This document shows positions 1-64,000 of a DNA stretch of 64,000 nt, one piece after another. The stretch spans positions 1,038,501-1,102,500 of the forward strand of contig NZ_CP136758.1 of assembly GCF_032930845.1 (NCBI RefSeq). The letters are read 5' to 3'. The notes beneath the pieces were generated by a model, which saw only the letters and a list, made by a program, of their open reading frames with translations, did no database searches and was not told where the DNA came from. How positions within the stretch are numbered: the stretch's first letter is position 1; each line of letters begins with the position of its first letter. This DNA is from Parvularcula sp. LCG005. Lineage in GTDB: Bacteria > Pseudomonadota > Alphaproteobacteria > Caulobacterales > Parvularculaceae. The translations under genes and the position numbers were made by a program.

Positions 1-2210
1 GCGTTATCGCCAAGGTACTCCAGCTGCTGAAGCTGCCTGACGGCACCGTGAAGGTGCTTGTCGAAGGCGGTGACCGCGCTGAGATCACGAATTATGTCGA
101 GAACGACTCATTCTTCGAAGCCGAAGCCGTCACGCTGGAAGAGACCATCGGCGACGAGGCTGAGGTCGAAGCCCTTGTGCGGTCGGTCAATGCGCAGTTT
201 GAAGCCTATGTGAAGCTGAACAAGCGCGTCAGCCCTGAAGTCATCGTCTCCATCGGTCAGATCGATGAGCCATCAAAGCTCGCCGATACCGTGGCGTCAC
301 ACCTGAACCTCAAGATTGCAGAGAAGCAGGACCTGCTGGAGATTTCGCACGTCGCCGCCCGTCTCGAAGCCGTTTACGGTTTCATGGAAGGTGAGATGTC
401 GGTGTTGCAGGTCGAGAAAAAGATCCGTGGGCGCGTGAAGCGTCAGATGGAGAAGACCCAGCGCGAATATTATCTGAATGAGCAGATGAAGGCCATTCAG
501 AAGGAACTTGGCGAGGCCGAAGACGGCCGCGATGAGGTGACTGAACTCGAAGAGAAGATCGAGAAAGCCAAGCTGCCCAAGGAAGCCAAGACCAAGGCAA
601 TGGCGGAGCTGAAGAAGCTGCGCCAGATGTCGCCGATGTCAGCGGAATCGACCGTCGTTCGGAATTATCTGGACTGGATCACATCCATTCCCTGGTCGAC
701 GCGGTCGAAGCTGAAAATCGATCTCGACAAGGCGCAGGCCAAGCTCGACGAAGATCACTATGGCCTCGACAAGGTCAAGGAACGGATCATTGAGTATCTG
801 GCGGTCCAGAAACGGACCAACAAACTCAAAGGCCCAATCCTGTGTCTCGTTGGCCCTCCAGGTGTCGGTAAGACATCCCTCGGCAAGTCGGTCGCAGAAG
901 CGGTCGGTCGTGAATTCGTGCGCGTCAGCCTTGGCGGTGTACGGGACGAGGCGGAGATTCGCGGTCACCGCCGGACCTATATCGGGTCTATGCCCGGCAA
1001 GATCATCCAGTCGATGAAGAAGGTGAAGAAGACCAACCCGCTCTTCCTGCTCGATGAAATCGACAAGATGGGCCAGGACTTCCGCGGTGATCCGTCGGCG
1101 GCGCTTCTCGAGGTGCTGGATCCGGCACAGAACGATACGTTCACGGATCACTATCTTGAGGTGGAGTACGATCTGTCTGACGTGATGTTTATCACCACGG
1201 CCAACTCGCTCAACATGCCTCAGCCTCTGCTTGACCGGATGGAGATCATCCGAATCCCAGGCTATACTGAGGATGAAAAGGTCGAGATCGCCCGTCGCCA
1301 CCTGATCGAGCGGCAGTTCGAAAATCACGGCCTGAAAAAAGGTGAGTTCGAGGTGACCGATGACGGTCTCCTGGCGCTCATCCGCACGTATACCCGTGAA
1401 GCGGGCGTTCGTAGCCTTGAGCGTGAGCTCGCCAATCTGGCACGTAAAGCTGTGCGCAAGCTCGAGCAGGATGAGACGCTTGAGAAAGTGACGGTTTCCG
1501 CTGAGAATCTCAGCGATTTCGCGGGCGTGCCGAAATATCGGTTCGGCGAAATCGAAGGCGACGATATTATCGGTGTGGTGACAGGTCTTGCCTGGACCGA
1601 ATCCGGTGGTGACATTCTCAAGATCGAGGCGGTCACCATGCCGGGCAAGGGGCGTATGACCCCAACCGGTAACCTGCGCGATGTGATGAAGGAAAGTGTC
1701 TCTGCGGCGGCGTCCTATGTCCGCAGTCGGGCCATTGAATTCGGCATCAAGCCGACGGTCTTTGACAAGAAGGACATCCACATCCACGTGCCGGAAGGCG
1801 CCACGCCAAAGGATGGTCCGTCAGCGGGTGTGGCGATGGCGGTTGCTATCGTCTCTACCCTGACCGGTACGCCGATCCGCAAGGATATCGCCATGACGGG
1901 TGAGATTTCCCTGCGCGGCCGCGTTCTGGCCATCGGTGGACTGAAAGAAAAGCTGCTCGCTGCATTGCGGGCAGGGGTGACGACCGTTCTCATCCCTCAG
2001 GAAAACGCGAAGGATCTCGCTGACATTCCTGAGAATGTGAAAGAGGCGCTGACGATCATCCCTGTGGAGCATGTTGACGATGTGCTGAAGCACGCGTTGA
2101 CTGGTCCCCTGACACCCATTGAATGGGACGAGGAGGCCGAGGAGCTTGCTGCCAAGGCGCGGGCCGAACAGGCATCCAAGGACGATCCGTCGGCGTTGAT
2201 CACCCACTGA
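1..2210 (+). CDS. lon: Lon ATP-dependent protease (5' end outside window)
   Basis: ATP-dependent cytoplasmic serine protease that degrades misfolded and regulatory proteins. The frame is open from base 3, so the N-terminus lies upstream; about 735 residues are visible against a usual 780-820. In order: the end of the LonN substrate domain and a coiled-coil helical region, the AAA+ module with Walker [10 protein letters not shown] (near base 855) and Walker B FLLDEID, and the C-terminal protease domain with the catalytic Ser in [11 protein letters not shown] (near base 1820) and the paired Lys in [11 protein letters not shown]. An ATG/GTG inside the frame (GTG at 48) is not the true start, because the residues before it ([12 protein letters not shown]) are conserved Lon sequence. 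A strong terminator follows directly. Its promoter is out of view, so heat-shock control cannot be judged. Confidence 0.98.
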
Positions 2211-2234
2211 TCAACGATCGATAACGAATAGCGA

Positions 2235-2268
2235 AGGGCCGGTGCCGAAAGGGACCGGCCCTTTTTTT
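2235..2268 (+). terminator. Rho-independent terminator of lon
   Basis: Perfect 9-bp stem AGGGCCGGT (2235-2243) / ACCGGCCCT (2254-2262) with a 10-nt loop, followed by a run of T. Confidence 0.9.
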
Positions 2269-2413
2269 ATCCGACACCATAAAGGCGAAAAATGAATGTC
2301 AGTGACAACCAGGAACTGTATTTGCTGTCATTAACTATAGATAGTGCACTGCAATACTTTTCAGTTGGCATGATTTATGATGGGTAAGTCTCGAGATCCT
2401 AGGGGAATTATCC

Positions 2414-3352
2414 ATGCGTACAGTATTGAACACGATCGCTGCGGTGGGGCTGATGGCCGGTCTGACAGCGCCCGCAATGGCGGCGCCGCTCGACGCCGAG
2501 CTGATGCTTAAAGAATACAACCTGATTGTGTTTGGCGACATTACATCGGCTGGCACCGCGCACGTTGAGGGCCGCACCTTTATCGGCGGCAATCTTGACG
2601 CCAATCAGTTTCAGGCTGGCCTGAAGGTCAGTAACGTGTTTCCGACCAACGCGAATGACAGTCAGTTTGACGCAGCGCTTGTCGTGGGCGGTGATATCAA
2701 TGGCTCAGGCGCCAAGTGGTTTGCTGGCAACGCCATCATCGGCGGTACCATCAACAGTTCACTGGAATCGCAAGGGTCCGCCACCGGGCCTGCTCAGACG
2801 GGTGTCGCGATCGACGTTGCCGCCGTGCAGAGCGCGTTCGAGCAGATGTCTTTGGACCTCTCAACCCTTGATGCCACGGGCTCGCTTGTCGGTGATACCT
2901 TCACCTCAACAACCGCCAATATCGACGGCGTTCACGTCATCAATGTTGACGCAGCGGACTTCGCGGCGATTTCTGACCTGAAATTCAATGTTGGCGGCGC
3001 GACGACCATCATCAATGTTGGCGGAACGTCTTTTGAAACGCCCAGCAGCTTCAACTTCAACAACGCCTATCAGAACGTCATCTTCAACTTCTTCGAAGCT
3101 GAAATGGTGAGCATCACCAAGACCTGGGGCGCGTCGATCCTCGCGCCATTGGCGCAGGTGATCGTTGGTCCTGGCGGCAGTCTGAAGGGGACCGTTGTTG
3201 CCAATTCTGTTGTTCAGTCGATGGAAGTGCACGCTTTCAGCTTTGATGGCACGCTGCCACCTGACGCTGTGCCGTTGCCAGCCGGCTTTGTCCTGATGGC
3301 GACGGGCCTGGCCGGGTTGGCTGGCGTCCGGTCCAAGCGCAAGCGCGCCTGA
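2414..3352 (+). CDS. choice-of-anchor A family protein with VPLPA-CTERM sorting tail
   Basis: Predicted exported surface protein of 312 aa. It has a signal peptide (residues 1-23, ending AMAAP), a central choice-of-anchor-A type domain (LMLKEYNLIVFGDI, repeated IGG/VGG turns, VVANSVV near the end), and a C-terminal VPLPAG motif, a hydrophobic helix and a basic KRKRA tail. That tripartite tail is the VPLPA-CTERM sorting signal, a PEP-CTERM variant known to be processed by exosortase XrtD; no exosortase gene is in this window. The start is backed by a purine-rich AGGGGAAT stretch just upstream. It is one of four VPxPA-CTERM genes in the first 17.5 kb. Molecular function is unknown; a structural or adhesive surface role is inference. 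Confidence 0.85.
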   Translation: MRTVLNTIAAVGLMAGLTAPAMAAPLDAELMLKEYNLIVFGDITSAGTAHVEGRTFIGGNLDANQFQAGLKVSNVFPTNANDSQFDAALVVGGDINGSGAKWFAGNAIIGGTINSSLESQGSATGPAQTGVAIDVAAVQSAFEQMSLDLSTLDATGSLVGDTFTSTTANIDGVHVINVDAADFAAISDLKFNVGGATTIINVGGTSFETPSSFNFNNAYQNVIFNFFEAEMVSITKTWGASILAPLAQVIVGPGGSLKGTVVANSVVQSMEVHAFSFDGTLPPDAVPLPAGFVLMATGLAGLAGVRSKRKRA

Positions 3353-3371
3353 TCTGACAACGATCTAAGAG

Positions 3372-3397
3372 AAAGCCCGGTCGTTTGACCGGGCTTT
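3372..3397. terminator. bidirectional terminator between VPLPA-CTERM gene and flhF
   Basis: 11-bp perfect stem AAAGCCCGGTC (3372-3382) / GACCGGGCTTT (3387-3397), GTTT loop, with T-runs usable on the plus strand. It separates two convergent genes. Confidence 0.88.
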
Positions 3398-3413
3398 TTT
3401 GTGTCGAACTGGA

Positions 3414-4538
3414 TCAGCGGCGGGTCGCGATGCGCCCGGGCTGCTCCATCAGCAGGCGTCGCGCCAGATATTCAGGGTTCGCGTCGACCAGCCCATCGGC
3501 GATGAACGGCGCTTCTGACAGATGCGCGACGGCGATACCCGCTTCAAAACAGGCGCTCAGTCCCGCGCCAATGCGCCGGGATGTGTCAAATTTGGTAATG
3601 ATGCACCGGCGCACGCCAATCCGGGCGAAGGCTTTTACCCAGTCCACATGCTCGGTCACATCGCCGGACGCCGGGATTACGAGCACGGGCTCTGCACCCA
3701 ACACCTCACGGAAAGCGCGCATGGCCGCGATGTCGGCGGTCGCAAACGGGCTGACCCCTGGCGTGTCCAGCAGGATCTGCTCGCGCGGCCGTTCCTCGCG
3801 CATGATGTCAGCCACGTGCTGGGGGTCTTCGACCGCCCAGTACCGGATATCGAGCGCTTTTGCGTAGGTGGTCATCTGCTCGATCGCGCCAGCGCGGCCG
3901 ATATCCGCGCTCATGAAGGCCATCCGTCCACCGAGCGTCGCGGCGCGGGCCGCCAGCTTGGCAGAGCTCGAGGTTTTGCCGGCGCCGGTCTGGCCGACCA
4001 GCATGATGGGGGAATCCGGCGAATAAGCGATCGGCGCAAATCTCAGCGTCCGCTCAAGGGCAAAGGCCAGGCGCTCGGTCTCGCTGCGAGACCCTGCATG
4101 GTGGGCCTCTTCGACCAGTGCGGCGATCATCGGTTCTGAAATGGCCTGGCGTGAGAGCAGGGCATGATAGTGTTCGTAAAGCGGGTCGCCGCGGCCGCCG
4201 CCATTGCGGTCGAGCTGGCGGGAGAAGTCCCCGCGGACAGAGTTCATCGCGTTGCGACCGGCGCCGTGCTCCACCTGATCAGAAAACTCCCGGCCATCCA
4301 TCGTGTTATCGGGATTGCCGCCCAGGGTCGGTGCGGCGGATCTTGAATTGCGGCCGGACGGCGGGCTTCCGGTGCCTTCGCCGCGGAACAGGGGCTTGCC
4401 CTTTTTGATCGCACGCATCTCGACAGAGCCATCGGGGTGGCGCCGTGTCGAGAGGATGACCGCGTCATCTCCCAGCGCCTGACGCATGGCGCGTTTGGCT
4501 TCGTCGACGGACTTCGCTGTAAAGGTTTGATAACTCAT
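3414..4538 (-). CDS. flhF: FlhF-like SRP-family GTPase
   Basis: SRP-type GTPase that in polar flagellates positions the flagellum at the pole. The N-terminal B-domain starts MSYQTFTAKSVDEAKRAM, which is typical of FlhF rather than Ffh or FtsY. A low-complexity Gly/Arg/Asn linker (about residues 50-115) precedes the NG domain. The P-loop is GQTGAGKTSSSAKLA near residue 183; LLDTPGVSPF replaces the usual DTAG motif; TKFDTSRRIGAG is the G4 region; and the C-terminal end resembles the SRP closing loop. No other flagellar gene lies in the window, but sciP, a regulator of CtrA-dependent flagellar genes in Caulobacter, is directly upstream on the same strand. A terminator between the two argues against a simple operon. 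Confidence 0.88.
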   Translation of the reverse strand: MSYQTFTAKSVDEAKRAMRQALGDDAVILSTRRHPDGSVEMRAIKKGKPLFRGEGTGSPPSGRNSRSAAPTLGGNPDNTMDGREFSDQVEHGAGRNAMNSVRGDFSRQLDRNGGGRGDPLYEHYHALLSRQAISEPMIAALVEEAHHAGSRSETERLAFALERTLRFAPIAYSPDSPIMLVGQTGAGKTSSSAKLAARAATLGGRMAFMSADIGRAGAIEQMTTYAKALDIRYWAVEDPQHVADIMREERPREQILLDTPGVSPFATADIAAMRAFREVLGAEPVLVIPASGDVTEHVDWVKAFARIGVRRCIITKFDTSRRIGAGLSACFEAGIAVAHLSEAPFIADGLVDANPEYLARRLLMEQPGRIATRR

Positions 4539-4632
4539 CTAGGATTGGTTGATCTCGCGTTTGCAAAGCACACTAGCGGGAACGGTTCCCTATCACTAGA
4601 CCCCTTGGCCCGATGTGGGGCTAAGCTCAAAC

Positions 4633-4664
4633 AAAAAAGCCGCCCCGATGGTGATCGGGACGGC
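4633..4664 (-). terminator. terminator of sciP (minus strand)
   Basis: Read on the minus strand, an 11-bp stem with one mismatch (bases 4654-4664 / 4639-4649) is followed by six T (AAAAAA at 4633-4638 on plus). It lies between the sciP stop and the flhF start. Confidence 0.8.
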
Positions 4665-4692
4665 AAGGTTTCCCAATGGAGGGAGGATCAAG

Positions 4693-4983
4693 TCAACGAT
4701 ATTGCTGAACGCGTGTGGCCCGAAGGCCCTGCATCCCATATCGATCAATTGCGCGTTCCCATGACGCGTACTCTTCGGCAGTCAGATTGTAGCGCTCGCA
4801 AGCACTCTCGAGGTTCAGGAGACCTCCTCTGACAGCCGCCACAACTTCGGCTTTTCGCCGGATCACCCACCGCTTGGTTGTTACAGGGGGAAGATCTGCA
4901 ATTGTCAGCGCGGTTCCATCAGGCCCAATAACATAGGGCTCACGGTTCCTTACTGCACTCTGTGTTGCGAACATACCAACCAT
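4693..4983 (-). CDS. sciP: SciP-like CtrA inhibitor (DUF1153)
   Basis: Small cytoplasmic DNA-associated regulator. In Caulobacter, SciP binds CtrA and blocks its recruitment of RNA polymerase at motility and cell-cycle promoters. The 96-aa product has the hallmark family core: YVIGPDGTALTIADLPP, then TKRWVIRRKAEVVAAVRGG, LESACERYNLTAEEY and the end LRATRVQQYR. This helix-turn-helix-like DUF1153 core is nearly invariant across Alphaproteobacteria. The start at 4983 gives the usual MVGMF opening; a second ATG three codons later is also possible. It is monocistronic, with a terminator after it and a long AT-rich region before it. I saw no full TTAA-N7-TTAA CtrA box upstream. Confidence 0.88.
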   Translation of the reverse strand: MVGMFATQSAVRNREPYVIGPDGTALTIADLPPVTTKRWVIRRKAEVVAAVRGGLLNLESACERYNLTAEEYASWERAIDRYGMQGLRATRVQQYR

Positions 4984-5164
4984 ACTATTTACGCCACTCC
5001 GTGGTTGTTCTTCGGACTATGCATTCCTTCTACATGGCGCATCTGAAAAAACGCCTAAGTCCATTGGTAAAAAAACTGTTATACTTAACAAATAATATTG
5101 GAAGTATTTTGATCGAATTTGCACTAAAGGGTATTTGTCACGCCCTCTTGTGGCTCAATTAATT

Positions 5165-5220
5165 CTCAGGAAAACCTTTCAAGTCCATGAAATGGCTTGG
5201 AAATAGGTATTTCCTCTGAG
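5165..5220. other. extended imperfect hairpin, possible structured RNA
   Basis: Nested complementarity. Outer arms are CTCAG (5165-5169) / CTGAG (5216-5220) with A-rich/T-rich continuation; inner arms are CAAG/CTTG and CCAT/ATGG closing on GAA (5189-5191). There are several bulges and no T-run, so it does not look like a terminator. Confidence 0.35.
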
Positions 5221-5306
5221 GGCGGGTTTCGAGTCGGGCAAATATTTCGCGTCATCTGTATTTGAGATAGTGTCCCGCAGTGGGGCATCGCGGTGCTGAG
5301 AGCGAC

Positions 5307-5320
5307 TTGGCACGTGCCAA
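5307..5320. promoter_or_regulatory. 14-bp perfect palindrome, operator candidate
   Basis: TTGGCACGTGCCAA is self-complementary over 14 bp and lies 200 bp upstream of the acidic protein gene. It could bind a dimeric regulator; the partner is unknown. Confidence 0.4.
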
Positions 5321-5410
5321 CTGCCCCCAAATTTTTTTACGGTGATTTTCCAGCCTCAGATGCTTGCCGACGGATTGAATGGAATGCCCGTAAAAGGGGT
5401 AAGTTTTTCA

Positions 5411-5435
5411 TAAGGTTACGTCGCGCATAACCTTA
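5411..5435. promoter_or_regulatory. 25-bp dyad, operator candidate
   Basis: Perfect 8-bp arms TAAGGTTA (5411-5418) and TAACCTTA (5428-5435) around a 9-bp spacer, about 85 bp before the start of the acidic protein gene. The arm spacing, about two helical turns centre to centre, suits a dimeric repressor or activator. Confidence 0.45.
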
Positions 5436-5519
5436 CCCGTAAATAAACCCTGAAGCTTTACCCTAGGTTTGCACCTGTTTTGCTAACAGGAAAATCAAAG
5501 AGATTGAGAGGGGCATAAT

Positions 5520-6059
5520 ATGGGGCATCGCTGCATTGTCGCGCTATGCGCTGCAGTCGGTATGGGCACAGGCTCATCCGCCTGGGCGCAATACACGATG
5601 AATGCCGGCGTGAGCTTCAATGGTTATGTGACGCCCAGCAATCCCTATTTGACTGCCGACAGTACCACGGACGGCGGGACGTCCTGTGATACCGATGCCG
5701 ACCCTTCTGCCGCCGATCAGAACGCTTCTGACCCAGCGACGTCTTGCGTCGATCAGCCCGAAGAAGAGGGGCTGAGCACCGACCTTGCCGACGATCTGGA
5801 TGATGACGACGCGTCTGACGAGGACGAAGAGACAGACGCCGATGCAGAGGACGAGGAGGTCTCGGAAGAGGAAGAGGCCGAAATTCTGAAAGAAGCCGCC
5901 GCCCTGACCGCAGCACAATCCGCCGTAGAGCAACGCAAGGAAATGGTCGCGCAGTTCCGCGCGCGTCAGGACGCGATCCGCGCCCGCCACATCACCATCG
6001 TTGAGGAAACGATGGCCAAGGGCCGCGAACGTCGCTTCGCGTCGAATGGCTCATCCTGA
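5520..6059 (+). CDS. secreted highly acidic protein, function unknown
   Basis: 179-aa product with a signal peptide (residues 1-23, cleavage after SSAWA). An Ala/Asp/Ser-rich stretch with two Cys residues (near 59 and 79) follows, then a dense Asp/Glu block around residues 82-122, and a C-terminal helix rich in Ala, Gln and Arg. The acidic block resembles low-affinity Ca2+-binding or intrinsically disordered surface proteins, but I find no EF-hand loop. It is preceded by an AGAGGGG ribosome-binding site and by the dyads described separately. Its last 12 codons form the left end of the direct repeat that recurs at 6961. I do not recognise the family. Confidence 0.7.
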   Translation: MGHRCIVALCAAVGMGTGSSAWAQYTMNAGVSFNGYVTPSNPYLTADSTTDGGTSCDTDADPSAADQNASDPATSCVDQPEEEGLSTDLADDLDDDDASDEDEETDADAEDEEVSEEEEAEILKEAAALTAAQSAVEQRKEMVAQFRARQDAIRARHITIVEETMAKGRERRFASNGSS

Positions 6060-6140
6060 CAGATCTCGCCGTTAGGGGACGGCCTGATCCGCGTGTGGAT
6101 CCAGGCTGTCATCACGTGTGAAGGAGGCCGGCGGCGCCGA
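6021..6140. repeat. imperfect direct repeat, copy A
   Basis: 120-bp segment aligning without gaps to 6961-7080 (constant offset 940 bp) with about 102 of 120 identical bases by hand count. Copy A covers the end of the acidic protein gene and a second copy of the mscS 3' end. Confidence 0.88.
6072..6134 (-). pseudogene. remnant of a second mscS gene (C-terminal 20 codons)
   Basis: On the minus strand this encodes PPASFTRDDSLDPHADQAVP and a TAA stop, identical in protein sequence to the end of the intact mscS at 7012. The codons differ only synonymously (three changes) plus TGA to TAA. Identity ends abruptly beyond base 6134 and there is no start codon or upstream mscS sequence, so this is a 3' fragment. 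Confidence 0.7.
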
Positions 6141-6321
6141 TGATGGCACGCCGGGGGTGTGCCAAAGGGCGGTGCCAATGTCACAGCCACTCCCTACAGC
6201 CGAGGCGTGTTTCCCTAACATCTCTACCCCGGCAAGGATTCACTGCTGGCTATATGTCACCGTGTCTCTTACCGTTGCCTGATCGGGGCTAGACTAGTGC
6301 CGAATCAAGAGGGGAATATCT

Positions 6322-6924
6322 ATGTTGAAATCTGTTTTGGCAGCGGCGTCGGCCGTCTGCGTGATGGGCGTTGCGGGCGCAAGCGCCGCCGTCATCGATT
6401 TCGAGGGTTACGCAGCGACGACCGATACTCTTTATCCGTCGCCTCTTATCGAAGACGGATATCAGTTGATCGGCAACGGCGCCGGCAACGATTACTATGT
6501 CGTTGGATCGACCTCGTCCGGATACTCGGGTTCAACGGCCGTGATCCCTTTTGGCAATGAAACCCACACTTTCAGTGCCATAGATGGCAGCGCCTTCAAT
6601 CTGGTGAGCATCGACCTGATCGAGAACAGCTGGGCGCAAAACATTGCCGGCTCCGTCACGTTTACCGGAGTTTTTGCCGGGGGTGGCACCATCGACCAGA
6701 CCTTTATGACCGATGGAATCTTCGGGCCGGAAACGTTCTTCTTTTCCGGGTTCAGCGGTCTGGTCTCGCTAGTTTTTACTTACACTGAACTCGATATATA
6801 CGAGGACCGACCCCAGATCGATAACCTGGTCGTCGAACCCGTGCCGGTGCCTGCTGCCTTGCCGATGTTCGGGGCCGCCCTTGCCGGGATTGGCTGGTTT
6901 CGCCGACGGGCGTCTCGCCCATAG
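6322..6924 (+). CDS. VPxPA-CTERM sorting domain protein
   Basis: 200-aa exported protein. It has a signal peptide (about residues 1-24, ending GASAAV), then a beta-rich body starting IDFEGYAATTDTLYP, a pattern common in secreted PEP-CTERM proteins of unknown function. The C-terminus has VPVPAALP, a hydrophobic segment and the basic tail RRRASRP, the VPLPA-CTERM type signal for exosortase-dependent anchoring or release. A strong AGAGGGGAAT ribosome-binding site precedes the ATG, similar to that of the gene at 2414. The gene lies between the two copies of a 120-bp direct repeat, which suggests that it arrived through a local duplication or recombination event. Confidence 0.82.
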   Translation: MLKSVLAAASAVCVMGVAGASAAVIDFEGYAATTDTLYPSPLIEDGYQLIGNGAGNDYYVVGSTSSGYSGSTAVIPFGNETHTFSAIDGSAFNLVSIDLIENSWAQNIAGSVTFTGVFAGGGTIDQTFMTDGIFGPETFFFSGFSGLVSLVFTYTELDIYEDRPQIDNLVVEPVPVPAALPMFGAALAGIGWFRRRASRP

Positions 6925-6960
6925 CCAACGAGCGGCAAGTTTCGGCCACTTTTTCAACGG

Positions 6961-7080
6961 GGCCGCGAGCATCGCTTCGCGGCCAATGTCTCATTGGGAC
7001 ATATCTCGCTTTCAGGGGACAGCCTGATCCGCGTGTGGATCGAGACTGTCATCACGTGTGAAGGAGGCCGGCGGCGGCAT
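6961..7080. repeat. imperfect direct repeat, copy B
   Basis: Partner of 6021-6140. It covers the intact mscS 3' end and, to its left, a degenerate relic of the acidic protein tail (GRE-HRFAAN-VS in place of GRERRFASNGSS) that has lost its stop codon. Confidence 0.88.
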
Positions 7081-8079
7081 TGGCCCGGTCTCCTCTGCCT
7101 TGCCGCGGTCAATCGTGCCTTCAGCGCGAATTCTGGGCAGGGCGCCAGGATGGTCATGCTGCAGCCAGGAAATCATCTCTTCACGGATGAAGCAGCGCAG
7201 ATCCCAGGCCTCGGGCGATGTCCGCGCACTGGCCAGCGCCCGGATCTGGATGATCTGGTTATCGGCCTCCACGACCTGCAGATTGACGACATTGCCGTCC
7301 CACAGCTTGGTGCGCTTGCAGATCTCCGTCAGCTTGTCCCGCATAGCCCCCACGGGCGCGCGATAGTCTACCGACCAGAAGACACTGCCGATGATCGACG
7401 CGTTCTGCCGTGTCCAGTTCTGGAAGGTGTTCTCGGTGAAATAGGAGATGGGTACGACAAGGCGGCGCCAGTCCCAGATCTTGATGACCACGTAAAAGAG
7501 CCCGATCTCTTCGATCCAGCCCCACTCATTCTCGACCACGACGGCGTCATCGATGCGGATCGGCTGGGTGAAAGCGATTTGAATCCCAGCGATCAAGTTA
7601 GCGAGAACGGGCCGGGCGGCGATACCCAGCGCCAGACCGGCGATCCCAGCCGACGCGAACAGGCTGACACCGATCTGCTTGACCCCCGGAATGAGGGTGA
7701 AGGCGGCCGCCAAGGTGATAAGACCCCCCAGAACAACCCACACCCGACGCATGACATCGAGACGGGTCGCCAGCTTGCGGGCCGCCAGATTATCCGCCTC
7801 GGTCAGGTTGAGCCGGGCCAGTCGCCGTTTCAGCAGCGCATCGACCACTGTCGTCGCTGCCCAGCCAATAGCGATCGTGAAAAGCACCCGAGAGGAGACG
7901 TGGAGAAAAGAGCGCCAACCGTCGCTCACCTCGACATAACGCGCCAGAACGGACGGGAGCAGGGCGAGCGCGATGCCGATCAGGGCGAACAGGATCGGGG
8001 GCCGGAATCGGCGGACCCAGCGCGTTGTCACCCGTTTGATGTGCTCGTGGTCAGTCGTCATATCGCTGCTCCGCGTCAA
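7012..8079 (-). CDS. MscS-family mechanosensitive ion channel
   Basis: Inner-membrane channel that releases solutes when membrane tension rises. The 355-aa product has three or four hydrophobic segments: FALIGIALALLPSVL (near 30), VLFTIAIGWAATTVV (near 80), a segment starting VVLGGLITLAAAF, and the pore helix GIAGLALGIAARPVLANLIAG, the Gly/Ala-rich TM3 signature of MscS. The beta domain follows (FTQPIRIDDAVVVENEWGWIEEI, then VPISYFTENTFQNW), then an alpha/beta C-terminal domain. This is the compact MscS architecture with a short N-terminal extension. The last 20 codons are duplicated at 6072-6134. It is transcribed away from the small membrane gene at 8140, with about 60 bp between them. Confidence 0.92.
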   Translation of the reverse strand: MTRSSDMTTDHEHIKRVTTRWVRRFRPPILFALIGIALALLPSVLARYVEVSDGWRSFLHVSSRVLFTIAIGWAATTVVDALLKRRLARLNLTEADNLAARKLATRLDVMRRVWVVLGGLITLAAAFTLIPGVKQIGVSLFASAGIAGLALGIAARPVLANLIAGIQIAFTQPIRIDDAVVVENEWGWIEEIGLFYVVIKIWDWRRLVVPISYFTENTFQNWTRQNASIIGSVFWSVDYRAPVGAMRDKLTEICKRTKLWDGNVVNLQVVEADNQIIQIRALASARTSPEAWDLRCFIREEMISWLQHDHPGALPRIRAEGTIDRGKAEETGPMPPPASFTRDDSLDPHADQAVP

Positions 8080-8139
8080 ATAGGGTCGCCATTATGACGG
8101 GGAGGCTAGGGCATTTGTGCGGTGCGGCAAGAGCCGGCC

Positions 8140-8337
8140 TTATTCGTCGAATTTCTCCAGCATGGAGGGCGCTTCCGGATTCGGCGCGAAATGGCTGCCC
8201 AGAAAATAGGGCCAGAGCACGAGGGCAAACAGCGCCTTCGGGATCTGCAGCTTCAGGAAGCCTACGCAAAACAGCCATGAGCTGAACCAGGCAAAAGCCG
8301 CAAGGCCGCTGTCCACATTGATCTTCTTCTCAGGCAT
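8140..8337 (-). CDS. small membrane protein, unknown function
   Basis: 65-aa product with two hydrophobic segments (AAFAWFSSWLFCVGFLKL and ALFALVLWPYFLGSHF). I chose the start at 8337 (MPEKKINVDSG) because a GGGAGGG ribosome-binding site lies eight bases upstream; the longer frame back to 8490 would overlap the aspS start and has no such site. The protein has no motif I recognise. It is divergent from aspS and co-oriented with mscS, possibly in the same transcript. Confidence 0.7.
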   Translation of the reverse strand: MPEKKINVDSGLAAFAWFSSWLFCVGFLKLQIPKALFALVLWPYFLGSHFAPNPEAPSMLEKFDE

Positions 8338-8482
8338 TGTTTCCCTCCCATGCGCGGCGCGGTTCGTTCTTGCGCGCGAAATCTTCCCGTCTCGATAGGC
8401 GCCCAAGGCGCGATCATCGGCTGGAAGGTTGACGTAAGCCGCGCCCGCGCGCAATTGCTCCGTTCGAATTTCGGAGGCTTTC

Positions 8483-10303
8483 ATGCACATCTATCGGTCG
8501 CATAATTGTGGCGAGCTACGCAAAGACGATGTTGGTCAGACCGTCAGGCTGTCGGGCTGGGTCCATCGCAAGCGGGACCACGGCGGTCTGTTGTTTATCG
8601 ACCTGCGCGACCATTACGGCCTGACCCAGCTGGTGGTCGAGCCTGAGGCGCCCTTCTTCGCCGATGTTGAGGCTGTGCGCGCGGAAAGCGTCATCCGCGT
8701 CGAAGGCGAAGTCATCGCGCGCGGTTCGGATGTGGTGAACCCCAACCTGCCCACCGGCGAGATCGAGATCCGCCTGTCGAGCTTCGAAGTGATGAGCGCG
8801 GCTAGCGACCTGCCGCTGCCGGTCTTTGGCGAGCCTGACTATCCCGAAGACATCCGCATGCGTCACCGCTATCTCGACCTGCGCCGCGAGGGCATGCACG
8901 AGAACATCATGCTGCGCTCAAGAGTGATCTCCAACCTGCGCCGCGGGATGGAGAAAAAGGGCTTTACTGAATTCCAGACGCCAATCCTGACGGCGTCGTC
9001 GCCGGAAGGCGCACGGGACTTCCTCGTCCCTTCGCGTCTTCATGCGGGCAAGTTTTTCGCGCTGCCCCAGGCGCCGCAGATCTTCAAGCAGCTGATCATG
9101 GTGTCAGGCTTTGACCGGTACTTCCAGGTCGCGCCATGCTTCCGGGATGAGGATGCGCGCGCTGACCGTTCCGCCGGTGAATTCTATCAGCTCGATATTG
9201 AGATGAGCTTTGTTGAACAGCAGGACGTCTTAGATACGACGGGCCCTGTCGTGCACGACGCTTTTGCCGCCTTCGCCGGTGAGCGCCAAGTCGATCCTTA
9301 TGAAGATTGGGCTAAAATTAGTTATAGCGACGCTATGCGTTTATATGCCACTGACAAACCAGATCTTCGAATTCCGATCAAAATGGTTGATGTCACATCA
9401 CATTTTCGTGGCTCAGGATTTAAAGTATTCGCTGACATAGCAGCTCGCGACAAACATCAAATTTGGGCGATACCTGCTCCACAGGGTGCGAGCAGGGCTT
9501 TCTGCGACCGTGTCGACAAATGGGCGCGGAGCGAGGGCCAACCGGGTATGGCCTACATTATGTTCAACGACAGTGACGGACAGGGTCCAGTGGCCAAAAA
9601 TATTGGTCCGGATCGAGTCAGGTTTCTAGGGGAGAAACTCGGTCTTAAGTCGGGTGATGCGTGTTTCTTCGTGGCGGGAGTGCCGTCAGAGTTCAGTGCA
9701 TTCGCTGGAAAAGCGCGCGTCAAGATCGGTTTGGATTTGCATGAACTCGGGAAAACCTACTTCGGAGGACTGCCCTACTTTGAATCAAATAGATTCGCAT
9801 TCTGCTGGATTGTCGATTTTCCAATGTATGAGTGGGACGAAGAGCACAAGAAGGTGGAGTTCGGTCACAACCCATTTTCTATGCCACTAGGTGGTTTGGA
9901 GGCATTCGATACGTTCGAACCATTGGGGATTCTCGCGCAGCAGTATGACCTCGTCTGCAACGGCTATGAGATGGCATCAGGAGGTGTGCGGAACCACCGT
10001 CCGGACATCATGTATAAGGCGTTCGAAGTCGCAGGCTACGGCCCTGAAGTCGTGGAAGACAAATTCGGCGGTATGCTGAATGCGTTCAAATATGGCGCAC
10101 CACCCCACGCCGGCGTCGCCTATGGTATTGACCGTATCGTCATGCTCCTCGCGGAAGAAGAAAACATCCGTGAAGTGACAATGTTCCCGCTGACGCAAGG
10201 GGCGGAAGACCTGATGCTCGGCGCGCCGTCGGAGGCGTCCCCGGAGCAGCTGAAAGATATCCATATCAAGGTGGTCAAACCGATCACCGAGAAAAAGGGC
10301 TGA
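8483..10303 (+). CDS. aspS: aspartyl-tRNA synthetase
   Basis: Class II synthetase that charges tRNA-Asp (and in many Alphaproteobacteria also tRNA-Asn) with aspartate. The 606-aa length is normal for the bacterial type. It has an N-terminal OB-fold ([21 protein letters not shown]), the class II catalytic core with [19 protein letters not shown] (motif 2), the bacterial GAD insert in the middle, and motif 3 [18 protein letters not shown] at the end. The reading frame is intact, but roughly bases 9285-9960 (insert domain and part of the core) have much lower G+C and different codon choice from both flanks, as if replaced by recombination. A UUCG-loop terminator follows. Confidence 0.97.
9285..9960. 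other. low-G+C mosaic segment inside aspS
   Basis: Bases 9301-9480 are about 42% G+C by direct count (about 40% for 9301-9420) and 9781-9840 about 40%, against about 60% either side. Rare codons such as AAA, TTA, ATA and AGA cluster here. The protein stays in frame and family-like. Boundaries are approximate. Confidence 0.65.
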
Positions 10304-10311
10304 GATTGAAT

Positions 10312-10337
10312 GGGGCTGCTTCGGCAGCCCCTTTTTT
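10312..10337 (+). terminator. terminator of aspS
   Basis: Perfect stem GGGGCTGC (10312-10319) / GCAGCCCC (10324-10331) with a UUCG tetraloop and six T. Confidence 0.93.
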
Positions 10338-10725
10338 ATGCGGTTCCCGTGCCCTGTGGGTAGGGCGGTGTATGTTCGAAAAGTGTTTCCAGGTCCCCGT
10401 CGACCGACAGCACGAGCTCGTCAAACGGATCGACAGGGCCGTCGGTGTGAGGAATGGTTCGGGCGATCCGGACAAGCTCGAGTTTGGTGCGAATTTCACA
10501 CAAGGAGGCAGCCTGGTGATTGATCGCCTCATTGATGATCCAGACATTGGCCATTCGAAGATTCTGGACGCGTTGATAGGCCCAGACGGGCATCTGCACG
10601 TCACCCATCATCGTCTCTTCCAGCGCAGCCAATTCCCTGCCACTTTCCCTGAATTGTTGCACGAGCGCCTGAAGCGAAGCCAGTCGGCTCGCCAGATGGG
10701 CGTCAGTGGCAGGAGTCGGCGGCAT
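10336..10725 (-). CDS. hypothetical protein
   Basis: 129-aa soluble, mainly helical protein (SLQALVQQFRESGRELAALEE, then WIINEAINHQAASLCEIRTKLELVRIA) with no signal peptide or membrane segment. I do not recognise the family. I prefer this strand over the overlapping 165-aa plus-strand frame because the composition is more protein-like, it is convergent with aspS, and its end abuts the aspS terminator. Two closely spaced helices suggest a small helical bundle, which is inference only. Confidence 0.6.
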   Translation of the reverse strand: MPPTPATDAHLASRLASLQALVQQFRESGRELAALEETMMGDVQMPVWAYQRVQNLRMANVWIINEAINHQAASLCEIRTKLELVRIARTIPHTDGPVDPFDELVLSVDGDLETLFEHTPPYPQGTGTA

Positions 10726-10865
10726 ACAGATCAGTCTATCGGTCTTGGCGAATATCTAATATGGCGCAAAGCCAGCTTCGCTTTTAGTCCCGTCCTCTCG
10801 TGACGAGATCATATAGGGCGCTACATCGATGAAACATGCAATGATTATAGGCAGGAGATAGAGCC

Positions 10866-11585
10866 ATGGCGATTGAAACCAAGACAATCACTTATGAATT
10901 TGCCGGCAAGGCATTCGACGCAGTCGTTGCCTATGATGATGAGGCTGACGGCCCACAGCCGGGCGTGATGATCTGCCACGCCTGGGGTGGGCGAAAGGGA
11001 CATGAAGAGGCAACGGCGCTGGCCATTGCCGAGATGGGCTATGTCGGATTTGCCGCCGACATTTACGGCGTTGGTGTTCGGGGGGAGACCACAGAAGAAT
11101 GTCAGGCCCTGATGACACCACTTGTCGAAGATGAGGCCGAGCGCCACGGGCGTCTTGCTGCCGCCCTGACGGCGATGAAGGGGCTCGACGAGGTGGAGTC
11201 TGATCAAACGGCGGTGATCGGCTACTGTTTCGGCGGGCTGTGCGCACTCGACATGGCACGGATCAATGCCAAGATCCTTGGCGCGGTCGCGTTTCACGCC
11301 ATCATCAAGAATCAGGGCGTTGTGGCAAATGATCCCATCAAGCCCAAGGTCATCGCCTATCAGGGCTATGATGATCCGATGTCACCGCCCGAGGATCTGA
11401 AAGCCTTCAGCGACGAGATGACCGAACGAAACGCCGACTGGCAACTCGTGACGTTCGGTGGTGTGAAGCACGCCTTCACCAATGTCGAAGCGAACAATCC
11501 CGATCTGGGGACGATCTATAATGAGGGCGCGGCGCGTCGTTCGTGGGTCAGCTTCACAAACTTCCTCGAAGAACTCTTTGTCTGA
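10866..11585 (+). CDS. dienelactone hydrolase family protein
   Basis: Cytoplasmic alpha/beta-hydrolase of 239 aa, the usual length for the dienelactone hydrolase family, which opens lactone or ester substrates. Motifs: MICHAWGGRKGHEE near residue 35 (oxyanion region), the nucleophile elbow GYCFGG near residue 120 with Cys as nucleophile, as in true DLH enzymes, the acid Asp in QGYDDPMSPPE near 170, and His in GGVKHAFTN near 201. There is no aromatic catabolism cluster nearby, so the physiological substrate is open and a generic carboxymethylenebutenolidase label would be over-specific. It stands alone between aspS and the carbonic anhydrase and shares a bidirectional terminator with the latter. 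Confidence 0.9.
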   Translation: MAIETKTITYEFAGKAFDAVVAYDDEADGPQPGVMICHAWGGRKGHEEATALAIAEMGYVGFAADIYGVGVRGETTEECQALMTPLVEDEAERHGRLAAALTAMKGLDEVESDQTAVIGYCFGGLCALDMARINAKILGAVAFHAIIKNQGVVANDPIKPKVIAYQGYDDPMSPPEDLKAFSDEMTERNADWQLVTFGGVKHAFTNVEANNPDLGTIYNEGAARRSWVSFTNFLEELFV

Positions 11586-11593
11586 CAAAAGAA

Positions 11594-11624
11594 AAAGGCC
11601 GCACCCGGACTGAGTGCGGCCTTT
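11594..11624. terminator. bidirectional terminator between DLH and carbonic anhydrase
   Basis: 11-bp stem AAAGGCCGCAC (11594-11604) / GTGCGGCCTTT (11614-11624), with an A-run before and T-rich sequence after. It serves two convergent genes. Confidence 0.88.
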
Positions 11625-11645
11625 ACTTTCCGGGTGCAGAAGGAT

Positions 11646-12539
11646 TTACAGCGGGCGGACGACAAGCCGGTTGTTCACGGCCTGGATCGGCCGCGCATTT
11701 TCGCCCATCAGTTGCTGGAACGCGCGGATCTGTGCGATGCTCGCCGTCACGGGCTGACGCACCACGTGCCAGTTCACGCCTTCAGAGCAGGGCGGCGTCG
11801 TGAGCGACCCCTGATAGCGATAGACGTCAAGATTGGCCGGCAGCAATTTCGACGGGTCGAACTGATAGGTGTCGCGAGACAGGCTTTCCAGCACTGCATT
11901 CAGGTTCGGATTGCTGGCGCCTTCTTCAAACAGTACGCCGAGGACGAGCAGCTCACCATTTTCGTCCTTGTGCACGAAATGCATTTCCATCGGGTAGTGC
12001 TGACCGTTGATGGTATGCTCCGATGGCGTGTGGAAGTGGAATTGCGCCAGGTGATAGCGGTTGCGGCCGTTGGACAGGCTCAAGCCGCCGGTCGTGTTCA
12101 CCTGTACGGTGTGGCCATTATTGACGGTTTCGATAAAGGCCGGGCGGTAGTCTGCCTGAATCATCACATCACCAGCCGCATTGGCCGTGCTCAGATCGAT
12201 CGGGGACTGCATGGTTCCCGTCGAGCATGCTGAAAAGTCATGGGACATGGCGGCCCAATAGTCCGGACCGCTCTCACCGGCATAGGTCCAGTGGGCCGGA
12301 TCGTGATGCGCGTTCTTCGCAGATTTCTGGCCATTGTCGCCGTGATCACCGGCGGGTTGGCCATGACCGTCATCCTTCGGTGCGGCGTGCGCTGTCACCG
12401 GTGATGCTTCGTGCCCAGCGCCATGTCCATCAGCGGGCGGGACAGCCTCATAGCTTTCATTTTCACTGCCCTGGGCCGAACAGGCGGCGATAGCGGCGGT
12501 GGCGGCGACGAGCAGCAGTCTGAAAGCATTTGGGGACAT
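11646..12539 (-). CDS. alpha-carbonic anhydrase, lipoprotein with His-rich linker
   Basis: Hydrates CO2 to bicarbonate in the periplasm or at the outer membrane. The start is set at MSPNAFRLLL, giving a lipoprotein signal ending AAIAAC (lipidated Cys). A His/Gly/Asp-rich linker (HGAGHEAS through AHHDPAHW) follows, then the alpha-CA fold: HWTYAGESGP, SPIDL, zinc ligands in FHFHTPSEH, further catalytic-core residues in MEMHFVHKDENGEL, VLGVLFEEG, and the conserved LTTPPCSEGVNW. Length about 297 aa including the linker. Lipidation and the His-rich spacer, which could buffer zinc, are the unusual parts. It is divergent from mdh, a pairing that suits bicarbonate supply to anaplerosis, though that link is speculative. 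Confidence 0.93.
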   Translation of the reverse strand: MSPNAFRLLLVAATAAIAACSAQGSENESYEAVPPADGHGAGHEASPVTAHAAPKDDGHGQPAGDHGDNGQKSAKNAHHDPAHWTYAGESGPDYWAAMSHDFSACSTGTMQSPIDLSTANAAGDVMIQADYRPAFIETVNNGHTVQVNTTGGLSLSNGRNRYHLAQFHFHTPSEHTINGQHYPMEMHFVHKDENGELLVLGVLFEEGASNPNLNAVLESLSRDTYQFDPSKLLPANLDVYRYQGSLTTPPCSEGVNWHVVRQPVTASIAQIRAFQQLMGENARPIQAVNNRLVVRPL

Positions 12540-13855
<1,316 letters not shown>

Positions 13856-14177
13856 TCGGCCGGTCGAATCAATTTGGAAAGCCGGCCCTCTGGGTCGGCT
13901 TTTTTTTGGGGAATGGCTCGGCCAAGCGCCTGATTCATCGTTCAAAAGAGCGTTTGGAGCCCGTCCGTACCGTTAATCGGCAAATGCGCGCTATGGTTGC
14001 AAGTCTTAACTGTTGCTGCGTTGCAACAAAAGCGCCCCTATCTGGGGAAATCACATTTTTCGCACTGTTTTGAGGTGTATTAACCTTAACGCCATCGTTT
14101 TGTTTGATACCGATTTGCGTTAATCTTGTTGAAAGTCGCGTTGCGCCTTTCACACCTGGACAATCAAGGGGTCCGTT
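13856..14177. other. 322-bp intergenic region between mdh and a VPxPA-CTERM gene
   Basis: Holds the mdh terminator at the left. The rest is AT-rich, with TTAACCTTAACG near 14090 and an imperfect dyad TGTTGC/GCAACA near 14010, and presumably carries the promoter of the next gene. No coding potential seen. Confidence 0.5.
13879..13909 (+). terminator. terminator of mdh
   Basis: 10-bp stem AAGCCGGCCC (13879-13888) / GGGTCGGCTT (13892-13901) with one G-T pair, a three-base loop and a run of eight T. Confidence 0.88.
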
Positions 14178-14726
14178 ATGAAACTTTTGACTAAACTCGC
14201 GAGTATCGCTGCAGGGTGTGTTGCTGCAGCAAGCGTTCAAATGGCTGCCCAAGCCGCTCTCGTTGTATCGAGCCCAGATGCATCGACAACCCTGACACCA
14301 ACGAATTCCATCACGTTCGACAATGACGACATGGCCGTTGGGTCTTTCACTGATGTTGGCTTCTTCACGGTCGGCGACGACGTGACGTCAAGCTTTGGCG
14401 GCATCGACGTACGCTTCTCCAACGGCTTTGCCGCTGGCGTGCGCAACATGATGATGTCATTTGACGTCGGTGGTACGATCTACAACTTCTCCGTCACGAA
14501 CAATGCCGGCGTTCAGATCCTCGACATGTTCCCGCTGACGCTCGTCCCTGGTACTATCGTCAAGCTGACGGTGAAAGGTACAGTGTTTGAGAACTTCGGT
14601 CAGCAAGCCAACTACAATATCGTTCTGGCGGCACAGCCCATTCCAGTGCCAGCTGCAGGTCTCTTCCTTCTGACGGGTCTCGCTGGCTTTGCCGGTCTGC
14701 GCATGCGCAAGAAGGCTTCTGTCTGA
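14178..14726 (+). CDS. VPxPA-CTERM sorting domain protein
   Basis: 182-aa exported protein with a signal peptide (about residues 1-27, ending MAAQAA) and a beta-rich body (TFDNDDMAVGSFTDVGFFTVGDD). The tail has IPVPAAGLFLLTGLAGFAGL followed by basic RMRKKASV: sorting motif, membrane helix and cationic end, as in VPLPA-CTERM proteins. The body has no catalytic signature. A CAAGGGG ribosome-binding site precedes the ATG. The gene stands alone behind a strong terminator. It is probably a surface or extracellular-matrix protein processed by an exosortase encoded elsewhere (inference). Confidence 0.83.
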   Translation: MKLLTKLASIAAGCVAAASVQMAAQAALVVSSPDASTTLTPTNSITFDNDDMAVGSFTDVGFFTVGDDVTSSFGGIDVRFSNGFAAGVRNMMMSFDVGGTIYNFSVTNNAGVQILDMFPLTLVPGTIVKLTVKGTVFENFGQQANYNIVLAAQPIPVPAAGLFLLTGLAGFAGLRMRKKASV

Positions 14727-14750
14727 TTCATTCGTTTCCAGACTGACTTC

Positions 14751-14780
14751 AAGGGCCGCTTTCCTAGCGGCCCTTTTTTT
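14751..14780 (+). terminator. terminator of VPxPA-CTERM gene
   Basis: 10-bp perfect stem AAGGGCCGCT (14751-14760) / AGCGGCCCTT (14766-14775), TTCCT loop and T-run. Confidence 0.92.
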
Positions 14781-14803
14781 ATGTCCGCGGTGCATCGCCC
14801 ATG

Positions 14804-14829
14804 AAAAAGCCGCCCCGGGGGGCGGCTTT
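14804..14829 (-). terminator. terminator of phosphohexomutase gene (minus strand)
   Basis: GC-rich stem AAAGCCGCC (from 14806) / GGCGGCTTT (to 14829); on the minus strand it is followed by five T. It lies 25 bp beyond the stop. Confidence 0.85.
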
Positions 14830-14854
14830 GCCGTTGTGGATATCTCTTTCGATA

Positions 14855-16342
14855 TCAAAGTTTCTGGTTGAACTCGCCGACTTCCGGATATTCCGCCAGG
14901 ACTTTTTCAATTTCCCGGAACATCGCATTGCGATTTTCCTCGGACACCGGGCTCTCGACCACGACGACCAGCTCAGGCTTGTTGGATGAGGCGCGGACGA
15001 GGCCCCAAGTGCCATCTTCAACGGTGATGCGCACGCCGTTCACGTCATTCACATCGCGGATCTTCTGACCGATAAGGCCGTCGACGCCTTTGAAATGTGC
15101 CACAATCTTGTCGACGATGGCGTATTTCTTGTCGTCATCACAATGCGGCGACATGGTCGGCGACTGGAACGTGTTTGGCAGGGCCTTGCGAAGGTCAGCC
15201 ATGGATTTGTCCGGGTTGCGATCCAGCATGCGCAGGACGGCAGCTGCGGCCACCAGACCATCATCATACCCACGACCGTACGGCGCGTTGAAGAAGAAGT
15301 GTCCGGACTTCTCAAAACCGGCGAGGGCGCCGATTTCGTGGCTGTACCGTTTGATATAGCTGTGGCCGGTCTTCCAGTATTTGGTATCCGCCTTGTTTTC
15401 CATCAGCACGGGATCGGTCATGAACAGGCCGGTCGATTTGACGTCGACGACAAAGGTCGCGCCGGGGTGCTGATCTGAAAGATCGCGGGCAAGCATCACG
15501 CCGATTTTGTCGGCGAAGATCTCTTCGCCTTCATTATCGACAACACCGCAACGATCGCCATCACCGTCAAAGCCCAAGGCCAGATCGGCCCCGTGTTCGC
15601 GCACGGCTTTCTGCATCTCGTGCAGCATCTTCATGTCTTCAGGATTCGGATTGTATTTCGGGAAGGTGTGATCGAGCTCCGCATCCATCGGAATAACCTC
15701 AACACCCATCCGCTCCAGCGCTTCGGGGGCAAACGCGCCCGCCGTGCCATTGCCGCAGGCGGCGATGACTTTCAGCTTGCGGGAGATTTTCACGTCTTTC
15801 ACCACATCAGCGATGTAGCGCTCGCGCATGCCTTCAACCCAGACATAGGCGCCGCCGTCGCGGGTCTTGTACTCGCCGTTCAGGACGATGTCCTTCAACC
15901 GGCCCATCTCGTCCGGTCCGAAGGTGAGGGGTGCTTCAACGCCCATCTTGACGCCGGTCCAGCCGTTTTCATTGTGGCTGGCCGTGACCATGGCAACGCA
16001 GGGAACGTCGAGTTCGAACTGGGCGAAGTAGGCGACGGGCGAGAGTGCGAGGCCGATGTCATGCACCTTGATGCCGGCGCTCATCAGGCCGACCATCAGG
16101 GCCTGCTTGATGGAGATCGAATAGCCGCGGAAATCGTGGCCCACCACGATCTCAGGGCGTTTGCCCATTTCGTGGATCAGTGTGCCAAGCCCGGCGCCGA
16201 GCGCCTGAATGCCCAGAAGGTTGATCTCCTTTTCGAAGACCCAACGCGCATCGTATTCGCGAAAGCCCGTGGCTTTCACCTTCGGCGTGATTTCATATTC
16301 CAGCGTGTTGGGCTGAAGATCGGCAAGGGGTTTGGGCAGCAT
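14855..16342 (-). CDS. phosphomannomutase/phosphoglucomutase
   Basis: Alpha-D-phosphohexomutase that interconverts the 1- and 6-phosphates of glucose or mannose, feeding sugar nucleotides for exopolysaccharide and LPS. The 495-aa protein has all four domains of the family: the phosphoserine loop TASHNENGWTG near residue 120, the Mg2+ loop DGDGDRCG near residue 260, the sugar-specificity loop FEKSGHFFFN near residue 340, and the phosphate-binding RASSNKPEL close to the C-terminus. The GFEKSGH loop is typical of dual-specificity PMM/PGM enzymes (AlgC/ManB type), so both substrates are likely. The start at 16342 is supported by GAGGACC upstream. Divergent from dodecin; its own terminator follows. 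Confidence 0.92.
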   Translation of the reverse strand: MLPKPLADLQPNTLEYEITPKVKATGFREYDARWVFEKEINLLGIQALGAGLGTLIHEMGKRPEIVVGHDFRGYSISIKQALMVGLMSAGIKVHDIGLALSPVAYFAQFELDVPCVAMVTASHNENGWTGVKMGVEAPLTFGPDEMGRLKDIVLNGEYKTRDGGAYVWVEGMRERYIADVVKDVKISRKLKVIAACGNGTAGAFAPEALERMGVEVIPMDAELDHTFPKYNPNPEDMKMLHEMQKAVREHGADLALGFDGDGDRCGVVDNEGEEIFADKIGVMLARDLSDQHPGATFVVDVKSTGLFMTDPVLMENKADTKYWKTGHSYIKRYSHEIGALAGFEKSGHFFFNAPYGRGYDDGLVAAAAVLRMLDRNPDKSMADLRKALPNTFQSPTMSPHCDDDKKYAIVDKIVAHFKGVDGLIGQKIRDVNDVNGVRITVEDGTWGLVRASSNKPELVVVVESPVSEENRNAMFREIEKVLAEYPEVGEFNQKL

Positions 16343-16502
16343 AATGGTCCTCTATAGATTTAATCGGAAGGTACTGTTCCGCGTCGTGGGGGCAAGACCT
16401 CGCGAGCATTTCCCGCTCAAATTGCACAGAAAACTTGACGAATAGTGCGGTGACGCGCTGGGCTGTCCCTATCACTACCACGTTTCAAAGAAGGAGCCGC
16501 AC

Positions 16503-16706
16503 ATGGCCGTCGCAAAAGTCACCGAAATCATCAGTTCTTCGAAGAAAAGTTTTGATGATGCGGTCGAGCAGGGCATCGACCGTGCCAACAAGACCCTCAA
16601 GAATGTCGAAGGCGCCTGGGTTCAGGACATGAAAGTCACCGTGAAGGGCGGCAAGATCGATGAGTACCGCGTGGTGATGAAAGTCACCTTCGTGCTGGCC
16701 GACTAA
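16503..16706 (+). CDS. dodecin, flavin-binding protein
   Basis: 67-aa protein with the complete dodecin fold: AVAKVTEIISSSKKSFDDAV, then NKTLKNVEGAWVQDMK with the Trp that stacks on flavin, and the closing strand EYRVVMKVTFVLAD. Dodecins form dodecamers that store FMN, FAD or riboflavin and shield the cell from light-driven flavin chemistry. GGAGCC lies upstream of the ATG. Single gene, divergent from the phosphohexomutase. Length and composition are standard, and I see nothing unusual. Confidence 0.94.
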   Translation: MAVAKVTEIISSSKKSFDDAVEQGIDRANKTLKNVEGAWVQDMKVTVKGGKIDEYRVVMKVTFVLAD

Positions 16707-16713
16707 ACGGAAA

Positions 16714-16741
16714 CGCCCGACCGAATGAACGGCCGGGCGTC
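16714..16741 (+). terminator. probable terminator of dodecin
   Basis: Stem ACGCCCGACCG (16714-16724) / CGGCCGGGCGT (16731-16741) with one mismatch and loop AATGAA. The following tract is only moderately T-rich. Confidence 0.65.
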
Positions 16742-16769
16742 TCGCTCTCCCCCGGGTCAGCCTGAGAGA

Positions 16770-17471
16770 TCAGACTGATTTCGCTTTGCGCCGGGCAGCG
16801 GCCACGCCGCCAAGCCCGGTCAGAAGAAGGATGCCAGCTGCTGGAACGGGCACCGTTTCATCTGGCAGGCCTTCGAAAATGGACATGGTGGCGGTCAGGC
16901 CAGTTGCGGTCTGGTTCTGGCGTGACAACATATAGTCGCCGTAATAGCCGCCATAAACGCCGTAAAATCCATAATATTCCAGCAGGCCGCCGCTGACGCT
17001 GTTCACGATGATTTCCTCAGCCCCTGAGAAAATGTCGGCGCCAAAGTTGAAGGTCATGATGCCTTTATACTGCTCGCTCTCAACCGGCGCGCAGACGGAG
17101 CAGATCGAAGCAATGACATTGATGACCGGGCCGAACTGGGACGTCACCGTCAGGGACGATGCGATGCTTGATGAAACCACGCCGCTGATCGTCGTGCCGC
17201 CGGTCGAATTGTACTGAACGACCGGCACCGGGCCGCCGAACGGGTTAGTTGTCATGAGGTCGACGGCGGTGACTGTCCGCGTCTCTGTGTCGACCGTAAT
17301 CGTGCCCGACATCGTCCCGGCGCTACCGCCAGTGGCATTGTAGATCGACCCTTCAGGGCCTCTGGCAGACTTGAAGTCGATATCCAGTGAATAGGTCACC
17401 GTGGCGGCTTGTGCCGCGGCACCCAGCGCCAGGGTGGCAAGAGCGGCGGTAAGCGCAGTTTTGATTTTCAT
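16770..17471 (-). CDS. VPxPA-CTERM sorting domain protein
   Basis: 233-aa exported protein starting MKIKTALTAALATLALGAAAQAA (signal peptide). The start at 17471 has GAGAGG upstream and removes nine extra residues of the longer frame. The body is beta-rich with a Cys pair (SICSVCAPVE) and a Tyr/Gly-rich tract (YYGFYGVYGGYYGDYM). The tail has VPVPAAGILLLTGLGG and basic ARRKAKSV, a VPLPA-CTERM type signal. This is the fourth such gene in 15 kb; there is no exosortase nearby. The Tyr/Gly tract suggests a sticky, fibrous or pellicle-forming role, which is inference only. Confidence 0.82.
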   Translation of the reverse strand: MKIKTALTAALATLALGAAAQAATVTYSLDIDFKSARGPEGSIYNATGGSAGTMSGTITVDTETRTVTAVDLMTTNPFGGPVPVVQYNSTGGTTISGVVSSSIASSLTVTSQFGPVINVIASICSVCAPVESEQYKGIMTFNFGADIFSGAEEIIVNSVSGGLLEYYGFYGVYGGYYGDYMLSRQNQTATGLTATMSIFEGLPDETVPVPAAGILLLTGLGGVAAARRKAKSV

Positions 17472-17797
17472 TTGGGTTTCCTCTCGAACGCAAGACACGA
17501 AGATCGCCGCCAGCTAGCGCTTGAAAGGAGCTCAGCTCAATCTCCTGAACAGGGTAGATAAATCGTTAAACTGCTCTTTTTCTTCTGTTTATTTGAGCGC
17601 TGCGTGTATTGCCGCTGGGGTTACACCAAGGCCGTGTGGGTGCGGCATGTCCGGCGAGCGACCGATGATACTCAGTGTACGCGGCTGGCACCTGCATTCA
17701 TCTTGAAAGCAGTGGCGACCCACCCCATTTTAACGCTGAACCGGGCGCTGCCTTCATGGGGTGCCCATCCTTTGATGCTCTCAACTGAGGTCAAGTC
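17472..17797. other. 326-bp divergent region (VPxPA-CTERM gene / clpB)
   Basis: Contains the sigma-32 type promoter of clpB at 17702-17728 and, at the left, the leader of the minus-strand VPxPA-CTERM gene. The short plus-strand frames here have no protein-like features. Confidence 0.6.
17702..17728 (+). promoter_or_regulatory. heat-shock (RpoH, sigma-32) promoter of clpB
   Basis: CTTGAA (17702-17707), a 15-bp spacer, then CCCCAT (17723-17728) followed by TTT. Both boxes match the sigma-32 consensus exactly, and clpB starts 70 bp downstream. Confidence 0.85.
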
Positions 17798-20452
17798 ATG
17801 AACTTTGAAAACTATACTGATCGCGCCCGCGGTCTCATTCAGGCCGCCCAGACGATTGCCGTTCGGGAAAGCCATCAGCAGATCACCCCAAACCACCTTT
17901 TGAAAGCCCTGCTGGACGACAGCGAGGGGCTGGCCGCCAATCTCATCCGTCAATCCGGCGGCCGCCCGGAACAGGCGTTGCAGCTGGCGGACCTTGCGCT
18001 GAACAAGCTCCCGCAGGTGGAGGGCAGCAATACGCAAGTTTATCTCGGTCAGTCCCTGTCCAAAGTGCTGACGCGGGCTGAAGACATTGCCAAAAAAGCG
18101 GGCGACAGCTTTGTCACCGCCGAACGACTATTGGTCGCGCTCGCGCTCGAAGGTGAGGCGGCGGATGCCCTCAAACAGGCCGATGTCACCCCGCAGAAGC
18201 TGAACGCCGCAATCAATGACCTGCGCAAGGGCCGCACCGCTGACAGTGCGTCTGCCGAGCAGGCCTATGACGCGCTGAAACGCTACGCCCGCGACCTCAC
18301 TGACGCGGCGCGGGACGGTAAGCTCGACCCGATCATCGGCCGTGACGAGGAAATCCGCCGGACGATGCAGATCCTGTCACGCCGTACAAAGAACAATCCC
18401 GTCCTGATCGGGGAGCCGGGCGTGGGTAAGACCGCCATCGCTGAGGGCTTGGCCCTGCGTATCGTCAATGGCGACGTGCCCGAGTCCCTGAAGGAAAAAA
18501 AGCTGCTGGCGCTCGACCTTGGATCGCTGATCGCAGGCGCGAAATATCGCGGTGAGTTCGAGGAGCGCCTGAAGGCCGTTCTGCAGGAAGTGCAGTCTGC
18601 CAACGGCCAGATCATTCTGTTCATCGACGAGATGCACCAGTTGGTGGGGGCCGGAAAAACTGATGGCGCCATGGATGCGTCGAACCTGCTCAAGCCGGCG
18701 CTGGCGCGCGGGGAGCTGCACTGCATCGGTGCGACCACCCTTGATGAATATCGTCAGTATGTGGAGAAAGATGCGGCTTTGGCCCGCCGTTTCCAAGCCG
18801 TATTTGTCAATGAACCCACCGTGGAAGACACGGTGTCGATCCTTCGTGGACTGAAGGAGAAATACGAGCTGCACCATGGTGTCCGTATTGCGGACAGTGC
18901 CATTGTGTCAGCAGCGACGCTGTCCAACCGTTACATCACCGACCGTTTCCTGCCGGACAAGGCCATCGATCTGATTGACGAGGCGGCCTCTCGCCTGCGC
19001 ATGGCGGTGGATTCCAAACCCGAAGAACTTGACGCGCTCGACCGCCAGATCATCCAGATGAAGATCGAGCGCGAGGCGCTGAAAAAGGAAAGTGATACGC
19101 CGTCCCGCGACCGGCTGGAAAAGCTGGAAACGGAACTGGCTGAGCTGGAGCAGGAATCCGCCACGCTGACCGCTCGCTGGCAGTCTGAGAAAGAGGCCCT
19201 GGCGTCGGCTACTCATGTCAAGGAACAGCTCGATCAGATTCGCCAGGAACTGGTGGATGCTGAACGGCGCGGCGATCTCGGCCGTGCGTCGGAGATCAAG
19301 TACGGCATCATTCCTGAGCTTGAGAAGAAGCTCGACAAGGCCGAGCAGCGCCAGGACGAAAACGGCGTGAATACCGGCCTCGTGCAGGAGGTCGTGGATA
19401 GCGAAGCGATCGCCCATGTGGTGTCCAAATGGACCGGCATTCCTGTCGACAAGATGCTGGAAGGTCAGCGTGAAAAGCTGATGCAGATGGAAGATGCCCT
19501 GCATAAGCGTGTCATCGGACAGGATGAGGCGGTAACGGCTGTGGCTGCCGCCGTGCGCCGCGCCCGCGCCGGGCTTCAGGATCCCAACCGGCCTCTGGGC
19601 TCGTTCCTGTTTCTTGGCCCAACCGGGGTGGGTAAAACCGAGCTGACCAAGGCACTCGCAGCATTTCTTTTTGACGACGACAGCGCCATCGCGCGGATCG
19701 ATATGTCGGAATATATGGAGAAGCACGCGGTCAGTCGCCTGATCGGTGCGCCTCCCGGCTATGTCGGTTACGAAGAAGGCGGTGTGCTGACGGAAACCGT
19801 GCGTCGGCGACCCTATCAGGTCATCCTGTTTGATGAGGTGGAGAAGGCGCACCCGGATGTCTTCAACATCCTGTTGCAGGTTCTCGACGATGGTCGCCTG
19901 ACCGATGGTCAGGGGCGGACGGTCGATTTCCGCAACACGCTGATCATTCTGACGTCCAATCTGGGGTCAGAGCTGATGACCAGCCTCGCGGACGGTGTGG
20001 ATGTGGAGACCGTGCGCGAACCCGTGATGGATGCGGTGCGTGCAGCGTTCCGGCCGGAATTCCTGAACCGTCTGGACGAAGTCATTTTGTTCTCGCGTCT
20101 TCAGCGTGACCAGATGGGGTCCATCGTGGACATCCAGATCGGCCGGCTGCAGAAGCTCCTCGATGATCGCAAGATCACGCTTGAGCTTGATGACGCTGCC
20201 CGCGACTGGCTCGCTGCCGCCGGATATGATCCGGCCTATGGCGCCCGGCCGCTCAAGCGGGTGGTGCAAAAAGCGGTGCAGGATCCATTGGCCGAACGCA
20301 TCCTGTCCGGTGATGTTCATGATGGCACGACGCTGCACCTGTCGGCCAATGAGGACGGTCTGGTGCTGAACGGCACGCCGCTGGCCGGACGCCGCGCTTT
20401 CAGCCTCAGTCGTGCGCCGGATGCAGAAAACCCGACCGGCCTGCTGAACTGA
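17798..20452 (+). CDS. clpB: ATP-dependent chaperone ClpB
   Basis: Hexameric AAA+ disaggregase that works with DnaK to rescue aggregated proteins. At 884 aa it is slightly longer than the typical 860-870. Order: Clp-N repeats (residues 1-145), NBD1 with Walker [10 protein letters not shown] near 205 and Walker [11 protein letters not shown], the long coiled-coil middle domain (about 400-540, Glu/Lys/Arg heptads), which separates ClpB from ClpA/C, and NBD2 with Walker [10 protein letters not shown] near 606. The sensor-2 motif is [10 protein letters not shown]. The C-terminal extension ([20 protein letters not shown]) accounts for the extra length. A textbook RpoH promoter sits upstream, so heat induction is strongly expected. 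Confidence 0.98.
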
Positions 20453-20484
20453 TCCTGCCTTATTTGTAAGGCGCCGTCGGGGCT

Positions 20485-20508
20485 GCCGGGAGGATTTTCC
20501 CTCCCGGC
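20485..20508 (+). terminator. hairpin after clpB, weak terminator
   Basis: Perfect 9-bp stem GCCGGGAGG (20485-20493) / CCTCCCGGC (20500-20508) with six-base loop, but no T-run behind it. Confidence 0.5.
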
Positions 20509-20572
20509 GGCCTTGCGGTTCGTGCAAAACTCGTGACCATGAGATTATTGGTTTAGTGGTCACGAGGTCTTC

Positions 20573-21082
20573 ATGTCATTTCGCATTGTGAGCGTTGCTG
20601 CGCTGGGTCTTGTTCTGGGCGTCACCGCCTGCGCCTCCGGTCCCAAGGGGCCAAACGGCCCGCGCCCGAGCATGAGCGGCGCCTTCGTCGCCAAGCCGGT
20701 GGCGCTGGTATTTGCTTCCTATGACGGCAATACCGATCGGATCGTGACCTCGGCAGAGGCCGCGGCGGGCGTCACCGCCGAATGGCGCAGCGCCGATACG
20801 AATGGTGACGGCGACGTATCAGTTTTTGAGCTTCAGAGCTGGTCGGCTGCTGCGCTGGGGGATGCCAATGCGCGACCAGGCCGCCTGGCCTTTGACGCCG
20901 ATGGTGATGGCCGTATCTCCCTGATCGAATTCCAGCGGCATATGACGACGGAGTTCAACGAGCTCGACAAGGATGCCGATGGCCGCCTGACCCGGGCCGA
21001 ACTCGTCCGTCAGACCCAATTGCCGAGCCGCGATGCAAATGGACGTGGTGAGCGCGGGCGCGGCGAGCGCATGCCGCGCTAA
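20573..21082 (+). CDS. EF-hand lipoprotein
   Basis: 169-aa exported protein. The signal peptide ends LGVTAC with the lipobox Cys near residue 20. Three clear EF-hand loops follow: DTNGDGDVSVFE, DADGDGRISLIE and DKDADGRLTRAE, plus a degenerate first loop (SYDGNTDRIVTSAE), giving two EF-hand pairs. The Arg/Gly-rich C-terminus (RGERGRGERMPR) is basic. It probably binds Ca2+ in the periplasm or at the outer membrane, as a sensor or buffer. No enzyme domain is present. It follows clpB after a hairpin and is probably transcribed independently of heat shock. Confidence 0.85.
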   Translation: MSFRIVSVAALGLVLGVTACASGPKGPNGPRPSMSGAFVAKPVALVFASYDGNTDRIVTSAEAAAGVTAEWRSADTNGDGDVSVFELQSWSAAALGDANARPGRLAFDADGDGRISLIEFQRHMTTEFNELDKDADGRLTRAELVRQTQLPSRDANGRGERGRGERMPR

Positions 21083-21152
21083 TCCCGTCATCTGCCCATG
21101 GCCCTCCATGCGATCTGCCGGTAAGGTTAATCGTATAAATGGGGAGACGGGA

Positions 21153-21737
21153 ATGGGTGAGGGACTGAATTCGCTGATCTTTGACAGCGACGGGATATGG
21201 GGCTTCCGCGCCGATTTCATGCAGAACGTGCTCGCCGAGGGTATGGGCACGTTGATCGGCATCATCATCAGTGTGGTGATCGCCATCTGGCTTGATCGCC
21301 AACGAGAAAAAAATCGTCACCGGGACCATCGCGGCCGTGCCGTGACCCGATGGGTCAAGAACCACTCCGACATGATCGATGCGCTTCAGGTTGAGATGAG
21401 CCATGGAGCGGGAGACCGCCATCGGGCGGTCCGTACGGAGATTGTCCGTGATGCGGAGCGTGATGCAAAGGATATCCGCGACGACTATTCATCGGCCCTC
21501 AAGAAGGGCGCGGTCGCCATCGCGTTTGAAGACTACGTTCGGGAACTGCAGTCCCTGACGACGATTGTCTCTGCCGATCCGGTCGACATCGAGAATTATC
21601 GGACCCGCATGACCGAAGGCATAAAGGCCCTCAAATCTCTCGTCCAGAAAGCCGGCGCGCGCCGGTCGATCCTGCAGACGGAACCGCTCTTCGACGGCAC
21701 GTTGCCAGGCCTTCAGCATTCAGAGGACTCCCCATGA
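21153..21737 (+). CDS. membrane-anchored hypothetical protein
   Basis: 194 aa from the start chosen at MGEGLNSLIFDSDG, which has GGGGAGACGGG just upstream; the longer frame would run back into the EF-hand gene. One transmembrane helix (AEGMGTLIGIIISVVIAIWL, about residues 28-47) is followed by a basic, charged helical domain (RQREKNRHRDHRG, later DAERDAKDIRDDYSSALKKG). I do not recognise the family. The topology suggests a single-span protein with a cytosolic helical domain. Its stop overlaps the next start by four bases (ATGA), so it is translationally coupled to the VOC-family gene. Confidence 0.7.
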   Translation: MGEGLNSLIFDSDGIWGFRADFMQNVLAEGMGTLIGIIISVVIAIWLDRQREKNRHRDHRGRAVTRWVKNHSDMIDALQVEMSHGAGDRHRAVRTEIVRDAERDAKDIRDDYSSALKKGAVAIAFEDYVRELQSLTTIVSADPVDIENYRTRMTEGIKALKSLVQKAGARRSILQTEPLFDGTLPGLQHSEDSP

Positions 21738-22093
21738 GCACGGAAAACGCGCATCATTCGATCAACTACATCGAGTTCAGAGCCCCCGATCTGCCCGCGA
21801 TCATCACGTTCTATAGCGAGGTATTCGGCTGGCAATTTCAGAAATGGGGCGATGCCTATATCAGCTTCAGCGGGGCAGGCGTCGAAGGCGGCTTTGAGCG
21901 TGGTCCCGCACAATCCGGTGGTGCGCTGGTCATTCTTTATTCTGACGATCTGGAAGAAAGCATGACCGCCGTCGAGGATGCAGGTGGCAATATCACCGAA
22001 CGTCCCTATGTTTTTCCAGGCGGTCGCCGCTTTCACTTCTCCGATCCTGCGGGGAATATCCTGGCGGTCTGGAGTGCCGCTGAGCCGAATTGA
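21734..22093 (+). CDS. VOC family protein (glyoxalase/bleomycin-resistance fold)
   Basis: 119-aa single-module vicinal-oxygen-chelate protein: NYIEFRAPDLPAIITFYSEVFGWQFQKWGDAYISF at the N-terminus, then the second half motif (GGNITERPYVFPGGRRFHFSDPAGNILAVWS). The metal ligands of the fold would come from the first-strand region and the late Glu/His positions; the usual terminal Glu is replaced by sequence ending VWSAAEPN, so metal binding is not certain. Members act on small electrophiles or serve as binding proteins; no substrate can be assigned. Overlaps the upstream gene (ATGA) and is followed at 11 bp by a YbjQ-family gene, so three genes form an operon. Confidence 0.85.
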   Translation: MSTENAHHSINYIEFRAPDLPAIITFYSEVFGWQFQKWGDAYISFSGAGVEGGFERGPAQSGGALVILYSDDLEESMTAVEDAGGNITERPYVFPGGRRFHFSDPAGNILAVWSAAEPN

Positions 22094-22104
22094 GGAGCGC
22101 AAAG

Positions 22105-22425
22105 ATGCTGATTGCCACCACCGACACCGTTCAGGGCCGTGAGTCCGAGATCATTGGCGTGGTCGCCGGAGAGGCGATTCTGGGGGTCAACGTCTTCCGG
22201 GACTTTTTTGCCGGTATCCGCGACTTCATCGGCGGCCGGTCCGGCAGCTATCAGAAAGCGCTGCGGGAAGCCCGGGATCATGCGATGGCGGACATGGTGG
22301 CCGAGGCGGAAGCCTTGGGTGGCAATGCAGTCATTGGCGTCGATATCGATTACGAAGCCATCGACACCCAGAAGGGCGCCATGCTGCTTGTATCATGCAA
22401 TGGCACGGCCGTTCGGTTGCCCTAG
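22105..22425 (+). CDS. YbjQ/UPF0145 family protein
   Basis: 106-aa cytoplasmic protein of the YbjQ family (pentameric, suggested heavy-metal binding). Signature stretches: MLIATTDTVQGRESEIIGVVAGEAILG, then LREARDHAMADMVAEAEALGGNAVIGVDIDYE and a closing beta segment. The start at 22105 rests on GAGGAGC eight bases upstream; the frame extends five codons further without a site. Last member of the 21153-22425 unit. Biochemical function of the family is not established. Confidence 0.88.
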   Translation: MLIATTDTVQGRESEIIGVVAGEAILGVNVFRDFFAGIRDFIGGRSGSYQKALREARDHAMADMVAEAEALGGNAVIGVDIDYEAIDTQKGAMLLVSCNGTAVRLP

Positions 22426-22527
22426 GATGCGCACCATCTTTTGATTGTCCTTTTGGAAGTTTGCAACTCGTTGAAACCTAATTGAATCTCGCCCGTTGAT
22501 GAGGACAATATGACTGGGAGACGTCCT

Positions 22528-23199
22528 ATGCTGGAAGGCAAATCTGTCGTCATCACCGGCGCCACGGGGTCACTGGGGAGAGCAGCCATCGAGGCGGTTC
22601 TGCTGGAACGGGGTGAGCCCATACTGATCAGCCGGCAGTTTGCAGACGACTTTTATTCAGATCTGCCCCGCTACGAGATCGACCTTACCGAACATGACGC
22701 AACGCAGGCCGTGATTTCGCGGATCGGCGATTTCGATGCTGTTTTCAACATCGCGGGCGGCTTCGCGATGGGCAAAAAAGTCTATGACGACGACCGCGAC
22801 GACTGGTCGTCCATGTTCGCCCTCAATACTGAAACGATGCGCAACGTGGCGAAGGTCGCCATACCCCTGCTGATCCAGCGGGGCGGCGGTGCGATGGTGA
22901 ATGTCGGTGCCTACGCCGCCCAGTCGGGCAAGGCGGATATGGGGGCCTATGTGGCCTCCAAGGCGGCGGTGATGCGGTTGACCGAAACCCTGTCGGAGGA
23001 AGTCCGCGAGCACGGCGTCAACGTCAATGCGGTCCTGCCGACGATTATTGATACGCCTGCCAACCGTAACGGCATGCCCGACGCAGATCCGAAGTCCTGG
23101 GTTGATCCAACGCGCCTGGCACAGGTGATGTGTTTCCTGGCCTCTGATGCGGCGCAGGATATTCATGGAGCGCTTCTGCCGGTCCGCGCACTGTCCTGA
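22528..23199 (+). CDS. SDR family oxidoreductase
   Basis: Short-chain dehydrogenase of about 223 aa. NAD(P)-binding loop TGATGSLG near residue 10, NIAGGF (the NAG-type motif), the catalytic Tyr-Lys in YVASKAAVMRLTE, and IIDTPANRNGMPDAD in the substrate region. The start is ambiguous: ATG 22510 has GAGGAC before it and ATG 22528 has GGGAGA before it; I use the second because the extra MTGRRP lies outside the conserved fold. Substrate unknown. The gene is about 50 bp upstream of an acyl-CoA hydrolase gene on the same strand, possibly co-transcribed. Confidence 0.88.
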   Translation: MLEGKSVVITGATGSLGRAAIEAVLLERGEPILISRQFADDFYSDLPRYEIDLTEHDATQAVISRIGDFDAVFNIAGGFAMGKKVYDDDRDDWSSMFALNTETMRNVAKVAIPLLIQRGGGAMVNVGAYAAQSGKADMGAYVASKAAVMRLTETLSEEVREHGVNVNAVLPTIIDTPANRNGMPDADPKSWVDPTRLAQVMCFLASDAAQDIHGALLPVRALS

Positions 23200-23249
23200 A
23201 GCCGGGTTCTCTTTTTGACGCGTCTCACAGAACTGAATAGGGGCGGGTC

Positions 23250-24335
23250 ATGACCAGCGATATTCTATTTGAAGAGCACGGGCCCTGGGGCGTCATCCGC
23301 CTGAATCGGCCCAAGGCATTGAACGCCATCACCCGCGAGATGGGTGCAGAGATGGACGAGCAGCTGACAGTCTGGGCCGGGCGCAACGACATACGCGCCG
23401 TCATGATTGAGGGCGAGGGGGATCGGGCGTTCTGCGCCGGTGGTGACATCCGCTGGCTGCACGATGTTGGACGCACCGACCCAGCTGAGGCGACCACATT
23501 CTTCCGTACGGAATATACCATGAACGCGCGGATCGCCGCGTTCCCCAAACCCTATGTTGCCCTGATGGACGGTATCGTGATGGGCGGCGGTGTCGGCCTG
23601 TCAGCAATGGCTTCGCACCGTGTGGTGACGGATCGCACGCTCTGGGCCATGCCTGAATGCGGCATCGGCCTGATGCCAGATGTGGGGTCCAGCTATTTTC
23701 TGAGGCGGCTTGGTGCGGTCGGGTATTATCTGGGGCTGGTCGGGGCGCGTCTGACGGCTGCGGACTGTCTCTCTATCGGCCTTGGGACCACCCATGTGGA
23801 GGCGGACGGGCTGACTGATCTGCGCCACGCCCTGTTGATCGACCCGCTGGAAGGCGATGCGCATGCCTCTGTCGACGAGGTATTGCGGCGCGCGCAGAGC
23901 GCACCGCCCGAAGCAGCGTTGGACAACGACCGCCAGGACATTGAGCGGCTGTTCACTGACATTCCATCCATAGAAATTCTGTTGGATCGACTGGAAAAGG
24001 ATAAGAGCGAGCTGGCGCAGCGGGCCCTGGCATCCTTGCGGGTGACATCGCCGACAAGCCAGAAACTGACCCTTGCCCTTTTCAACGGGGCGCCCGAACC
24101 CTTCAATGATTGCATAGCGCGGGAATATTGCGCGGCGGCGCATCTCATGGCGTCTCATGACTTCCATGAAGGAGTCCGTGCCCAGATCGTCGACAAGGAC
24201 AAGTCGCCTCGCTGGTCGCCGAAGGACTGGTCCGCTGTCACGGACGAGTTGATCGACACTTATTTCGACATACCGCCGGGCGGGCCGCTTAATCTCTCGT
24301 CTATCGATAAAATGGGGCAGAGGGGCGCGCGCTGA
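23250..24335 (+). CDS. 3-hydroxyisobutyryl-CoA hydrolase-like (enoyl-CoA hydratase/isomerase family)
   Basis: Crotonase-fold enzyme of 361 aa, the length of 3-hydroxyisobutyryl-CoA hydrolase, which acts in valine degradation and is about 100 residues longer than simple enoyl-CoA hydratases. Motifs: VIRLNRPKALNAITREM, the oxyanion loop AFCAGGDIRWLHD, MDGIVMGGGVGLS, and PECGIGLMPDVGSSYFLRRL, which carries the Glu and Asp of the hydrolase active site, followed by the extra C-terminal helical region. Hydrolase rather than hydratase is inferred from length and the GLMPDVGSS motif. There are no other branched-chain catabolic genes beside it. Confidence 0.88.
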   Translation: MTSDILFEEHGPWGVIRLNRPKALNAITREMGAEMDEQLTVWAGRNDIRAVMIEGEGDRAFCAGGDIRWLHDVGRTDPAEATTFFRTEYTMNARIAAFPKPYVALMDGIVMGGGVGLSAMASHRVVTDRTLWAMPECGIGLMPDVGSSYFLRRLGAVGYYLGLVGARLTAADCLSIGLGTTHVEADGLTDLRHALLIDPLEGDAHASVDEVLRRAQSAPPEAALDNDRQDIERLFTDIPSIEILLDRLEKDKSELAQRALASLRVTSPTSQKLTLALFNGAPEPFNDCIAREYCAAAHLMASHDFHEGVRAQIVDKDKSPRWSPKDWSAVTDELIDTYFDIPPGGPLNLSSIDKMGQRGAR

Positions 24336-24462
24336 CCGTCAATTGCGGCACCTTTGCCATGGTTAACACGAAAAAACCTTGATTGCGCCTGCCATTTGCC
24401 ACGTGGACGGATCATATACCTCCCTGACGCCACGAACGGCGCCCTAATCGGAGATATGATCC

Positions 24463-24966
24463 ATGTTGTTCAAAGCCATTACATTGTCCGCCATCAGCTC
24501 CCTCGCCATTGCACATGCCCAGGACACGGACATGTCTTCCACAATGGAAGCCGACGTTCCGGCCCTTGAAGCGCCTGAGGTCGAGACCACCGAAGTGCAG
24601 ACAATCGCCAAGGAAGATCTGGCCGTTATCGCTCAGACTGAAATTACGGCCGGTGACCTTGATGCCGACGAAGCCCTGACACAGGACGAGTTCCTCGCCA
24701 GTGCCGCTGTCGCCGAGACCACTTCGCCAGACATGATGGCCGAAGCCGGTGAAGCGGAAGTGACCACTGATGACGTGTCGGCGTCGGCCTATCTCATCGC
24801 GAAATTTGACCAGATCAGCGGTGGTGACGGCTCGCTCACAGCCGACGAACTGGAGACCGCGCTGTCCGATGATTTCGCTCAGGCCGACATGGACGGCAAC
24901 GCCGTTCTGGAAGGTGAAGAGGTTAATGTCTTCGCGGCCCTGCGTGCCGGTAAGCCAGCGCTTTAA
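24463..24966 (+). CDS. secreted acidic EF-hand-like protein
   Basis: 167-aa protein with an N-terminal signal peptide (about residues 1-20, ending AIAHAQ). The mature part is strongly acidic and carries degenerate Ca2+-binding loops: DLDADEALTQDE, DQISGGDGSLTADE and DMDGNAVLEGEE, in the helix-loop-helix context of EF-hands. It is the second EF-hand protein in the window (compare 20573) but lacks a lipobox, so it should be soluble in the periplasm or secreted. No enzymatic domain. A GGAGA ribosome-binding site lies upstream and a strong terminator follows. Confidence 0.8.
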   Translation: MLFKAITLSAISSLAIAHAQDTDMSSTMEADVPALEAPEVETTEVQTIAKEDLAVIAQTEITAGDLDADEALTQDEFLASAAVAETTSPDMMAEAGEAEVTTDDVSASAYLIAKFDQISGGDGSLTADELETALSDDFAQADMDGNAVLEGEEVNVFAALRAGKPAL

Positions 24967-25024
24967 GTTGGCTCAGTAAGGGGCTGTTGCCCTTGGCCAA
25001 TTTCGGTCCCACTTGCCTTTCTGG

Positions 25025-25057
25025 ATCCCGCAATGGCCGCCCCATTGCGGGATTTTG
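25025..25057 (+). terminator. terminator upstream of ftsZ
   Basis: Perfect 12-bp stem ATCCCGCAATGG (25025-25036) / CCATTGCGGGAT (25042-25053) and T-run. It insulates ftsZ from the EF-hand gene. Confidence 0.9.
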
Positions 25058-25121
25058 CGTGGGCAAATGTGGAGAAATTAACGCTCTGAACCGCTGAATT
25101 TACTCGGAAAAGCGGCGGCGG

Positions 25122-25136
25122 TTAATAAACCGGTAA
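25122..25136. promoter_or_regulatory. CtrA-box candidate in the ftsZ promoter
   Basis: TTAA-N7-GTAA (TTAA at 25122, GTAA at 25133), one mismatch from the CtrA consensus TTAA-N7-TTAA, 60 bp before the ftsZ ATG. CtrA represses ftsZ in Caulobacter. Chance matches with one mismatch are expected occasionally, so position and gene identity carry the argument. Confidence 0.55.
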
Positions 25137-25196
25137 TCTCTATAACCGATCCTTTAACCCTGATTTGAACCGCCTTGGCGCCACACGAGGATCGTT

Positions 25197-26690
25197 ATGC
25201 CGCTTAACTTATCCGCCCCAGAACTGACTGAACTGAAACCCCGCATTTCCGTCATCGGTGTCGGCGGGGCCGGGGGCAACGCGGTCAACAACATGATCGC
25301 AGCGCAGCTCGAAGGTGTCGAGTTCGTTGTGGCCAATACGGATGCGCAGGCGGTGAACCTGTCCCAGGCACCGCACAAGATCCAGCTCGGGACCAGCGTG
25401 ACCAAAGGTCTGGGCGCCGGTTCCATGCCGCAGATCGGTGAAGCGGCCGCTGAAGAATCGATCGACGAGGTCATGAGCCTGATCGAAGGCTCGAACATGG
25501 TCTTCATCACTGCCGGTATGGGCGGCGGCACGGGGACGGGCGCGGCGCCCGTCATTGCCAAGGCTGCCCGTGATCGCGGTATCCTCACGGTCGGCGTGGT
25601 GACCAAACCGTTCCAGTTTGAAGGTCAGCGCCGTATGCGGATTGCTGAGCAGGGCATCGAAGCGCTGCAGCAATATGTCGATACGCTATTGATCATCCCA
25701 AACCAGAACCTGTTCCGGCTGGCTGATGAGAACACCACCTTCCAAGGTGCCTTTGCCATGGCCGACCAGGTCCTGCACCAGGGTGTTCGCGGCATCACAG
25801 ATCTGATGATTGTCCCTGGCCACATCAACCTCGACTTTGCCGACGTCCGGACCGTGATGTCGGAGATGGGCAAGGCCATGATGGGCACCGGCGAAGCCAC
25901 GGGCGACGACCGCGCTACGGCTGCTGCGCTGGCGGCAATCTCCAATCCGCTGCTCGATGAATCGTCGATGAAGGGCGCCAAGGGCGTGCTCATCAACATC
26001 ACCGGCGGCCTCGATATGAAACTGTTCGAAGTCGATGAAGCGGCGAACCGTGTCCGTTCCGAAGTTGATCCGGATGCGAACATCATCGTCGGCTCGACCT
26101 TCAATCAGGAACTCGAAGGCGTCATCCGCGTCTCTGTCGTCGCAACCGGTATTGAGCGCGAGGAAGAAATCGTCCGTCCGACGGTCGTGCCTGTCAGCAA
26201 GCCCGCCATCGTGACGAAGCCAACCGTTGAAGCAGCCGTTGAGGAGCCTGTCGCCGAGGCAGTGGCGCTTGACGATGTCGGCCCGGAAATCGACGAGAGC
26301 CACGAAATGCCGAGCGCGCCTGCGCCCGCGCCAAAGCCTGCCCCTGCGCCAAAGGTTGAGAAGGCGGCGAGCCTGATGCCGCAACAGCCTGAAAATCCGG
26401 TGGGTGATGTGCATGACCGTATCCGCCGCCTGCTGACAGAAGACAGCACAGTGTCGATGGATCGTTCCGCCCCTTATGAGGCGCCGAAAACAAATCCGTT
26501 CCGCGGCGCCCTTGGCGGCTCGCCTCTGGATGGTGTGATGGGTGCATTGCGCAACACATTCGCCTCCAAACTTGGTCAGCATCAGGACCAGCCGGTGCAG
26601 CGCCGCCAGGCTCGCGAGACCTTTTCCAGCGAAGATCCAGAGGATCTGGAAATCCCAGCGTTCCTTCGCCGCGGCGGTAACCAGAACTAA
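25197..26690 (+). CDS. ftsZ: cell division protein FtsZ
   Basis: Tubulin-like GTPase that forms the division ring. In the 497-aa protein the N-terminal GTPase domain has [14 protein letters not shown] (residue 22), the tubulin signature [11 protein letters not shown] near residue 108, and the T7 region with [14 protein letters not shown] long Pro/Ala/Val-rich acidic linker (about 330-460) precedes the C-terminal peptide [12 protein letters not shown], which binds FtsA/ZipA-type partners. A linker-bearing FtsZ of about 500 aa is typical of Alphaproteobacteria. It is not next to ftsQA here, so it is separated from the usual dcw cluster. Upstream are a CtrA-like box and an insulating terminator. 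Confidence 0.97.
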
Positions 26691-26724
26691 GGGCGGCGTT
26701 TTCTCTCCCTCAAATCGATCAGAC

Positions 26725-26763
26725 ACGGCCCGTTGCCCTTCAAAGGTGCAGCGGGCCGTTTTC
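26725..26763 (+). terminator. terminator of ftsZ
   Basis: Stem ACGGCCCG (26725-26732) / CGGGCCGT (26752-26759) with extra TTGC/GCA pairing in the loop and TTTT behind. Confidence 0.8.
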
Positions 26764-26840
26764 GTTTGCGCCGAAATCGCCTCGCACCCTTTCGTAGCCA
26801 GAATATTGCCCTCGGGCGCGCGCCTCGCTACAGCCGCACG

Positions 26841-27551
26841 ATGACAAGCACAGAGCTGAAAAAACGGGCAGCGCTAGAGGCGCTGACTTTCATCCAGGAC
26901 GGCATGACCGTTGGTCTTGGCACGGGGTCGACCGCCGCGCCGTTTATCGAGGCCCTCGGTAAACGGGTGGCCGAAGGGCTGGAGATCGTCGGTGTTCCGA
27001 CCTCGGAAGCCGCCGCGAAGCTGGCCCGCCAGTCGGGCATCGAACTCATCATCCCCGACGAGACGACGCAGATTGATGTGACCGTCGATGGCGCGGACGA
27101 GATTGATCCCGACGGTCATCTGATCAAAGGCGGCGGCGGTGCTCACCAGCGTGAGAAGATCATTGCGGCGGCCTCGCGGCAGCTGATCATTGTCGCGGAC
27201 AGCTCGAAAAAGGTCAGCCAGCTGGGCCAGTTCCCGTTGCCCATCGAGATTGATCCGTTCTGCTTCTCGCTGACGGTCCGGCGGATTCGAGAGACGTTCG
27301 CGACGCTCGGCTATGACAAGGTTGAGATGCAGCTGCGGCCAAAGGCGGACCAGGACGGCATCATGCTGACAGATGGCGGCCACCTCTTGCTCGATGCCAG
27401 AATGCAGAGAATCAAGGACCCAGCCGCGCTTGACCAGGCACTGACCCTGCTGCCGGGCGTGATCAGTTGCGGGCTGTTTATCAATATGGCGTCCATGGCC
27501 ATCATTGCTGGCGAAGATGGCGTTGAACGCCTGACCTTTGGTGCGCGTTGA
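26841..27551 (+). CDS. rpiA: ribose-5-phosphate isomerase A
   Basis: Interconverts ribose-5-phosphate and ribulose-5-phosphate in the pentose phosphate pathway. 236 aa from MTSTELKKRAALEA. Family signatures: GLGTGSTAAPFIEAL (phosphate loop), VDGADEIDPDGHLIKGGGGAHQREKI with the catalytic Asp and Glu, and the conserved ADSSKKV segment. The frame extends 36 codons further upstream into the ftsZ terminator region, but those residues are low-complexity and the terminator hairpin would fall inside; I therefore start at 26841. The stop is followed at about 40 bp by a small hypothetical gene, likely co-transcribed. Confidence 0.95.
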   Translation: MTSTELKKRAALEALTFIQDGMTVGLGTGSTAAPFIEALGKRVAEGLEIVGVPTSEAAAKLARQSGIELIIPDETTQIDVTVDGADEIDPDGHLIKGGGGAHQREKIIAAASRQLIIVADSSKKVSQLGQFPLPIEIDPFCFSLTVRRIRETFATLGYDKVEMQLRPKADQDGIMLTDGGHLLLDARMQRIKDPAALDQALTLLPGVISCGLFINMASMAIIAGEDGVERLTFGAR

Positions 27552-27592
27552 TCCTGCACACCGTCGCCTCCGGCCAAGACAAGGACATTGCC

Positions 27593-28105
27593 ATGACCCC
27601 CTATGAGCAGCTGCAGACCGCCATTCGCGATTACGGCGATGCCGCGATGGGCAACTTTCTGCGGTGCAGAGCATTGGGGCAGGCGGTGGTCGAGGGGCTG
27701 CCCGACTACCTCAAATGCCCGCCCGCCCATGTGAAACTGGTGCCACCTGCAGGGCCGTTCGATCCGGCAAAAGCCTATGGCGACAAGGCGTTCTCCTACA
27801 ATGAGAACGCGGTCATCCGCCTTGAGCCCATCAGCTTAGGTGTCTGTGTCATTGTGCCGAACACCGACGATTCGGGCTCTTTATGGCTAAGGACTGGCCT
27901 GCGGGTTGAGGTCACAGGCGAGACTTTCGATATCTTTGTGGCGAACCAGCCCATGGTGCAGGTGCCGCTGGAATTTACGGGACAGCTGACGCCGGTTTAC
28001 GAGACCATCCATGCCGAGTTGATGGCGGTATTCCGCAAGGATTTGCAACGCTTCACCGACGAGCGATATGCGGGCGGCATCGGCTTTCTGCCGCCGGGGA
28101 TGTAA
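27593..28105 (+). CDS. hypothetical protein
   Basis: 170-aa cytoplasmic protein starting MTPYEQLQTAIRDYGDAAMG (an in-frame start at 27548 would overlap rpiA). It has a helical first third and a beta-rich remainder (ENAVIRLEPISLGVCVIVPNTDDSG, then LRVEVTGETFDIFVANQP), with no membrane segment and no catalytic motif I recognise. It sits between rpiA and glutathione reductase on the same strand and may belong to a redox or pentose-phosphate transcription unit; this is inference from position only. Confidence 0.65.
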   Translation: MTPYEQLQTAIRDYGDAAMGNFLRCRALGQAVVEGLPDYLKCPPAHVKLVPPAGPFDPAKAYGDKAFSYNENAVIRLEPISLGVCVIVPNTDDSGSLWLRTGLRVEVTGETFDIFVANQPMVQVPLEFTGQLTPVYETIHAELMAVFRKDLQRFTDERYAGGIGFLPPGM

Positions 28106-28201
28106 TATCGACCGCGCCGATGCGCTCTATCGACCCAGTCGGTTTCGGCGGACAGGGAATTTCCATATAAGACCCCGCAGAGACAATGGAGCCGAGCAAC
28201 C

Positions 28202-29569
28202 ATGACCTATGACTATGATCTTTTCGTGATCGGTGCAGGTTCGGGCGGCGTTCGCGCGGCGCGCCTGTCCGCACAGGCCGGCAAAAAAGTGGCCATCGCC
28301 GAGCAGTCCCGCGTTGGCGGCACTTGCGTCATTCGCGGCTGTGTCCCCAAGAAGCTGATGGTCTATGCCAGTGAACTGGGCGACGCGATCGGACATGCTC
28401 GTGGCTATGGCTGGTCGGCGGAGAATGTGACCTTCAGCTGGGACACCTTGCGCGACCGGATTGCGGCAGAGGTTGATCGTCTGAACGGCATCTATAATGG
28501 TATCCTCGCGCGCAATAATGTCGAGCTGTTCGATCACCGAGCTGTGCTGAAAGATGCGCACACGATCCATATTGCGGGCGAAAACCGTGACGTCACAGCG
28601 GAAAAAATCTTGATCGCCGTCGGCGGCACGCCCAGCCGGGACGAATCGGTCGACCCTGATCACATCGGCCTCGTCTCCGATGACATTTTCAGCCTGCCCG
28701 AGCAGCCCAAACGCCTCATCATCGCCGGCGGCGGATATATCGCCATCGAGTTTGCCCATATTTTTGCGGGCCTCGGCACCGAGGTCACCCTGGTCTATCG
28801 CGGGGAACGTCTCCTGCGGGCCTTTGACCCTGAGATCTCCGAACGCGTGGAGCGGGACCTGAAGGCGCGAGGCATTCGCTATATCTCCAATGCCGTCTTT
28901 ACCGATATCAGCGTCAAGAATGGTGAGAAATGCGTGGAACTGATCAATGGTGATGTTCTTCACGCGGATGAAATCATGTGGGCCATTGGCCGTCGGCCAT
29001 TGACCGACAGTCTGGGGCTGGAACGCTGCGGCATTGAAGTCGACAAGGTCGGCGCGATCCTGGTGAACGAGGATTACCAGACGACCATCCCGTCCGTCTT
29101 CGCCATTGGTGACGTGACAAACCGGGTCAACCTGACCCCGGTGGCGATCAGGGAAGGGGCGGCCTTTGCGTCAACACAGATGAGCGGCGTGCCAAAGCGA
29201 ATGGACTATCATTTCATTCCCAAGGCCGTCTTCTCCCAGCCGCCGGTTGGCACTGTCGGTCCATCGGAGACCGAATGCATCGAGGCCGGACACGAGGTGG
29301 ATGTGTACACGGCAGACTTCCGGCCCATGAAGAACGTTCTCGCCGAAAGCGACGAGCGCATGTTCATGAAGCTCGTTGTCGACCGGGCCAATGACCGCGT
29401 GCTGGGCTGTCATTTGGTGGGCGAGGATGCGCCTGAAATGATCCAGATCGCCGCCATTGCCGTGAAAGCGGGTCTGACCAAGGCGCAGTTCGACGAGACG
29501 TGCGCGCTGCATCCGACAGCCGCGGAAGAACTGGTCACCATGACGAACAAACGCTCAGGCCGCATCTGA
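28202..29569 (+). CDS. gor: glutathione-disulfide reductase
   Basis: FAD flavoenzyme that reduces GSSG with NADPH. The 455-aa length and motifs are standard: FAD-binding GAGSGGVRAARLSA at residue 10, the redox-active disulfide in GGTCVIRGCVPKKLM, the NADPH-binding IAGGGYIAIEFAHIFAGLG with Arg residues downstream (VYRGERLLR) that favour NADPH, the second FAD motif AIGDVTNRVNLTPVA, and the dimer-interface catalytic His in LHPTAAEELVTM. A CCGAGCAACC leader gives only a weak ribosome-binding site. It ends three bases before the convergent anti-sigma gene, with no terminator visible between them. Confidence 0.95.
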   Translation: MTYDYDLFVIGAGSGGVRAARLSAQAGKKVAIAEQSRVGGTCVIRGCVPKKLMVYASELGDAIGHARGYGWSAENVTFSWDTLRDRIAAEVDRLNGIYNGILARNNVELFDHRAVLKDAHTIHIAGENRDVTAEKILIAVGGTPSRDESVDPDHIGLVSDDIFSLPEQPKRLIIAGGGYIAIEFAHIFAGLGTEVTLVYRGERLLRAFDPEISERVERDLKARGIRYISNAVFTDISVKNGEKCVELINGDVLHADEIMWAIGRRPLTDSLGLERCGIEVDKVGAILVNEDYQTTIPSVFAIGDVTNRVNLTPVAIREGAAFASTQMSGVPKRMDYHFIPKAVFSQPPVGTVGPSETECIEAGHEVDVYTADFRPMKNVLAESDERMFMKLVVDRANDRVLGCHLVGEDAPEMIQIAAIAVKAGLTKAQFDETCALHPTAAEELVTMTNKRSGRI

Positions 29570-29572
29570 TCG

Positions 29573-30277
29573 TCAGAGGACCTGCAGCTTGCCGATTGCG
29601 ACGACAGGACCTGTCGGTTGACCGGTCGGTGAGCCGCCCTCTGGTTCAAGACTGATGGCGAGCAATGTGTCTGGGCCGAGCGTGCTGATGTCGATCGAGG
29701 CCAGTTCGACAACGCTTCCGTCTTCCGGACTGATCAGCCCGAGCGATGACGGCGCGGCATCGCCTGCGATCAGCCACAATTCGGTCACCCGACCGTCAGT
29801 TGCGATGTCGAATGGCTTGACCGTCAGAATCTCTTCGCGCGCATTGATCCGTATCAGGACTGACAGCGGCGCGTCGCTGGCCGTGAGGGCGGCCATGTAG
29901 ACGGGCTGCGGTTCTGGTGGTTGCCGGTCTGGCGAAGTCATCACGACGCCGAGGAGAACAGCGGACAGGCCGGTCATCACGGCCGTAGCGCCTCGCCAGA
30001 AACCAATGCGCTCCCAGAACGAAGGCGAGGTAGCAGTTGTCGTCTCAAACAGCGCGCGGTCAATGACCCGCTTCACCGCCGGGCTTGGCGCCCGCAGCGG
30101 AATGCCTTCGGCGAGCCGGGCAAGTTCCTCCTCCCAGAACGCTGTCAGCGCGCGAAATTCGGGCTCGGCACCGAGCTTTTCTTCCGCAGCGGCGCGCTCT
30201 TCCGGGCCCAACAGGCCAAGAACATATTCCGCGGCCAGAACATTATCGTCGGGAGTCAGGTCAGGCGTATCGCTCAT
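29573..30277 (-). CDS. anti-sigma factor, RskA-like
   Basis: 234-aa single-span membrane protein that is expected to hold the partner ECF sigma factor inactive. The N-terminal cytosolic part (LAAEYVLGLLGPEERAAAEEKL, then FRALTAFWEEELARLAEG) has the helical anti-sigma fold, one transmembrane helix follows (ATAVMTGLSAVLLGVVM, about residues 95-111), and the periplasmic domain is beta-rich, typical of the RskA C-terminal domain. It has no Cys/His zinc motif, so it is not a ZAS-type factor. The start overlaps the sigma stop by four bases (ATGA), giving translational coupling. Release probably needs regulated proteolysis; the signal is unknown. Confidence 0.9.
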   Translation of the reverse strand: MSDTPDLTPDDNVLAAEYVLGLLGPEERAAAEEKLGAEPEFRALTAFWEEELARLAEGIPLRAPSPAVKRVIDRALFETTTATSPSFWERIGFWRGATAVMTGLSAVLLGVVMTSPDRQPPEPQPVYMAALTASDAPLSVLIRINAREEILTVKPFDIATDGRVTELWLIAGDAAPSSLGLISPEDGSVVELASIDISTLGPDTLLAISLEPEGGSPTGQPTGPVVAIGKLQVL

Positions 30278-30855
30278 GAGCTCTCTCCCTGCGGTTCAGG
30301 CTTTGTTTCAAGACAGGTGCGCAGGGTTGCAAGGCTTCGGCGCATCCACGTCTTGATGGTGTTCAGCGGTGTTTTCATCGTGGTGGAGAGTTCGGCATAG
30401 GTGCGGCCGGTGAAATAGGCGTCGCGCACCAGCTTCGCCTTTTCAGGCTCCAGTGTGCCAAGACAATGATGAAGACGAGCGGCGTCACTTCTCATGGCCG
30501 CGTGGTCTTCGGGGGATGCCCGATCATCTTCCATCTCGTCCATTTCGGCTTCATCGCCATCACCGGGGCGCCTGCGCCGGTAAATATCGATCGCGGCATT
30601 GCGCGTAATCGAGATCAGCCATGACATGGGAGAGGCGGTACCGGGCCTGAACGTGTCCGCCTTGCGCCAGACCTTCATGAAGGCGTCCTGCAGGGCCTCG
30701 TCGGCCTCAGCGCGATTGTTGAGAATGTAGAGGGCGACACCGTACAGCTTGGCGGATGTCCGCTCGTAAAGATCGTCAAAGGCCACGCGACGTCCCAACG
30801 CAATTTGCGACAACAGGTCTTCAATTTCCTGACGCGCCAGTTCCTTGTTCACCAT
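30274..30855 (-). CDS. ECF RNA polymerase sigma factor (SigK-like)
   Basis: 193-aa sigma-70 family factor from the start chosen at MVNKELARQEIEDLL (longer frames back to 30963 add Arg/His-rich sequence unlike the family). Region 2: RVAFDDLYERTSAKLYGVALYILNNRAEADEALQDAF and MKVWRKADTF, with the conserved WRKA and SWL segments. Region 4: YFTGRTYAELSTTMKTPLNTIKTWMRRSL, a helix-turn-helix for the -35 box. An acidic linker (DEAEMDEMEDD) joins them. Paired with an overlapping RskA-type anti-sigma gene, this resembles the SigK/RskA arrangement. I could not find a convincing autoregulatory ECF promoter upstream. Confidence 0.92.
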   Translation of the reverse strand: MVNKELARQEIEDLLSQIALGRRVAFDDLYERTSAKLYGVALYILNNRAEADEALQDAFMKVWRKADTFRPGTASPMSWLISITRNAAIDIYRRRRPGDGDEAEMDEMEDDRASPEDHAAMRSDAARLHHCLGTLEPEKAKLVRDAYFTGRTYAELSTTMKTPLNTIKTWMRRSLATLRTCLETKPEPQGESS

Positions 30856-31148
30856 GAGGTGGCTCTCCGCCCGTGACCTGCACCTGATATGTGCCGCAAC
30901 GCCGAAAAGTCGACGATGGTGACCCGACGCACAGGAAACAACGAGGGGAAGATTATCCTGCACGTCGGGCCGCCCCCCAACGGAGTGAGCCAGTCATCCC
31001 GACACGGTCCAGCCTGTAAAGCAGACGTGACCGGGCGGGCATTCAAGGTACCGGCGACGAGGAGGAGAAAGGGTAGAGGACCCTCATCGTCGGAAGCCTT
31101 TAGACGGGGCCACCTGTAAGAATATACGGGGCTGTCAGCGAAAAGGTT
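30856..31148. other. 293-bp intergenic region upstream of the ECF sigma gene
   Basis: Separates the sigma gene (minus) from the small lipoprotein gene (minus). G+C-rich, with no clear hairpin terminator and no clear ECF -35/-10 pair. No coding potential seen. Confidence 0.45.
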
Positions 31149-31502
31149 TCAGCGGGCCGAAACAAGGCGACAGGCGACGCCGTCGAGATCAATGGGCGCG
31201 CCGTCCTGACGCGGCCGCAGGGTGCAGACGCCTGCGTCGAGGACGATGTCATACACATCCGGCCGGGCGACGCTTCGGTCATTCAGGGGCGAAGGCGGCG
31301 GCGGGAGGACCACCAGGACCGGCTCATCGGTCGGCAGCGGTGTGCCTAGTTCCAGCGTGTTGCGGCCTAAAGCCTCCCGCAGGATGACAAGGGCGTCCTC
31401 GGTCGCTTTTTCATTCTCGAAGACGGCCGGACCGGCCGCTGTGCTCTGGCATGCGGCGGCCAGGGTGGCCAGCGTTGAGCCGATGAGGGCGCCCTTCCAC
31501 AT
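31149..31502 (-). CDS. small lipoprotein, partner of S41 protease
   Basis: 117-aa protein with lipoprotein signal MWKGALIGSTLATLAAAC (lipobox LAAAC near residue 18), then a mixed domain with a Pro-rich tract (VLPPPPSPLNDRS) and two Cys in the C-terminal half (VCTLRPRQ and VACRLV) that could form a disulfide. I do not recognise the family. The start codon overlaps the stop of the S41 protease gene by one base (TAATG), so the two should be translationally coupled, suggesting a co-functional envelope pair. Confidence 0.7.
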   Translation of the reverse strand: MWKGALIGSTLATLAAACQSTAAGPAVFENEKATEDALVILREALGRNTLELGTPLPTDEPVLVVLPPPPSPLNDRSVARPDVYDIVLDAGVCTLRPRQDGAPIDLDGVACRLVSAR

Positions 31503-33178
31503 TATGGCTGACCGGGCAGACCGGTCAGGTCACGGTTGTTCTCCAACACACCGCGCGACGATGGTCCGATTGCGATGCCGTCCGAACCCGCTGTCTGGGT
31601 GGTGCCGCTGCGAATCGCGGTGGTTGTGCCGCGGGCGAAGCTCGACATGCTGGGGGCCGCAGGACAGCTGCCGCTGTTGCGATAGTTGAGGGCCGCAGCG
31701 AGCAGCGCCTCGGCCGGGTCGCCAAGCTCATTGCCAAGATCATCGGCCACTTCGCAGCCCGGCAGACGCGCGCCGAATGTGCCGGCCGCATTGTTCGGAA
31801 CAAAGCCGTCGGCATACGCGCCAAAGCCTTTGTCATTCACGCCGCGGAACTGGATCGTGTAGAAGGTCGTGCCGCAATTGTCCGTCGGGTAGAAACCGTA
31901 AGGCTTGCCGCAGGTGGTCGTACCGATCAGGACCACGTCAACATCCGCCCCGCGCAGGCCGTTGATCACGGCCTCGCTGGCGCTGCAGGTATTGTCAGTA
32001 GACAGAATATAGACCCGGTTCAGGTCAAGGCTTGGCAGCGCCGTACCTGCGTCCACCGAAAAGCCCAGGCCCTCGCCGATAAAGGGCACCGGCTCATTGA
32101 CCTCGCCCGTGACCGGGTTGCGATTGCCGGCATCATCGTTGAATTCCAGCATCTCGAAGGTCTTGCCGTTCGTCTGTGCCGGTCCGGCGACCATGTAGCC
32201 AAGCTGTGACGCCACGGCAAGGAGACCGCCGCCATTATAGCGCAAATCGAGCACGAGATCGTCGACGCCCGCCGTGTCCATCTCGGTGATCGCGTCGACG
32301 ATTTCTTTCTCCGACGCGAAGGGACTGAACGTGTTGAACAGGATGTAGCCGACCTTGCCGGTCGGTGTGTCGATGACACTCGTCCGATTGACGGAGTCGC
32401 GCGAGAGATTGGCCGACACCATCGTCACGGTCCGGGTCGTGGCAGAGCCTTCGTCCTGCACCTCAAAGGTATGCTCGACGCCGGCGACCGATGGATAAAG
32501 CCCCTCATTGAGGATATCGATCTGCGCGTCCGTGGAGCCACCATTGACGAGGTCCACGCCGTCGACCGTCAGGATCCGGGTGCCGCGCTTCATCTTGGGC
32601 TGACCGCCCACCATCTCACTCGCCGGGCTGTTCGCGTCGGTATAGCTGACCCGGAAGTCGCGGGGCGGCCGGGTCGAATAGACGGTGTAGCTGATGCCGT
32701 AGCTGGCGCTGGCTGTCGAATTGCGTTGGTCCAGATATTCGGACGTCGGCTGGCTGAAGTGGAAATTGTCCTTGGGCGAGCCCGAAGAGGTCGTCGCATC
32801 GGTCTTCAGAAGATCAAAGTAGTCGATCGGGTCGTCATAGAGAGCAGGGTTCCGGTCCGTGACTTCATCGTTCCACAGATAGGTCTCGTGGGTCCAGGAG
32901 CGCAGCCAGAAATTCTCATACAGTATAGACCCCTGACGATCCGGGAACGGGTCGCCATTGGCATCGACGCCTGTGCGCGGCACGGCGCACCGGTCCTTGT
33001 AGTTGCTGGCCGCAGCGTAGACATTCGGCGTCCAGGTGAGAATGTTGTTGCTGGGTGGCGGTTGAACGACCGCCGGTGGTGTCGCCGAACCGCCGCCTCC
33101 ACCGCCGCCACATGCGACGAGGCCAAGACTGGCCCCGGTCAGGGCAAGTACAAACAGGGGTCGAGTTACAGACGTCAT
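31502..33178 (-). CDS. S41 family peptidase, lipoprotein
   Basis: Serine protease of the C-terminal processing peptidase (Ctp/tricorn-core) family, lipid-anchored in the envelope. 558 aa from MTSVTRPLFVLALTG; lipobox LVAC followed by a Gly-rich spacer (CGGGGGGG). A PDZ-like region lies near residues 180-260 (GTRILTVDGVDLVNGG), then the S41 core: DLRYNGGGLLAVASQLG, the nucleophile Ser in STDNTCSASEAVINGLRG, and the general base Lys in GTTTCGKPYGF. Cys residues beside both catalytic residues (NTCSAS, TTCGK) could form a disulfide in the oxidising envelope. Translationally coupled to the small lipoprotein gene downstream. Substrates unknown. Confidence 0.9.
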   Translation of the reverse strand: MTSVTRPLFVLALTGASLGLVACGGGGGGGSATPPAVVQPPPSNNILTWTPNVYAAASNYKDRCAVPRTGVDANGDPFPDRQGSILYENFWLRSWTHETYLWNDEVTDRNPALYDDPIDYFDLLKTDATTSSGSPKDNFHFSQPTSEYLDQRNSTASASYGISYTVYSTRPPRDFRVSYTDANSPASEMVGGQPKMKRGTRILTVDGVDLVNGGSTDAQIDILNEGLYPSVAGVEHTFEVQDEGSATTRTVTMVSANLSRDSVNRTSVIDTPTGKVGYILFNTFSPFASEKEIVDAITEMDTAGVDDLVLDLRYNGGGLLAVASQLGYMVAGPAQTNGKTFEMLEFNDDAGNRNPVTGEVNEPVPFIGEGLGFSVDAGTALPSLDLNRVYILSTDNTCSASEAVINGLRGADVDVVLIGTTTCGKPYGFYPTDNCGTTFYTIQFRGVNDKGFGAYADGFVPNNAAGTFGARLPGCEVADDLGNELGDPAEALLAAALNYRNSGSCPAAPSMSSFARGTTTAIRSGTTQTAGSDGIAIGPSSRGVLENNRDLTGLPGQP

Positions 33179-33312
33179 TGCGGCAATCCATCCAACGGTA
33201 CGTTTACCATTGTGAAGGGAAATAGGCCCGCAAGGCAATAGAGCGAATTTGACACAGGACGCGCCGCAAAACCCCCTAAGTCCCCGTAATTTATGTTACA
33301 ATTCGCCTTGAA

Positions 33313-35535
33313 TTATTTCTGGTGCGCGAGAAGGACGCCCAGCATGTTGATGTAGTCATCGGTCCATGGCCGACCGCCATCACTCTGCACGTGTCGCCAG
33401 CGCGCATCGGTATCCAGGGCGGCCAGATCGCTTGTCGCGCGTGCAAGGACGACGGCATGGGTCGGCAGGATCGACAGCCCGTCCCCGGCGTGATCCGGCT
33501 GGAACCGTTGGGCCCGCATAACCAGGCCTTCTGCTTCGGCAATCCGCGCCAGGACGGGCTCGAGGTCCATGTAGCGGTTTGAGATATGGAAGATCAGGAC
33601 GCCGTCATCGCTCAGTCGACTGACATAGCCGCGCATGGCCTCACGCGTCAGGAGGTGCGTGGGAACAACGTCCGAACTGAAAGCGTCGATCAGCAGGAGG
33701 TCTAAGGACGCAGGAGACGCCTGCATCAGGGTCAGGCGACCATCGCCAAGCACAATAGGGGCCTCAGGCGCGCACTGGGACAGGAAGGTGAACCAGTCTG
33801 TATTCTGTGCCGTACGGACGACCACCGGATCGATCTCGAAAAACGTCACCGACTGATTTGGCGACAGAAGGCAGGCGGAGGCGCCGACCCCTAAGCCGAC
33901 CGCGCCGGTGCGCGGCTTGTCAGCGAACGCTGCATAGGCCTGTCCGATAGGGGTGTCGGGGTGATAATACATAAGCGGTGTCGGGCGACCCACTTCATCT
34001 GTGTACTGTGCGCCGTGGACCGTGGTGCCGTGGATCATCCGACGCAGGCCGTCGACCTCATCGACACTGACGACGCCGAAGAACCCGCGCTCGGTGGCAA
34101 GGGTCGGCGTATGCTGGGCGGAGACGATACCGCTGCCGAAATAGGCGAGGGCACCGGCAAAGGTAGGCAGATATCGATGATCCTTGCTGATCAGCATCAT
34201 GACGATCGGCATGACCAGAAGGATGTAAAGGGCGCCGATCGCTCCGGATCTGTCGGTGGCACTTGTGACGGCCAGCGCGGCAAGAACGGCCAGGACCGAC
34301 AGGGTCGCGATGGCCAGATCCTTGCGCTGCCAGGTGCCCCGGGTGCCAGGCAACAGGACCAGCAGAGCGAGGAGAACCAGCGGGTATTCGACGACATCGT
34401 TGAAAAGCACGGGCGCGAGCAGGGCGTTGAAGGCCCCGCCGATAACACCGCCCAGCGACATGATGAGGTAGAATTCGGTCAGATGCGCCGTGGACGGACG
34501 ACGTGCGGCCAAGGTGCCGTGACAGACAAGGCCCGCCACCAGCACCATGGTGATGTTCAGCAGCAGCATTGGCAGCAACGGCGCGGCGAACAGGTTGTGG
34601 CACAGGAAGAGCAGAAGCGCCGCTGTCACATAGGGCGCAACGGACACCGCCCAGCGGGTCGCGCGGGGACCGGCTTTGGAAAAGACGATGATGAAGCTGC
34701 CGATATAGGCGATCAGCGGCGGCGCCCACAGAAACGGCCCGGCCGCCACATCTGTTGTGATGTGGGTCGTTGCACCAACGAGAAGGCTCGATGGGACGAA
34801 GGCGAGCGTAAGCCAGGTCAGGCGTTCTCGCCAGTTGGGTGCAGGGCAGTCTTCGACGGTGCCTGCGGTGTGGTTTGGCCCCGCATGTCGTCCGGTGTTG
34901 AACGCCAGCCACCCGCAGGCGATGAGCGCCGCGCCCACCAGCACATAGGCGCTGCTCCACACAAAGGATTGTCCGCTCAAGGACATGAGCGGTTCCAGTA
35001 GGACCGGATAGGCTACGAGGCCGATGATCGAGCCAATATTGCTGGCGCCATAGAGATAATAGGGATCCGCCGCATCTGGTCGGCCCGACCGCGAATACCA
35101 GGACTGAATCAGCGGGGCGGTGGCGGAGAGCGCGGTAAAGGGCGGGGCGATCGACAGGGCGAAGGCGGCGCTGAGCCAAAGGGCCGGGCGATGGGGATCA
35201 GGATCACCAAGCATGCCGGTCAGGCCCAGAGGCAGAACGCTGGCGGCCATGATCACGACAATGGCGTGAATGATGATCTGAAGACGCAGGGAGGCCAGCC
35301 GCGACAGGAGATGCGCGTATAGATACCCTAGCAGCAGCGCTGCCTGAAAACAGACAAGCGTTACATTCCAGACGCTCGGCGCTCCGCCCAGAATGGGCAG
35401 AACCATCTTGGCGAACATGGGTTGGACCAGAAAAATGAGCGCGGCACTGAGAAAGATCGTCAGGGCATAGGGCAGCACGCCGACGCGCGACGTCTGGAAA
35501 CTGGTCCGCGGCGAAACAATAGCCGAGTCGGTCAT
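33313..35535 (-). CDS. membrane protein fused to spermidine-synthase-like domain
   Basis: 740-aa fusion. The N-terminal two thirds have about twelve hydrophobic segments (for example YALTIFLSAALIFLVQPMFAK, FVWSSAYVLVGAALIACGWL, IAYIGSFIIVFSKAG). The C-terminal third has the aminopropyltransferase/methyltransferase fold: GLGVGASACLLSP (Gly-rich loop), FFEIDPVV, LGDGRLTL, and LLLIDAFSSDVVPTHLLT with the Asp pair of spermidine synthases. The start at MTDSAIVSPRT (35535) precedes the first membrane helix; the longer frame is unlikely. Members are annotated as fused MFS/spermidine synthases; whether they make or export polyamines is not known. Confidence 0.87.
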   Translation of the reverse strand: MTDSAIVSPRTSFQTSRVGVLPYALTIFLSAALIFLVQPMFAKMVLPILGGAPSVWNVTLVCFQAALLLGYLYAHLLSRLASLRLQIIIHAIVVIMAASVLPLGLTGMLGDPDPHRPALWLSAAFALSIAPPFTALSATAPLIQSWYSRSGRPDAADPYYLYGASNIGSIIGLVAYPVLLEPLMSLSGQSFVWSSAYVLVGAALIACGWLAFNTGRHAGPNHTAGTVEDCPAPNWRERLTWLTLAFVPSSLLVGATTHITTDVAAGPFLWAPPLIAYIGSFIIVFSKAGPRATRWAVSVAPYVTAALLLFLCHNLFAAPLLPMLLLNITMVLVAGLVCHGTLAARRPSTAHLTEFYLIMSLGGVIGGAFNALLAPVLFNDVVEYPLVLLALLVLLPGTRGTWQRKDLAIATLSVLAVLAALAVTSATDRSGAIGALYILLVMPIVMMLISKDHRYLPTFAGALAYFGSGIVSAQHTPTLATERGFFGVVSVDEVDGLRRMIHGTTVHGAQYTDEVGRPTPLMYYHPDTPIGQAYAAFADKPRTGAVGLGVGASACLLSPNQSVTFFEIDPVVVRTAQNTDWFTFLSQCAPEAPIVLGDGRLTLMQASPASLDLLLIDAFSSDVVPTHLLTREAMRGYVSRLSDDGVLIFHISNRYMDLEPVLARIAEAEGLVMRAQRFQPDHAGDGLSILPTHAVVLARATSDLAALDTDARWRHVQSDGGRPWTDDYINMLGVLLAHQK

Positions 35536-35764
35536 GCAAGGGCTCCCTGTCGCCCTCACAATACCGGGACACCGTTGAGGAGCGTTGAGCCCCATCGGTC
35601 CAATTGTAATGAAATGACCGGTTCCGGGCCCAGAATGGTGGCGAAAAGCCCACACTTGGTGTCTGCCGGACGGCTGAGATGGCTACTACCGCATTGCCCC
35701 CGGGCTGTCTTTCCCATAGCTTAACGATCGGAAACGCTGTTTGCGGGAATGGGGCTGAGAACAG

Positions 35765-37048
35765 ATGACGTGTGAAGTGGTCTTGATGAACCGGCAGGCT
35801 GTCGCAATGGCGGCGGACAGTGCGGTCACGATCTCCGGTCCCGATTATCTCAAGACCTATAACAGCGTCGACAAGCTGTTCCCGCTGATCAAGGACCAGC
35901 CCGTCGGCGTGATGATCTATAACAATGCCGAGCTCATGGGCACGCCATGGGAGACCCTGATCTCCATGTATCGGGATCAGGCGCGCGGCAAGAGCTTTGA
36001 CACGGTCGACGGCTATGCCCGCGATTTCATTGGCTTTCTGTCGGGCAATCCGGACCTGTTCAGTCAGGAGCATCAGGACCGCGAGTTCTGCAAGCATATC
36101 GCCGTGGTGATGAGCATCATCGCCCAGGATTTCGACTACCAGCTGGCGCAATTCCAGCAGGCTCAGGCGGGCAAACTGAGCGATCACATCAGCGCCATTT
36201 TCGAGTTTGTCGTCGATCAGCTGCATCGGGACTACAACTCCAATCTGAACGGCTCACCGCGCGGGGAGCTTGCCTGCTTCCCCCAGGGCACCGCCGAGCA
36301 GCTGCAGCGTCGCTATAATGGTCCGATCAACGATATTGTTGAAAGCCTGATTGCCTCGCTCAAGTCAGAATTCTCAGGTCTGACCCTGTCCCAGGCCACG
36401 CGAGCGCAGCTGAATGAAATTGCTGTGTTTTCGGTCATCAAGGATGCGTTTTTCGAGCATTACACCGGGGTCGTCTTTGCCGGTTTCGGGCGCCGGGAGA
36501 GTTTCCCTGCCGTGCGCAGCTATCTGACCTCAACGGTCATTATGGGCACGCTGAAACATCGTCAGGACCGCTCGGCGAACATCTCAGCCGACAGTGGCCC
36601 GGTGATTCAGCCCTTTGCCCAGGACCGGATGATTCGCACCTTCCTGACCGGCATGGATCAAAGCCTGCGCATGTTCATGTTCGGCGAAACACTGCGGCTT
36701 TCGCGCCATCTGGTGTCGGATGTTGTGGGCCGTGCGCCGGGTCTGTCCGATGACCAGCGGGCACAACTGTTCTCTGATTACTCCCAGCAGAATCTGGGCA
36801 CCGCATTGCAGGCGTTTTTTGGCGCGATCGACCAGTTCCAGTATATCACGCATACTGGTCCGATCCTGCGCGCCATCTCATCCCTGCCGAAAAAGGAACT
36901 GGGGGAAACGGCCGCGTCGCTGGTGAAGCTGAACAGCTTCCAGCAGAAGGTCATGAACTCCATCGAAACCGTCGGCGGGCCGATCAGCCTTGCCACCATT
37001 ACCCGTAACGAGGGGCTCGTTATGGGTAAGGAACGCGCTGAGCTTTAA
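35765..37048 (+). CDS. uncharacterised proteasome-fold (Ntn) hydrolase
   Basis: 427-aa protein of unknown role whose N-terminus reads as a proteasome beta/HslV active site. After removal of the initiator Met (MetAP readily cleaves Met-Thr) the first residue is Thr1 (TCEVVLMNRQAVAMAADSAVT), Asp is at position 17 in AAD, and Lys is at 36 in YNSVDKLFPL, against Thr1/Asp17/Lys33 in HslV. The following PVGVMIYNNAELMG matches the next beta strand. It is more than twice as long as HslV (about 175 aa); residues 180-427 form a helical extension unlike Anbu or HslV. No signal peptide, so cytoplasmic. No HslU/Clp ATPase adjoins it. It is followed at 15 bp by a small basic gene. Catalysis is inference. 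Confidence 0.72.
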   Translation: MTCEVVLMNRQAVAMAADSAVTISGPDYLKTYNSVDKLFPLIKDQPVGVMIYNNAELMGTPWETLISMYRDQARGKSFDTVDGYARDFIGFLSGNPDLFSQEHQDREFCKHIAVVMSIIAQDFDYQLAQFQQAQAGKLSDHISAIFEFVVDQLHRDYNSNLNGSPRGELACFPQGTAEQLQRRYNGPINDIVESLIASLKSEFSGLTLSQATRAQLNEIAVFSVIKDAFFEHYTGVVFAGFGRRESFPAVRSYLTSTVIMGTLKHRQDRSANISADSGPVIQPFAQDRMIRTFLTGMDQSLRMFMFGETLRLSRHLVSDVVGRAPGLSDDQRAQLFSDYSQQNLGTALQAFFGAIDQFQYITHTGPILRAISSLPKKELGETAASLVKLNSFQQKVMNSIETVGGPISLATITRNEGLVMGKERAEL

Positions 37049-37063
37049 GGGAGCCTGAGCATC

Positions 37064-37516
37064 ATGAAGGATCGCCTGCAGCAGATCTGGTCCGGTTTCG
37101 GTGAGCGTACGACGCTCGACCTCTCCGGCACGTCCATCAACAACACGCCGCGGCCCGGCTTTGAACGCAATTTGGAGCGGGAGGCCCATGCCCTCGACCG
37201 CCCGATGGCGGAAGCCCTGCGGGCAACCCACCTGCCAGACGGCATGACCGATCCGGTCGGCGCGGCCTTCAGCGCGCTTCACTCCTCCATGGCCGCGCAG
37301 AAGAAACCGGCGCGGGGTCGCAAGGCGCGGGCGCAGGACATGCCGACGGCCAGCTTCGCGATGCCGGAGTCGAATATTGAAAAGACGCTGTTGGCGGATC
37401 TTGCATTCACGCGCAGCAAGACGGTCCGCCGGGATAGCGACTACATTTCCTATGCCGCGGCCCGTCAGGCCGACTGGCAGAAGAGGAAGCGTAAGCGGTT
37501 CCTCGGCATCTTCTAG
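37064..37516 (+). CDS. small basic protein paired with Ntn-hydrolase gene
   Basis: 150-aa cytoplasmic, Ala/Arg/Lys-rich protein, mostly helical and partly disordered, with a basic Arg/Lys patch (QKKPARGRKARAQ near residue 87) and a strongly basic end (WQKRKRKRFLGIF). I do not recognise the family. AAGGGAGCC gives a good ribosome-binding site, and only 15 bp separate it from the hydrolase gene, so the two almost certainly form an operon. A substrate, adaptor or inhibitor of the upstream hydrolase is the obvious guess, but nothing in the sequence proves it. Confidence 0.68.
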   Translation: MKDRLQQIWSGFGERTTLDLSGTSINNTPRPGFERNLEREAHALDRPMAEALRATHLPDGMTDPVGAAFSALHSSMAAQKKPARGRKARAQDMPTASFAMPESNIEKTLLADLAFTRSKTVRRDSDYISYAAARQADWQKRKRKRFLGIF

Positions 37517-37524
37517 TCAAAATC

Positions 37525-38355
37525 TCAGCTCAGCCAGGGCGACCAGAGCGGAAACGCATGGCTCCATAGAAAGACGGCTGCGCCGGCGCCTGCGAGATAG
37601 GGGCCGAAGCGGATTTCGGTCTGCGCTGAAAATCCGCCCGCCGTCTTCGCGAATATCATCGCAATGGCAAGAGCGCTCGCGGAGGCCAGCAGGATGACAA
37701 AGGGCAGGGCATAGATGCCGACCAGCGCGCCAAGGGCAGCCACAAGTTTCGCATCGCCAAGGCCCAGACCCTCCTGCCCCCGCAAGGCGCGATAGCCGGT
37801 CGATATCCCCCAAAGAAGGCCGTAGCCAATCGCCGCCCCGATCAGGGCAGCCATCAGGCTGACGTAAAAGGGCACGAGCGCCGCGGCGAATCCCAGCCCG
37901 ATGAGGGGCAGCGTCAGTGCATCGGGCAGATAGCCTGTGCGGTGGTCGATCACCCCCAGCGCCAGTAGAACAAGCAGGACAACAAGCGCATGCAGCGCGA
38001 TCAGGGGAGCCGTGAACACAGCCGCCGCCAGCAGGCCGGCCAGGCCGCCGGCCAGTTCAATCAGCAGATAACGCCGCGGTATAGAGACGCCGCAATGTCG
38101 GCACTGGCCCCGGGCCCGCAGATATCCAAGGATGGGAATGAGATCGATCATCGACAGTTGCGTTCGGCAGGCGGGGCAGTGCGATCGCGGCAAGGCGAGG
38201 GAGTAGGGGCGAGGCAGACCGCCTTCGGGCGGGTCCACCAGTTTCCACAGGACCGGTCCCCGCGACACCAGCACCGTCAGGAAACTGCCGCCGAGCAGAC
38301 CCGCAACGGCCCCAAGCAGAAGCCATGTCCAGAAGGGAATCGCCAACGCGCTCAT
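37525..38355 (-). CDS. gspO: type 4 prepilin leader peptidase / N-methyltransferase
   Basis: Polytopic inner-membrane aspartyl protease that cleaves and N-methylates type II secretion pseudopilins. At 276 aa it has the full bifunctional form: the N-terminal cytoplasmic loop with paired zinc motifs CPACRTQ and CRHCGVS (about residues 55-85), then the membrane core with catalytic Asp in LGVIDHRTGYLPDAL and in GLGDAKLVAALGA. About eight hydrophobic segments. It is divergent from the ElpS-like gene and separated from gspC-N by that gene and a TonB receptor, so it is the missing GspO of this T2SS. Its promoter lies in the intergenic region that carries the Pho-box repeats. Confidence 0.95.
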   Translation of the reverse strand: MSALAIPFWTWLLLGAVAGLLGGSFLTVLVSRGPVLWKLVDPPEGGLPRPYSLALPRSHCPACRTQLSMIDLIPILGYLRARGQCRHCGVSIPRRYLLIELAGGLAGLLAAAVFTAPLIALHALVVLLVLLALGVIDHRTGYLPDALTLPLIGLGFAAALVPFYVSLMAALIGAAIGYGLLWGISTGYRALRGQEGLGLGDAKLVAALGALVGIYALPFVILLASASALAIAMIFAKTAGGFSAQTEIRFGPYLAGAGAAVFLWSHAFPLWSPWLS

Positions 38356-38414
38356 CTCATAACCTTCATTTATCCGTGCACCATTCTGTCAATCCATGCG
38401 GAAAGTTGATGAGA

Positions 38415-38447
38415 TTGTCACGAAACTTTCACGGGCCTGTCACAATG
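38415..38447 (+). promoter_or_regulatory. Pho box (three 11-bp PhoB repeats)
   Basis: Three in-phase 11-mers: TTGTCACGAAA (38415), CTTTCACGGGC (38426), CTGTCACAATG (38437). Each starts with a near match to CTGTCAT, and the 11-bp period is exact. It lies between gspO (minus) and the ElpS-like gene (plus). Confidence 0.75.
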
Positions 38448-38496
38448 CGCACCCCGTACGCTCCGTATGCAAAGTTTATTCAGGCTGTTTCCTGAT

Positions 38497-38518
38497 TTGT
38501 CATAAAACTGTGAAGTCG
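38497..38518 (+). promoter_or_regulatory. second Pho-box-like pair
   Basis: TTGTCATAAAA (38497) followed at exactly 11 bp by CTGTGAAGTCG (38508). It is closer to the ElpS-like start; TATTGC at 38525-38530 could be its -10. Confidence 0.5.
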
Positions 38519-38601
38519 ACGGCCTATTGCAAGTCTCGCGAACGAAAGTGGGTCGTTCGCTTATCGTATTCAGAATTGCAATCTGCCTTAGGGGGCAAAG
38601 C

Positions 38602-41553
38602 ATGGTTTTCACATCCTCCATCCGCCGCGGACTTTTCGCGACCAGCGCCTGTGCCGTTCTTGCTGCCTGTTCTGGGAGCGGCAACATCTCCAGCACCGGC
38701 AGTGCCGGGCCTGTCACCATCGGTGGCGGCAACAGCGGTGGCGGGTCGACCGCGGATGTCAGCTTCGTTCCTAACGGTTTTACGTGCCCGACCGGCACGA
38801 CACAGGATCAGGTCAGCGTCGGCGCAGTCCAGATCGAAGCCTGTATCATTCCGGCCGGTACGATTGTGGCTGATACAACGCTGCCAGGCACATCGGGCAA
38901 TGCGCGCGTCGGCTACTTCCTTCAGGGTGCTGTCTTTGTTGGTGACAACCTCATCTCAAACCCATCGGGTTCCAGTGCGACGCTGAGCATCGGCGCCGGT
39001 GCCATCATCATGGGTGCCAATGGCGAAGACGCTCTTTTCATCAATCCGGGTTCGGACATTAATGCAGTTGGTACTGAGCTTCAGCCAATCGTCATGACTT
39101 CTGCCACCGACGCGGCCGACGGCAATGTCGATGATGGCCTGGTCAACGGTTCTGCTTCGGCCAAGGGCGAGTGGGGCGGTCTGGTCATCAACGGTCTCGC
39201 ACCGATCAATGACTGTGACGTCTCGACCAACACGCCGGGCGCTGCTGACTGTAACAAGACCGGTGAGGGCGGCTCTGGCCTCTTTGGCGGCAACCAGCCA
39301 AACGACAGCTCAGGCACGCTTTCCTATGTCCGCGTTCAATATGCCGGCTTCCGCTTCAACGGCGAAGACGAGCTGAACGGCATCGCGTTCCAGGGCGTGG
39401 GTGACGGCACGACGGTTGATCACATCCACGTCCATAACGGGAACGATGACGGCGTCGAATTCTTCGGCGGTACCGTCAATGTGAAGAACATCGTCGTCAC
39501 GGGCGCTGATGACGACTCGATCGACTGGACCGACGGCTGGCAGGGTGACCTGCAATTCGCGCTCGTGGTGCAGGACGACGTCTCCGCTGACCGCGGCATC
39601 GAAGGCGACAACCGCGGCAACGACGTCAATGTCGGCGAAGCTCAGGGCGTTGTCTCCCGTCCGAACATCTCGAACTTCACCTTCTTCGGCTCTTCGGCTT
39701 CCGCAGCGTCGCCAAGCGATGGTCTGAAGCTTCGTGCCGGTACAGGCGGTAACATCGCCAATGGTATCGTTCTGGGCTTCGGTCTGGGTGATGGTCTCGA
39801 TTTCGACCGCAACAACAATTACGAAGACAGCGCCGGCAACGTGATCGGTTCAGAGATGGGCAACGCCACGCCTTCGATCAACGCGCTGTTCTTTGCTGAC
39901 AACGCCAAGCCTTACGACAGCGATGGCAAGACCCTTTTCGACGCTGGTGTGGACAACACGGACGCTGTCTTCTCGACCATGAGCGGCGTGATCCCTGGTT
40001 CGGCTGAGCAGGCCGTCAACGTGTTTGACAACACCGCTGGCACAACGCTGACGCTCACCAACTATATCGGTGCCTTCGACCCTGCGTCGGAAAGCAACAG
40101 CGACAACTGGATGACCGGCTGGACCCTGTCCTCCGCAATCCCAGGCGCGCAAGCTGCCGCCTGTCCAGCAGGGACCACGGTTTCGGCAACCGAGACCGTT
40201 CCATCGGGCCGGTTCGAGCAGCTCGTCTGTGTGCTGCCAAACCAGATCGATACAGACATCACGCTGACATCCGGCAACCTCTACACCTTCGCCGGTTCCG
40301 TCTTTATCGGTGGTGACGTTGGTCCAGACGCAACCGCCCCTCTGGCGGGCCGCACGGCAGCAACCCTGACGGTTGAGCCAGGCGTGACCGTTTACGGTTC
40401 CGCTGGTGAAGACGCGATCATCGTGACGCGCGGTTCGCAGCTGGTGGCTGAGGGTACATCGACGGCACCGGTCATCTTCACCTCCAAATCCGACATCGAC
40501 GGCACGGTTCTCGCCAGCGACAAGGGTGAGTGGGGCGGTCTGGTCATCAACGGCCGTGCACCGATTAATGACTGTAACGTCTCGACCAACGTGCCTGGCA
40601 CGATTGGCTGTGAGAAGTCGGGTGAAGGTTCATCGGGTCTCTTCGGCGGTAACGACGAGAACGACGACAGCGGCAGCCTGTCCTATGTTCAGGTCAAATA
40701 TGCCGGCTTCCGCTTCAACGGTGAAGACGAGCTGAACGGTATCGCCTTCCAGGGTGTTGGCGATGCGACGAATGTCGATCACGTCCACGTCCACAACGGT
40801 AACGATGACGGTGTCGAATTCTTCGGCGGTACGGTGAATGTGAAGAACATCATCGTGACGGGCGCGGACGACGACTCGATTGACTGGACCGATGGCTGGC
40901 GGGGGTCGGTGCAGTATGCACTGGTCATTCAGGACGATGTCTCCGCTGACCGCGGCATCGAAGGCGACAACCGCGGCAATGACGTGAATGTCGGCGAAGC
41001 CCAGGGTGTTGTTTCAACCCCGACCATCTCGAACTTCACCTTCTTCGGCTCTTCCGCTTCTGCGGCCAGCCCAAGCGATGGTGTCAAAATTCGTGCGGGT
41101 ACGGACGGCATCCTGTTGAACGGTATCGTGCTCGGCTTCGGTCTGGGCGACGGCATCGATTTCGACCGCAACAACAACTACGAAGACAGCGCAGGCAATG
41201 TGATCGGCTCCGAAGCGGGTAACGCGACGCCAGAACTGTTCTCGATCTACGTCGCAGACAATTCCAAGCCTTACGACACGGATGGCGGCACGCTGTTCAA
41301 CGTCACCGGCGCCGGAAACGTCGAAGGCACTGCGCGCAACATGACCGGGTTCATCCCGAACGCCACGCTGCAGGGCGCGATCGTTGCCAAGGATGTGGCC
41401 ACCATCACCTTCCCGGCGACGGCGGACAACGCCTCCGTGATCGATACGACCGACTATGTCGGTGCGTTCGATCCGGCGACGGAGACCAATGCTGACAACT
41501 GGACGACTGGCTGGTCGTACAACATCAGCACCAGCCTGCCGAACGTCAACTAA
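38602..41553 (+). CDS. ElpS-like surface lipoprotein with two-fold internal duplication
   Basis: 983-aa lipoprotein; start MVFTSSIRRG (38602) chosen for AGGGGGC just upstream and the lipobox LAAC with lipid Cys23. The body is two copies of a roughly 450-aa module, aligned at protein and DNA level with an exact 1359-bp shift: GEWGGLVING, SGLFGGN, YAGFRFNGEDELNGIAFQG, HVHNGNDDGVEFFGG, GADDDSIDWTDGW, DVSADRGIEGDNRGNDVNVG. The Asp/Asn/Gly-rich turns suggest a calcium-stabilised beta-helix (inference). Position before a TonB receptor and 12 gsp genes, and the Pho boxes upstream, match ElpS of Caulobacter crescentus, a phosphate-starvation lipoprotein whose release needs the T2SS. Homology to ElpS itself is inferred from context, not alignment. 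Confidence 0.8.
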   Translation: MVFTSSIRRGLFATSACAVLAACSGSGNISSTGSAGPVTIGGGNSGGGSTADVSFVPNGFTCPTGTTQDQVSVGAVQIEACIIPAGTIVADTTLPGTSGNARVGYFLQGAVFVGDNLISNPSGSSATLSIGAGAIIMGANGEDALFINPGSDINAVGTELQPIVMTSATDAADGNVDDGLVNGSASAKGEWGGLVINGLAPINDCDVSTNTPGAADCNKTGEGGSGLFGGNQPNDSSGTLSYVRVQYAGFRFNGEDELNGIAFQGVGDGTTVDHIHVHNGNDDGVEFFGGTVNVKNIVVTGADDDSIDWTDGWQGDLQFALVVQDDVSADRGIEGDNRGNDVNVGEAQGVVSRPNISNFTFFGSSASAASPSDGLKLRAGTGGNIANGIVLGFGLGDGLDFDRNNNYEDSAGNVIGSEMGNATPSINALFFADNAKPYDSDGKTLFDAGVDNTDAVFSTMSGVIPGSAEQAVNVFDNTAGTTLTLTNYIGAFDPASESNSDNWMTGWTLSSAIPGAQAAACPAGTTVSATETVPSGRFEQLVCVLPNQIDTDITLTSGNLYTFAGSVFIGGDVGPDATAPLAGRTAATLTVEPGVTVYGSAGEDAIIVTRGSQLVAEGTSTAPVIFTSKSDIDGTVLASDKGEWGGLVINGRAPINDCNVSTNVPGTIGCEKSGEGSSGLFGGNDENDDSGSLSYVQVKYAGFRFNGEDELNGIAFQGVGDATNVDHVHVHNGNDDGVEFFGGTVNVKNIIVTGADDDSIDWTDGWRGSVQYALVIQDDVSADRGIEGDNRGNDVNVGEAQGVVSTPTISNFTFFGSSASAASPSDGVKIRAGTDGILLNGIVLGFGLGDGIDFDRNNNYEDSAGNVIGSEAGNATPELFSIYVADNSKPYDTDGGTLFNVTGAGNVEGTARNMTGFIPNATLQGAIVAKDVATITFPATADNASVIDTTDYVGAFDPATETNADNWTTGWSYNISTSLPNVN

Positions 41554-41564
41554 GACACCGCGAC

Positions 41565-41595
41565 AGCTGGCGGGCTGATGCCCGCCAGCTCTTTT
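41565..41595 (+). terminator. terminator between ElpS-like gene and TonB receptor
   Basis: Perfect 11-bp stem AGCTGGCGGGC (41565-41575) / GCCCGCCAGCT (41580-41590), TGAT loop, T-run. Expression of the receptor gene would need read-through or its own promoter. Confidence 0.92.
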
Positions 41596-41640
41596 TGTCA
41601 TTCGTGTGCTGAAAATCTTATCGGCCAATTGAGGTCCATC

Positions 41641-44253
41641 ATGTTCCTTCTGAACCGTCTTGTCCCTTCGGTCGTCCTGTCCGCCGCTCTCCTGTCGGCG
41701 CCGGCTTTTGCCCAGGATGACACGTATGAGGGTGTTGGTGCTGACGACGACGTCATTGTCGTGCGCGGCGCGCTGATCCCCGATGAAAAAAAATCCACGT
41801 CGGAAATTGCTTCCTTCCTCGACGCCGAGGATTTCGACCGGGCAGGGGATAGTGATATCGCCGCGGCCCTGAAACGGGTCACGGGCCTGTCGGTTCAGGA
41901 TGGCAAATTCATTATCGTTCGTGGCCTGAACGAGCGCTACTCGTCAGCGACCCTGAACGGACTGCCGTTGCCAAGCCCTGAGCCTCTGCGCCGGGCCGCG
42001 CCACTCGATCTCTTCCCGACTTCTGTCATCGACAGCACGCTGGTCCAGAAGACCTTCTCTCCACAATTCTCCGGTGAGTTCGGTGGTGGTCTTGTCGAGC
42101 TGCGCACCAAGGGTATTCCGCAGGAAGATTTCTTTGAGATCAATCTGGGCATGTCCGCGAACTCTGCGACGTCCTTCAGCGACGGCCTGTTCTATGAGGG
42201 CAGCAACACCGACGTTTACGGTTTCGACGATGGCCTGCGTGACCTGCCGGATGCAGCGACCGGCCTCTTCATCGGCGGTGTCGTCCCGGGTGACGTTCAG
42301 AATGCCGCTGACATCAGCTTTGAGCAGAAGAAAACGCTACTCATCTCCAATGACGATGCGCCGGCCAATGGCAAGGGCTCCATCGCACTGGGCAAGAAGT
42401 TCTACACCGATGGCGACCTGTCCGCCGGTACCGTGCTCTATGTCGGGTATGATAATGACTGGCAGACCCGTGAGGGGACGCGTAACCGTATTACCGGTGT
42501 GAACTCCTACGGCAGCGACTTCCTGTCGACACGTCAGGAAGTGTCCCTGGCCGGCCTGTCGTCCTCGGCTATCGAATTCAACCAGGATCACTCAGTTCAG
42601 CTGACCGGTCTTCTGGTGCGCAAATCGCTCAAGCAGGCTGATATCTCAACGCGCAGCTTCTCGGGCGATGAGCGTCAGTTCCGTACAGAGAGCACCGACT
42701 TCATCGAGCGTCAGCTCTGGCAGGCGCAGCTGAACGGGACGCACCTCTTCCCGGATCTCGCTGACCTCGAAGTCGCGTGGAAAGCCTCCTACGGTCAGGC
42801 CGACCGCGATCAGCCTTACCGTCGTGAAACGTCATTCGTCCGGACTGACCCGTCCGAAGACTATGCGTTCACCACGGAAGAGGGCCGCTCGAACATCGAC
42901 TTCCGTTCCCTGCAGGATGAGAACACAGCCGCCGGGATCGACTTCACTCTGCCGCTCGACCTTGGGACGCGCGTCACCTTCAAGTTCGGTGGCGCCTATA
43001 CACAAACAGACCGCTCGACGGCCCGCCGCCTGTTCGAATTCCGCGGCGCGTTTCCTGAAGAGGTCGTGGGCAGCCGTGCCGACGTCATCTTCTCCGATGA
43101 AGTTCTCGGCCTAACCGGTCCGCTCGTCCGCTTTGCCTCGACCGCTGGGGAGCCTGACAACTTCGAAGGCACCCTGGAAGTCGCCGCGGCCTATGCTTCG
43201 GCTGATATCGAAATGGGGCCATATCTGCGCGCCAATATCGGTGGCCGGTTTGAGGACTCATCGCAGGAAGTGGCAACATTCCTGACGCGCTCCCCAGAGA
43301 CGGTCAGCGTCTTTGATCCGATCGAAGAGCAATACTTCCTGCCAGCGGCTACCCTGACATGGATCCCGACCGGGAACTTCCAGGTCCGCGGTGGTTTCTC
43401 CAAAACCCTCACGCGTCCGCAGTTCCGCGAACTGTCGCCATCGATCTTTACTGATCCGGACACGGACACGGTCTTCGTCGGTAACCCGTTCCTGAAGAAC
43501 ACGGAAATCGAAAACTATGATATCCGCGCGGAATGGTATTTCCGTCGTGGCGAGTTTGCGACAATCGGCCTGTTCTACAAGGACATGACCAACCCGATCG
43601 AAGACGCGATCCTGTCCACGGAAAGCGACCGCACGAGCTTTGTGAACGCACCGTCTGCTGAGCTTTACGGCGTCGAAGTCGAGTTCGAGAAGAACGTCGA
43701 CCTCGATCAAATGCTGGATGCGGCCTTCTGGTCCGGCAAACAGCTCGTTTTCAAGACGAACTACACCTATACTAATGGTGAAGTGTCCGCTGACGGTTCG
43801 GTCATCGTACCGCAGATTTCAGGGCAGGGTGTGACGGCCAGCGAACGGGCCGCAGAAGCTCAGCTGCTCGACGGCTCGCGTCTGGTTGGCCTGTCAGAGC
43901 ACCTGTTTAACATCCAGCTCGGTATCGAGACGGAGTACAACACCAAGGTCACACTGGCTGGCAATTACGCGTCTGAACGAACCCTGTTCCGGGGCGCGCC
44001 GATCAGCGCCGGTCGCTTCCTGCCGTCGCCGGTTGAACAGCCACCAATCTCTCTTGATTTCGTGGTCGACCAGCCGCTGGAGATTGCCGGGGGTGAATAC
44101 AACCTGACCCTGAAAATCCAGAATCTCCTCAACTCGGCCTATGACGTGTTCTACGAGGACAATGGCAATTCAGGTATCATTACCGGTCAGCCCGTCTTCC
44201 AGGAGTATGATCTGGGCCGGACATACTCGATTTCGGTCAAACGCACCTTCTAG
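41641..44253 (+). CDS. TonB-dependent outer membrane receptor
   Basis: 870-aa outer-membrane transporter powered by TonB. Signal peptide (residues 1-23, ending APAFAQ), a TonB-box-like DDVIVVRG, a plug domain (LKRVTGLSVQDGKFIIVRGLNERYSSATLNG, then LDLFPTSVIDSTLVQKTFSPQFSGEFGGG), then a beta-barrel ending in Phe (SVKRTF) as outer membrane proteins do. The start at 41641 has GAGG upstream; the alternative at 41578 would begin inside the preceding terminator. It lies between the ElpS-like lipoprotein and the T2SS operon, so it may import a product released by the extracellular activity of that system, perhaps a phosphorylated compound under phosphate limitation (inference). Confidence 0.93.
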   Translation: MFLLNRLVPSVVLSAALLSAPAFAQDDTYEGVGADDDVIVVRGALIPDEKKSTSEIASFLDAEDFDRAGDSDIAAALKRVTGLSVQDGKFIIVRGLNERYSSATLNGLPLPSPEPLRRAAPLDLFPTSVIDSTLVQKTFSPQFSGEFGGGLVELRTKGIPQEDFFEINLGMSANSATSFSDGLFYEGSNTDVYGFDDGLRDLPDAATGLFIGGVVPGDVQNAADISFEQKKTLLISNDDAPANGKGSIALGKKFYTDGDLSAGTVLYVGYDNDWQTREGTRNRITGVNSYGSDFLSTRQEVSLAGLSSSAIEFNQDHSVQLTGLLVRKSLKQADISTRSFSGDERQFRTESTDFIERQLWQAQLNGTHLFPDLADLEVAWKASYGQADRDQPYRRETSFVRTDPSEDYAFTTEEGRSNIDFRSLQDENTAAGIDFTLPLDLGTRVTFKFGGAYTQTDRSTARRLFEFRGAFPEEVVGSRADVIFSDEVLGLTGPLVRFASTAGEPDNFEGTLEVAAAYASADIEMGPYLRANIGGRFEDSSQEVATFLTRSPETVSVFDPIEEQYFLPAATLTWIPTGNFQVRGGFSKTLTRPQFRELSPSIFTDPDTDTVFVGNPFLKNTEIENYDIRAEWYFRRGEFATIGLFYKDMTNPIEDAILSTESDRTSFVNAPSAELYGVEVEFEKNVDLDQMLDAAFWSGKQLVFKTNYTYTNGEVSADGSVIVPQISGQGVTASERAAEAQLLDGSRLVGLSEHLFNIQLGIETEYNTKVTLAGNYASERTLFRGAPISAGRFLPSPVEQPPISLDFVVDQPLEIAGGEYNLTLKIQNLLNSAYDVFYEDNGNSGIITGQPVFQEYDLGRTYSISVKRTF

Positions 44254-44276
44254 GTCGTACCAATGACATTGACACG

Positions 44277-44308
44277 AGGGGCGGGCCGGTACGGACCGCC
44301 CCTTTTTC
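44277..44308 (+). terminator. terminator of TonB receptor gene
   Basis: Stem AGGGGCGG (44277-44284) / CCGCCCCT (44296-44303) with inner CCG/CGG pairing, followed by TTTTT. Confidence 0.88.
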
Positions 44309-44366
44309 GTTCAACTCCTTGAAAATGCCACCTTTTGCCAGCATCCGCCGCGAAGCTGGGCAATGG

Positions 44367-44381
44367 TTAATCGCCCATTTA
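44367..44381. promoter_or_regulatory. CtrA-box-like site before gspC
   Basis: TTAA-N7-TTTA, one mismatch to the CtrA consensus, 36 bp upstream of the gspC start and inside the region that must hold the T2SS promoter. About one such chance match is expected in all intergenic DNA of the window. Confidence 0.3.
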
Positions 44382-44417
44382 CCGTGAGGGTGTGATAAAC
44401 CGTGACTGGGCGGCTGC

Positions 44418-45341
44418 ATGACCGTGAAACCGCAGAAATTTGAACGGAAAGGGCCAGGGTTGGCTGAGATCGCGACGACGTCGACATCACAGGCACCGGA
44501 CAGCGAGGGCAGCGCCATCAAGGCTACCCGTCGCCAGCGGGAAAGTGCGTTTGACAGTGCTCTGGCCATCCGTCTTGTCGAGGGGTGCTATGTGGCACTG
44601 CTCGGCTTTCTGACCATCCAGTTGATTTTCACCCTGTTCGAGCCGCTGACCATCCCGTCAGGGCGGACCTTCGCCCGGGGCGACCAGCCGATCGCGGATC
44701 TGACGGTGATGTCGTCCTTCGATCCGTTCATCGGCTACGCTCCGCAGACCACTGAGGTTGAGGATTATACGCCGGCGGCCGAAACCATGCTCAATATCAA
44801 GCTGGTCGGCACCTATGTCATCGGGGACGAGCCCAGCGCCACCATCGCCACGGAATCGAACGGCCAGCGGCTGTTCTTTGTCGGCGACACCATCAGTTCC
44901 GGCGTGACCGTTCGGGACATTCTGTCCGACCAGGTCATTCTCAACCGCAACGGCATCACCGAGACCCTGAGCCTTGAAAACCGGGCGCCCGTTGCTCGTC
45001 AGACATCCTCGGGTCCACGGACAGCGCCCACGCCGGGCTCGACCGGGAGTCGCCCACCGGCCGGTGACAGTGTCTTGAGTTCCTATGTTCAGGTCGGGCC
45101 GGCCCCCGGTACCCAGGGTCTGGTCCTGTCCGCCGGTACCAACCCGATGTTTTTCGAAGCTGCCGGTCTGATCGACGGTGACATCCTCTTGAATATCAAC
45201 GGTCAGCCCGTCTCCAGCAACCCGGCCCAGGTCATGGGATCCATGGCGACAATGCTGTCGCGTGGACCTGTGACGGCCACCATCAGCCGACATGGGGAAG
45301 AGTTCGATATCGTGCTCGACCCGTCAGGATTGCTACCATGA
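44418..45341 (+). CDS. gspC: type II secretion protein GspC
   Basis: Inner-membrane connector that links the T2SS platform to the secretin. 307 aa: a cytosolic N-terminus (about 1-50), one transmembrane helix (VALLGFLTIQLIFTLF near 60), the periplasmic HR domain (NIKLVGTYVIGDEPSATIATES, then GDTISSGVTVRDILSDQVILNRNGITETLSL), a Pro/Ser/Thr-rich linker, and a C-terminal PDZ domain (GLIDGDILLNINGQPVSSN). First gene of the operon; its stop overlaps gspD by four bases. No Pho box lies directly before it. Confidence 0.93.
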   Translation: MTVKPQKFERKGPGLAEIATTSTSQAPDSEGSAIKATRRQRESAFDSALAIRLVEGCYVALLGFLTIQLIFTLFEPLTIPSGRTFARGDQPIADLTVMSSFDPFIGYAPQTTEVEDYTPAAETMLNIKLVGTYVIGDEPSATIATESNGQRLFFVGDTISSGVTVRDILSDQVILNRNGITETLSLENRAPVARQTSSGPRTAPTPGSTGSRPPAGDSVLSSYVQVGPAPGTQGLVLSAGTNPMFFEAAGLIDGDILLNINGQPVSSNPAQVMGSMATMLSRGPVTATISRHGEEFDIVLDPSGLLP

Positions 45342-47461
45342 GTTTGAAATTCACGCTGCGTTCCCTTCTTGCTGCTGCGATGGTCACCACATCGCTCTCG
45401 GGTGCTGCGCTGGCACAGGATGATCGGGCGACCCTGAACTATGAAGGGGCCGACCTTGCTGCGGTGGCGCGCGATGTGTCGCTACGGACCAAGCGCGTCT
45501 TTGTCATCGATCCGCGTCTGTCCGGTCGCGTCACGATCATCTCGCCGCCGGGGCTGTCTCTGACGCCGGATGAGGTGTGGGAAGTCTTCCTGTCGACGCT
45601 GCAGGTGAACGGCTTCGCCGCGGTGCCCATCGGGGACCGTGAATACAAGATCGTGCCGAGCAGCCAGGCGATCAAGGATGGCGGCGCGAATGGCGCGCAA
45701 ACGAGCGGATCGGCCACGGTAACCCGCGTCGTGCCGCTTCGCTATGTGGGCGCGCAAACCGCCGCCGCGAACCTGCGTGGACTTGTGGGCGACAACGCGG
45801 TCGTGACGCCGATTGTTGAAAGCAACTCCCTGATCATTGTCGATTCCGCTGGGAACGTGGACCGCGTTCTGGATGTCCTTAGGCGGATCGATGTGGACGA
45901 TTCGGTGGTCCGGACGGTTGCCTTGCAGAACGCCGCTGCGATCGAAGTCTCAAACACGCTGCTTGAAATTATCGGCGGCCGCGGTGGGGAGGCGGGTCGT
46001 CGCGGCGCCATCAATGTGGTGGCGGTCGACAGCTCCAACTCGATCATCCTGCGCGGCAGTGCGCAGGAGGTGCAGCGACTGGTCCCCATCATCCAGGAGC
46101 TGGATGCCAAGGGAACCGGCCAGATTGCATTGGACACGGTCTATCTGAACCATGCGGATGCTGAGGAAATGGTGCCCATCATCCAGCAATTGCTGGATGC
46201 CGGTTATGGCGATGTGGCTGGCGCGCCGACGCCGGGCCAGATGCGGCCGTCCGTTGCCTTTCACAATCCAACGAATGCCCTGATCATCAATGCGCCGCCG
46301 GAGATGCAGCGGATCATCCGGTCTATCGTCGCCAAGCTCGATATCCGCCGGCCACAGGTCCAGATCGAAGCCGTTGTTGTCGAGATCAGCAACACCACGG
46401 CGCGGGAACTGGGCGTTCAGTATGTGACGGCCGGGGCCGATGTGCCGTTCTCGACCGCCAGTTTCACGGGCACTTCGCCCAACGTCATCTCCGCCGCGGG
46501 CGCTGCTTATTTCCTTGGTGAGGAGGCGAATGACGCTTCCCGCACCACGGTCTCGCGCGACTCCAACGGCAACATCATCGAGACCACCGAATACGACACC
46601 AATGATCCGGCCAACGCCGTTGCGGGCCAGCTCGTTGAAGCGGCGATCTCGGACCTTCTGTCGACGAACGGTTTTCTGATCGGCGGCGCGGGGCAGCTGG
46701 CCTCGGGCTCCGTCTACGGGGTTCTGTTGTCCGCCATTCAGTCCGACGGGGATTCCAACGTGCTGTCGGTTCCGTCGGTCACCGTCTTCGACAATGAAAC
46801 CGCCCGGCTTCAGGTCGGTCAGGAAATTCCCATCGTGACGGGGCAGGCCACGGGCTCAGACTTCCAGGGCGGCTTCCGCACGGTTGAGCGCAAGGATGTC
46901 GGTAACATTCTCGAGGTGACGCCGCAGATCAACGCAGGCAATGTCGTCTCCCTCAAGATCAAGCTGGAGCTGTCCAGCATTGGCGCGTTTACGTCGTTGT
47001 CGGACGATATCATCACCAACAAATCGGTGATTGAAACTGTGCTGGCAGCAGATGACGGCCAGACGCTCGTCATGGGCGGCCTGATCGACAACAACCAGCG
47101 GTTCTCTGAGGCGAAAGTACCGCTGCTGGGCGACATCCCGCTCGTCGGCAATCTCTTCAAGGGACAGAACAGGTCCGGCGAGGAGAAGACACTGATGGTC
47201 TTTATCCGCCCGACCATCCTGCGTGACGGCTATGCGGCCGATGGCGTCACTGCGCGGAAATACGACTATGTGCAGCAACAGCAGAAGCGTCAGAAGCTGC
47301 GCAATACGGGCGACCTTGATGACGTCATGATGAACTATCTGGGCAGCGGTGAGTACGTTGTGCCGGGTACGGATGGCAGCGTCCGGCCGCTCGATCCAGA
47401 AGACGACATGCCTGTGACCGCGCCCGTCGAAGGACAGATTTCCGGTGGAGGCAGCAATTGA
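45338..47461 (+). CDS. gspD: type II secretion secretin GspD
   Basis: Outer-membrane secretin forming the T2SS exit channel. The 707-aa precursor has a signal peptide ending GAALAQ, the N0 domain (LNYEGADLAAVARDVSLRTKRVFVIDP), N1-N3 ring domains with the typical VVPLRYVGAQTAAANLRGLVG and IIVDSAGNVDRVLDVLRRID motifs, a long Ser/Thr/Asn-rich loop near residue 390, and the secretin core (VLSVPSVTVFDNETARLQVGQEIPIVTGQ, GGFRTVERKDVGNILEVTPQIN, KVPLLGDIPLVGNLFKG). The C-terminal 60 residues are polar and could carry a pilotin-binding S-domain. Overlaps gspC and gspE. Confidence 0.97.
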   Translation: MSLKFTLRSLLAAAMVTTSLSGAALAQDDRATLNYEGADLAAVARDVSLRTKRVFVIDPRLSGRVTIISPPGLSLTPDEVWEVFLSTLQVNGFAAVPIGDREYKIVPSSQAIKDGGANGAQTSGSATVTRVVPLRYVGAQTAAANLRGLVGDNAVVTPIVESNSLIIVDSAGNVDRVLDVLRRIDVDDSVVRTVALQNAAAIEVSNTLLEIIGGRGGEAGRRGAINVVAVDSSNSIILRGSAQEVQRLVPIIQELDAKGTGQIALDTVYLNHADAEEMVPIIQQLLDAGYGDVAGAPTPGQMRPSVAFHNPTNALIINAPPEMQRIIRSIVAKLDIRRPQVQIEAVVVEISNTTARELGVQYVTAGADVPFSTASFTGTSPNVISAAGAAYFLGEEANDASRTTVSRDSNGNIIETTEYDTNDPANAVAGQLVEAAISDLLSTNGFLIGGAGQLASGSVYGVLLSAIQSDGDSNVLSVPSVTVFDNETARLQVGQEIPIVTGQATGSDFQGGFRTVERKDVGNILEVTPQINAGNVVSLKIKLELSSIGAFTSLSDDIITNKSVIETVLAADDGQTLVMGGLIDNNQRFSEAKVPLLGDIPLVGNLFKGQNRSGEEKTLMVFIRPTILRDGYAADGVTARKYDYVQQQQKRQKLRNTGDLDDVMMNYLGSGEYVVPGTDGSVRPLDPEDDMPVTAPVEGQISGGGSN

Positions 47462-49005
47462 GCGAAGCCGTCGCCACGCGCGCTGATGGAGCGGCCGAAC
47501 GGCCGATCCGCTTTACCTATGCCTTCGCCAAGGAGAACGGCGTTCTCTATCTGGGGCTTGGTGATGACGGACGCGGCGTTGTCGGCATCCGCTCACAGAC
47601 AGACGGATCAATGAAGACCGATCCCTGGGCATTGGCCGAGGCTTACCGCGCGACGGGCGGCAATATCGATGTCGAGCAGCTGCCTGCCGATGTGTTCGAG
47701 CGCAAGCTCTCCGAGATCTATTCTTCTGAAGGCCTGACGGCTGCGACCTTTGATGATGCTGCGGGCGGGCACGATCTGACGGAGCTTGCCGAAGGGCTGC
47801 CCACGACCGCCGACCTTCTTGATACCGAAGATGACGCGCCAATTATCCGTCTGATCAACGCGCTGATTGCCGAGGCGGTCAAGACGCGCGCCTCCGACAT
47901 TCATATTGAGCCCTATGAGGGGGCGTTGTCGGTCCGTCTGCGGATCGATGGTGTCCTACGTGAAATTCTGTCGCTGCCAGCCAAGCTGACGCCGGTTCTG
48001 ACATCGCGGGTCAAGGTCATGGCGCGGCTCGATATCGCTGAAACCCGCGTGCCGCAGGATGGGCGCATCAGCCTGTCCATGGGCGGCAAGCTCGTTGATG
48101 TGCGGGTGTCGACCCTCCCATCCCGGTTCGGCGAGCGGCTGGTGATGCGTCTTTTGGACAAGGAACAGGCGCAGCTTGATCTGGATACGGTCGGTATGCC
48201 GCCGGCCATTCTGGGCCGGTTCAAACAGGTCCTGAAGCGTCCCAACGGCATCATCCTTGTGACGGGCCCAACCGGCTCAGGGAAGACGACGACTCTGTAC
48301 GGCGCATTGTCGCTTCTGAACGACCCGGGCGTCAATATTCTCACGGTCGAGGATCCAGTCGAATATGCCCTCGACGGTATCGGTCAGACCCAGGTGAACG
48401 CGAAGGTCGGCATGTCCTTTGCCACGGGCTTGCGAGCGATCCTGCGGCAGGACCCCGACATCGTCATGGTCGGCGAAATTCGTGACAAGGAAACAGCGCA
48501 GATCGCTGTGCAGGCGTCTTTGACCGGCCACCTTGTTCTGTCCACGGTTCATACCAATTCGGCTGTCGGGGCCGTCACGCGCCTTCGCGATATGGGGGTT
48601 GAGCCCTTCCTTCTGTCATCGACGATTGCATCTGTTCTGGCCCAGCGCCTCGTGCGCCGCCTGTGCCAGTCCTGTCGTGAGCCTCGTCACGCGAGTGCCG
48701 CCGAGAAAGCGATGATGGGCATGGTAGCGGACGAAACGATCGTCGTGTACGAACCGAAAGGCTGCGCCCGCTGCAACGGCATCGGCTATGAGGGGCGCGT
48801 CGGCATTTACGAGCTGATCGTTGCGGACGACACCTTCCGCAAGCTGGTCCATGACGACGCCTCAGAACAGGCCATGAAGGCCCATGCCTTCGCCGCCTCG
48901 AACGCTCCCACGCTGGCTGAGACGGGCTTTGCCCATGTCCTCGACGGTGTCACCTCCCTGTCTGAGGTCCTGCGCGTGGTGCAGGAGAAAGAGGGGCAGG
49001 AATGA
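47458..49005 (+). CDS. gspE: type II secretion ATPase GspE
   Basis: Hexameric cytoplasmic ATPase driving pseudopilus assembly. 515 aa from a TTG start at 47458 that overlaps the gspD stop (TTGA), inside GGAGGCAGCAATTG. N-terminal domain, then the RecA-like core with Walker A GPTGSGKTTTLYGAL near residue 275, the Asp box NILTVEDPVEYAL, Walker B DPDIVMVGEIRD, the His box TGHLVLSTVHTN, and a four-Cys zinc motif CQSCREP with CARC (about 400-445). The N1 domain is short compared with Vibrio EpsE, consistent with the brief N-terminal part of this family in Alphaproteobacteria. Confidence 0.96.
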   Translation: MSEAVATRADGAAERPIRFTYAFAKENGVLYLGLGDDGRGVVGIRSQTDGSMKTDPWALAEAYRATGGNIDVEQLPADVFERKLSEIYSSEGLTAATFDDAAGGHDLTELAEGLPTTADLLDTEDDAPIIRLINALIAEAVKTRASDIHIEPYEGALSVRLRIDGVLREILSLPAKLTPVLTSRVKVMARLDIAETRVPQDGRISLSMGGKLVDVRVSTLPSRFGERLVMRLLDKEQAQLDLDTVGMPPAILGRFKQVLKRPNGIILVTGPTGSGKTTTLYGALSLLNDPGVNILTVEDPVEYALDGIGQTQVNAKVGMSFATGLRAILRQDPDIVMVGEIRDKETAQIAVQASLTGHLVLSTVHTNSAVGAVTRLRDMGVEPFLLSSTIASVLAQRLVRRLCQSCREPRHASAAEKAMMGMVADETIVVYEPKGCARCNGIGYEGRVGIYELIVADDTFRKLVHDDASEQAMKAHAFAASNAPTLAETGFAHVLDGVTSLSEVLRVVQEKEGQE

Positions 49006-50207
49006 CCACTTTCCGCTATGAAGCCGTGGACACTGCAGGCCGTCGTCGCAAGGGCGTCATCAACGCCGAAACACAGCGCCGCGCGCGCAAGGAGATCCAG
49101 GCATCCGGCCTGACGCCGGTCTCCCTCAAATCTGTTCGTGAACGCACGGCATCCGGTGCCAAGTCGGGGAGCAAGCCGTCCTCTGCATCGGTCATTGCCG
49201 CGACGCGACAGCTGGCCACACTCATTGATGCCTCGACAACGGTCGAGGAGGCTCTGGCCGCGGTCGGTGCGCAGATGAAGGGCACCCAGATGGGGGAGGT
49301 GCTCCTGTCGGTGCGTGGGCGCATCATTGAAGGCTGGCGCCTCTCCGATGCCCTCGCTGAACATCCAAAGGCGTTCTCGCCGCTCTATCGAGGTATCGTG
49401 GCGGCCGGGGAAAGCTCCGGCAACCTTGCCCCGGTCATGCTGCGTCTGGCGGATATGGTCGAAAAGAACCGCGCCATGCTGATGAAGGCGATTACCGCGC
49501 TCATCTATCCGGCAGTCATTTTCGTCATTGCCGTGGGGACGGTGGCCGCGCTGATGCATTTCGTCGTGCCACAGATCGTCAGCCAGTTCACCAATACCGG
49601 CACGGATCTACCGCTCATCACGCGTATCGTGATCGCCAGCTCCGACTTCATGCGCGCATGGGGATGGCTTGTCGGCCTGATGCTGATCGGCCTCGGTGCC
49701 GGGGTTTGGCTGATCCGCCGCACGCCCGACACCCGGCGGCGGATGGACCGTATGCTGCTGAAGCTGCCGCTCCTCGGCGGGCTGATGCGCGATCTTGATG
49801 CGGCGCGGTTCGCCCGAACCCTTTCAACGCTCTTTGCCTCCGGCACCCCCTTGCTCGACAGCCTGCAGGCGGCGCGCAACACGGTGACAAACGCCTATAT
49901 CCACCAGCAGCTTGATGTGATGATCGTCAGTGTACGCGAAGGCGCGTCCCTGTCCGCCGGTGTGCGGCGCGCGGGCGTGTTCCCGCCGCTCATGGCGTCC
50001 ATGGTGGCCGCGGGTGAGCGGTCCGGCACGCTGCCGTTACTGCTGGAGAAAACGGCTTTTCAGATGGAGCAGGCTTTTGACGCGACTGTCACCGTGGCGC
50101 TTCGCCTGCTCGAGCCTGCGATTATCGTCATTCTGGGCGGCATCGTCATGACCATCATTCTGGCGATCATGCTGCCGATCCTGCAACTGAACCAGATGGC
50201 GCTGTAG
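49002..50207 (+). CDS. gspF: type II secretion inner-membrane platform protein GspF
   Basis: Polytopic platform protein that contacts GspE and GspL. 401 aa with two repeated cytosolic domains and three transmembrane helices: FRYEAVDTAGRRRKGVINAET at the start, ATRQLATLIDASTTVEEALAAVG in domain 1, MKAITALIYPAVIFVIAVGTVAALMH (TM1), WGWLVGLMLIGLGAGVWLI (TM2), then FARTLSTLFASGTPLLDSLQ in domain 2, and TM3 near the end (PAIIVILGGIVMTIILAIML). ATGA overlap with gspE and 26 bp to gspG. Confidence 0.96.
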   Translation: MTTFRYEAVDTAGRRRKGVINAETQRRARKEIQASGLTPVSLKSVRERTASGAKSGSKPSSASVIAATRQLATLIDASTTVEEALAAVGAQMKGTQMGEVLLSVRGRIIEGWRLSDALAEHPKAFSPLYRGIVAAGESSGNLAPVMLRLADMVEKNRAMLMKAITALIYPAVIFVIAVGTVAALMHFVVPQIVSQFTNTGTDLPLITRIVIASSDFMRAWGWLVGLMLIGLGAGVWLIRRTPDTRRRMDRMLLKLPLLGGLMRDLDAARFARTLSTLFASGTPLLDSLQAARNTVTNAYIHQQLDVMIVSVREGASLSAGVRRAGVFPPLMASMVAAGERSGTLPLLLEKTAFQMEQAFDATVTVALRLLEPAIIVILGGIVMTIILAIMLPILQLNQMAL

Positions 50208-50233
50208 CAGCCGTCAATGCACGAGGTGTACAA

Positions 50234-50677
50234 ATGAACTCAGTCCAAAAAAGACGCCAGCGTCAGCGAGGCCTGACGCTTGTTGAGCTTCTGGTGGTGA
50301 TCGTCATCATCGGTGTCCTGTCGACGATCGTGGCCGTCAACGTCCTGCCGGCGGGTGACACCGCCCGGGTGCAGGCGGCACGGACGCAGATCGACATCTT
50401 CTCCACGGCCCTGCAGCAATACAAGCTCGAGGTCGGACAATACCCGTCGGAGGAACAGGGCCTTGATGCGCTGGTTCAGGCCCCGAATGGAATTCGCGCC
50501 GAACGCTATCGGCCAGGCGGATATCTCGACAAGCCAACGCTGCCCGTCGATCCGTGGGACAATCCCTATATCTACGAATATCCCGGCGAGTTCGGCCAGT
50601 TTGATATCATCTCCCTGGGTCGGGATGGCAAACCGGGAGGTGAAGGTCCCGATGCGGATATTGGCAGCTGGCAGTAA
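50234..50677 (+). CDS. gspG: type II secretion major pseudopilin GspG
   Basis: Major pseudopilin, 147 aa. The prepilin cleavage site lies after RQRG, with Leu at +1 (LTLVELLVVIVIIGVLSTIVAVNV) and the Glu5 that is needed for methylation and assembly. The C-terminal part has the calcium-binding region typical of GspG (VDPWDNPYIYEYPGEFGQFDIISLGRDGKPGGEGPDADIGSW). Processed by GspO (37525). The only gap in the T2SS chain before it is 26 bp after gspF, with a GAGG-type ribosome-binding site. Confidence 0.97.
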   Translation: MNSVQKRRQRQRGLTLVELLVVIVIIGVLSTIVAVNVLPAGDTARVQAARTQIDIFSTALQQYKLEVGQYPSEEQGLDALVQAPNGIRAERYRPGGYLDKPTLPVDPWDNPYIYEYPGEFGQFDIISLGRDGKPGGEGPDADIGSWQ

Positions 50678-51212
50678 TCGCAACCATCAGCGCGGGCTGA
50701 GCCTCGTTGAGCTACTCGTCGTCCTGATTGTCATCGGTCTCATTTCGGGCGTTGCGGTCATGGCGATCGCACCGCGCGCCAGCGAGGCCGAGCGTGCGGC
50801 GACGCGATTTGCTGGCACGGTTGAACAATTGCTCGACATGGCCATTGTAGAGGCGCGACCCGTGGGCATTGATGTTGCTGCCACCAGCATCAGCGTGCGG
50901 CGTTTTTCCGCTGGCAGCTGGCAGGCTGTGGCCTTGCCGCGAACAGCGGGAGCGCGTGTGACCGATGTGTCTCTGGAATTGTCCGTGAGCGACGAATTTG
51001 ATCTGCCTGAGGCAGACGATAATGACAGTATCGACCTGATGTTCCGTCAGGCGCCCGCCAAGAGTGCGGAGACGACCAGAATGCCGGTGATCGTTTTCAG
51101 CCCCGTGGGCGAGGTGACACCGTTCACGCTGATGTTTGCTGGACAGGATGAAAACTGGTTCGTGACCGTTGACCGGTTCGCCAGCGTAGAGGTGCGCCGT
51201 GGCCAACAATAA
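50652..51212 (+). CDS. gspH: type II secretion minor pseudopilin GspH
   Basis: Minor pseudopilin, 186 aa. The ATG at 50652 lies inside gspG (26-bp overlap) with GGTGAAGGT upstream; longer frames run antiparallel to gspG codons and are shadows. Cleavage after NHQRG with LSLVELLVVLIVIGLISGVAVMAI as the N-terminal helix and Glu5 present, followed by a beta-rich globular domain. Start and end overlap its neighbours (14 bp with gspI), in line with the compact operon. Confidence 0.9.
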   Translation: MRILAAGSNRNHQRGLSLVELLVVLIVIGLISGVAVMAIAPRASEAERAATRFAGTVEQLLDMAIVEARPVGIDVAATSISVRRFSAGSWQAVALPRTAGARVTDVSLELSVSDEFDLPEADDNDSIDLMFRQAPAKSAETTRMPVIVFSPVGEVTPFTLMFAGQDENWFVTVDRFASVEVRRGQQ

Positions 51213-51564
51213 TCAGCGCGGTATGACCCTTGTCGAAGTGCTGGTCGCCCTTCTGGTGCTCGGATCGGCCGTGGCGACCATGCTGTCCTTGCTGTCGGTG
51301 CATACCCGTAACACGATTGCGTTGCAGGATCGCGCCATGGCCCGCATCGTTGCAGAAAATGCGATGGTGGAAGTTGTCAGTGCAGACCGTATTCGCCGGC
51401 GAATTGAGGGCGGCGCTGTTGAGGATCTGGGTGGCCAGAGCTTTACCTGGGCGGTTGAACGCACCCCAACGCCCTATGATGGCCTCGACAATGTCACCGT
51501 CACGGTACGCCATGCGGATGGCGACCGGGTGCTGGCAATCCTTTCAACGGTGAGGCCGCAATGA
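51199..51564 (+). CDS. gspI: type II secretion minor pseudopilin GspI
   Basis: Minor pseudopilin of the tip complex, 121 aa, from a GTG start at 51199 (RBS GTAGAGGTGC) overlapping gspH by 14 bp. Prepilin motif: cleavage after NNNQRG, then MTLVEVLVALLVLGSAVATML with Glu5. The small globular domain (FTWAVERTPTPYDGLDNVTVTVRHADG) fits GspI length. In known systems GspI nucleates the GspI-J-K tip with the next two genes. Confidence 0.92.
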   Translation: MANNNQRGMTLVEVLVALLVLGSAVATMLSLLSVHTRNTIALQDRAMARIVAENAMVEVVSADRIRRRIEGGAVEDLGGQSFTWAVERTPTPYDGLDNVTVTVRHADGDRVLAILSTVRPQ

Positions 51565-52196
51565 GGGGGCCGGGCGCGCAAAAAGGCATGTCGCTGGTTG
51601 AGCTGCTCGTGGCGCTCACCGTCTTCGCGTTTGTCAGCGCGGCGGCCGTGTCGGTACTCAATATCGGCGCCTCGGGCCGGCAGCAGGTCGAGGACGTGAC
51701 CGATGATCTCGGGGCTCTTGAGCGGGCGCGGTCTGTCATCCGGACCGATCTGATGCAGGTGGTGGATCGACCCTATCGCGAAGCCAATGGTGGCGAGCTG
51801 ATCGTCCCGATGCTGGGCGGTGTCGATGCCGACGGCACCATCCCGGCCGGTGATTCCGAAAAAGTGCTGGCCGCCTTTGTCCGCAATGGCTGGACCAATC
51901 CCAACGGAGCGTATCCGCGCAGCTCTTTGCAGCACGTCACCTATATTCTCCGGGGATCAGACCTGATCCGCCGTACACGGCCTTTCCTTGATGCCGCAGA
52001 GCGGACGCCGCGCACCGACCAGATCCTGTTCTCCAATGTTCAGGAGGTGGGGATCGCGTTCGAACTTGGCGTGGACTGGCAGGGCGACTGGTCGCCTCAA
52101 CAGGGCAAGCGGATCCCTGATGCGCTGCGCCTGACCATGGTTCACCCCGTTTACGGCCGGCTGCAACAGGATTTTCTGGTCGGGGGGATGGAATGA
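51561..52196 (+). CDS. gspJ: type II secretion minor pseudopilin GspJ
   Basis: Tip pseudopilin, 211 aa. Cleavage site after AQKG, helix MSLVELLVALTVFAFVSAAAVSVL with Glu5, then a larger beta domain (LERARSVIRTDLMQVVDRPYREANGG, then HVTYILRGSDLIRRTRPFLDAAERTPRTD) characteristic of GspJ. ATGA overlap with gspI, and again with gspK. Confidence 0.93.
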   Translation: MRGPGAQKGMSLVELLVALTVFAFVSAAAVSVLNIGASGRQQVEDVTDDLGALERARSVIRTDLMQVVDRPYREANGGELIVPMLGGVDADGTIPAGDSEKVLAAFVRNGWTNPNGAYPRSSLQHVTYILRGSDLIRRTRPFLDAAERTPRTDQILFSNVQEVGIAFELGVDWQGDWSPQQGKRIPDALRLTMVHPVYGRLQQDFLVGGME

Positions 52197-53191
52197 GCCG
52201 GCGACAGGACCAGCGCGGGGCGGCCCTGATTATCGTCCTCCTCCTGGTGGGGACGATGAGCACGCTGGCGCTCGCGCTGACCCAGGTCATGCAGCGGGCC
52301 ACCTTGCGGGCGGCGGCCTCGGCTCAGCGCGATGAAGCCGTCTGGGCCCTTCTGGGGGCAGAGCGCGCGGCGCTTCTCCTGCTGGACCAGCAGGCACAAT
52401 TGCGGCCCAAGGTCGACACGCTCGACGAACAATGGCTTGCCGCACCGATCACGCTGCCGGTCGAAGCGGGGATTATCACAGTACGGATGCGCGATCGGTC
52501 TGCGTGCTTCAACATGAATGACCTCGTGAACATGTCAGAGGGGCAAGGGCAGGTCGTTGACCGGCTGGCCGTGCGCCGGTTTGCGGAGATGGTGTCCCAA
52601 CTGGGCGGCGACCAGCGGTCGGCCGAAATCCTCGCCAATGCGGTCGTCGATTTCATTGATATTGATGACCGCGTCGAACCGGGCGGCGCCGAGGATTACA
52701 ACTATAATGTGGGTGAGGCGCCCTATAGAACATCCGGGACCTATCTTGCTGATCTCAGTGAACTGCGTGCCGTACGCGGATGGTCGGCCGGCACCTATCA
52801 GGCCCTCGCGCCCTATCTCTGCGCACTGCCTGCCGATCCCTTTGCGAGCGTCATCAATGTCAATACGCTGACGATCGATGATGCACCACTGCTGTTTGCG
52901 ATCTTCGAAGGCCGGATCAGCCTGTCGGAATTGCAGCGACTGATCGAGCAGCGGCCACCAAGCGGCTATGAGAGTGTCAGCGCCTTCATGCAGCAGCCGA
53001 CCTTCACCAACATATCGGCGACCTTCGAGGAAGATCCTTCCGAAAAGCTGTCCACCGCCGCGACCTACATCGAATTTTCAGCCCGCCTGTCCTATGAAGG
53101 ACAGGCCTATGACATCGTCAGCATGATTGCAGCAGAAAACGGCGCGGACTATCAGGTCGTCAGCCGCCGTTTCGGAGCCAGAGATCTATGA
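52193..53191 (+). CDS. gspK: type II secretion minor pseudopilin GspK
   Basis: Largest minor pseudopilin, 332 aa, that caps the tip. Prepilin-like N-terminus QRGAALIIVLLLVGTMSTLALAL; as usual for GspK it lacks Glu5 (Ile instead). It carries the large alpha-helical insertion domain of GspK (FNMNDLVNMSEGQGQVVDRLAVRRF, FIDIDDRVEPGGAEDYNY) and the conserved VINVNTLTIDDAPLL region. ATGA overlaps with both neighbours. Confidence 0.95.
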   Translation: MSRRQDQRGAALIIVLLLVGTMSTLALALTQVMQRATLRAAASAQRDEAVWALLGAERAALLLLDQQAQLRPKVDTLDEQWLAAPITLPVEAGIITVRMRDRSACFNMNDLVNMSEGQGQVVDRLAVRRFAEMVSQLGGDQRSAEILANAVVDFIDIDDRVEPGGAEDYNYNVGEAPYRTSGTYLADLSELRAVRGWSAGTYQALAPYLCALPADPFASVINVNTLTIDDAPLLFAIFEGRISLSELQRLIEQRPPSGYESVSAFMQQPTFTNISATFEEDPSEKLSTAATYIEFSARLSYEGQAYDIVSMIAAENGADYQVVSRRFGARDL

Positions 53192-54363
53192 AACTCGGCC
53201 TGATCATTACCGGACAGACCCCCACCGATCCCGTCCACTGGGCGATCGGCGATGAAGAGCGGCTGCGCGACGGCGGGACCGTGACGGATCTCTCAAAGCT
53301 GCCCCAGGCCGTGACCGACGCCGAGCAGATCGTCATAATTCTGCCGGGAGATCGGGCAGCGACGCGCCGCCTTCACCTGCCGGTCAAGGGGGAGCGGGCG
53401 CTGGCCGACGCTGCGGCGCTGGCCTTTGAAGACATTCTGGCAGAGCCCGTCGACAGTTTTCATCTCGCCTTTGGTCCGGCCGATGCAGAGGGCGTGCGAA
53501 CCGTATCTGCCGTCCCCCATGAGGATCTGCAGATCTGGATCACGGCCACCCGCGCCGCCGATGTCCATCCGGATATCATCACGCTTGATCACCATTGTCT
53601 TTATGCGGAAGGCTATAGCGGGGTCCTTCTACGCTATAACGACCATATTGCGGCATCCTTGCCCCCTGGCGGATTGTCCGGCGATGCCGCCTTTGTCGAG
53701 GCGCTGACGTCCCGCATGGAGGAGACGAAAAGCGCGCTTCATGTCGTGGTCGGCATTACAGCGCCGGGTGATATTCGCTCAGCCGGTGCGGCGTTGACCC
53801 TTGCGGATGAGCGGGCGCTGGGCGCATTCTTCATGACGGGCCTTTCGCGGCCCGTCCCGAACTTCCGTAGGGGCCCCTATGCAAAGCGGCGCGACTGGCG
53901 GGGGCTCGCGCGGTCCTGGCGCGTGGCCGGGGGGCTGATGGCGGCGTGTCTTACTTTATGGCTGCTCGACGTTGCCGCCGATGGATTCCGCCACAATCGT
54001 GCAGCGGACCGGCTGGCCAGTGAAGCGCGTGCGCAATTTTCTCGCGCCTATCCCGATGTCGTGATCCGCGATCTTCGGCGCCAGGCCCAACAGCGTCTGA
54101 GCGCAAGCAATGCGTCAGCCTTCCTGCCGCTCAGTGCAGAACTGACCCAGGCGTTGCAGCAGACATCCCGGGTGCAGCTGACGCGCCTGCGTTTCACGCC
54201 GGACAATGAACTGGTCGCGGATCTGCGCTTCCCGACGGCCGCCGATCTCGAGCAATTGAAATCGATGCTGGAAGGGCGCGGCGTCCGCACCCGCGAGGGG
54301 GGCGACTACCGGCGCGATGACAATGGCGACTATATCGGCCAGCTTTATCTGGAGAGTGTGTGA
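53188..54363 (+). CDS. gspL: type II secretion protein GspL
   Basis: Inner-membrane protein that recruits GspE to the platform. 391 aa: a large cytoplasmic actin-like domain (residues 1-235, with LPGDRAATRRLHLPVKGERALADAAALAFEDILAEPV), one transmembrane helix (VAGGLMAACLTLWLLDVA near 250), and a short periplasmic ferredoxin-like domain. The C-terminal part resembles the GspM fold, as expected. ATGA overlap with gspK and a TGATG junction with gspM. Confidence 0.9.
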   Translation: MKLGLIITGQTPTDPVHWAIGDEERLRDGGTVTDLSKLPQAVTDAEQIVIILPGDRAATRRLHLPVKGERALADAAALAFEDILAEPVDSFHLAFGPADAEGVRTVSAVPHEDLQIWITATRAADVHPDIITLDHHCLYAEGYSGVLLRYNDHIAASLPPGGLSGDAAFVEALTSRMEETKSALHVVVGITAPGDIRSAGAALTLADERALGAFFMTGLSRPVPNFRRGPYAKRRDWRGLARSWRVAGGLMAACLTLWLLDVAADGFRHNRAADRLASEARAQFSRAYPDVVIRDLRRQAQQRLSASNASAFLPLSAELTQALQQTSRVQLTRLRFTPDNELVADLRFPTAADLEQLKSMLEGRGVRTREGGDYRRDDNGDYIGQLYLESV

Positions 54364-54818
54364 TGCTTGTCTATTTTGAACGGCTGTCCGTCCGGGAAAA
54401 AATCCTCATTCTCGTGATGATCGGGCTGATCGGTGTGCTTGTGCTCACGACACTGATCGTCCGTCCGGTGCTGGGCTATCGGGCCAATGCCCGGGACAGT
54501 TTCAAGGATGCGGCAGAAATCCACGCCCTGACCGCCCGGGCGGCGGCGGCGCCGTCCACGACCTTTGACGATAATGGTAGTAGCCTCCGGGCCGCCCTGA
54601 CCAACACGGCGGCCGAATCCGGCATCGTCATCAACCGGCTCAATTCACAGGGCGCGGAAATTGACGTGTCGATCGGCAATACAACCACCGTCCGCCTCTA
54701 TGCCTGGCTTGCACGGCTTGCCAATGAGCATCAGGTCTTCGTACAGGATGGTGCGATTCAGCCATCGGCGGATGGGACGACCATCACAGCGCGTCTGACC
54801 GTCAAACGAGGACGATAA
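54363..54818 (+). CDS. gspM: type II secretion protein GspM
   Basis: Small platform protein, 151 aa, with an N-terminal transmembrane helix (KILILVMIGLIGVLVLTTLIV) and a periplasmic ferredoxin-like domain (ETA-like helices, then GIVINRLNSQGAEIDVSIGNTTTVRLYAWLARLAN). Start at ATG 54363 with GGAGAG upstream, overlapping the gspL stop in TGATG; a GTG three bases earlier is also possible. Weakly conserved family, identified by size, topology and operon place. Confidence 0.88.
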   Translation: MLVYFERLSVREKILILVMIGLIGVLVLTTLIVRPVLGYRANARDSFKDAAEIHALTARAAAAPSTTFDDNGSSLRAALTNTAAESGIVINRLNSQGAEIDVSIGNTTTVRLYAWLARLANEHQVFVQDGAIQPSADGTTITARLTVKRGR

Positions 54819-55559
54819 ATGCAACGGTCCCTGTCCGCCTACATCGTTCTCTTCCTCGTCACATCGATCGTCACCGTCATTGCGCGCATGCCGCTGTCGG
54901 TCGTTCTGTACGTGGCCGGGGCGCCGGTACTGGCCGACAGTGTGTCAGGAACGGTGTGGAATGGCCGGATCGAGAACGGCTATGTGCTCGGCTATCCGCT
55001 CGGCAATGTGGATGTGTCGGGCAAGTTCCTGCCACTGCTCCGCGGGCGTGCCGCCGCTGATGTCGAGGTCGACGGACCGCTCGTGAGTGGCACTGCCGAT
55101 GTCAGTGTCGGACGCAAACGCCTCGTGCTGCATGACACGGCGCTTGATATCAATCTCGCCGGCATTGCGATCATGGATGCCTTTGGCGCCCCGATGAGCG
55201 GGACTGTTCGGGCCAAGACGGACCGTCTTGTCGTGGATACGGGGCAGGGACAATGCCTTGAAGGCACGGTGGATGTCTGGACCAATACGCTGGAACGCAG
55301 TGCGCCGCGCTACGGTGGCCGGGGCTTTCCGATGACCGGTATCGGCCAGTGCGAGGCTGGGGCCTTCGTGCTGCCCCTGGCGGGTGAGGGCATAGACGGC
55401 AAGGCCATGGCGAATGTGCGGTTTGGCAATCGCGACTATCAGACCGAACTGATCGTCGAGCCGCGCCAGCGCAATCTGGGTCAGCTGCTCGTTGGCTTCG
55501 GGTTTCAGCAGCGCGGCAACCAGTACAGCCTGATACAACGTGGTAAGGTGGTCCCATGA
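54819..55559 (+). CDS. gspN: type II secretion protein GspN
   Basis: 246-aa protein with an uncleaved or signal-type N-terminal helix (AYIVLFLVTSIVTVIARMPLSVVLYVAG) and a long beta-rich periplasmic domain that ends with the repeated-strand pattern of GspN (VSGTVWNGRIENGYVLGYPLGNVDVSGKFLPLLRGRAAADVEVDG). GspN occurs in only some T2SS; it completes a 12-gene set here. It abuts gspM directly and overlaps the terminal lipoprotein gene. Confidence 0.88.
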   Translation: MQRSLSAYIVLFLVTSIVTVIARMPLSVVLYVAGAPVLADSVSGTVWNGRIENGYVLGYPLGNVDVSGKFLPLLRGRAAADVEVDGPLVSGTADVSVGRKRLVLHDTALDINLAGIAIMDAFGAPMSGTVRAKTDRLVVDTGQGQCLEGTVDVWTNTLERSAPRYGGRGFPMTGIGQCEAGAFVLPLAGEGIDGKAMANVRFGNRDYQTELIVEPRQRNLGQLLVGFGFQQRGNQYSLIQRGKVVP

Positions 55560-56059
55560 TCCGAACGTTTATCCTTCTGGCCGGATGCGGCGCACTGGCT
55601 GCCTGTGCGAGTTCGACCCCAACATCCGGCTCGTCCCCGGCGGCCAGTGCGGGTGCAGCACAGGTGGCGCGTACTGAAGCGCCAGACCTTGGGGCTTTGC
55701 CCACCTATGGCATTCCTCGCGGCCGATGCGGCATGATCCTCTACACGCTCTCCGGCTCCAAATCGCTGCCCGTCTTTCGGTCGACCGATGAGGGCCGTGG
55801 TCTGGTCGAGATCAACGGCGCCCTGACCGAGCTGTCGCTTGTGGGGCGCGGCGGCGAGACACGGATGGCCGTGCCCAGTTCGCAGTATTTTCGCGGGCAG
55901 CAGGCCGATGGCACAGAAGTGACCGTGGCGGCAGTCACCTCTTGGGGCACCTCTTTTCCCAGCGGCTCCTACGTCGAAGCCGGCACGCTGACGATCACTG
56001 CCGCCGATGGCTGGTCACGCGTGCTGCCGGTCGCTGGCATTGCGGGCTGCAGACCATAG
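55556..56059 (+). CDS. lipoprotein at the end of the T2SS operon
   Basis: 167-aa lipoprotein: signal MIRTFILLAGCGALAAC with lipobox LAAC, a low-complexity Ser/Ala/Gly linker, then a beta-rich domain with two Cys (PRGRCGMILY and AGCRP) that could form a disulfide. ATGA overlap with gspN places it in the T2SS operon. I do not recognise the fold; a pilotin (GspS-like) or other secretin-assembly role is suggested only by position and lipidation, and known pilotins are shorter and helical. Confidence 0.72.
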   Translation: MIRTFILLAGCGALAACASSTPTSGSSPAASAGAAQVARTEAPDLGALPTYGIPRGRCGMILYTLSGSKSLPVFRSTDEGRGLVEINGALTELSLVGRGGETRMAVPSSQYFRGQQADGTEVTVAAVTSWGTSFPSGSYVEAGTLTITAADGWSRVLPVAGIAGCRP

Positions 56060-56129
56060 GGGCCAATGCCTTGCAGGCCGAGCCGATTGGGGCCATTGTC
56101 CCGCGGGCGAGGGCGGTTAGAGAATTGTC

Positions 56130-57155
56130 ATGGTGACCAACCATAATCACGATGCACATGACGGCCATGATCACGGCCCGGGGCATCATCACGACCATTC
56201 CGGTATTTCGGACAACCGACGGCTGTTCATCGCGCTGTTGGTGATCAGCGTCTTTTGCGTGGTGGAAATCATTGGCGGAATCCTGTCGGGATCCCTCGCG
56301 CTGCTGGCCGATGCCGGCCACATGGTCACTGACGCGGCGGCGATCGCCCTGGCCCTGTGGGCGCGCTGGCTGGCGGCCAAACCTTCAAGCGCTGCTTATA
56401 CTTACGGCAAGAAGCGGGCCCAGGTGCTCGCAGCTTTCGTGAACGGGCTGGCGCTGTTCGTCCTGATCGGATTCCTGCTCTACGAGAGTTTTGAGCGTAT
56501 GGCGTCGCCCCATCCGATCGAGGCGAAGACCATGCTGCTCGTCGCGACGCTCGGCCTGTTTGCCAACTTCCTGGCGTTCTATGTCCTGCACCGTGGCGCA
56601 ACCCACGATGTGAACATGCGCGGCGCGCTATTGCACGTCATTGGTGACATGCTCGGCTCGGTGGCGGCGATCATTTCGGCGGGTGTCATTGCTGCCTTCG
56701 GCTGGCTGATCATCGACCCCATCGTGACCATCGCGGTCAGCCTGCTGATCGCACGGTCGGCCTGGTCACTGACCCGGGAAACGGCGCGCATTCTGATGGA
56801 AGGGGCACCGCCCTCCATGGCCCCCGACGCGGTGCGCAGCGCTCTCAAATCCGCCGTGCCTGAAGTCCGTGACATTCACGATCTGCGCATCTGGATGCTG
56901 ACCCCTGATGTGCCGCAGATGACCATGCATGTGCAGGTGGCCCACGCCAGCGAAGCGCCGAAGGTGCTGCGGGATATCAAGGCCGTCCTCAATGAGCGCT
57001 TTGGCATCACCCACTCGACGATACAGGTGGAGCCGGTGCCGACCTCGTCCGAGGAGCGGAAGCTGTCGGCCGATCCGATGCATTGCCCGGACCGTCCGGT
57101 GCATCGTCACGCCGACAATGTAGTCTCCCTGACGCCCGGCCTACATCACGGCTGA
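56130..57155 (+). CDS. CDF-family metal cation exporter
   Basis: Inner-membrane antiporter exporting Zn2+ or related divalent metals, 341 aa. A His-rich cytosolic N-terminus (NHNHDAHDGHDHGPGHHHDH) precedes six transmembrane helices; transport-site ligands are in LADAGHMVTDAAAI (TM2, HxxxD) and HVIGDMLGSVAAI (TM5, HxxxD), the zinc-type CDF pattern. A cytoplasmic ferredoxin-like C-terminal domain follows (VRDIHDLRIWMLTPDVPQMTMHVQV). The last 15 bases overlap the convergent LOG-family gene. No metal-responsive regulator lies next to it. Confidence 0.94.
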   Translation: MVTNHNHDAHDGHDHGPGHHHDHSGISDNRRLFIALLVISVFCVVEIIGGILSGSLALLADAGHMVTDAAAIALALWARWLAAKPSSAAYTYGKKRAQVLAAFVNGLALFVLIGFLLYESFERMASPHPIEAKTMLLVATLGLFANFLAFYVLHRGATHDVNMRGALLHVIGDMLGSVAAIISAGVIAAFGWLIIDPIVTIAVSLLIARSAWSLTRETARILMEGAPPSMAPDAVRSALKSAVPEVRDIHDLRIWMLTPDVPQMTMHVQVAHASEAPKVLRDIKAVLNERFGITHSTIQVEPVPTSSEERKLSADPMHCPDRPVHRHADNVVSLTPGLHHG

Positions 57156-57704
57156 GACGATCCGCTCCTTCGCGGCGGGGATGACGTCTTCGGCCCGGTC
57201 AACGACGATAATGTCGTTGCGCAGTTCCGGTGCGGCAAAACCGCTATCAATCACATGCTCGAGAAGCTCGATCAGTGGGGACCAGAACCCCTCCACATTG
57301 AGGACGACCAGCGGCTTGCGGTGCAGGTCGAGCCGGGCCCAGGACAACAACTCGATAATCTCTTCGAGCGTGCCGATGCCGCCGGGCAGCGTGCAGATCG
57401 CGTCGCTTTCCTCAAACATCATCATTTTGCGCTCGTGCATCGTCTTCACGATCGTGTGATCGACCCCTTCGAGCACGCCTTCCAGTTCCACCAGAAAGTC
57501 GGGAATGATCCCGAACACGTCGCCCTGGCGGTCCCGGACGGCAGATGCGACGGTGCCCATCAGGCCCATTTTTCCCCCGCCATACACGAGACGCCAGTCT
57601 TCATCGGCAATGGACGCGCCCAGTTTCGTTGCTGTTTCGGCGAAAATAGGGGCGTTGCCGGGACGGGACCCGCAATACACGCAGAGGGATTTCTTTTTCA
57701 TCAT
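57141..57704 (-). CDS. LOG family protein (TIGR00730 type)
   Basis: 187-aa Rossmann-like protein of the Lonely Guy family, nucleoside-5'-monophosphate phosphoribohydrolases that can release cytokinin-like bases. Signature stretches: VYCGSRPGNAPIFAE near the start, the loop GGGKMGLMG, and the catalytic CTLPGGIGTLEEIIELLSW with Gly-rich loop and Glu. About 190 aa is the normal bacterial size. Convergent with and overlapping the CDF gene by 15 bp. A phosphoribohydrolase role in nucleotide salvage is likely; cytokinin production cannot be claimed from sequence. Confidence 0.92.
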   Translation of the reverse strand: MMKKKSLCVYCGSRPGNAPIFAETATKLGASIADEDWRLVYGGGKMGLMGTVASAVRDRQGDVFGIIPDFLVELEGVLEGVDHTIVKTMHERKMMMFEESDAICTLPGGIGTLEEIIELLSWARLDLHRKPLVVLNVEGFWSPLIELLEHVIDSGFAAPELRNDIIVVDRAEDVIPAAKERIVSAVM

Positions 57705-57787
57705 CGCGATTTCTTCTGTTCTTCGTTAGAGTGACAGGACACCGAGGCCAGAGCCGGCCTCTTCGCCGAGACCGGAGAAGAAAAACC

Positions 57788-58765
57788 ATGCGCACCCTGT
57801 TGCTCGTCGTCCTGATTGTTGCCGCGGCGATATTAATTTACCTTTTCACACAGCGGCAGTTCGGCACCGAGGAGGAGGTAAGTCGCCCCGGGGTCGAGGA
57901 CACTACACCAAATCAGGCCGATGGCGATAGTGAAGAACAGGAAGCATTGTCGCTGCCCCGATTCGACATTGTGCGCGTCGACCGGACCGGGTTTGCCGTT
58001 ATTGCCGGGCTGGCGGACGCGGAATCGACGGTCGAGCTGACGGCGAATGGCGAGGTCATCGCGACCGAGACTGCAGGGCCTGATGGATCCTGGGCCATTT
58101 CGACCGATACCCCCTTGCGCGAGGGACCAGTCGAGCTGGGTCTGCGCATGACGACGCCGGACGGCATGACGGTCATCAGCGAGCAGACCGTCATCATCTA
58201 TGTGCCCGAGCGCGAAGGCGATAACCCCGTCATTCTGCGCACGACACCGGGCGGCGCGACCGAAGTCCTGCAGCGCGCCAGCGACCCGGTCGGCGCCTTG
58301 GGCCCGCTCTCCATCCTGTCGATCGACTATGATGATGGGGGCAACGTTATTCTGGCCGGCGTGGCCGAGCCTCGCTCCGTGGTGCAGGTCTTCGCCGACA
58401 AGCAGCCGGTGGGCCAGGTCAGTGCCGATGACGATGGACGATGGGAGCTGTCGGCCACAATTCGCCCGGGCCGCTACACGCTGCAGATCATCCAGCTCGG
58501 GCCCGATGGCGCACCGCGTTACGCGATTGAAGTGCCGTTCGAGCAGGCGTCGCTGGCGGATGTGCAGCTCCGCGATGGCAATGTGATCGTGCAGCCGGGC
58601 AACAATCTCTGGCTCATCGCCCGCACCGTTTACGGCACCGGTTTTCAGTACACGGTGATCTATCAGGAGAATGCGGACCAGATCCGCGATCCGGACTTGA
58701 TCTACCCTGGCCAGGTCTTCCGTCTGCCTGAAGAAGAGGGTGAGGACGCCGGAGATCAGGAGTGA
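57788..58765 (+). CDS. LysM-domain membrane-anchored protein
   Basis: 325-aa protein with one N-terminal transmembrane helix (TLLLVVLIVAAAILIYLFT, residues 3-21), an acidic linker, two Ig-like repeats (FAVIAGLADAESTVELTANGEVIATE and NVILAGVAEPRSVVQVFADKQPVGQV, each followed by a GPDGSW/DDDGRW turn), and a C-terminal LysM module (NVIVQPGNNLWLIARTVYG then IYPGQVFRLP). The LysM domain probably binds peptidoglycan, so the protein may bridge membrane and cell wall. The start at 57788 removes an Arg-rich leader. Its stop overlaps the next gene (GTGA). Confidence 0.88.
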   Translation: MRTLLLVVLIVAAAILIYLFTQRQFGTEEEVSRPGVEDTTPNQADGDSEEQEALSLPRFDIVRVDRTGFAVIAGLADAESTVELTANGEVIATETAGPDGSWAISTDTPLREGPVELGLRMTTPDGMTVISEQTVIIYVPEREGDNPVILRTTPGGATEVLQRASDPVGALGPLSILSIDYDDGGNVILAGVAEPRSVVQVFADKQPVGQVSADDDGRWELSATIRPGRYTLQIIQLGPDGAPRYAIEVPFEQASLADVQLRDGNVIVQPGNNLWLIARTVYGTGFQYTVIYQENADQIRDPDLIYPGQVFRLPEEEGEDAGDQE

Positions 58766-59181
58766 AGCAGCAGGCGTTCGATACCCTCACGGTTGAGACG
58801 CGCGGACCGGGCCTGACCATGATCTCGCGGCAGGCGAGCCGCTTCGTGGATCAGTCGGGCATTGGTCGCGGTCTCTTCACCGCGACGGTGCAGCACACCT
58901 CTGCCTCGCTGACGATCCAGGAAAATGCCGACCCGGATGTACAGACGGATCTGCAGGCGTTCTTTGAACGGATCGTGCCGGAGGGGCCGCATTATATTCA
59001 TGATGCGGAAGGGCCCGATGACATGCCCGCTCACATCAAATCGGCGCTGACCCTGACATCGGTTTCCATCCCTGTGATGGATCATCGCCTGATGCTCGGG
59101 ACGTGGCAGGGACTTTATCTGTTTGAACACCGAACCCATGCTCAGCGGCGGCGAATCGTCTTTCATCTGATCGGGGAATAA
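58762..59181 (+). CDS. YjbQ family protein (UPF0047)
   Basis: 139-aa protein of the YjbQ/UPF0047 family, reported to have weak thiamine-phosphate synthase activity. GTG start at 58762 (GGAG upstream in CAGGAGTG) overlapping the LysM stop. Conserved motifs: GRGLFTATVQHTSASLTIQENADPDVQTDL, then HIKSALTLTSVSIPVMDHRLMLGTWQGLYLFEHRT, with the His and Asp set of the family. The physiological role is not settled. Translational coupling to the LysM gene looks incidental. A bidirectional terminator follows. Confidence 0.92.
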   Translation: MKQQAFDTLTVETRGPGLTMISRQASRFVDQSGIGRGLFTATVQHTSASLTIQENADPDVQTDLQAFFERIVPEGPHYIHDAEGPDDMPAHIKSALTLTSVSIPVMDHRLMLGTWQGLYLFEHRTHAQRRRIVFHLIGE

Positions 59182-59208
59182 AAAAGGCCGCCCTCAAGGC
59201 GGCCTTTT
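59182..59208. terminator. bidirectional terminator (YjbQ gene / transaldolase)
   Basis: 11-bp stem AAAAGGCCGCC (59182-59192) / GGCGGCCTTTT (59198-59208) with CTCAA loop; A- and T-rich on both sides. Genes converge here. Confidence 0.92.
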
Positions 59209-59229
59209 CTTCATCTGTGTTCGAACTGT

Positions 59230-59883
59230 TTACAGGATCGACTGACCCGTCGACGCCCAGTCTTTCTCGAACGCGTCGAGGCCGTTGGCGGTCAGCGGGT
59301 GATAGAGCAGCTTGTTGAAGACGCTTGGCGGGATGGTCGCGACATCGGCACCGACAATCGCACAGTCCTTGACGTGTGCGGCAGAGCGGATCGAGGCGGC
59401 CAGCACTTCGGTCTCATAGCCATGGGCGTCGTAGAGGGCGCGGATTTCGGCGATCAGCTCCATGCCGTCCATGCCCAGGTCATCAAGGCGACCGATGAAG
59501 GGCGAGATGTAAGTCGCACCGGCCTTGGCCGCGAGCCATGCCTGCTGCGCGGTGAAGCACAGGGTGACGTTGGTCTTGATGTTGTCGGCCGTCAGGTCCG
59601 AACAGGTCTTCAGGCCGTCCCAGGTCAGGGGCAGTTTGACGACCACATTCTGGGCGATATCGGCCAGAACGCGGCCCTCTTTCAGCATCGTCTCGTAGTC
59701 GGTCGAGGCGACCTCGGCAGAGACGGGGCCGTCCGTCATCTTGCAGATCTCGGCGATCACTTCTTTGAAGTCGCGGCCCGCTTTGGCAATCAGGCTCGGA
59801 TTGGTCGTACAACCATCGACGAGGCCCGTATCAAAGGCTTTTTTCAGCTCAGCCGTGTCAGCCGTATCAATGAAAATCTTCAT
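59230..59883 (-). CDS. tal: transaldolase (short FSA/TAL type)
   Basis: Pentose-phosphate enzyme moving dihydroxyacetone units via a Lys Schiff base. 217 aa from [18 protein letters not shown], the size of the short transaldolase subfamily that also includes fructose-6-phosphate aldolases. Motifs: [13 protein letters not shown], the catalytic Lys in [45 protein letters not shown], and [12 protein letters not shown]. Start at 59883 with GGAG upstream (GGAGTATTCCC). Together with rpiA (26841) it covers part of the non-oxidative pentose phosphate pathway, but the genes are not linked. Confidence 0.93.
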
Positions 59884-59992
59884 GGGAATACTCCTTGGCG
59901 CTTCCTCTGGGGTCTCTAGCGAATTCTTATGATAGCGCAAACATTTCAATTGCGCGACCTGCGGGCAGGGGTGCCCCGAAACCCCTCAAAGG

Positions 59993-60928
59993 TCAATCGC
60001 GCGGCGCGGCGGCGCGCATCAGCCGGTCATTGATGGCCAGCCCCAGCCCGACGGGCGGAATCGGCGCGACGGCGATGGGCGTATCGGCTTCGGCATCTAG
60101 CTGCCGCAGATAGGCAAAGAGATTGGCGGCGGCTTCCCGCAGACTGCCAGCGGGTGAGAGATCGAGCACCGCACCGGGCGTGCCGCCAAAGCCGAGCAGG
60201 CGTTCCGTGCTCTCCACAGATGTCGCGTCGAGGCGCAGCGCGGCGTTCGGCGCGTAATGGCTGACCAGCATGCCGGGCGCCACCACACCGCTGCCCGGCG
60301 TGCCCAGCGGTTGGCGCGTGACGGCCTCGATGTCTTCGGCCGCAATCGCGCCCGGGCGCAAAAGAACCGGTCCTCCATCGCGAAAGCCGATGATCGTGCT
60401 TTCAACGCCCCGCTGGCACGGGCCGCCATCGAGAACGGGCACGGCATCGCCGAACTCCTCGGCCACGTGGGCGGCGAGGGTAGGGCTCAACCGGCCGGAC
60501 CGGTTGGCGCTCGGCGCGACGATCGGACCGCCAAACTGCGTCAGCAAGGCCTTTGCCACGGGATGGTGAGGCACGCGGATCGCGACAGTCTGAAGACCCG
60601 CGGTGACAAGCGAGGCAATCGGCGCATCGTCTTTCAGCGGCACGACAAGTGTGAGGGCGCCAGGCCAGAACCGCCGCGCGAGCGTCGCGGCCAGTGGCGG
60701 CAGATTGGCGATGGTCGACGCGGCCGCCAGATCAGGCACATGGACGATCAGCGGGTTGAACCGCGGGCGTCCCTTGGTCTCGTAGATCGCCGCGACGGCG
60801 TCGCCATTGGCGGCATCACCGGCCAGGCCGTAAACCGTCTCTGTGGGCATGCCCACAAGGCCGCCACCTTTAAGCCTTTCGGCTGCGCGGGCGACGTTTT
60901 GCGACGTATTCGACCAAATTGCTGACAT
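59993..60928 (-). CDS. tsaC: L-threonylcarbamoyladenylate synthase
   Basis: Makes threonylcarbamoyl-AMP from Thr, bicarbonate and ATP, first step of t6A37 tRNA modification. 311 aa: the YrdC/Sua5 catalytic domain (GLVGMPTETVYGLAGDA, YETKGRPRFNPLIVHV, RFWPGALTLVVPL, APSANRSGRLSPT, GVESTIIGFRDG) is followed by a Sua5-type C-terminal domain (GMLVSHYAPNAALRLD, LLGFGGTP). The longer Sua5 form, rather than the short TsaC, fits its length. Divergent from an acyl-CoA dehydrogenase with about 90 bp between. Confidence 0.95.
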   Translation of the reverse strand: MSAIWSNTSQNVARAAERLKGGGLVGMPTETVYGLAGDAANGDAVAAIYETKGRPRFNPLIVHVPDLAAASTIANLPPLAATLARRFWPGALTLVVPLKDDAPIASLVTAGLQTVAIRVPHHPVAKALLTQFGGPIVAPSANRSGRLSPTLAAHVAEEFGDAVPVLDGGPCQRGVESTIIGFRDGGPVLLRPGAIAAEDIEAVTRQPLGTPGSGVVAPGMLVSHYAPNAALRLDATSVESTERLLGFGGTPGAVLDLSPAGSLREAAANLFAYLRQLDAEADTPIAVAPIPPVGLGLAINDRLMRAAAPRD

Positions 60929-61021
60929 TTCGACGCGATAGCCAATCTGCGCGCCGCTATCACTCCATTTTTAAGATGAACCGGCCCATATTGCGGAAAA
61001 AGCGATAATTTGGAGGATTCC

Positions 61022-62815
61022 ATGCCCTATCAGACCCCCGTCCGGGATATGAAGTTCCTGCTCGACCACGCGGCGCGTTTTGACAGCGTCGTTGAAACCG
61101 GTGCGTTCGAAGACCTTTCGGACGATTTCGTCGCCACGATCCTCAGTGAGGCAGGCCGTTTTGCCAATGAGGTCCTGTGGCCGTTGCAGCGTGTGTCCGA
61201 TGAGCAGGGCGCAAAGCTTGTCGACGGACAGGTCATTACCACGCCGGGCTTCAAGGAAGCCTACGCCCAATACGTGGAAAGCGGCTGGAACTCCTTGGCA
61301 TTTCCGGAAGAGTGGGGCGGGCAGGGTTTGCCAAACTCCCTCGCGCTGGCGGTGAATGATGCAATGCAGGCGGCGTGTATCGGCTTTGCCATGGGCACGA
61401 TGCTGACCACCGCCTCGGTCAAGGCACTGCTCACCTTTGGCACCGATGCGCAGAAGAAGCTCTATCTTGAAAAGCTCGTCACGGCGGAATGGTCTGGCAC
61501 CATGAACCTGTCCGAGCCGCAATCGGGCTCGGACCTTGCCACGATCAAGACAAAGGCGACCCCGGTCGGTGATGGCACGTACAGGATCAAGGGTACGAAG
61601 ATCTGGATCTCCTATGGCGATCACGACATGGCCGAGAACATCTGTCACCTCGTCCTTGCCCGGCTGCCTGACGCGCCGGAGGGGACACGCGGCATCTCGA
61701 TGTTCCTTGTACCGAAAGTCCGTGTAAACAGTGATGGCAGCCTTGGCGACGCCAACGACATTACCGTCGTGGGGATCGAGGAAAAGCTGGGCCAGCATGG
61801 CTCTCCAACTTGCGTCCTGTCCTATGGCGACAATGATGATTGCCTCGGCACTCTTGTGGGCAAGGAGAATGAGGGGCTGAAAAACATGTTCGTCATGATG
61901 AACGCCGCTCGCATCGATGTGGGGATGCAGGCCGCCTCTGTCGGCGAAGCCTCGTTCCAGAAGGCACTCGAATATGCCCAGGATCGTAAACAGGGGCGCC
62001 CCTATGGCGTGAAGGAAGGCCCGGCGGTCGATATCTGGCAGCACCCGGACGTTCGTCGAAACCTTTACACCATGAAGGCATTGACCGATGCGTCCCGCGC
62101 CATCTGCTACGCCAATATGGTGGCCTATGATGTGTCCCGCCGTTCCCCTGATGAGGCGACGCGAAAGGCAGCGCGGGAGCGGGAGGAATTGCTGACCCCG
62201 CTGTCCAAGGCGTTCGCCTCCGACCGCGCGCTCGAGACAACGAATATCGGCATTCAGGTCCATGGCGGCATGGGCTTTGTCGAAGAGACCGGCGCGGCGC
62301 AGTTCTATCGCGATGTCCGCGTCTGCGCGATCTATGAGGGGACGAACGGTATCCAGGCCCTCGACCTCGCCGGCCGCAAGCTTGGCATGCAGGACGGCAA
62401 GCTGGCCCATGACTTCCTCGGCGAGGCGAAGGATCTGGCGGGGGAACTGTCGGGCAGCGACAATGAAGACCTGAAGGTCATCGGCCAGCGGCTGACGGCA
62501 GAAATCACGACCCTTCGCGAAACCACCGACTTTATGATCGGCGCCATGCAGGGCGACGCCCAGGACGGCCTTGCCGGGGCAACGCCTTATCTCGACCAGT
62601 TCGGCTATGTAGCGGGCGGCTTCTATCTCGCGCGCTCGGCGCAGGCCGCGGCGTCCATGCTGGGTGCGCCCGATGCCAGCTATTACGCCTCACGCATCGC
62701 TATCGCCCGGTTCTACGCCGACAATCTCCTGCCGCGCGCCTCAGGCCTTGCGGCAGCCGTGATGGCCGGGGGCGGGACCGTGGCCCCTATCGACCCACAG
62801 CTTCTCCTCGCGTAG
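61022..62815 (+). CDS. acyl-CoA dehydrogenase, DmdC-like
   Basis: FAD-dependent acyl-CoA dehydrogenase of 597 aa; the length and C-terminal extension place it with the long DmdC-type enzymes (3-methylmercaptopropionyl-CoA dehydrogenase family), not the 380-aa short form. Start MPYQTPVRDMKFLLDH with GGAGGATTCC upstream. FAD/substrate motifs: SGTMNLSEPQSGSDLA, KIWISYGDHDM, EEKLGQHGSPTC. The catalytic base Glu is in CAIYEGTNGIQALDL near residue 445. The C-terminal helical domain (about 470-597) follows. The substrate could be methylmercaptopropionyl-CoA or a medium- or long-chain acyl-CoA; no dmdA, dmdB or dmdD neighbours are present, so a DMSP role is unproven. Confidence 0.9.
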   Translation: MPYQTPVRDMKFLLDHAARFDSVVETGAFEDLSDDFVATILSEAGRFANEVLWPLQRVSDEQGAKLVDGQVITTPGFKEAYAQYVESGWNSLAFPEEWGGQGLPNSLALAVNDAMQAACIGFAMGTMLTTASVKALLTFGTDAQKKLYLEKLVTAEWSGTMNLSEPQSGSDLATIKTKATPVGDGTYRIKGTKIWISYGDHDMAENICHLVLARLPDAPEGTRGISMFLVPKVRVNSDGSLGDANDITVVGIEEKLGQHGSPTCVLSYGDNDDCLGTLVGKENEGLKNMFVMMNAARIDVGMQAASVGEASFQKALEYAQDRKQGRPYGVKEGPAVDIWQHPDVRRNLYTMKALTDASRAICYANMVAYDVSRRSPDEATRKAAREREELLTPLSKAFASDRALETTNIGIQVHGGMGFVEETGAAQFYRDVRVCAIYEGTNGIQALDLAGRKLGMQDGKLAHDFLGEAKDLAGELSGSDNEDLKVIGQRLTAEITTLRETTDFMIGAMQGDAQDGLAGATPYLDQFGYVAGGFYLARSAQAAASMLGAPDASYYASRIAIARFYADNLLPRASGLAAAVMAGGGTVAPIDPQLLLA

Positions 62816-62880
62816 AGCGCCGTCATCCTGATGGACGGGGACGCAAATTGTTATAGGTCCTCGTCTATCATGGTGGTCTG

Positions 62881-63945
62881 GTGGTTTGCGGGGCGAGTGT
62901 GCTTGAACTGGTAATGATGATCCCCGGCGTGGTCGGGCCGCGAAAGGGGTTTTCCCTGATCGCCGACAACCCCTATGGCAGTGTCATGATCTGGTGGCTC
63001 AGTTTTCTTATCATTCCTGTCGTGCTGGGCCTCCTCTGGACCCTCTGGAAAAAGCCGCGTTGGCGTATCCTCGCGGGGCTCCTGATGGTCCCTGCGCTGT
63101 TTGGATTTTACGCCCGCTTTATCGAGCCGCACCGGCTGGTGATTGCCGAACACACGGTCCGCATTTGCGGCGAAGGGCTGCCCGGTACGCTGACCGCAGC
63201 GGTCGTCTCCGACATGCATTCGGGCCTCTACAGTAACTCCCCGTCGATCAGCCGCATTGTCCGGACCCTGAACAATCAGGCGCCGGATTTCGTCCTGATG
63301 CCGGGAGACTTCACCAATTTTCTGGCCGAGAAACACATGGATCGCGCCATGGCGCCGTTCATGGATCTCGATATGCCGGCCTATGCGGTTCTGGGGAACC
63401 ATGATTTCGGCCTGCCGGGCCATGATGTCGAGGAACGCCTGCAGACGGCACTCGAAAAGTCAGGAGTGACGGTTCTCAATCCGGGCAGTGCCACCTTCGG
63501 GGCGCACGGCAAATATGTCCGCATCGTCGGCATGCAGGATTTCTACGAGCTGAAAGAAAACAGGCCGGACTTCAGCCCCGATCATGGTGTCAGTCCGCTG
63601 CCCACCATTCTGCTCGAACATAACCCCGATCTGATCAAGACCGGACGGACAGGGCCCTTTGACCTGTTTGTGGCGGGTCACACGCATGGGGGGCAAATTT
63701 TACTGCCCTTCATCACCTGCACCATGACGTTCGCCTGCGACACGCTGCGTTATGGGTATGAGGAGACCCCGGCGGGCAAACTGTTCGTGACATCGGGGAC
63801 CGGCATGTCCGGCGTGCCCCTGCGCTTTGGCGTGCCGCCCAAGATCGACATGGTCACGATGGAGATTGATCGCTGCCGCGTCGACGCCATCCGCAACCCG
63901 ATGCTGGCGCCCAATCTGCCGCTCAACTCACCGTCAATGGATTAG
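62881..63945 (+). CDS. membrane-anchored metallophosphoesterase
   Basis: 354-aa protein with two or three N-terminal hydrophobic segments (VMIWWLSFLIIPVVLGLLW and ILAGLLMVPALFGFYA) and a calcineurin-like phosphoesterase domain: SDMHSG (DxH metal pair), PGDFTN, GNHDFG, LLEHNPDL and AGHTHGGQI. The first Asp/His, Gly-Asp, Asn-His-Asp and His-x-His blocks are intact; GDFTN replaces the usual GDxxD with Asn. The start is uncertain: GTG 62881 or ATG 62914. Relatives include YkuE/YaeI-like phosphoesterases that act on UDP-lipid or phospholipid substrates; the exact substrate is unknown. Confidence 0.88.
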   Translation: MVCGASVLELVMMIPGVVGPRKGFSLIADNPYGSVMIWWLSFLIIPVVLGLLWTLWKKPRWRILAGLLMVPALFGFYARFIEPHRLVIAEHTVRICGEGLPGTLTAAVVSDMHSGLYSNSPSISRIVRTLNNQAPDFVLMPGDFTNFLAEKHMDRAMAPFMDLDMPAYAVLGNHDFGLPGHDVEERLQTALEKSGVTVLNPGSATFGAHGKYVRIVGMQDFYELKENRPDFSPDHGVSPLPTILLEHNPDLIKTGRTGPFDLFVAGHTHGGQILLPFITCTMTFACDTLRYGYEETPAGKLFVTSGTGMSGVPLRFGVPPKIDMVTMEIDRCRVDAIRNPMLAPNLPLNSPSMD

Positions 63946-63952
63946 GCTTTAC

Positions 63953-64000
63953 TCAGCGTTCTGCCGCATACGCATCAAAGAAGGCTTTGGTGTGTGCGCC
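63953..64000 (-). CDS. 3' end of a further minus-strand gene (partial)
   Basis: On the minus strand the frame ends AHTKAFFDAYAAER with TGA (63953-63955) and stays open to the window edge. Only 15 codons are visible, so no product can be named. It converges with the metallophosphoesterase gene. Confidence 0.5.
   Translation of the reverse strand, partial: GAHTKAFFDAYAAER

Follow-up and report, generated by a model that had tools for sequence, protein, structure and literature searches.

A 64,000-nucleotide stretch of the genome of Parvularcula sp. LCG005, a marine bacterium (the window), contains a real, conserved two-gene unit, in which a 427-aa hydrolase is followed by a small companion, ORF2. 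The enzyme is of a recently described kind and its obligate companion is new, within the searches named here. We see an even chance that the unit pairs a proteasome-beta-like Ntn hydrolase with an obligate small companion that tethers or controls it.

Layout of the unit

The unit lies in a genome assembled as a single contig of 3.08 Mb (Table 1). A sequence-only reading of the window had described two ORFs of 427 and 150 aa, 15 bp apart, and both are present as it described them. Searches of Pfam, NCBIfam and PADLOC gave nothing significant for either protein. The same reading held that no partner ATPase is adjacent, and none of the four neighbouring proteins tested matched an AAA+ family (Pfam was blank for two of these four). 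Promoter/terminator and repeat scans returned nothing above chance or of note. The surrounding region also carries a 780-aa ORF (33313-35655), which looks by eye like a multi-span membrane protein whose C-terminal part resembles a spermidine synthase, and a 1008-aa lipoprotein-like ORF (38527-41553) with two similar halves by eye; neither has a Pfam match.

Table 1. Features of the hydrolase-companion unit, with positions in the window.
Feature	Position	Strand	Remarks
Hydrolase gene (P0001)	35765..37048	+	ATG start, 427 aa, proteasome-beta-like Ntn hydrolase
Thr1 codon	35768..35770	+	predicted nucleophile once Met is removed
Asp17 codon	35816..35818	+	
Lys36 codon	35873..35875	+	counterpart of proteasome Lys33
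First helical insert, hydrolase residues 81-225	36005..36439	+	five helices; secondary structure of the model
Central strands, hydrolase residues 234-284	36464..36616	+	conserved TG(I/V)V(F/I)AG(F/Y)G and FAQ; alignments and model
Second helical insert, hydrolase helix 329-372	36749..36880	+	model
Closing strands, hydrolase residues 407-423	36983..37033	+	preceded by (E)TVGGP; alignment and model
Intergenic gap, 15 nt	37049..37063	+	starts gggag, ribosome-site-like by eye
Partner ORF2 (P0002)	37064..37516	+	ATG start, 150 aa; separate helices, four short conserved blocks
Cationic aromatic C-terminal tail of ORF2	37478..37513	+	QKRKRKRFLGIF-COOH

Catalytic residues and fold of the hydrolase

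Thr1, Asp17 and Lys36 (numbered without the Met) lie in the hydrolase at the places proposed. All three are invariant in alignments of 24 rows (A1) and 61 rows (A2), and in an alignment of 71 rows Thr1 is kept in 70/70 (one row starts past it), Asp17 in 71/71 and Lys36 in 71/71. With the Met counted, the invariant positions of A2 include T2, N9, D18, K37, M50, P61, W62, G235, G240, G242, G296, G404 and G405, among others.

The AF2 model of the hydrolase, a single chain like all AF2 models here, was confident (pLDDT 89.4, pTM 0.85). A Foldseek search with this model returned 28 PDB matches at E<=0.001, every one of them a proteasome-entry chain, and the first Anbu match came after these (E 1.4e-3). 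Two inserts within the Ntn fold kept the TM-scores low (TMq about 0.25). In a viral structure library, only two phage proteins matched at E<=0.001: one, from a Gordonia phage, is uncharacterised, and the other bears the name proteasome beta type-2.

A single-sequence search of PDB with the hydrolase gave nothing convincing. Among PDB sequences, the A2 profile ranked proteasome beta subunits highest, for example 1pma_B (E about 0.002), which we take to come from Thermoplasma. 1pma_B is an archaeal proteasome beta subunit (PMC8665760, available part). When the A2 profile is aligned to archaeal proteasome beta, the N-terminal block Thr1-Lys33 and GGxIDVAVI are in register, the Lys36 region falls on KKLF, and the family consensus at the closing strands falls on GGMIDVAVITRKDG. 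PF00227 did not match the window hydrolase and matched 2/61 family members (best 2.4e-4), and the profile reached an archaeal beta subunit at E 0.0018. Another Pfam family, NNH1 (NACHT N-terminal helical domain), matched one of the 61 members in A2 at 1.4e-5.

According to the model, the hydrolase carries an alpha-beta-beta-alpha Ntn core, in agreement with the proteasome-fold assignment of the sequence-only reading. That reading also had it as a long hydrolase with a helical C-terminal half; the length stands, and the helical layout does not, as the model places the helical parts in two inserts inside one Ntn fold and not in an appended C-terminal half. Helices in residues 62-225 and 288-398 separate the N-terminal, central and closing strands. 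Because the helices sit between the strand sets of the fold, a structure prediction of the first 180 residues, as had been suggested, would cut the fold apart. The inserts are modelled after H1 and between H3/H4, where they adjoin the surfaces through which proteasomes form ring contacts. The sequence-only reading suggested that the hydrolase could be a self-compartmentalised protease; it has been argued that inserts at these two sites could prevent ring or double-ring assembly (PMC8665760, available part). The protein is very probably an active Ntn hydrolase.

Relationship to known proteasome-like proteins

The suggestion that the hydrolase could be undescribed is not supported: it belongs to PHROG 5990, its residues 1-420 matching positions 1-408 of the 427 in the profile (E 6.1e-81), and it answers to the description of PMI-4 in Fuchs et al. 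2021. PHROG 5990 is annotated as of unknown function, no mention of it by name was found in the searched literature, and neither of two phage companions tested has a PHROG match. Fuchs, Alva and Lupas described 22 new proteasome-like families, for which the available part of their paper reports neither a gene context that suggests a function nor an AAA+ partner (PMC8665760). Long inserts after H1/H2 and between H3/H4 are placed there in PMI-3 and in PMI-4 (Proteasome homolog with Multiple Insertions 4). PMI-4 is listed for Proteobacteria, Firmicutes, Bacteroidetes and phages, and PMI-3 is not listed for Firmicutes or phages (PMC8665760, Table 1).

The present hydrolase shares with PMI-4 a proteasome-like core, a long insert after H1/H2 (residues 81-225), a second insert between H3/H4 (helix 329-372) and the lack of an identified AAA+ interactor, and its family has the same taxonomic range of Proteobacteria, Firmicutes, Bacteroidetes and phages. 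Since PMI-4 is the only two-insert family listed for Firmicutes and phages, we infer from the published description that the hydrolase is probably PMI-4. There is one difference: the available part of the paper reports no suggestive gene context, whereas here a small companion gene lies behind almost every copy. The accessible text of two citing papers held nothing on the function of the families of Fuchs et al.

Elsewhere, the window genome carries a separate hslV-hslU-like pair and a likely Anbu beside a 325-aa ORF (L232, G000:C1 1585354-1585944; PF00227). The names HslV and Anbu were given to these copies by eye and from general knowledge, and the genome seems to hold both of these proteins, as we take them to be, together with the present hydrolase. 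HslV is also a Thr1-type Ntn hydrolase of the proteasome family; however, the HslV-like protein has 178 aa against the 427 of the hydrolase, and it has an adjacent ATPase partner where the hydrolase has none. Anbu is likewise bacterial and proteasome-like and is in the Foldseek list of the hydrolase model, but it has 243 aa and its profile alignment with the hydrolase spans 17 columns only. The alignment of the hydrolase with the HslV profile gave nothing convincing. With likely copies of both elsewhere in the genome and no convincing alignment, we rejected the hydrolase as a paralogue of HslV or Anbu, consistent with the original view that it is unlike either.

Distribution and gene neighbourhoods

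The closest named relatives of the hydrolase are from Parvularcula. A match was found in 37 of 61 genomes (the window genome and 60 relatives). The core version is present in 33 of the 37 same-family genomes, window genome included, with relatives 59-80% identical, and the genome collection holds 51 Parvularculaceae-type loci. Beyond Parvularculaceae the hydrolase is sparse: it was found in 15/385 genomes class-wide and, with the 24-row alignment A1, in 11/398 phylum-wide, the window genome being counted both times. Matches were also found in 10 plasmid records, of which 9 cover >=80% of the query, and in 13 records of phages or satellite phages. Viral contigs scanned with the window hydrolase alone gave nothing; with an alignment query, 172 stretches matched and the best 80 of 172 were fetched. 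Two versions are found in E. coli (9 and 13 of 5426 genomes), and in the two E. coli loci examined the hydrolase lies among phage genes.

A midpoint-rooted tree of 71 hydrolases separates clade A, which contains the chromosomal alphaproteobacterial copies including Parvularculaceae (printed support 0.936, some inner nodes weak), from clade B, which contains phages, plasmids and scattered bacteria (support 0.444). Six neighbours of three clade A copies comprised five metabolic or tRNA-modification genes and one gene without a match, and the four neighbours of two clade B bacterial copies were metabolic or transport genes. One clade A pair (L211, 3082-7352) sits between queA and tgt on the same strand, as if in a queuosine operon, and a chromosomal copy from clade B (L220) sits between shikimate dehydrogenase and coaE genes. 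We considered whether the window copy is part of a defence island and rejected this, given that neither protein has a PADLOC match and that the bacterial neighbours tested in both clades are mostly metabolic, tRNA-modification and transport genes.

A heuristic ORF caller, applied to the 51 loci plus the window, picked up the hydrolase in 45 of them and ORF2 in 40; the most frequent family after these reached 33 and does not lie near the window copy. Some of the loci are cut by contig ends.

On Rhizobium plasmids (L109, L204, L205 and L208) and a Mesorhizobium plasmid (L106), the hydrolase lies <=6 kb from ThiF-E1/multiubiquitin genes, and the Rhizobium loci also carry ClpP-like genes. The E1 proteins of R. 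gallicum and Mesorhizobium are 37% identical, suggesting two separate linkages between the hydrolase and a ubiquitin cassette. The 21 other loci compared (two of which are the same place) gave no match, and the multiubiquitin family had no match in the window genome and exceeded the cut-off in 2/37 genomes. A dependence of the hydrolase on bacterial ubiquitin was rejected: on these results the cassette is not a required part.

A small companion gene behind the hydrolase

ORF2 stands behind the hydrolase in all 51 Parvularculaceae-type loci; 50 copies are complete, and that of L038, which runs off its contig, was left out of the companion alignments and tail counts. An ORF2 search of the 61 genomes gave 33 hits, in the same 33 genomes as the core hydrolase. 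Both genes are missing from the remaining 4/37 family genomes, one of which is only 66% complete and one of which has a distant enzyme copy. A dedicated second gene, as proposed for the pair, is supported.

Among viral representatives, an ATG-started ORF of 34-75 aa begins <=40 nt from the hydrolase stop in 42/45 cases; of the other three, two have a GTG-started ORF and L133 has none. Three of the 48 representatives (L114, L132 and L136) had too little downstream sequence and were dropped from this count. As a control, an ORF of 34-75 aa is found at the same spot behind 34/254 other genes of the viral loci. Under a wider criterion of 34-250 aa, 62/147 other same-strand genes also have an ORF there, and 100 rounds of order-1 resampling gave a mean of 5.8/45 and a maximum of 11, this being a weak null in gene-dense phage DNA; the viral contrast rests on the 34-75-aa class. 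Substitutions in the companions at codon positions 1/2/3 number 210/163/377 in 14 viral pairs (L135/L151, of 20 codons, looks like a chance alignment and is included) and 2960/2267/6514 in 91 Parvularculaceae pairs. This third-position excess shows the ORFs to be coding.

In a set of 38 loci from bacteria, plasmids, phages and E. coli, with some near-identical members, 32 have a companion-like ORF within about 80 nt. Among the exceptions, L105 ends at the contig edge, an ORF lies at +151 in L212 and a weak ORF at +106 in L224, and no companion ORF was found in L106, L214 or L223. For L087 (clade A) none was found; the L087 and L214 contigs end 411 nt downstream. The hydrolases of L106 and L223 (= enzyme L192) have C-terminal extensions. 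The viral hydrolase of L133 (6001-7398, 465 aa), where no downstream ORF was found, has a basic C-terminal extension and is possibly a natural enzyme-companion fusion. In L205 (R. leguminosarum plasmid) and L219 (Hyphomicrobiales UR115), the hydrolase frame is interrupted and the downstream companion-like ORF is open.

Companions are 90-197 aa long in clade A and mostly 34-78 aa in clade B within the tree; two loci that are not in the tree have companions of 82 and 99 aa. The companions are small, hypervariable and fast-evolving. Since it is short and fast-changing, the companion gene is easy to miss, and the annotation of two E. coli prophage loci has no gene at its position. Nothing on the companion was found in the literature, in a search mostly of papers other than subscription papers and preprints.

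ORF2 modelled alone gave separate helices and no tertiary fold (pTM 0.28). Alignment A3 of the companions shows four conserved blocks with variable linkers between them. We consider it quite probable, though one step less so than catalytic activity, that the hydrolase and its companion form a physical complex. Short conserved motifs within variable linkers would also suit a companion that serves as acceptor or donor for an enzyme that is not a protease but a specific ligase or amidase akin to archaeal connectase, and the proteasome-like proteins do include a ligase (PMC8665760, available part). We regard this as highly improbable, given that no motif common to all companions is visible by eye and that the hydrolase model shows no counterpart of the two-helix insert which connectase has between S3 and S4.

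The companion could instead be the hydrolase's own substrate or inhibitor, a small disordered protein that it cleaves or holds, in the manner of an antitoxin or of an assembly factor like yeast Ump1. In phages the pair would then serve as a cassette of the toxin-antitoxin-like or abortive-infection type, and in Parvularculaceae as a domesticated version of it. Small, hypervariable companions would suit such a cassette, and with the longest ATG starts 16/42 viral companions overlap the hydrolase gene by 1-32 nt. Viral units are often free-standing and cargo-like (median upstream gap of 140 nt; >=1 opposite-strand flanking gene in 32/48). In Streptococcus satellite records, the hydrolase is <300 nt from one end in 6/7, judged by position, with one record examined in detail. 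Other copies adjoin lysis genes or a repressor-like gene, and one or other of the two versions is carried by 22/5426 E. coli genomes. However, PADLOC is blank for the window pair, the copy in a Porphyromonas phage has head and tail genes around it, a core version in 33/37 family genomes is unusual for defence cargo, and one copy from clade A is flanked by queA and tgt. Enzyme then companion is not the usual gene order of toxin-antitoxin pairs, and a plain substrate would leave the conserved tail described below unexplained. We therefore judge the substrate or inhibitor reading unlikely, and lean, if only slightly, towards the companion being a tether or regulator rather than a substrate.

A MinD-like tail on the companion

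In the tails of the 50 complete Parvularculaceae partners, Phe is at -1 in 48/50, Gly at -3 in 46/50 and Lys at -6 in 48/50. The strict tail pattern is found in 46/50 partners versus 0/2108 other ORFs of >=100 aa in the same loci. The D-factor is 2.36 for the ORF2 tail and 1.36 for E. coli MinD, and its median is 2.45 in 42 Parvularculaceae partners versus 0.87 in 329 control ORFs (95th percentile 1.69, maximum 2.30). These values are driven mostly by charge, the amphipathic moment being modest (0.41). Ten other partners from clade A were scored over their last 22 residues: values are above 1.69 in five, close to or under it in L085 (1.68) and L084 (1.33), and low in L094, L099 and L197; in L094 such a stretch lies inside the companion. 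The cationic aromatic MinD-type tail is a feature of Parvularculaceae and most of their chromosomal alphaproteobacterial relatives. Viral partners, at a median of 1.06 versus 0.87 in the controls, are unremarkable by this score, and phage and plasmid companions are shorter and lack the tail.

The C-terminal amphipathic helix of E. coli MinD is a membrane-targeting sequence. The same holds for the C-terminal amphipathic helix of B. subtilis MinD (PMC6158289, available part). The companion of the clade A relative L088 ends RKKGFLRRLFGAR and E. coli MinD ends EEKKGFLKRLFGG, with KKGFL(K/R)RLFG common to both. The companions differ from MinD in that the window companion has no ATPase match and that tails in Parvularculaceae (KKFLGIF, KKRFGIF) are shorter. 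A search of the window genome gave no MinD above the family cut-off for comparison. Judged by its residues, the Parvularculaceae companion tail resembles the MinD membrane-targeting sequence in having a cationic, hydrophobic and amphipathic C-terminus, and membrane tethering by the companion in Parvularculaceae appears plausible, if a little short of an even chance.

A free Phe at the C-terminus would suit docking no less than membrane binding. The C-terminus of HslU inserts into a pocket of HslV, and the companion could be a docking activator whose free (F/L)G(I/L)F tail inserts into the hydrolase pocket in the same way. The motif is at the very C-terminus in nearly all Parvularculaceae partners, and the HslU-like protein of the window genome ends LSKYIL. 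Several clade A relatives have similar tails, but some carry 2-4 residues past the motif (RRK, SRK, GR, GAR); phage companions lack the motif, and in ORF2, which has no Pfam match, no ATPase domain is apparent. We think docking activation rather improbable.

Proposed mode of action

The observation made by the sequence-only reading is confirmed, and its interpretation overall is partly supported. In the mechanism that we favour, a tether or regulator acting on the enzyme, removal of the Met would expose Thr1, which would cleave an amide bond without a dedicated AAA+ unfoldase. The companion, having no fold of its own, would bind the hydrolase through its conserved helices, and its tail would bring the complex to the inner membrane, where this may determine the choice of substrate or restrain activity. 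Since the companions of phages and plasmids are shorter and tail-less, the basic job of the companion is probably to hold or control the hydrolase, with tethering an addition of the chromosomal clade.

More tentatively, the hydrolase would be an enzyme of the proteasome family that dispenses with an unfoldase and is governed instead by a companion that is tiny, obligate and hypervariable. The companion would be an inner-membrane pin on alphaproteobacterial chromosomes, and the pair a portable cassette with a 34-78-residue companion in phages, satellites and plasmids, perhaps directed against competing phages; we hold this extended picture to be possible at best.

If true, the unit would represent a further way to control a protease of the proteasome-like kind, in addition to ring gating and AAA+ caps. 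The companion matters because the available part of the paper describing these families gives neither a gene context that hints at function nor an AAA+ partner (PMC8665760). A near-universal companion gene would provide a first handle on the control of one of the larger families of proteasome homologues.
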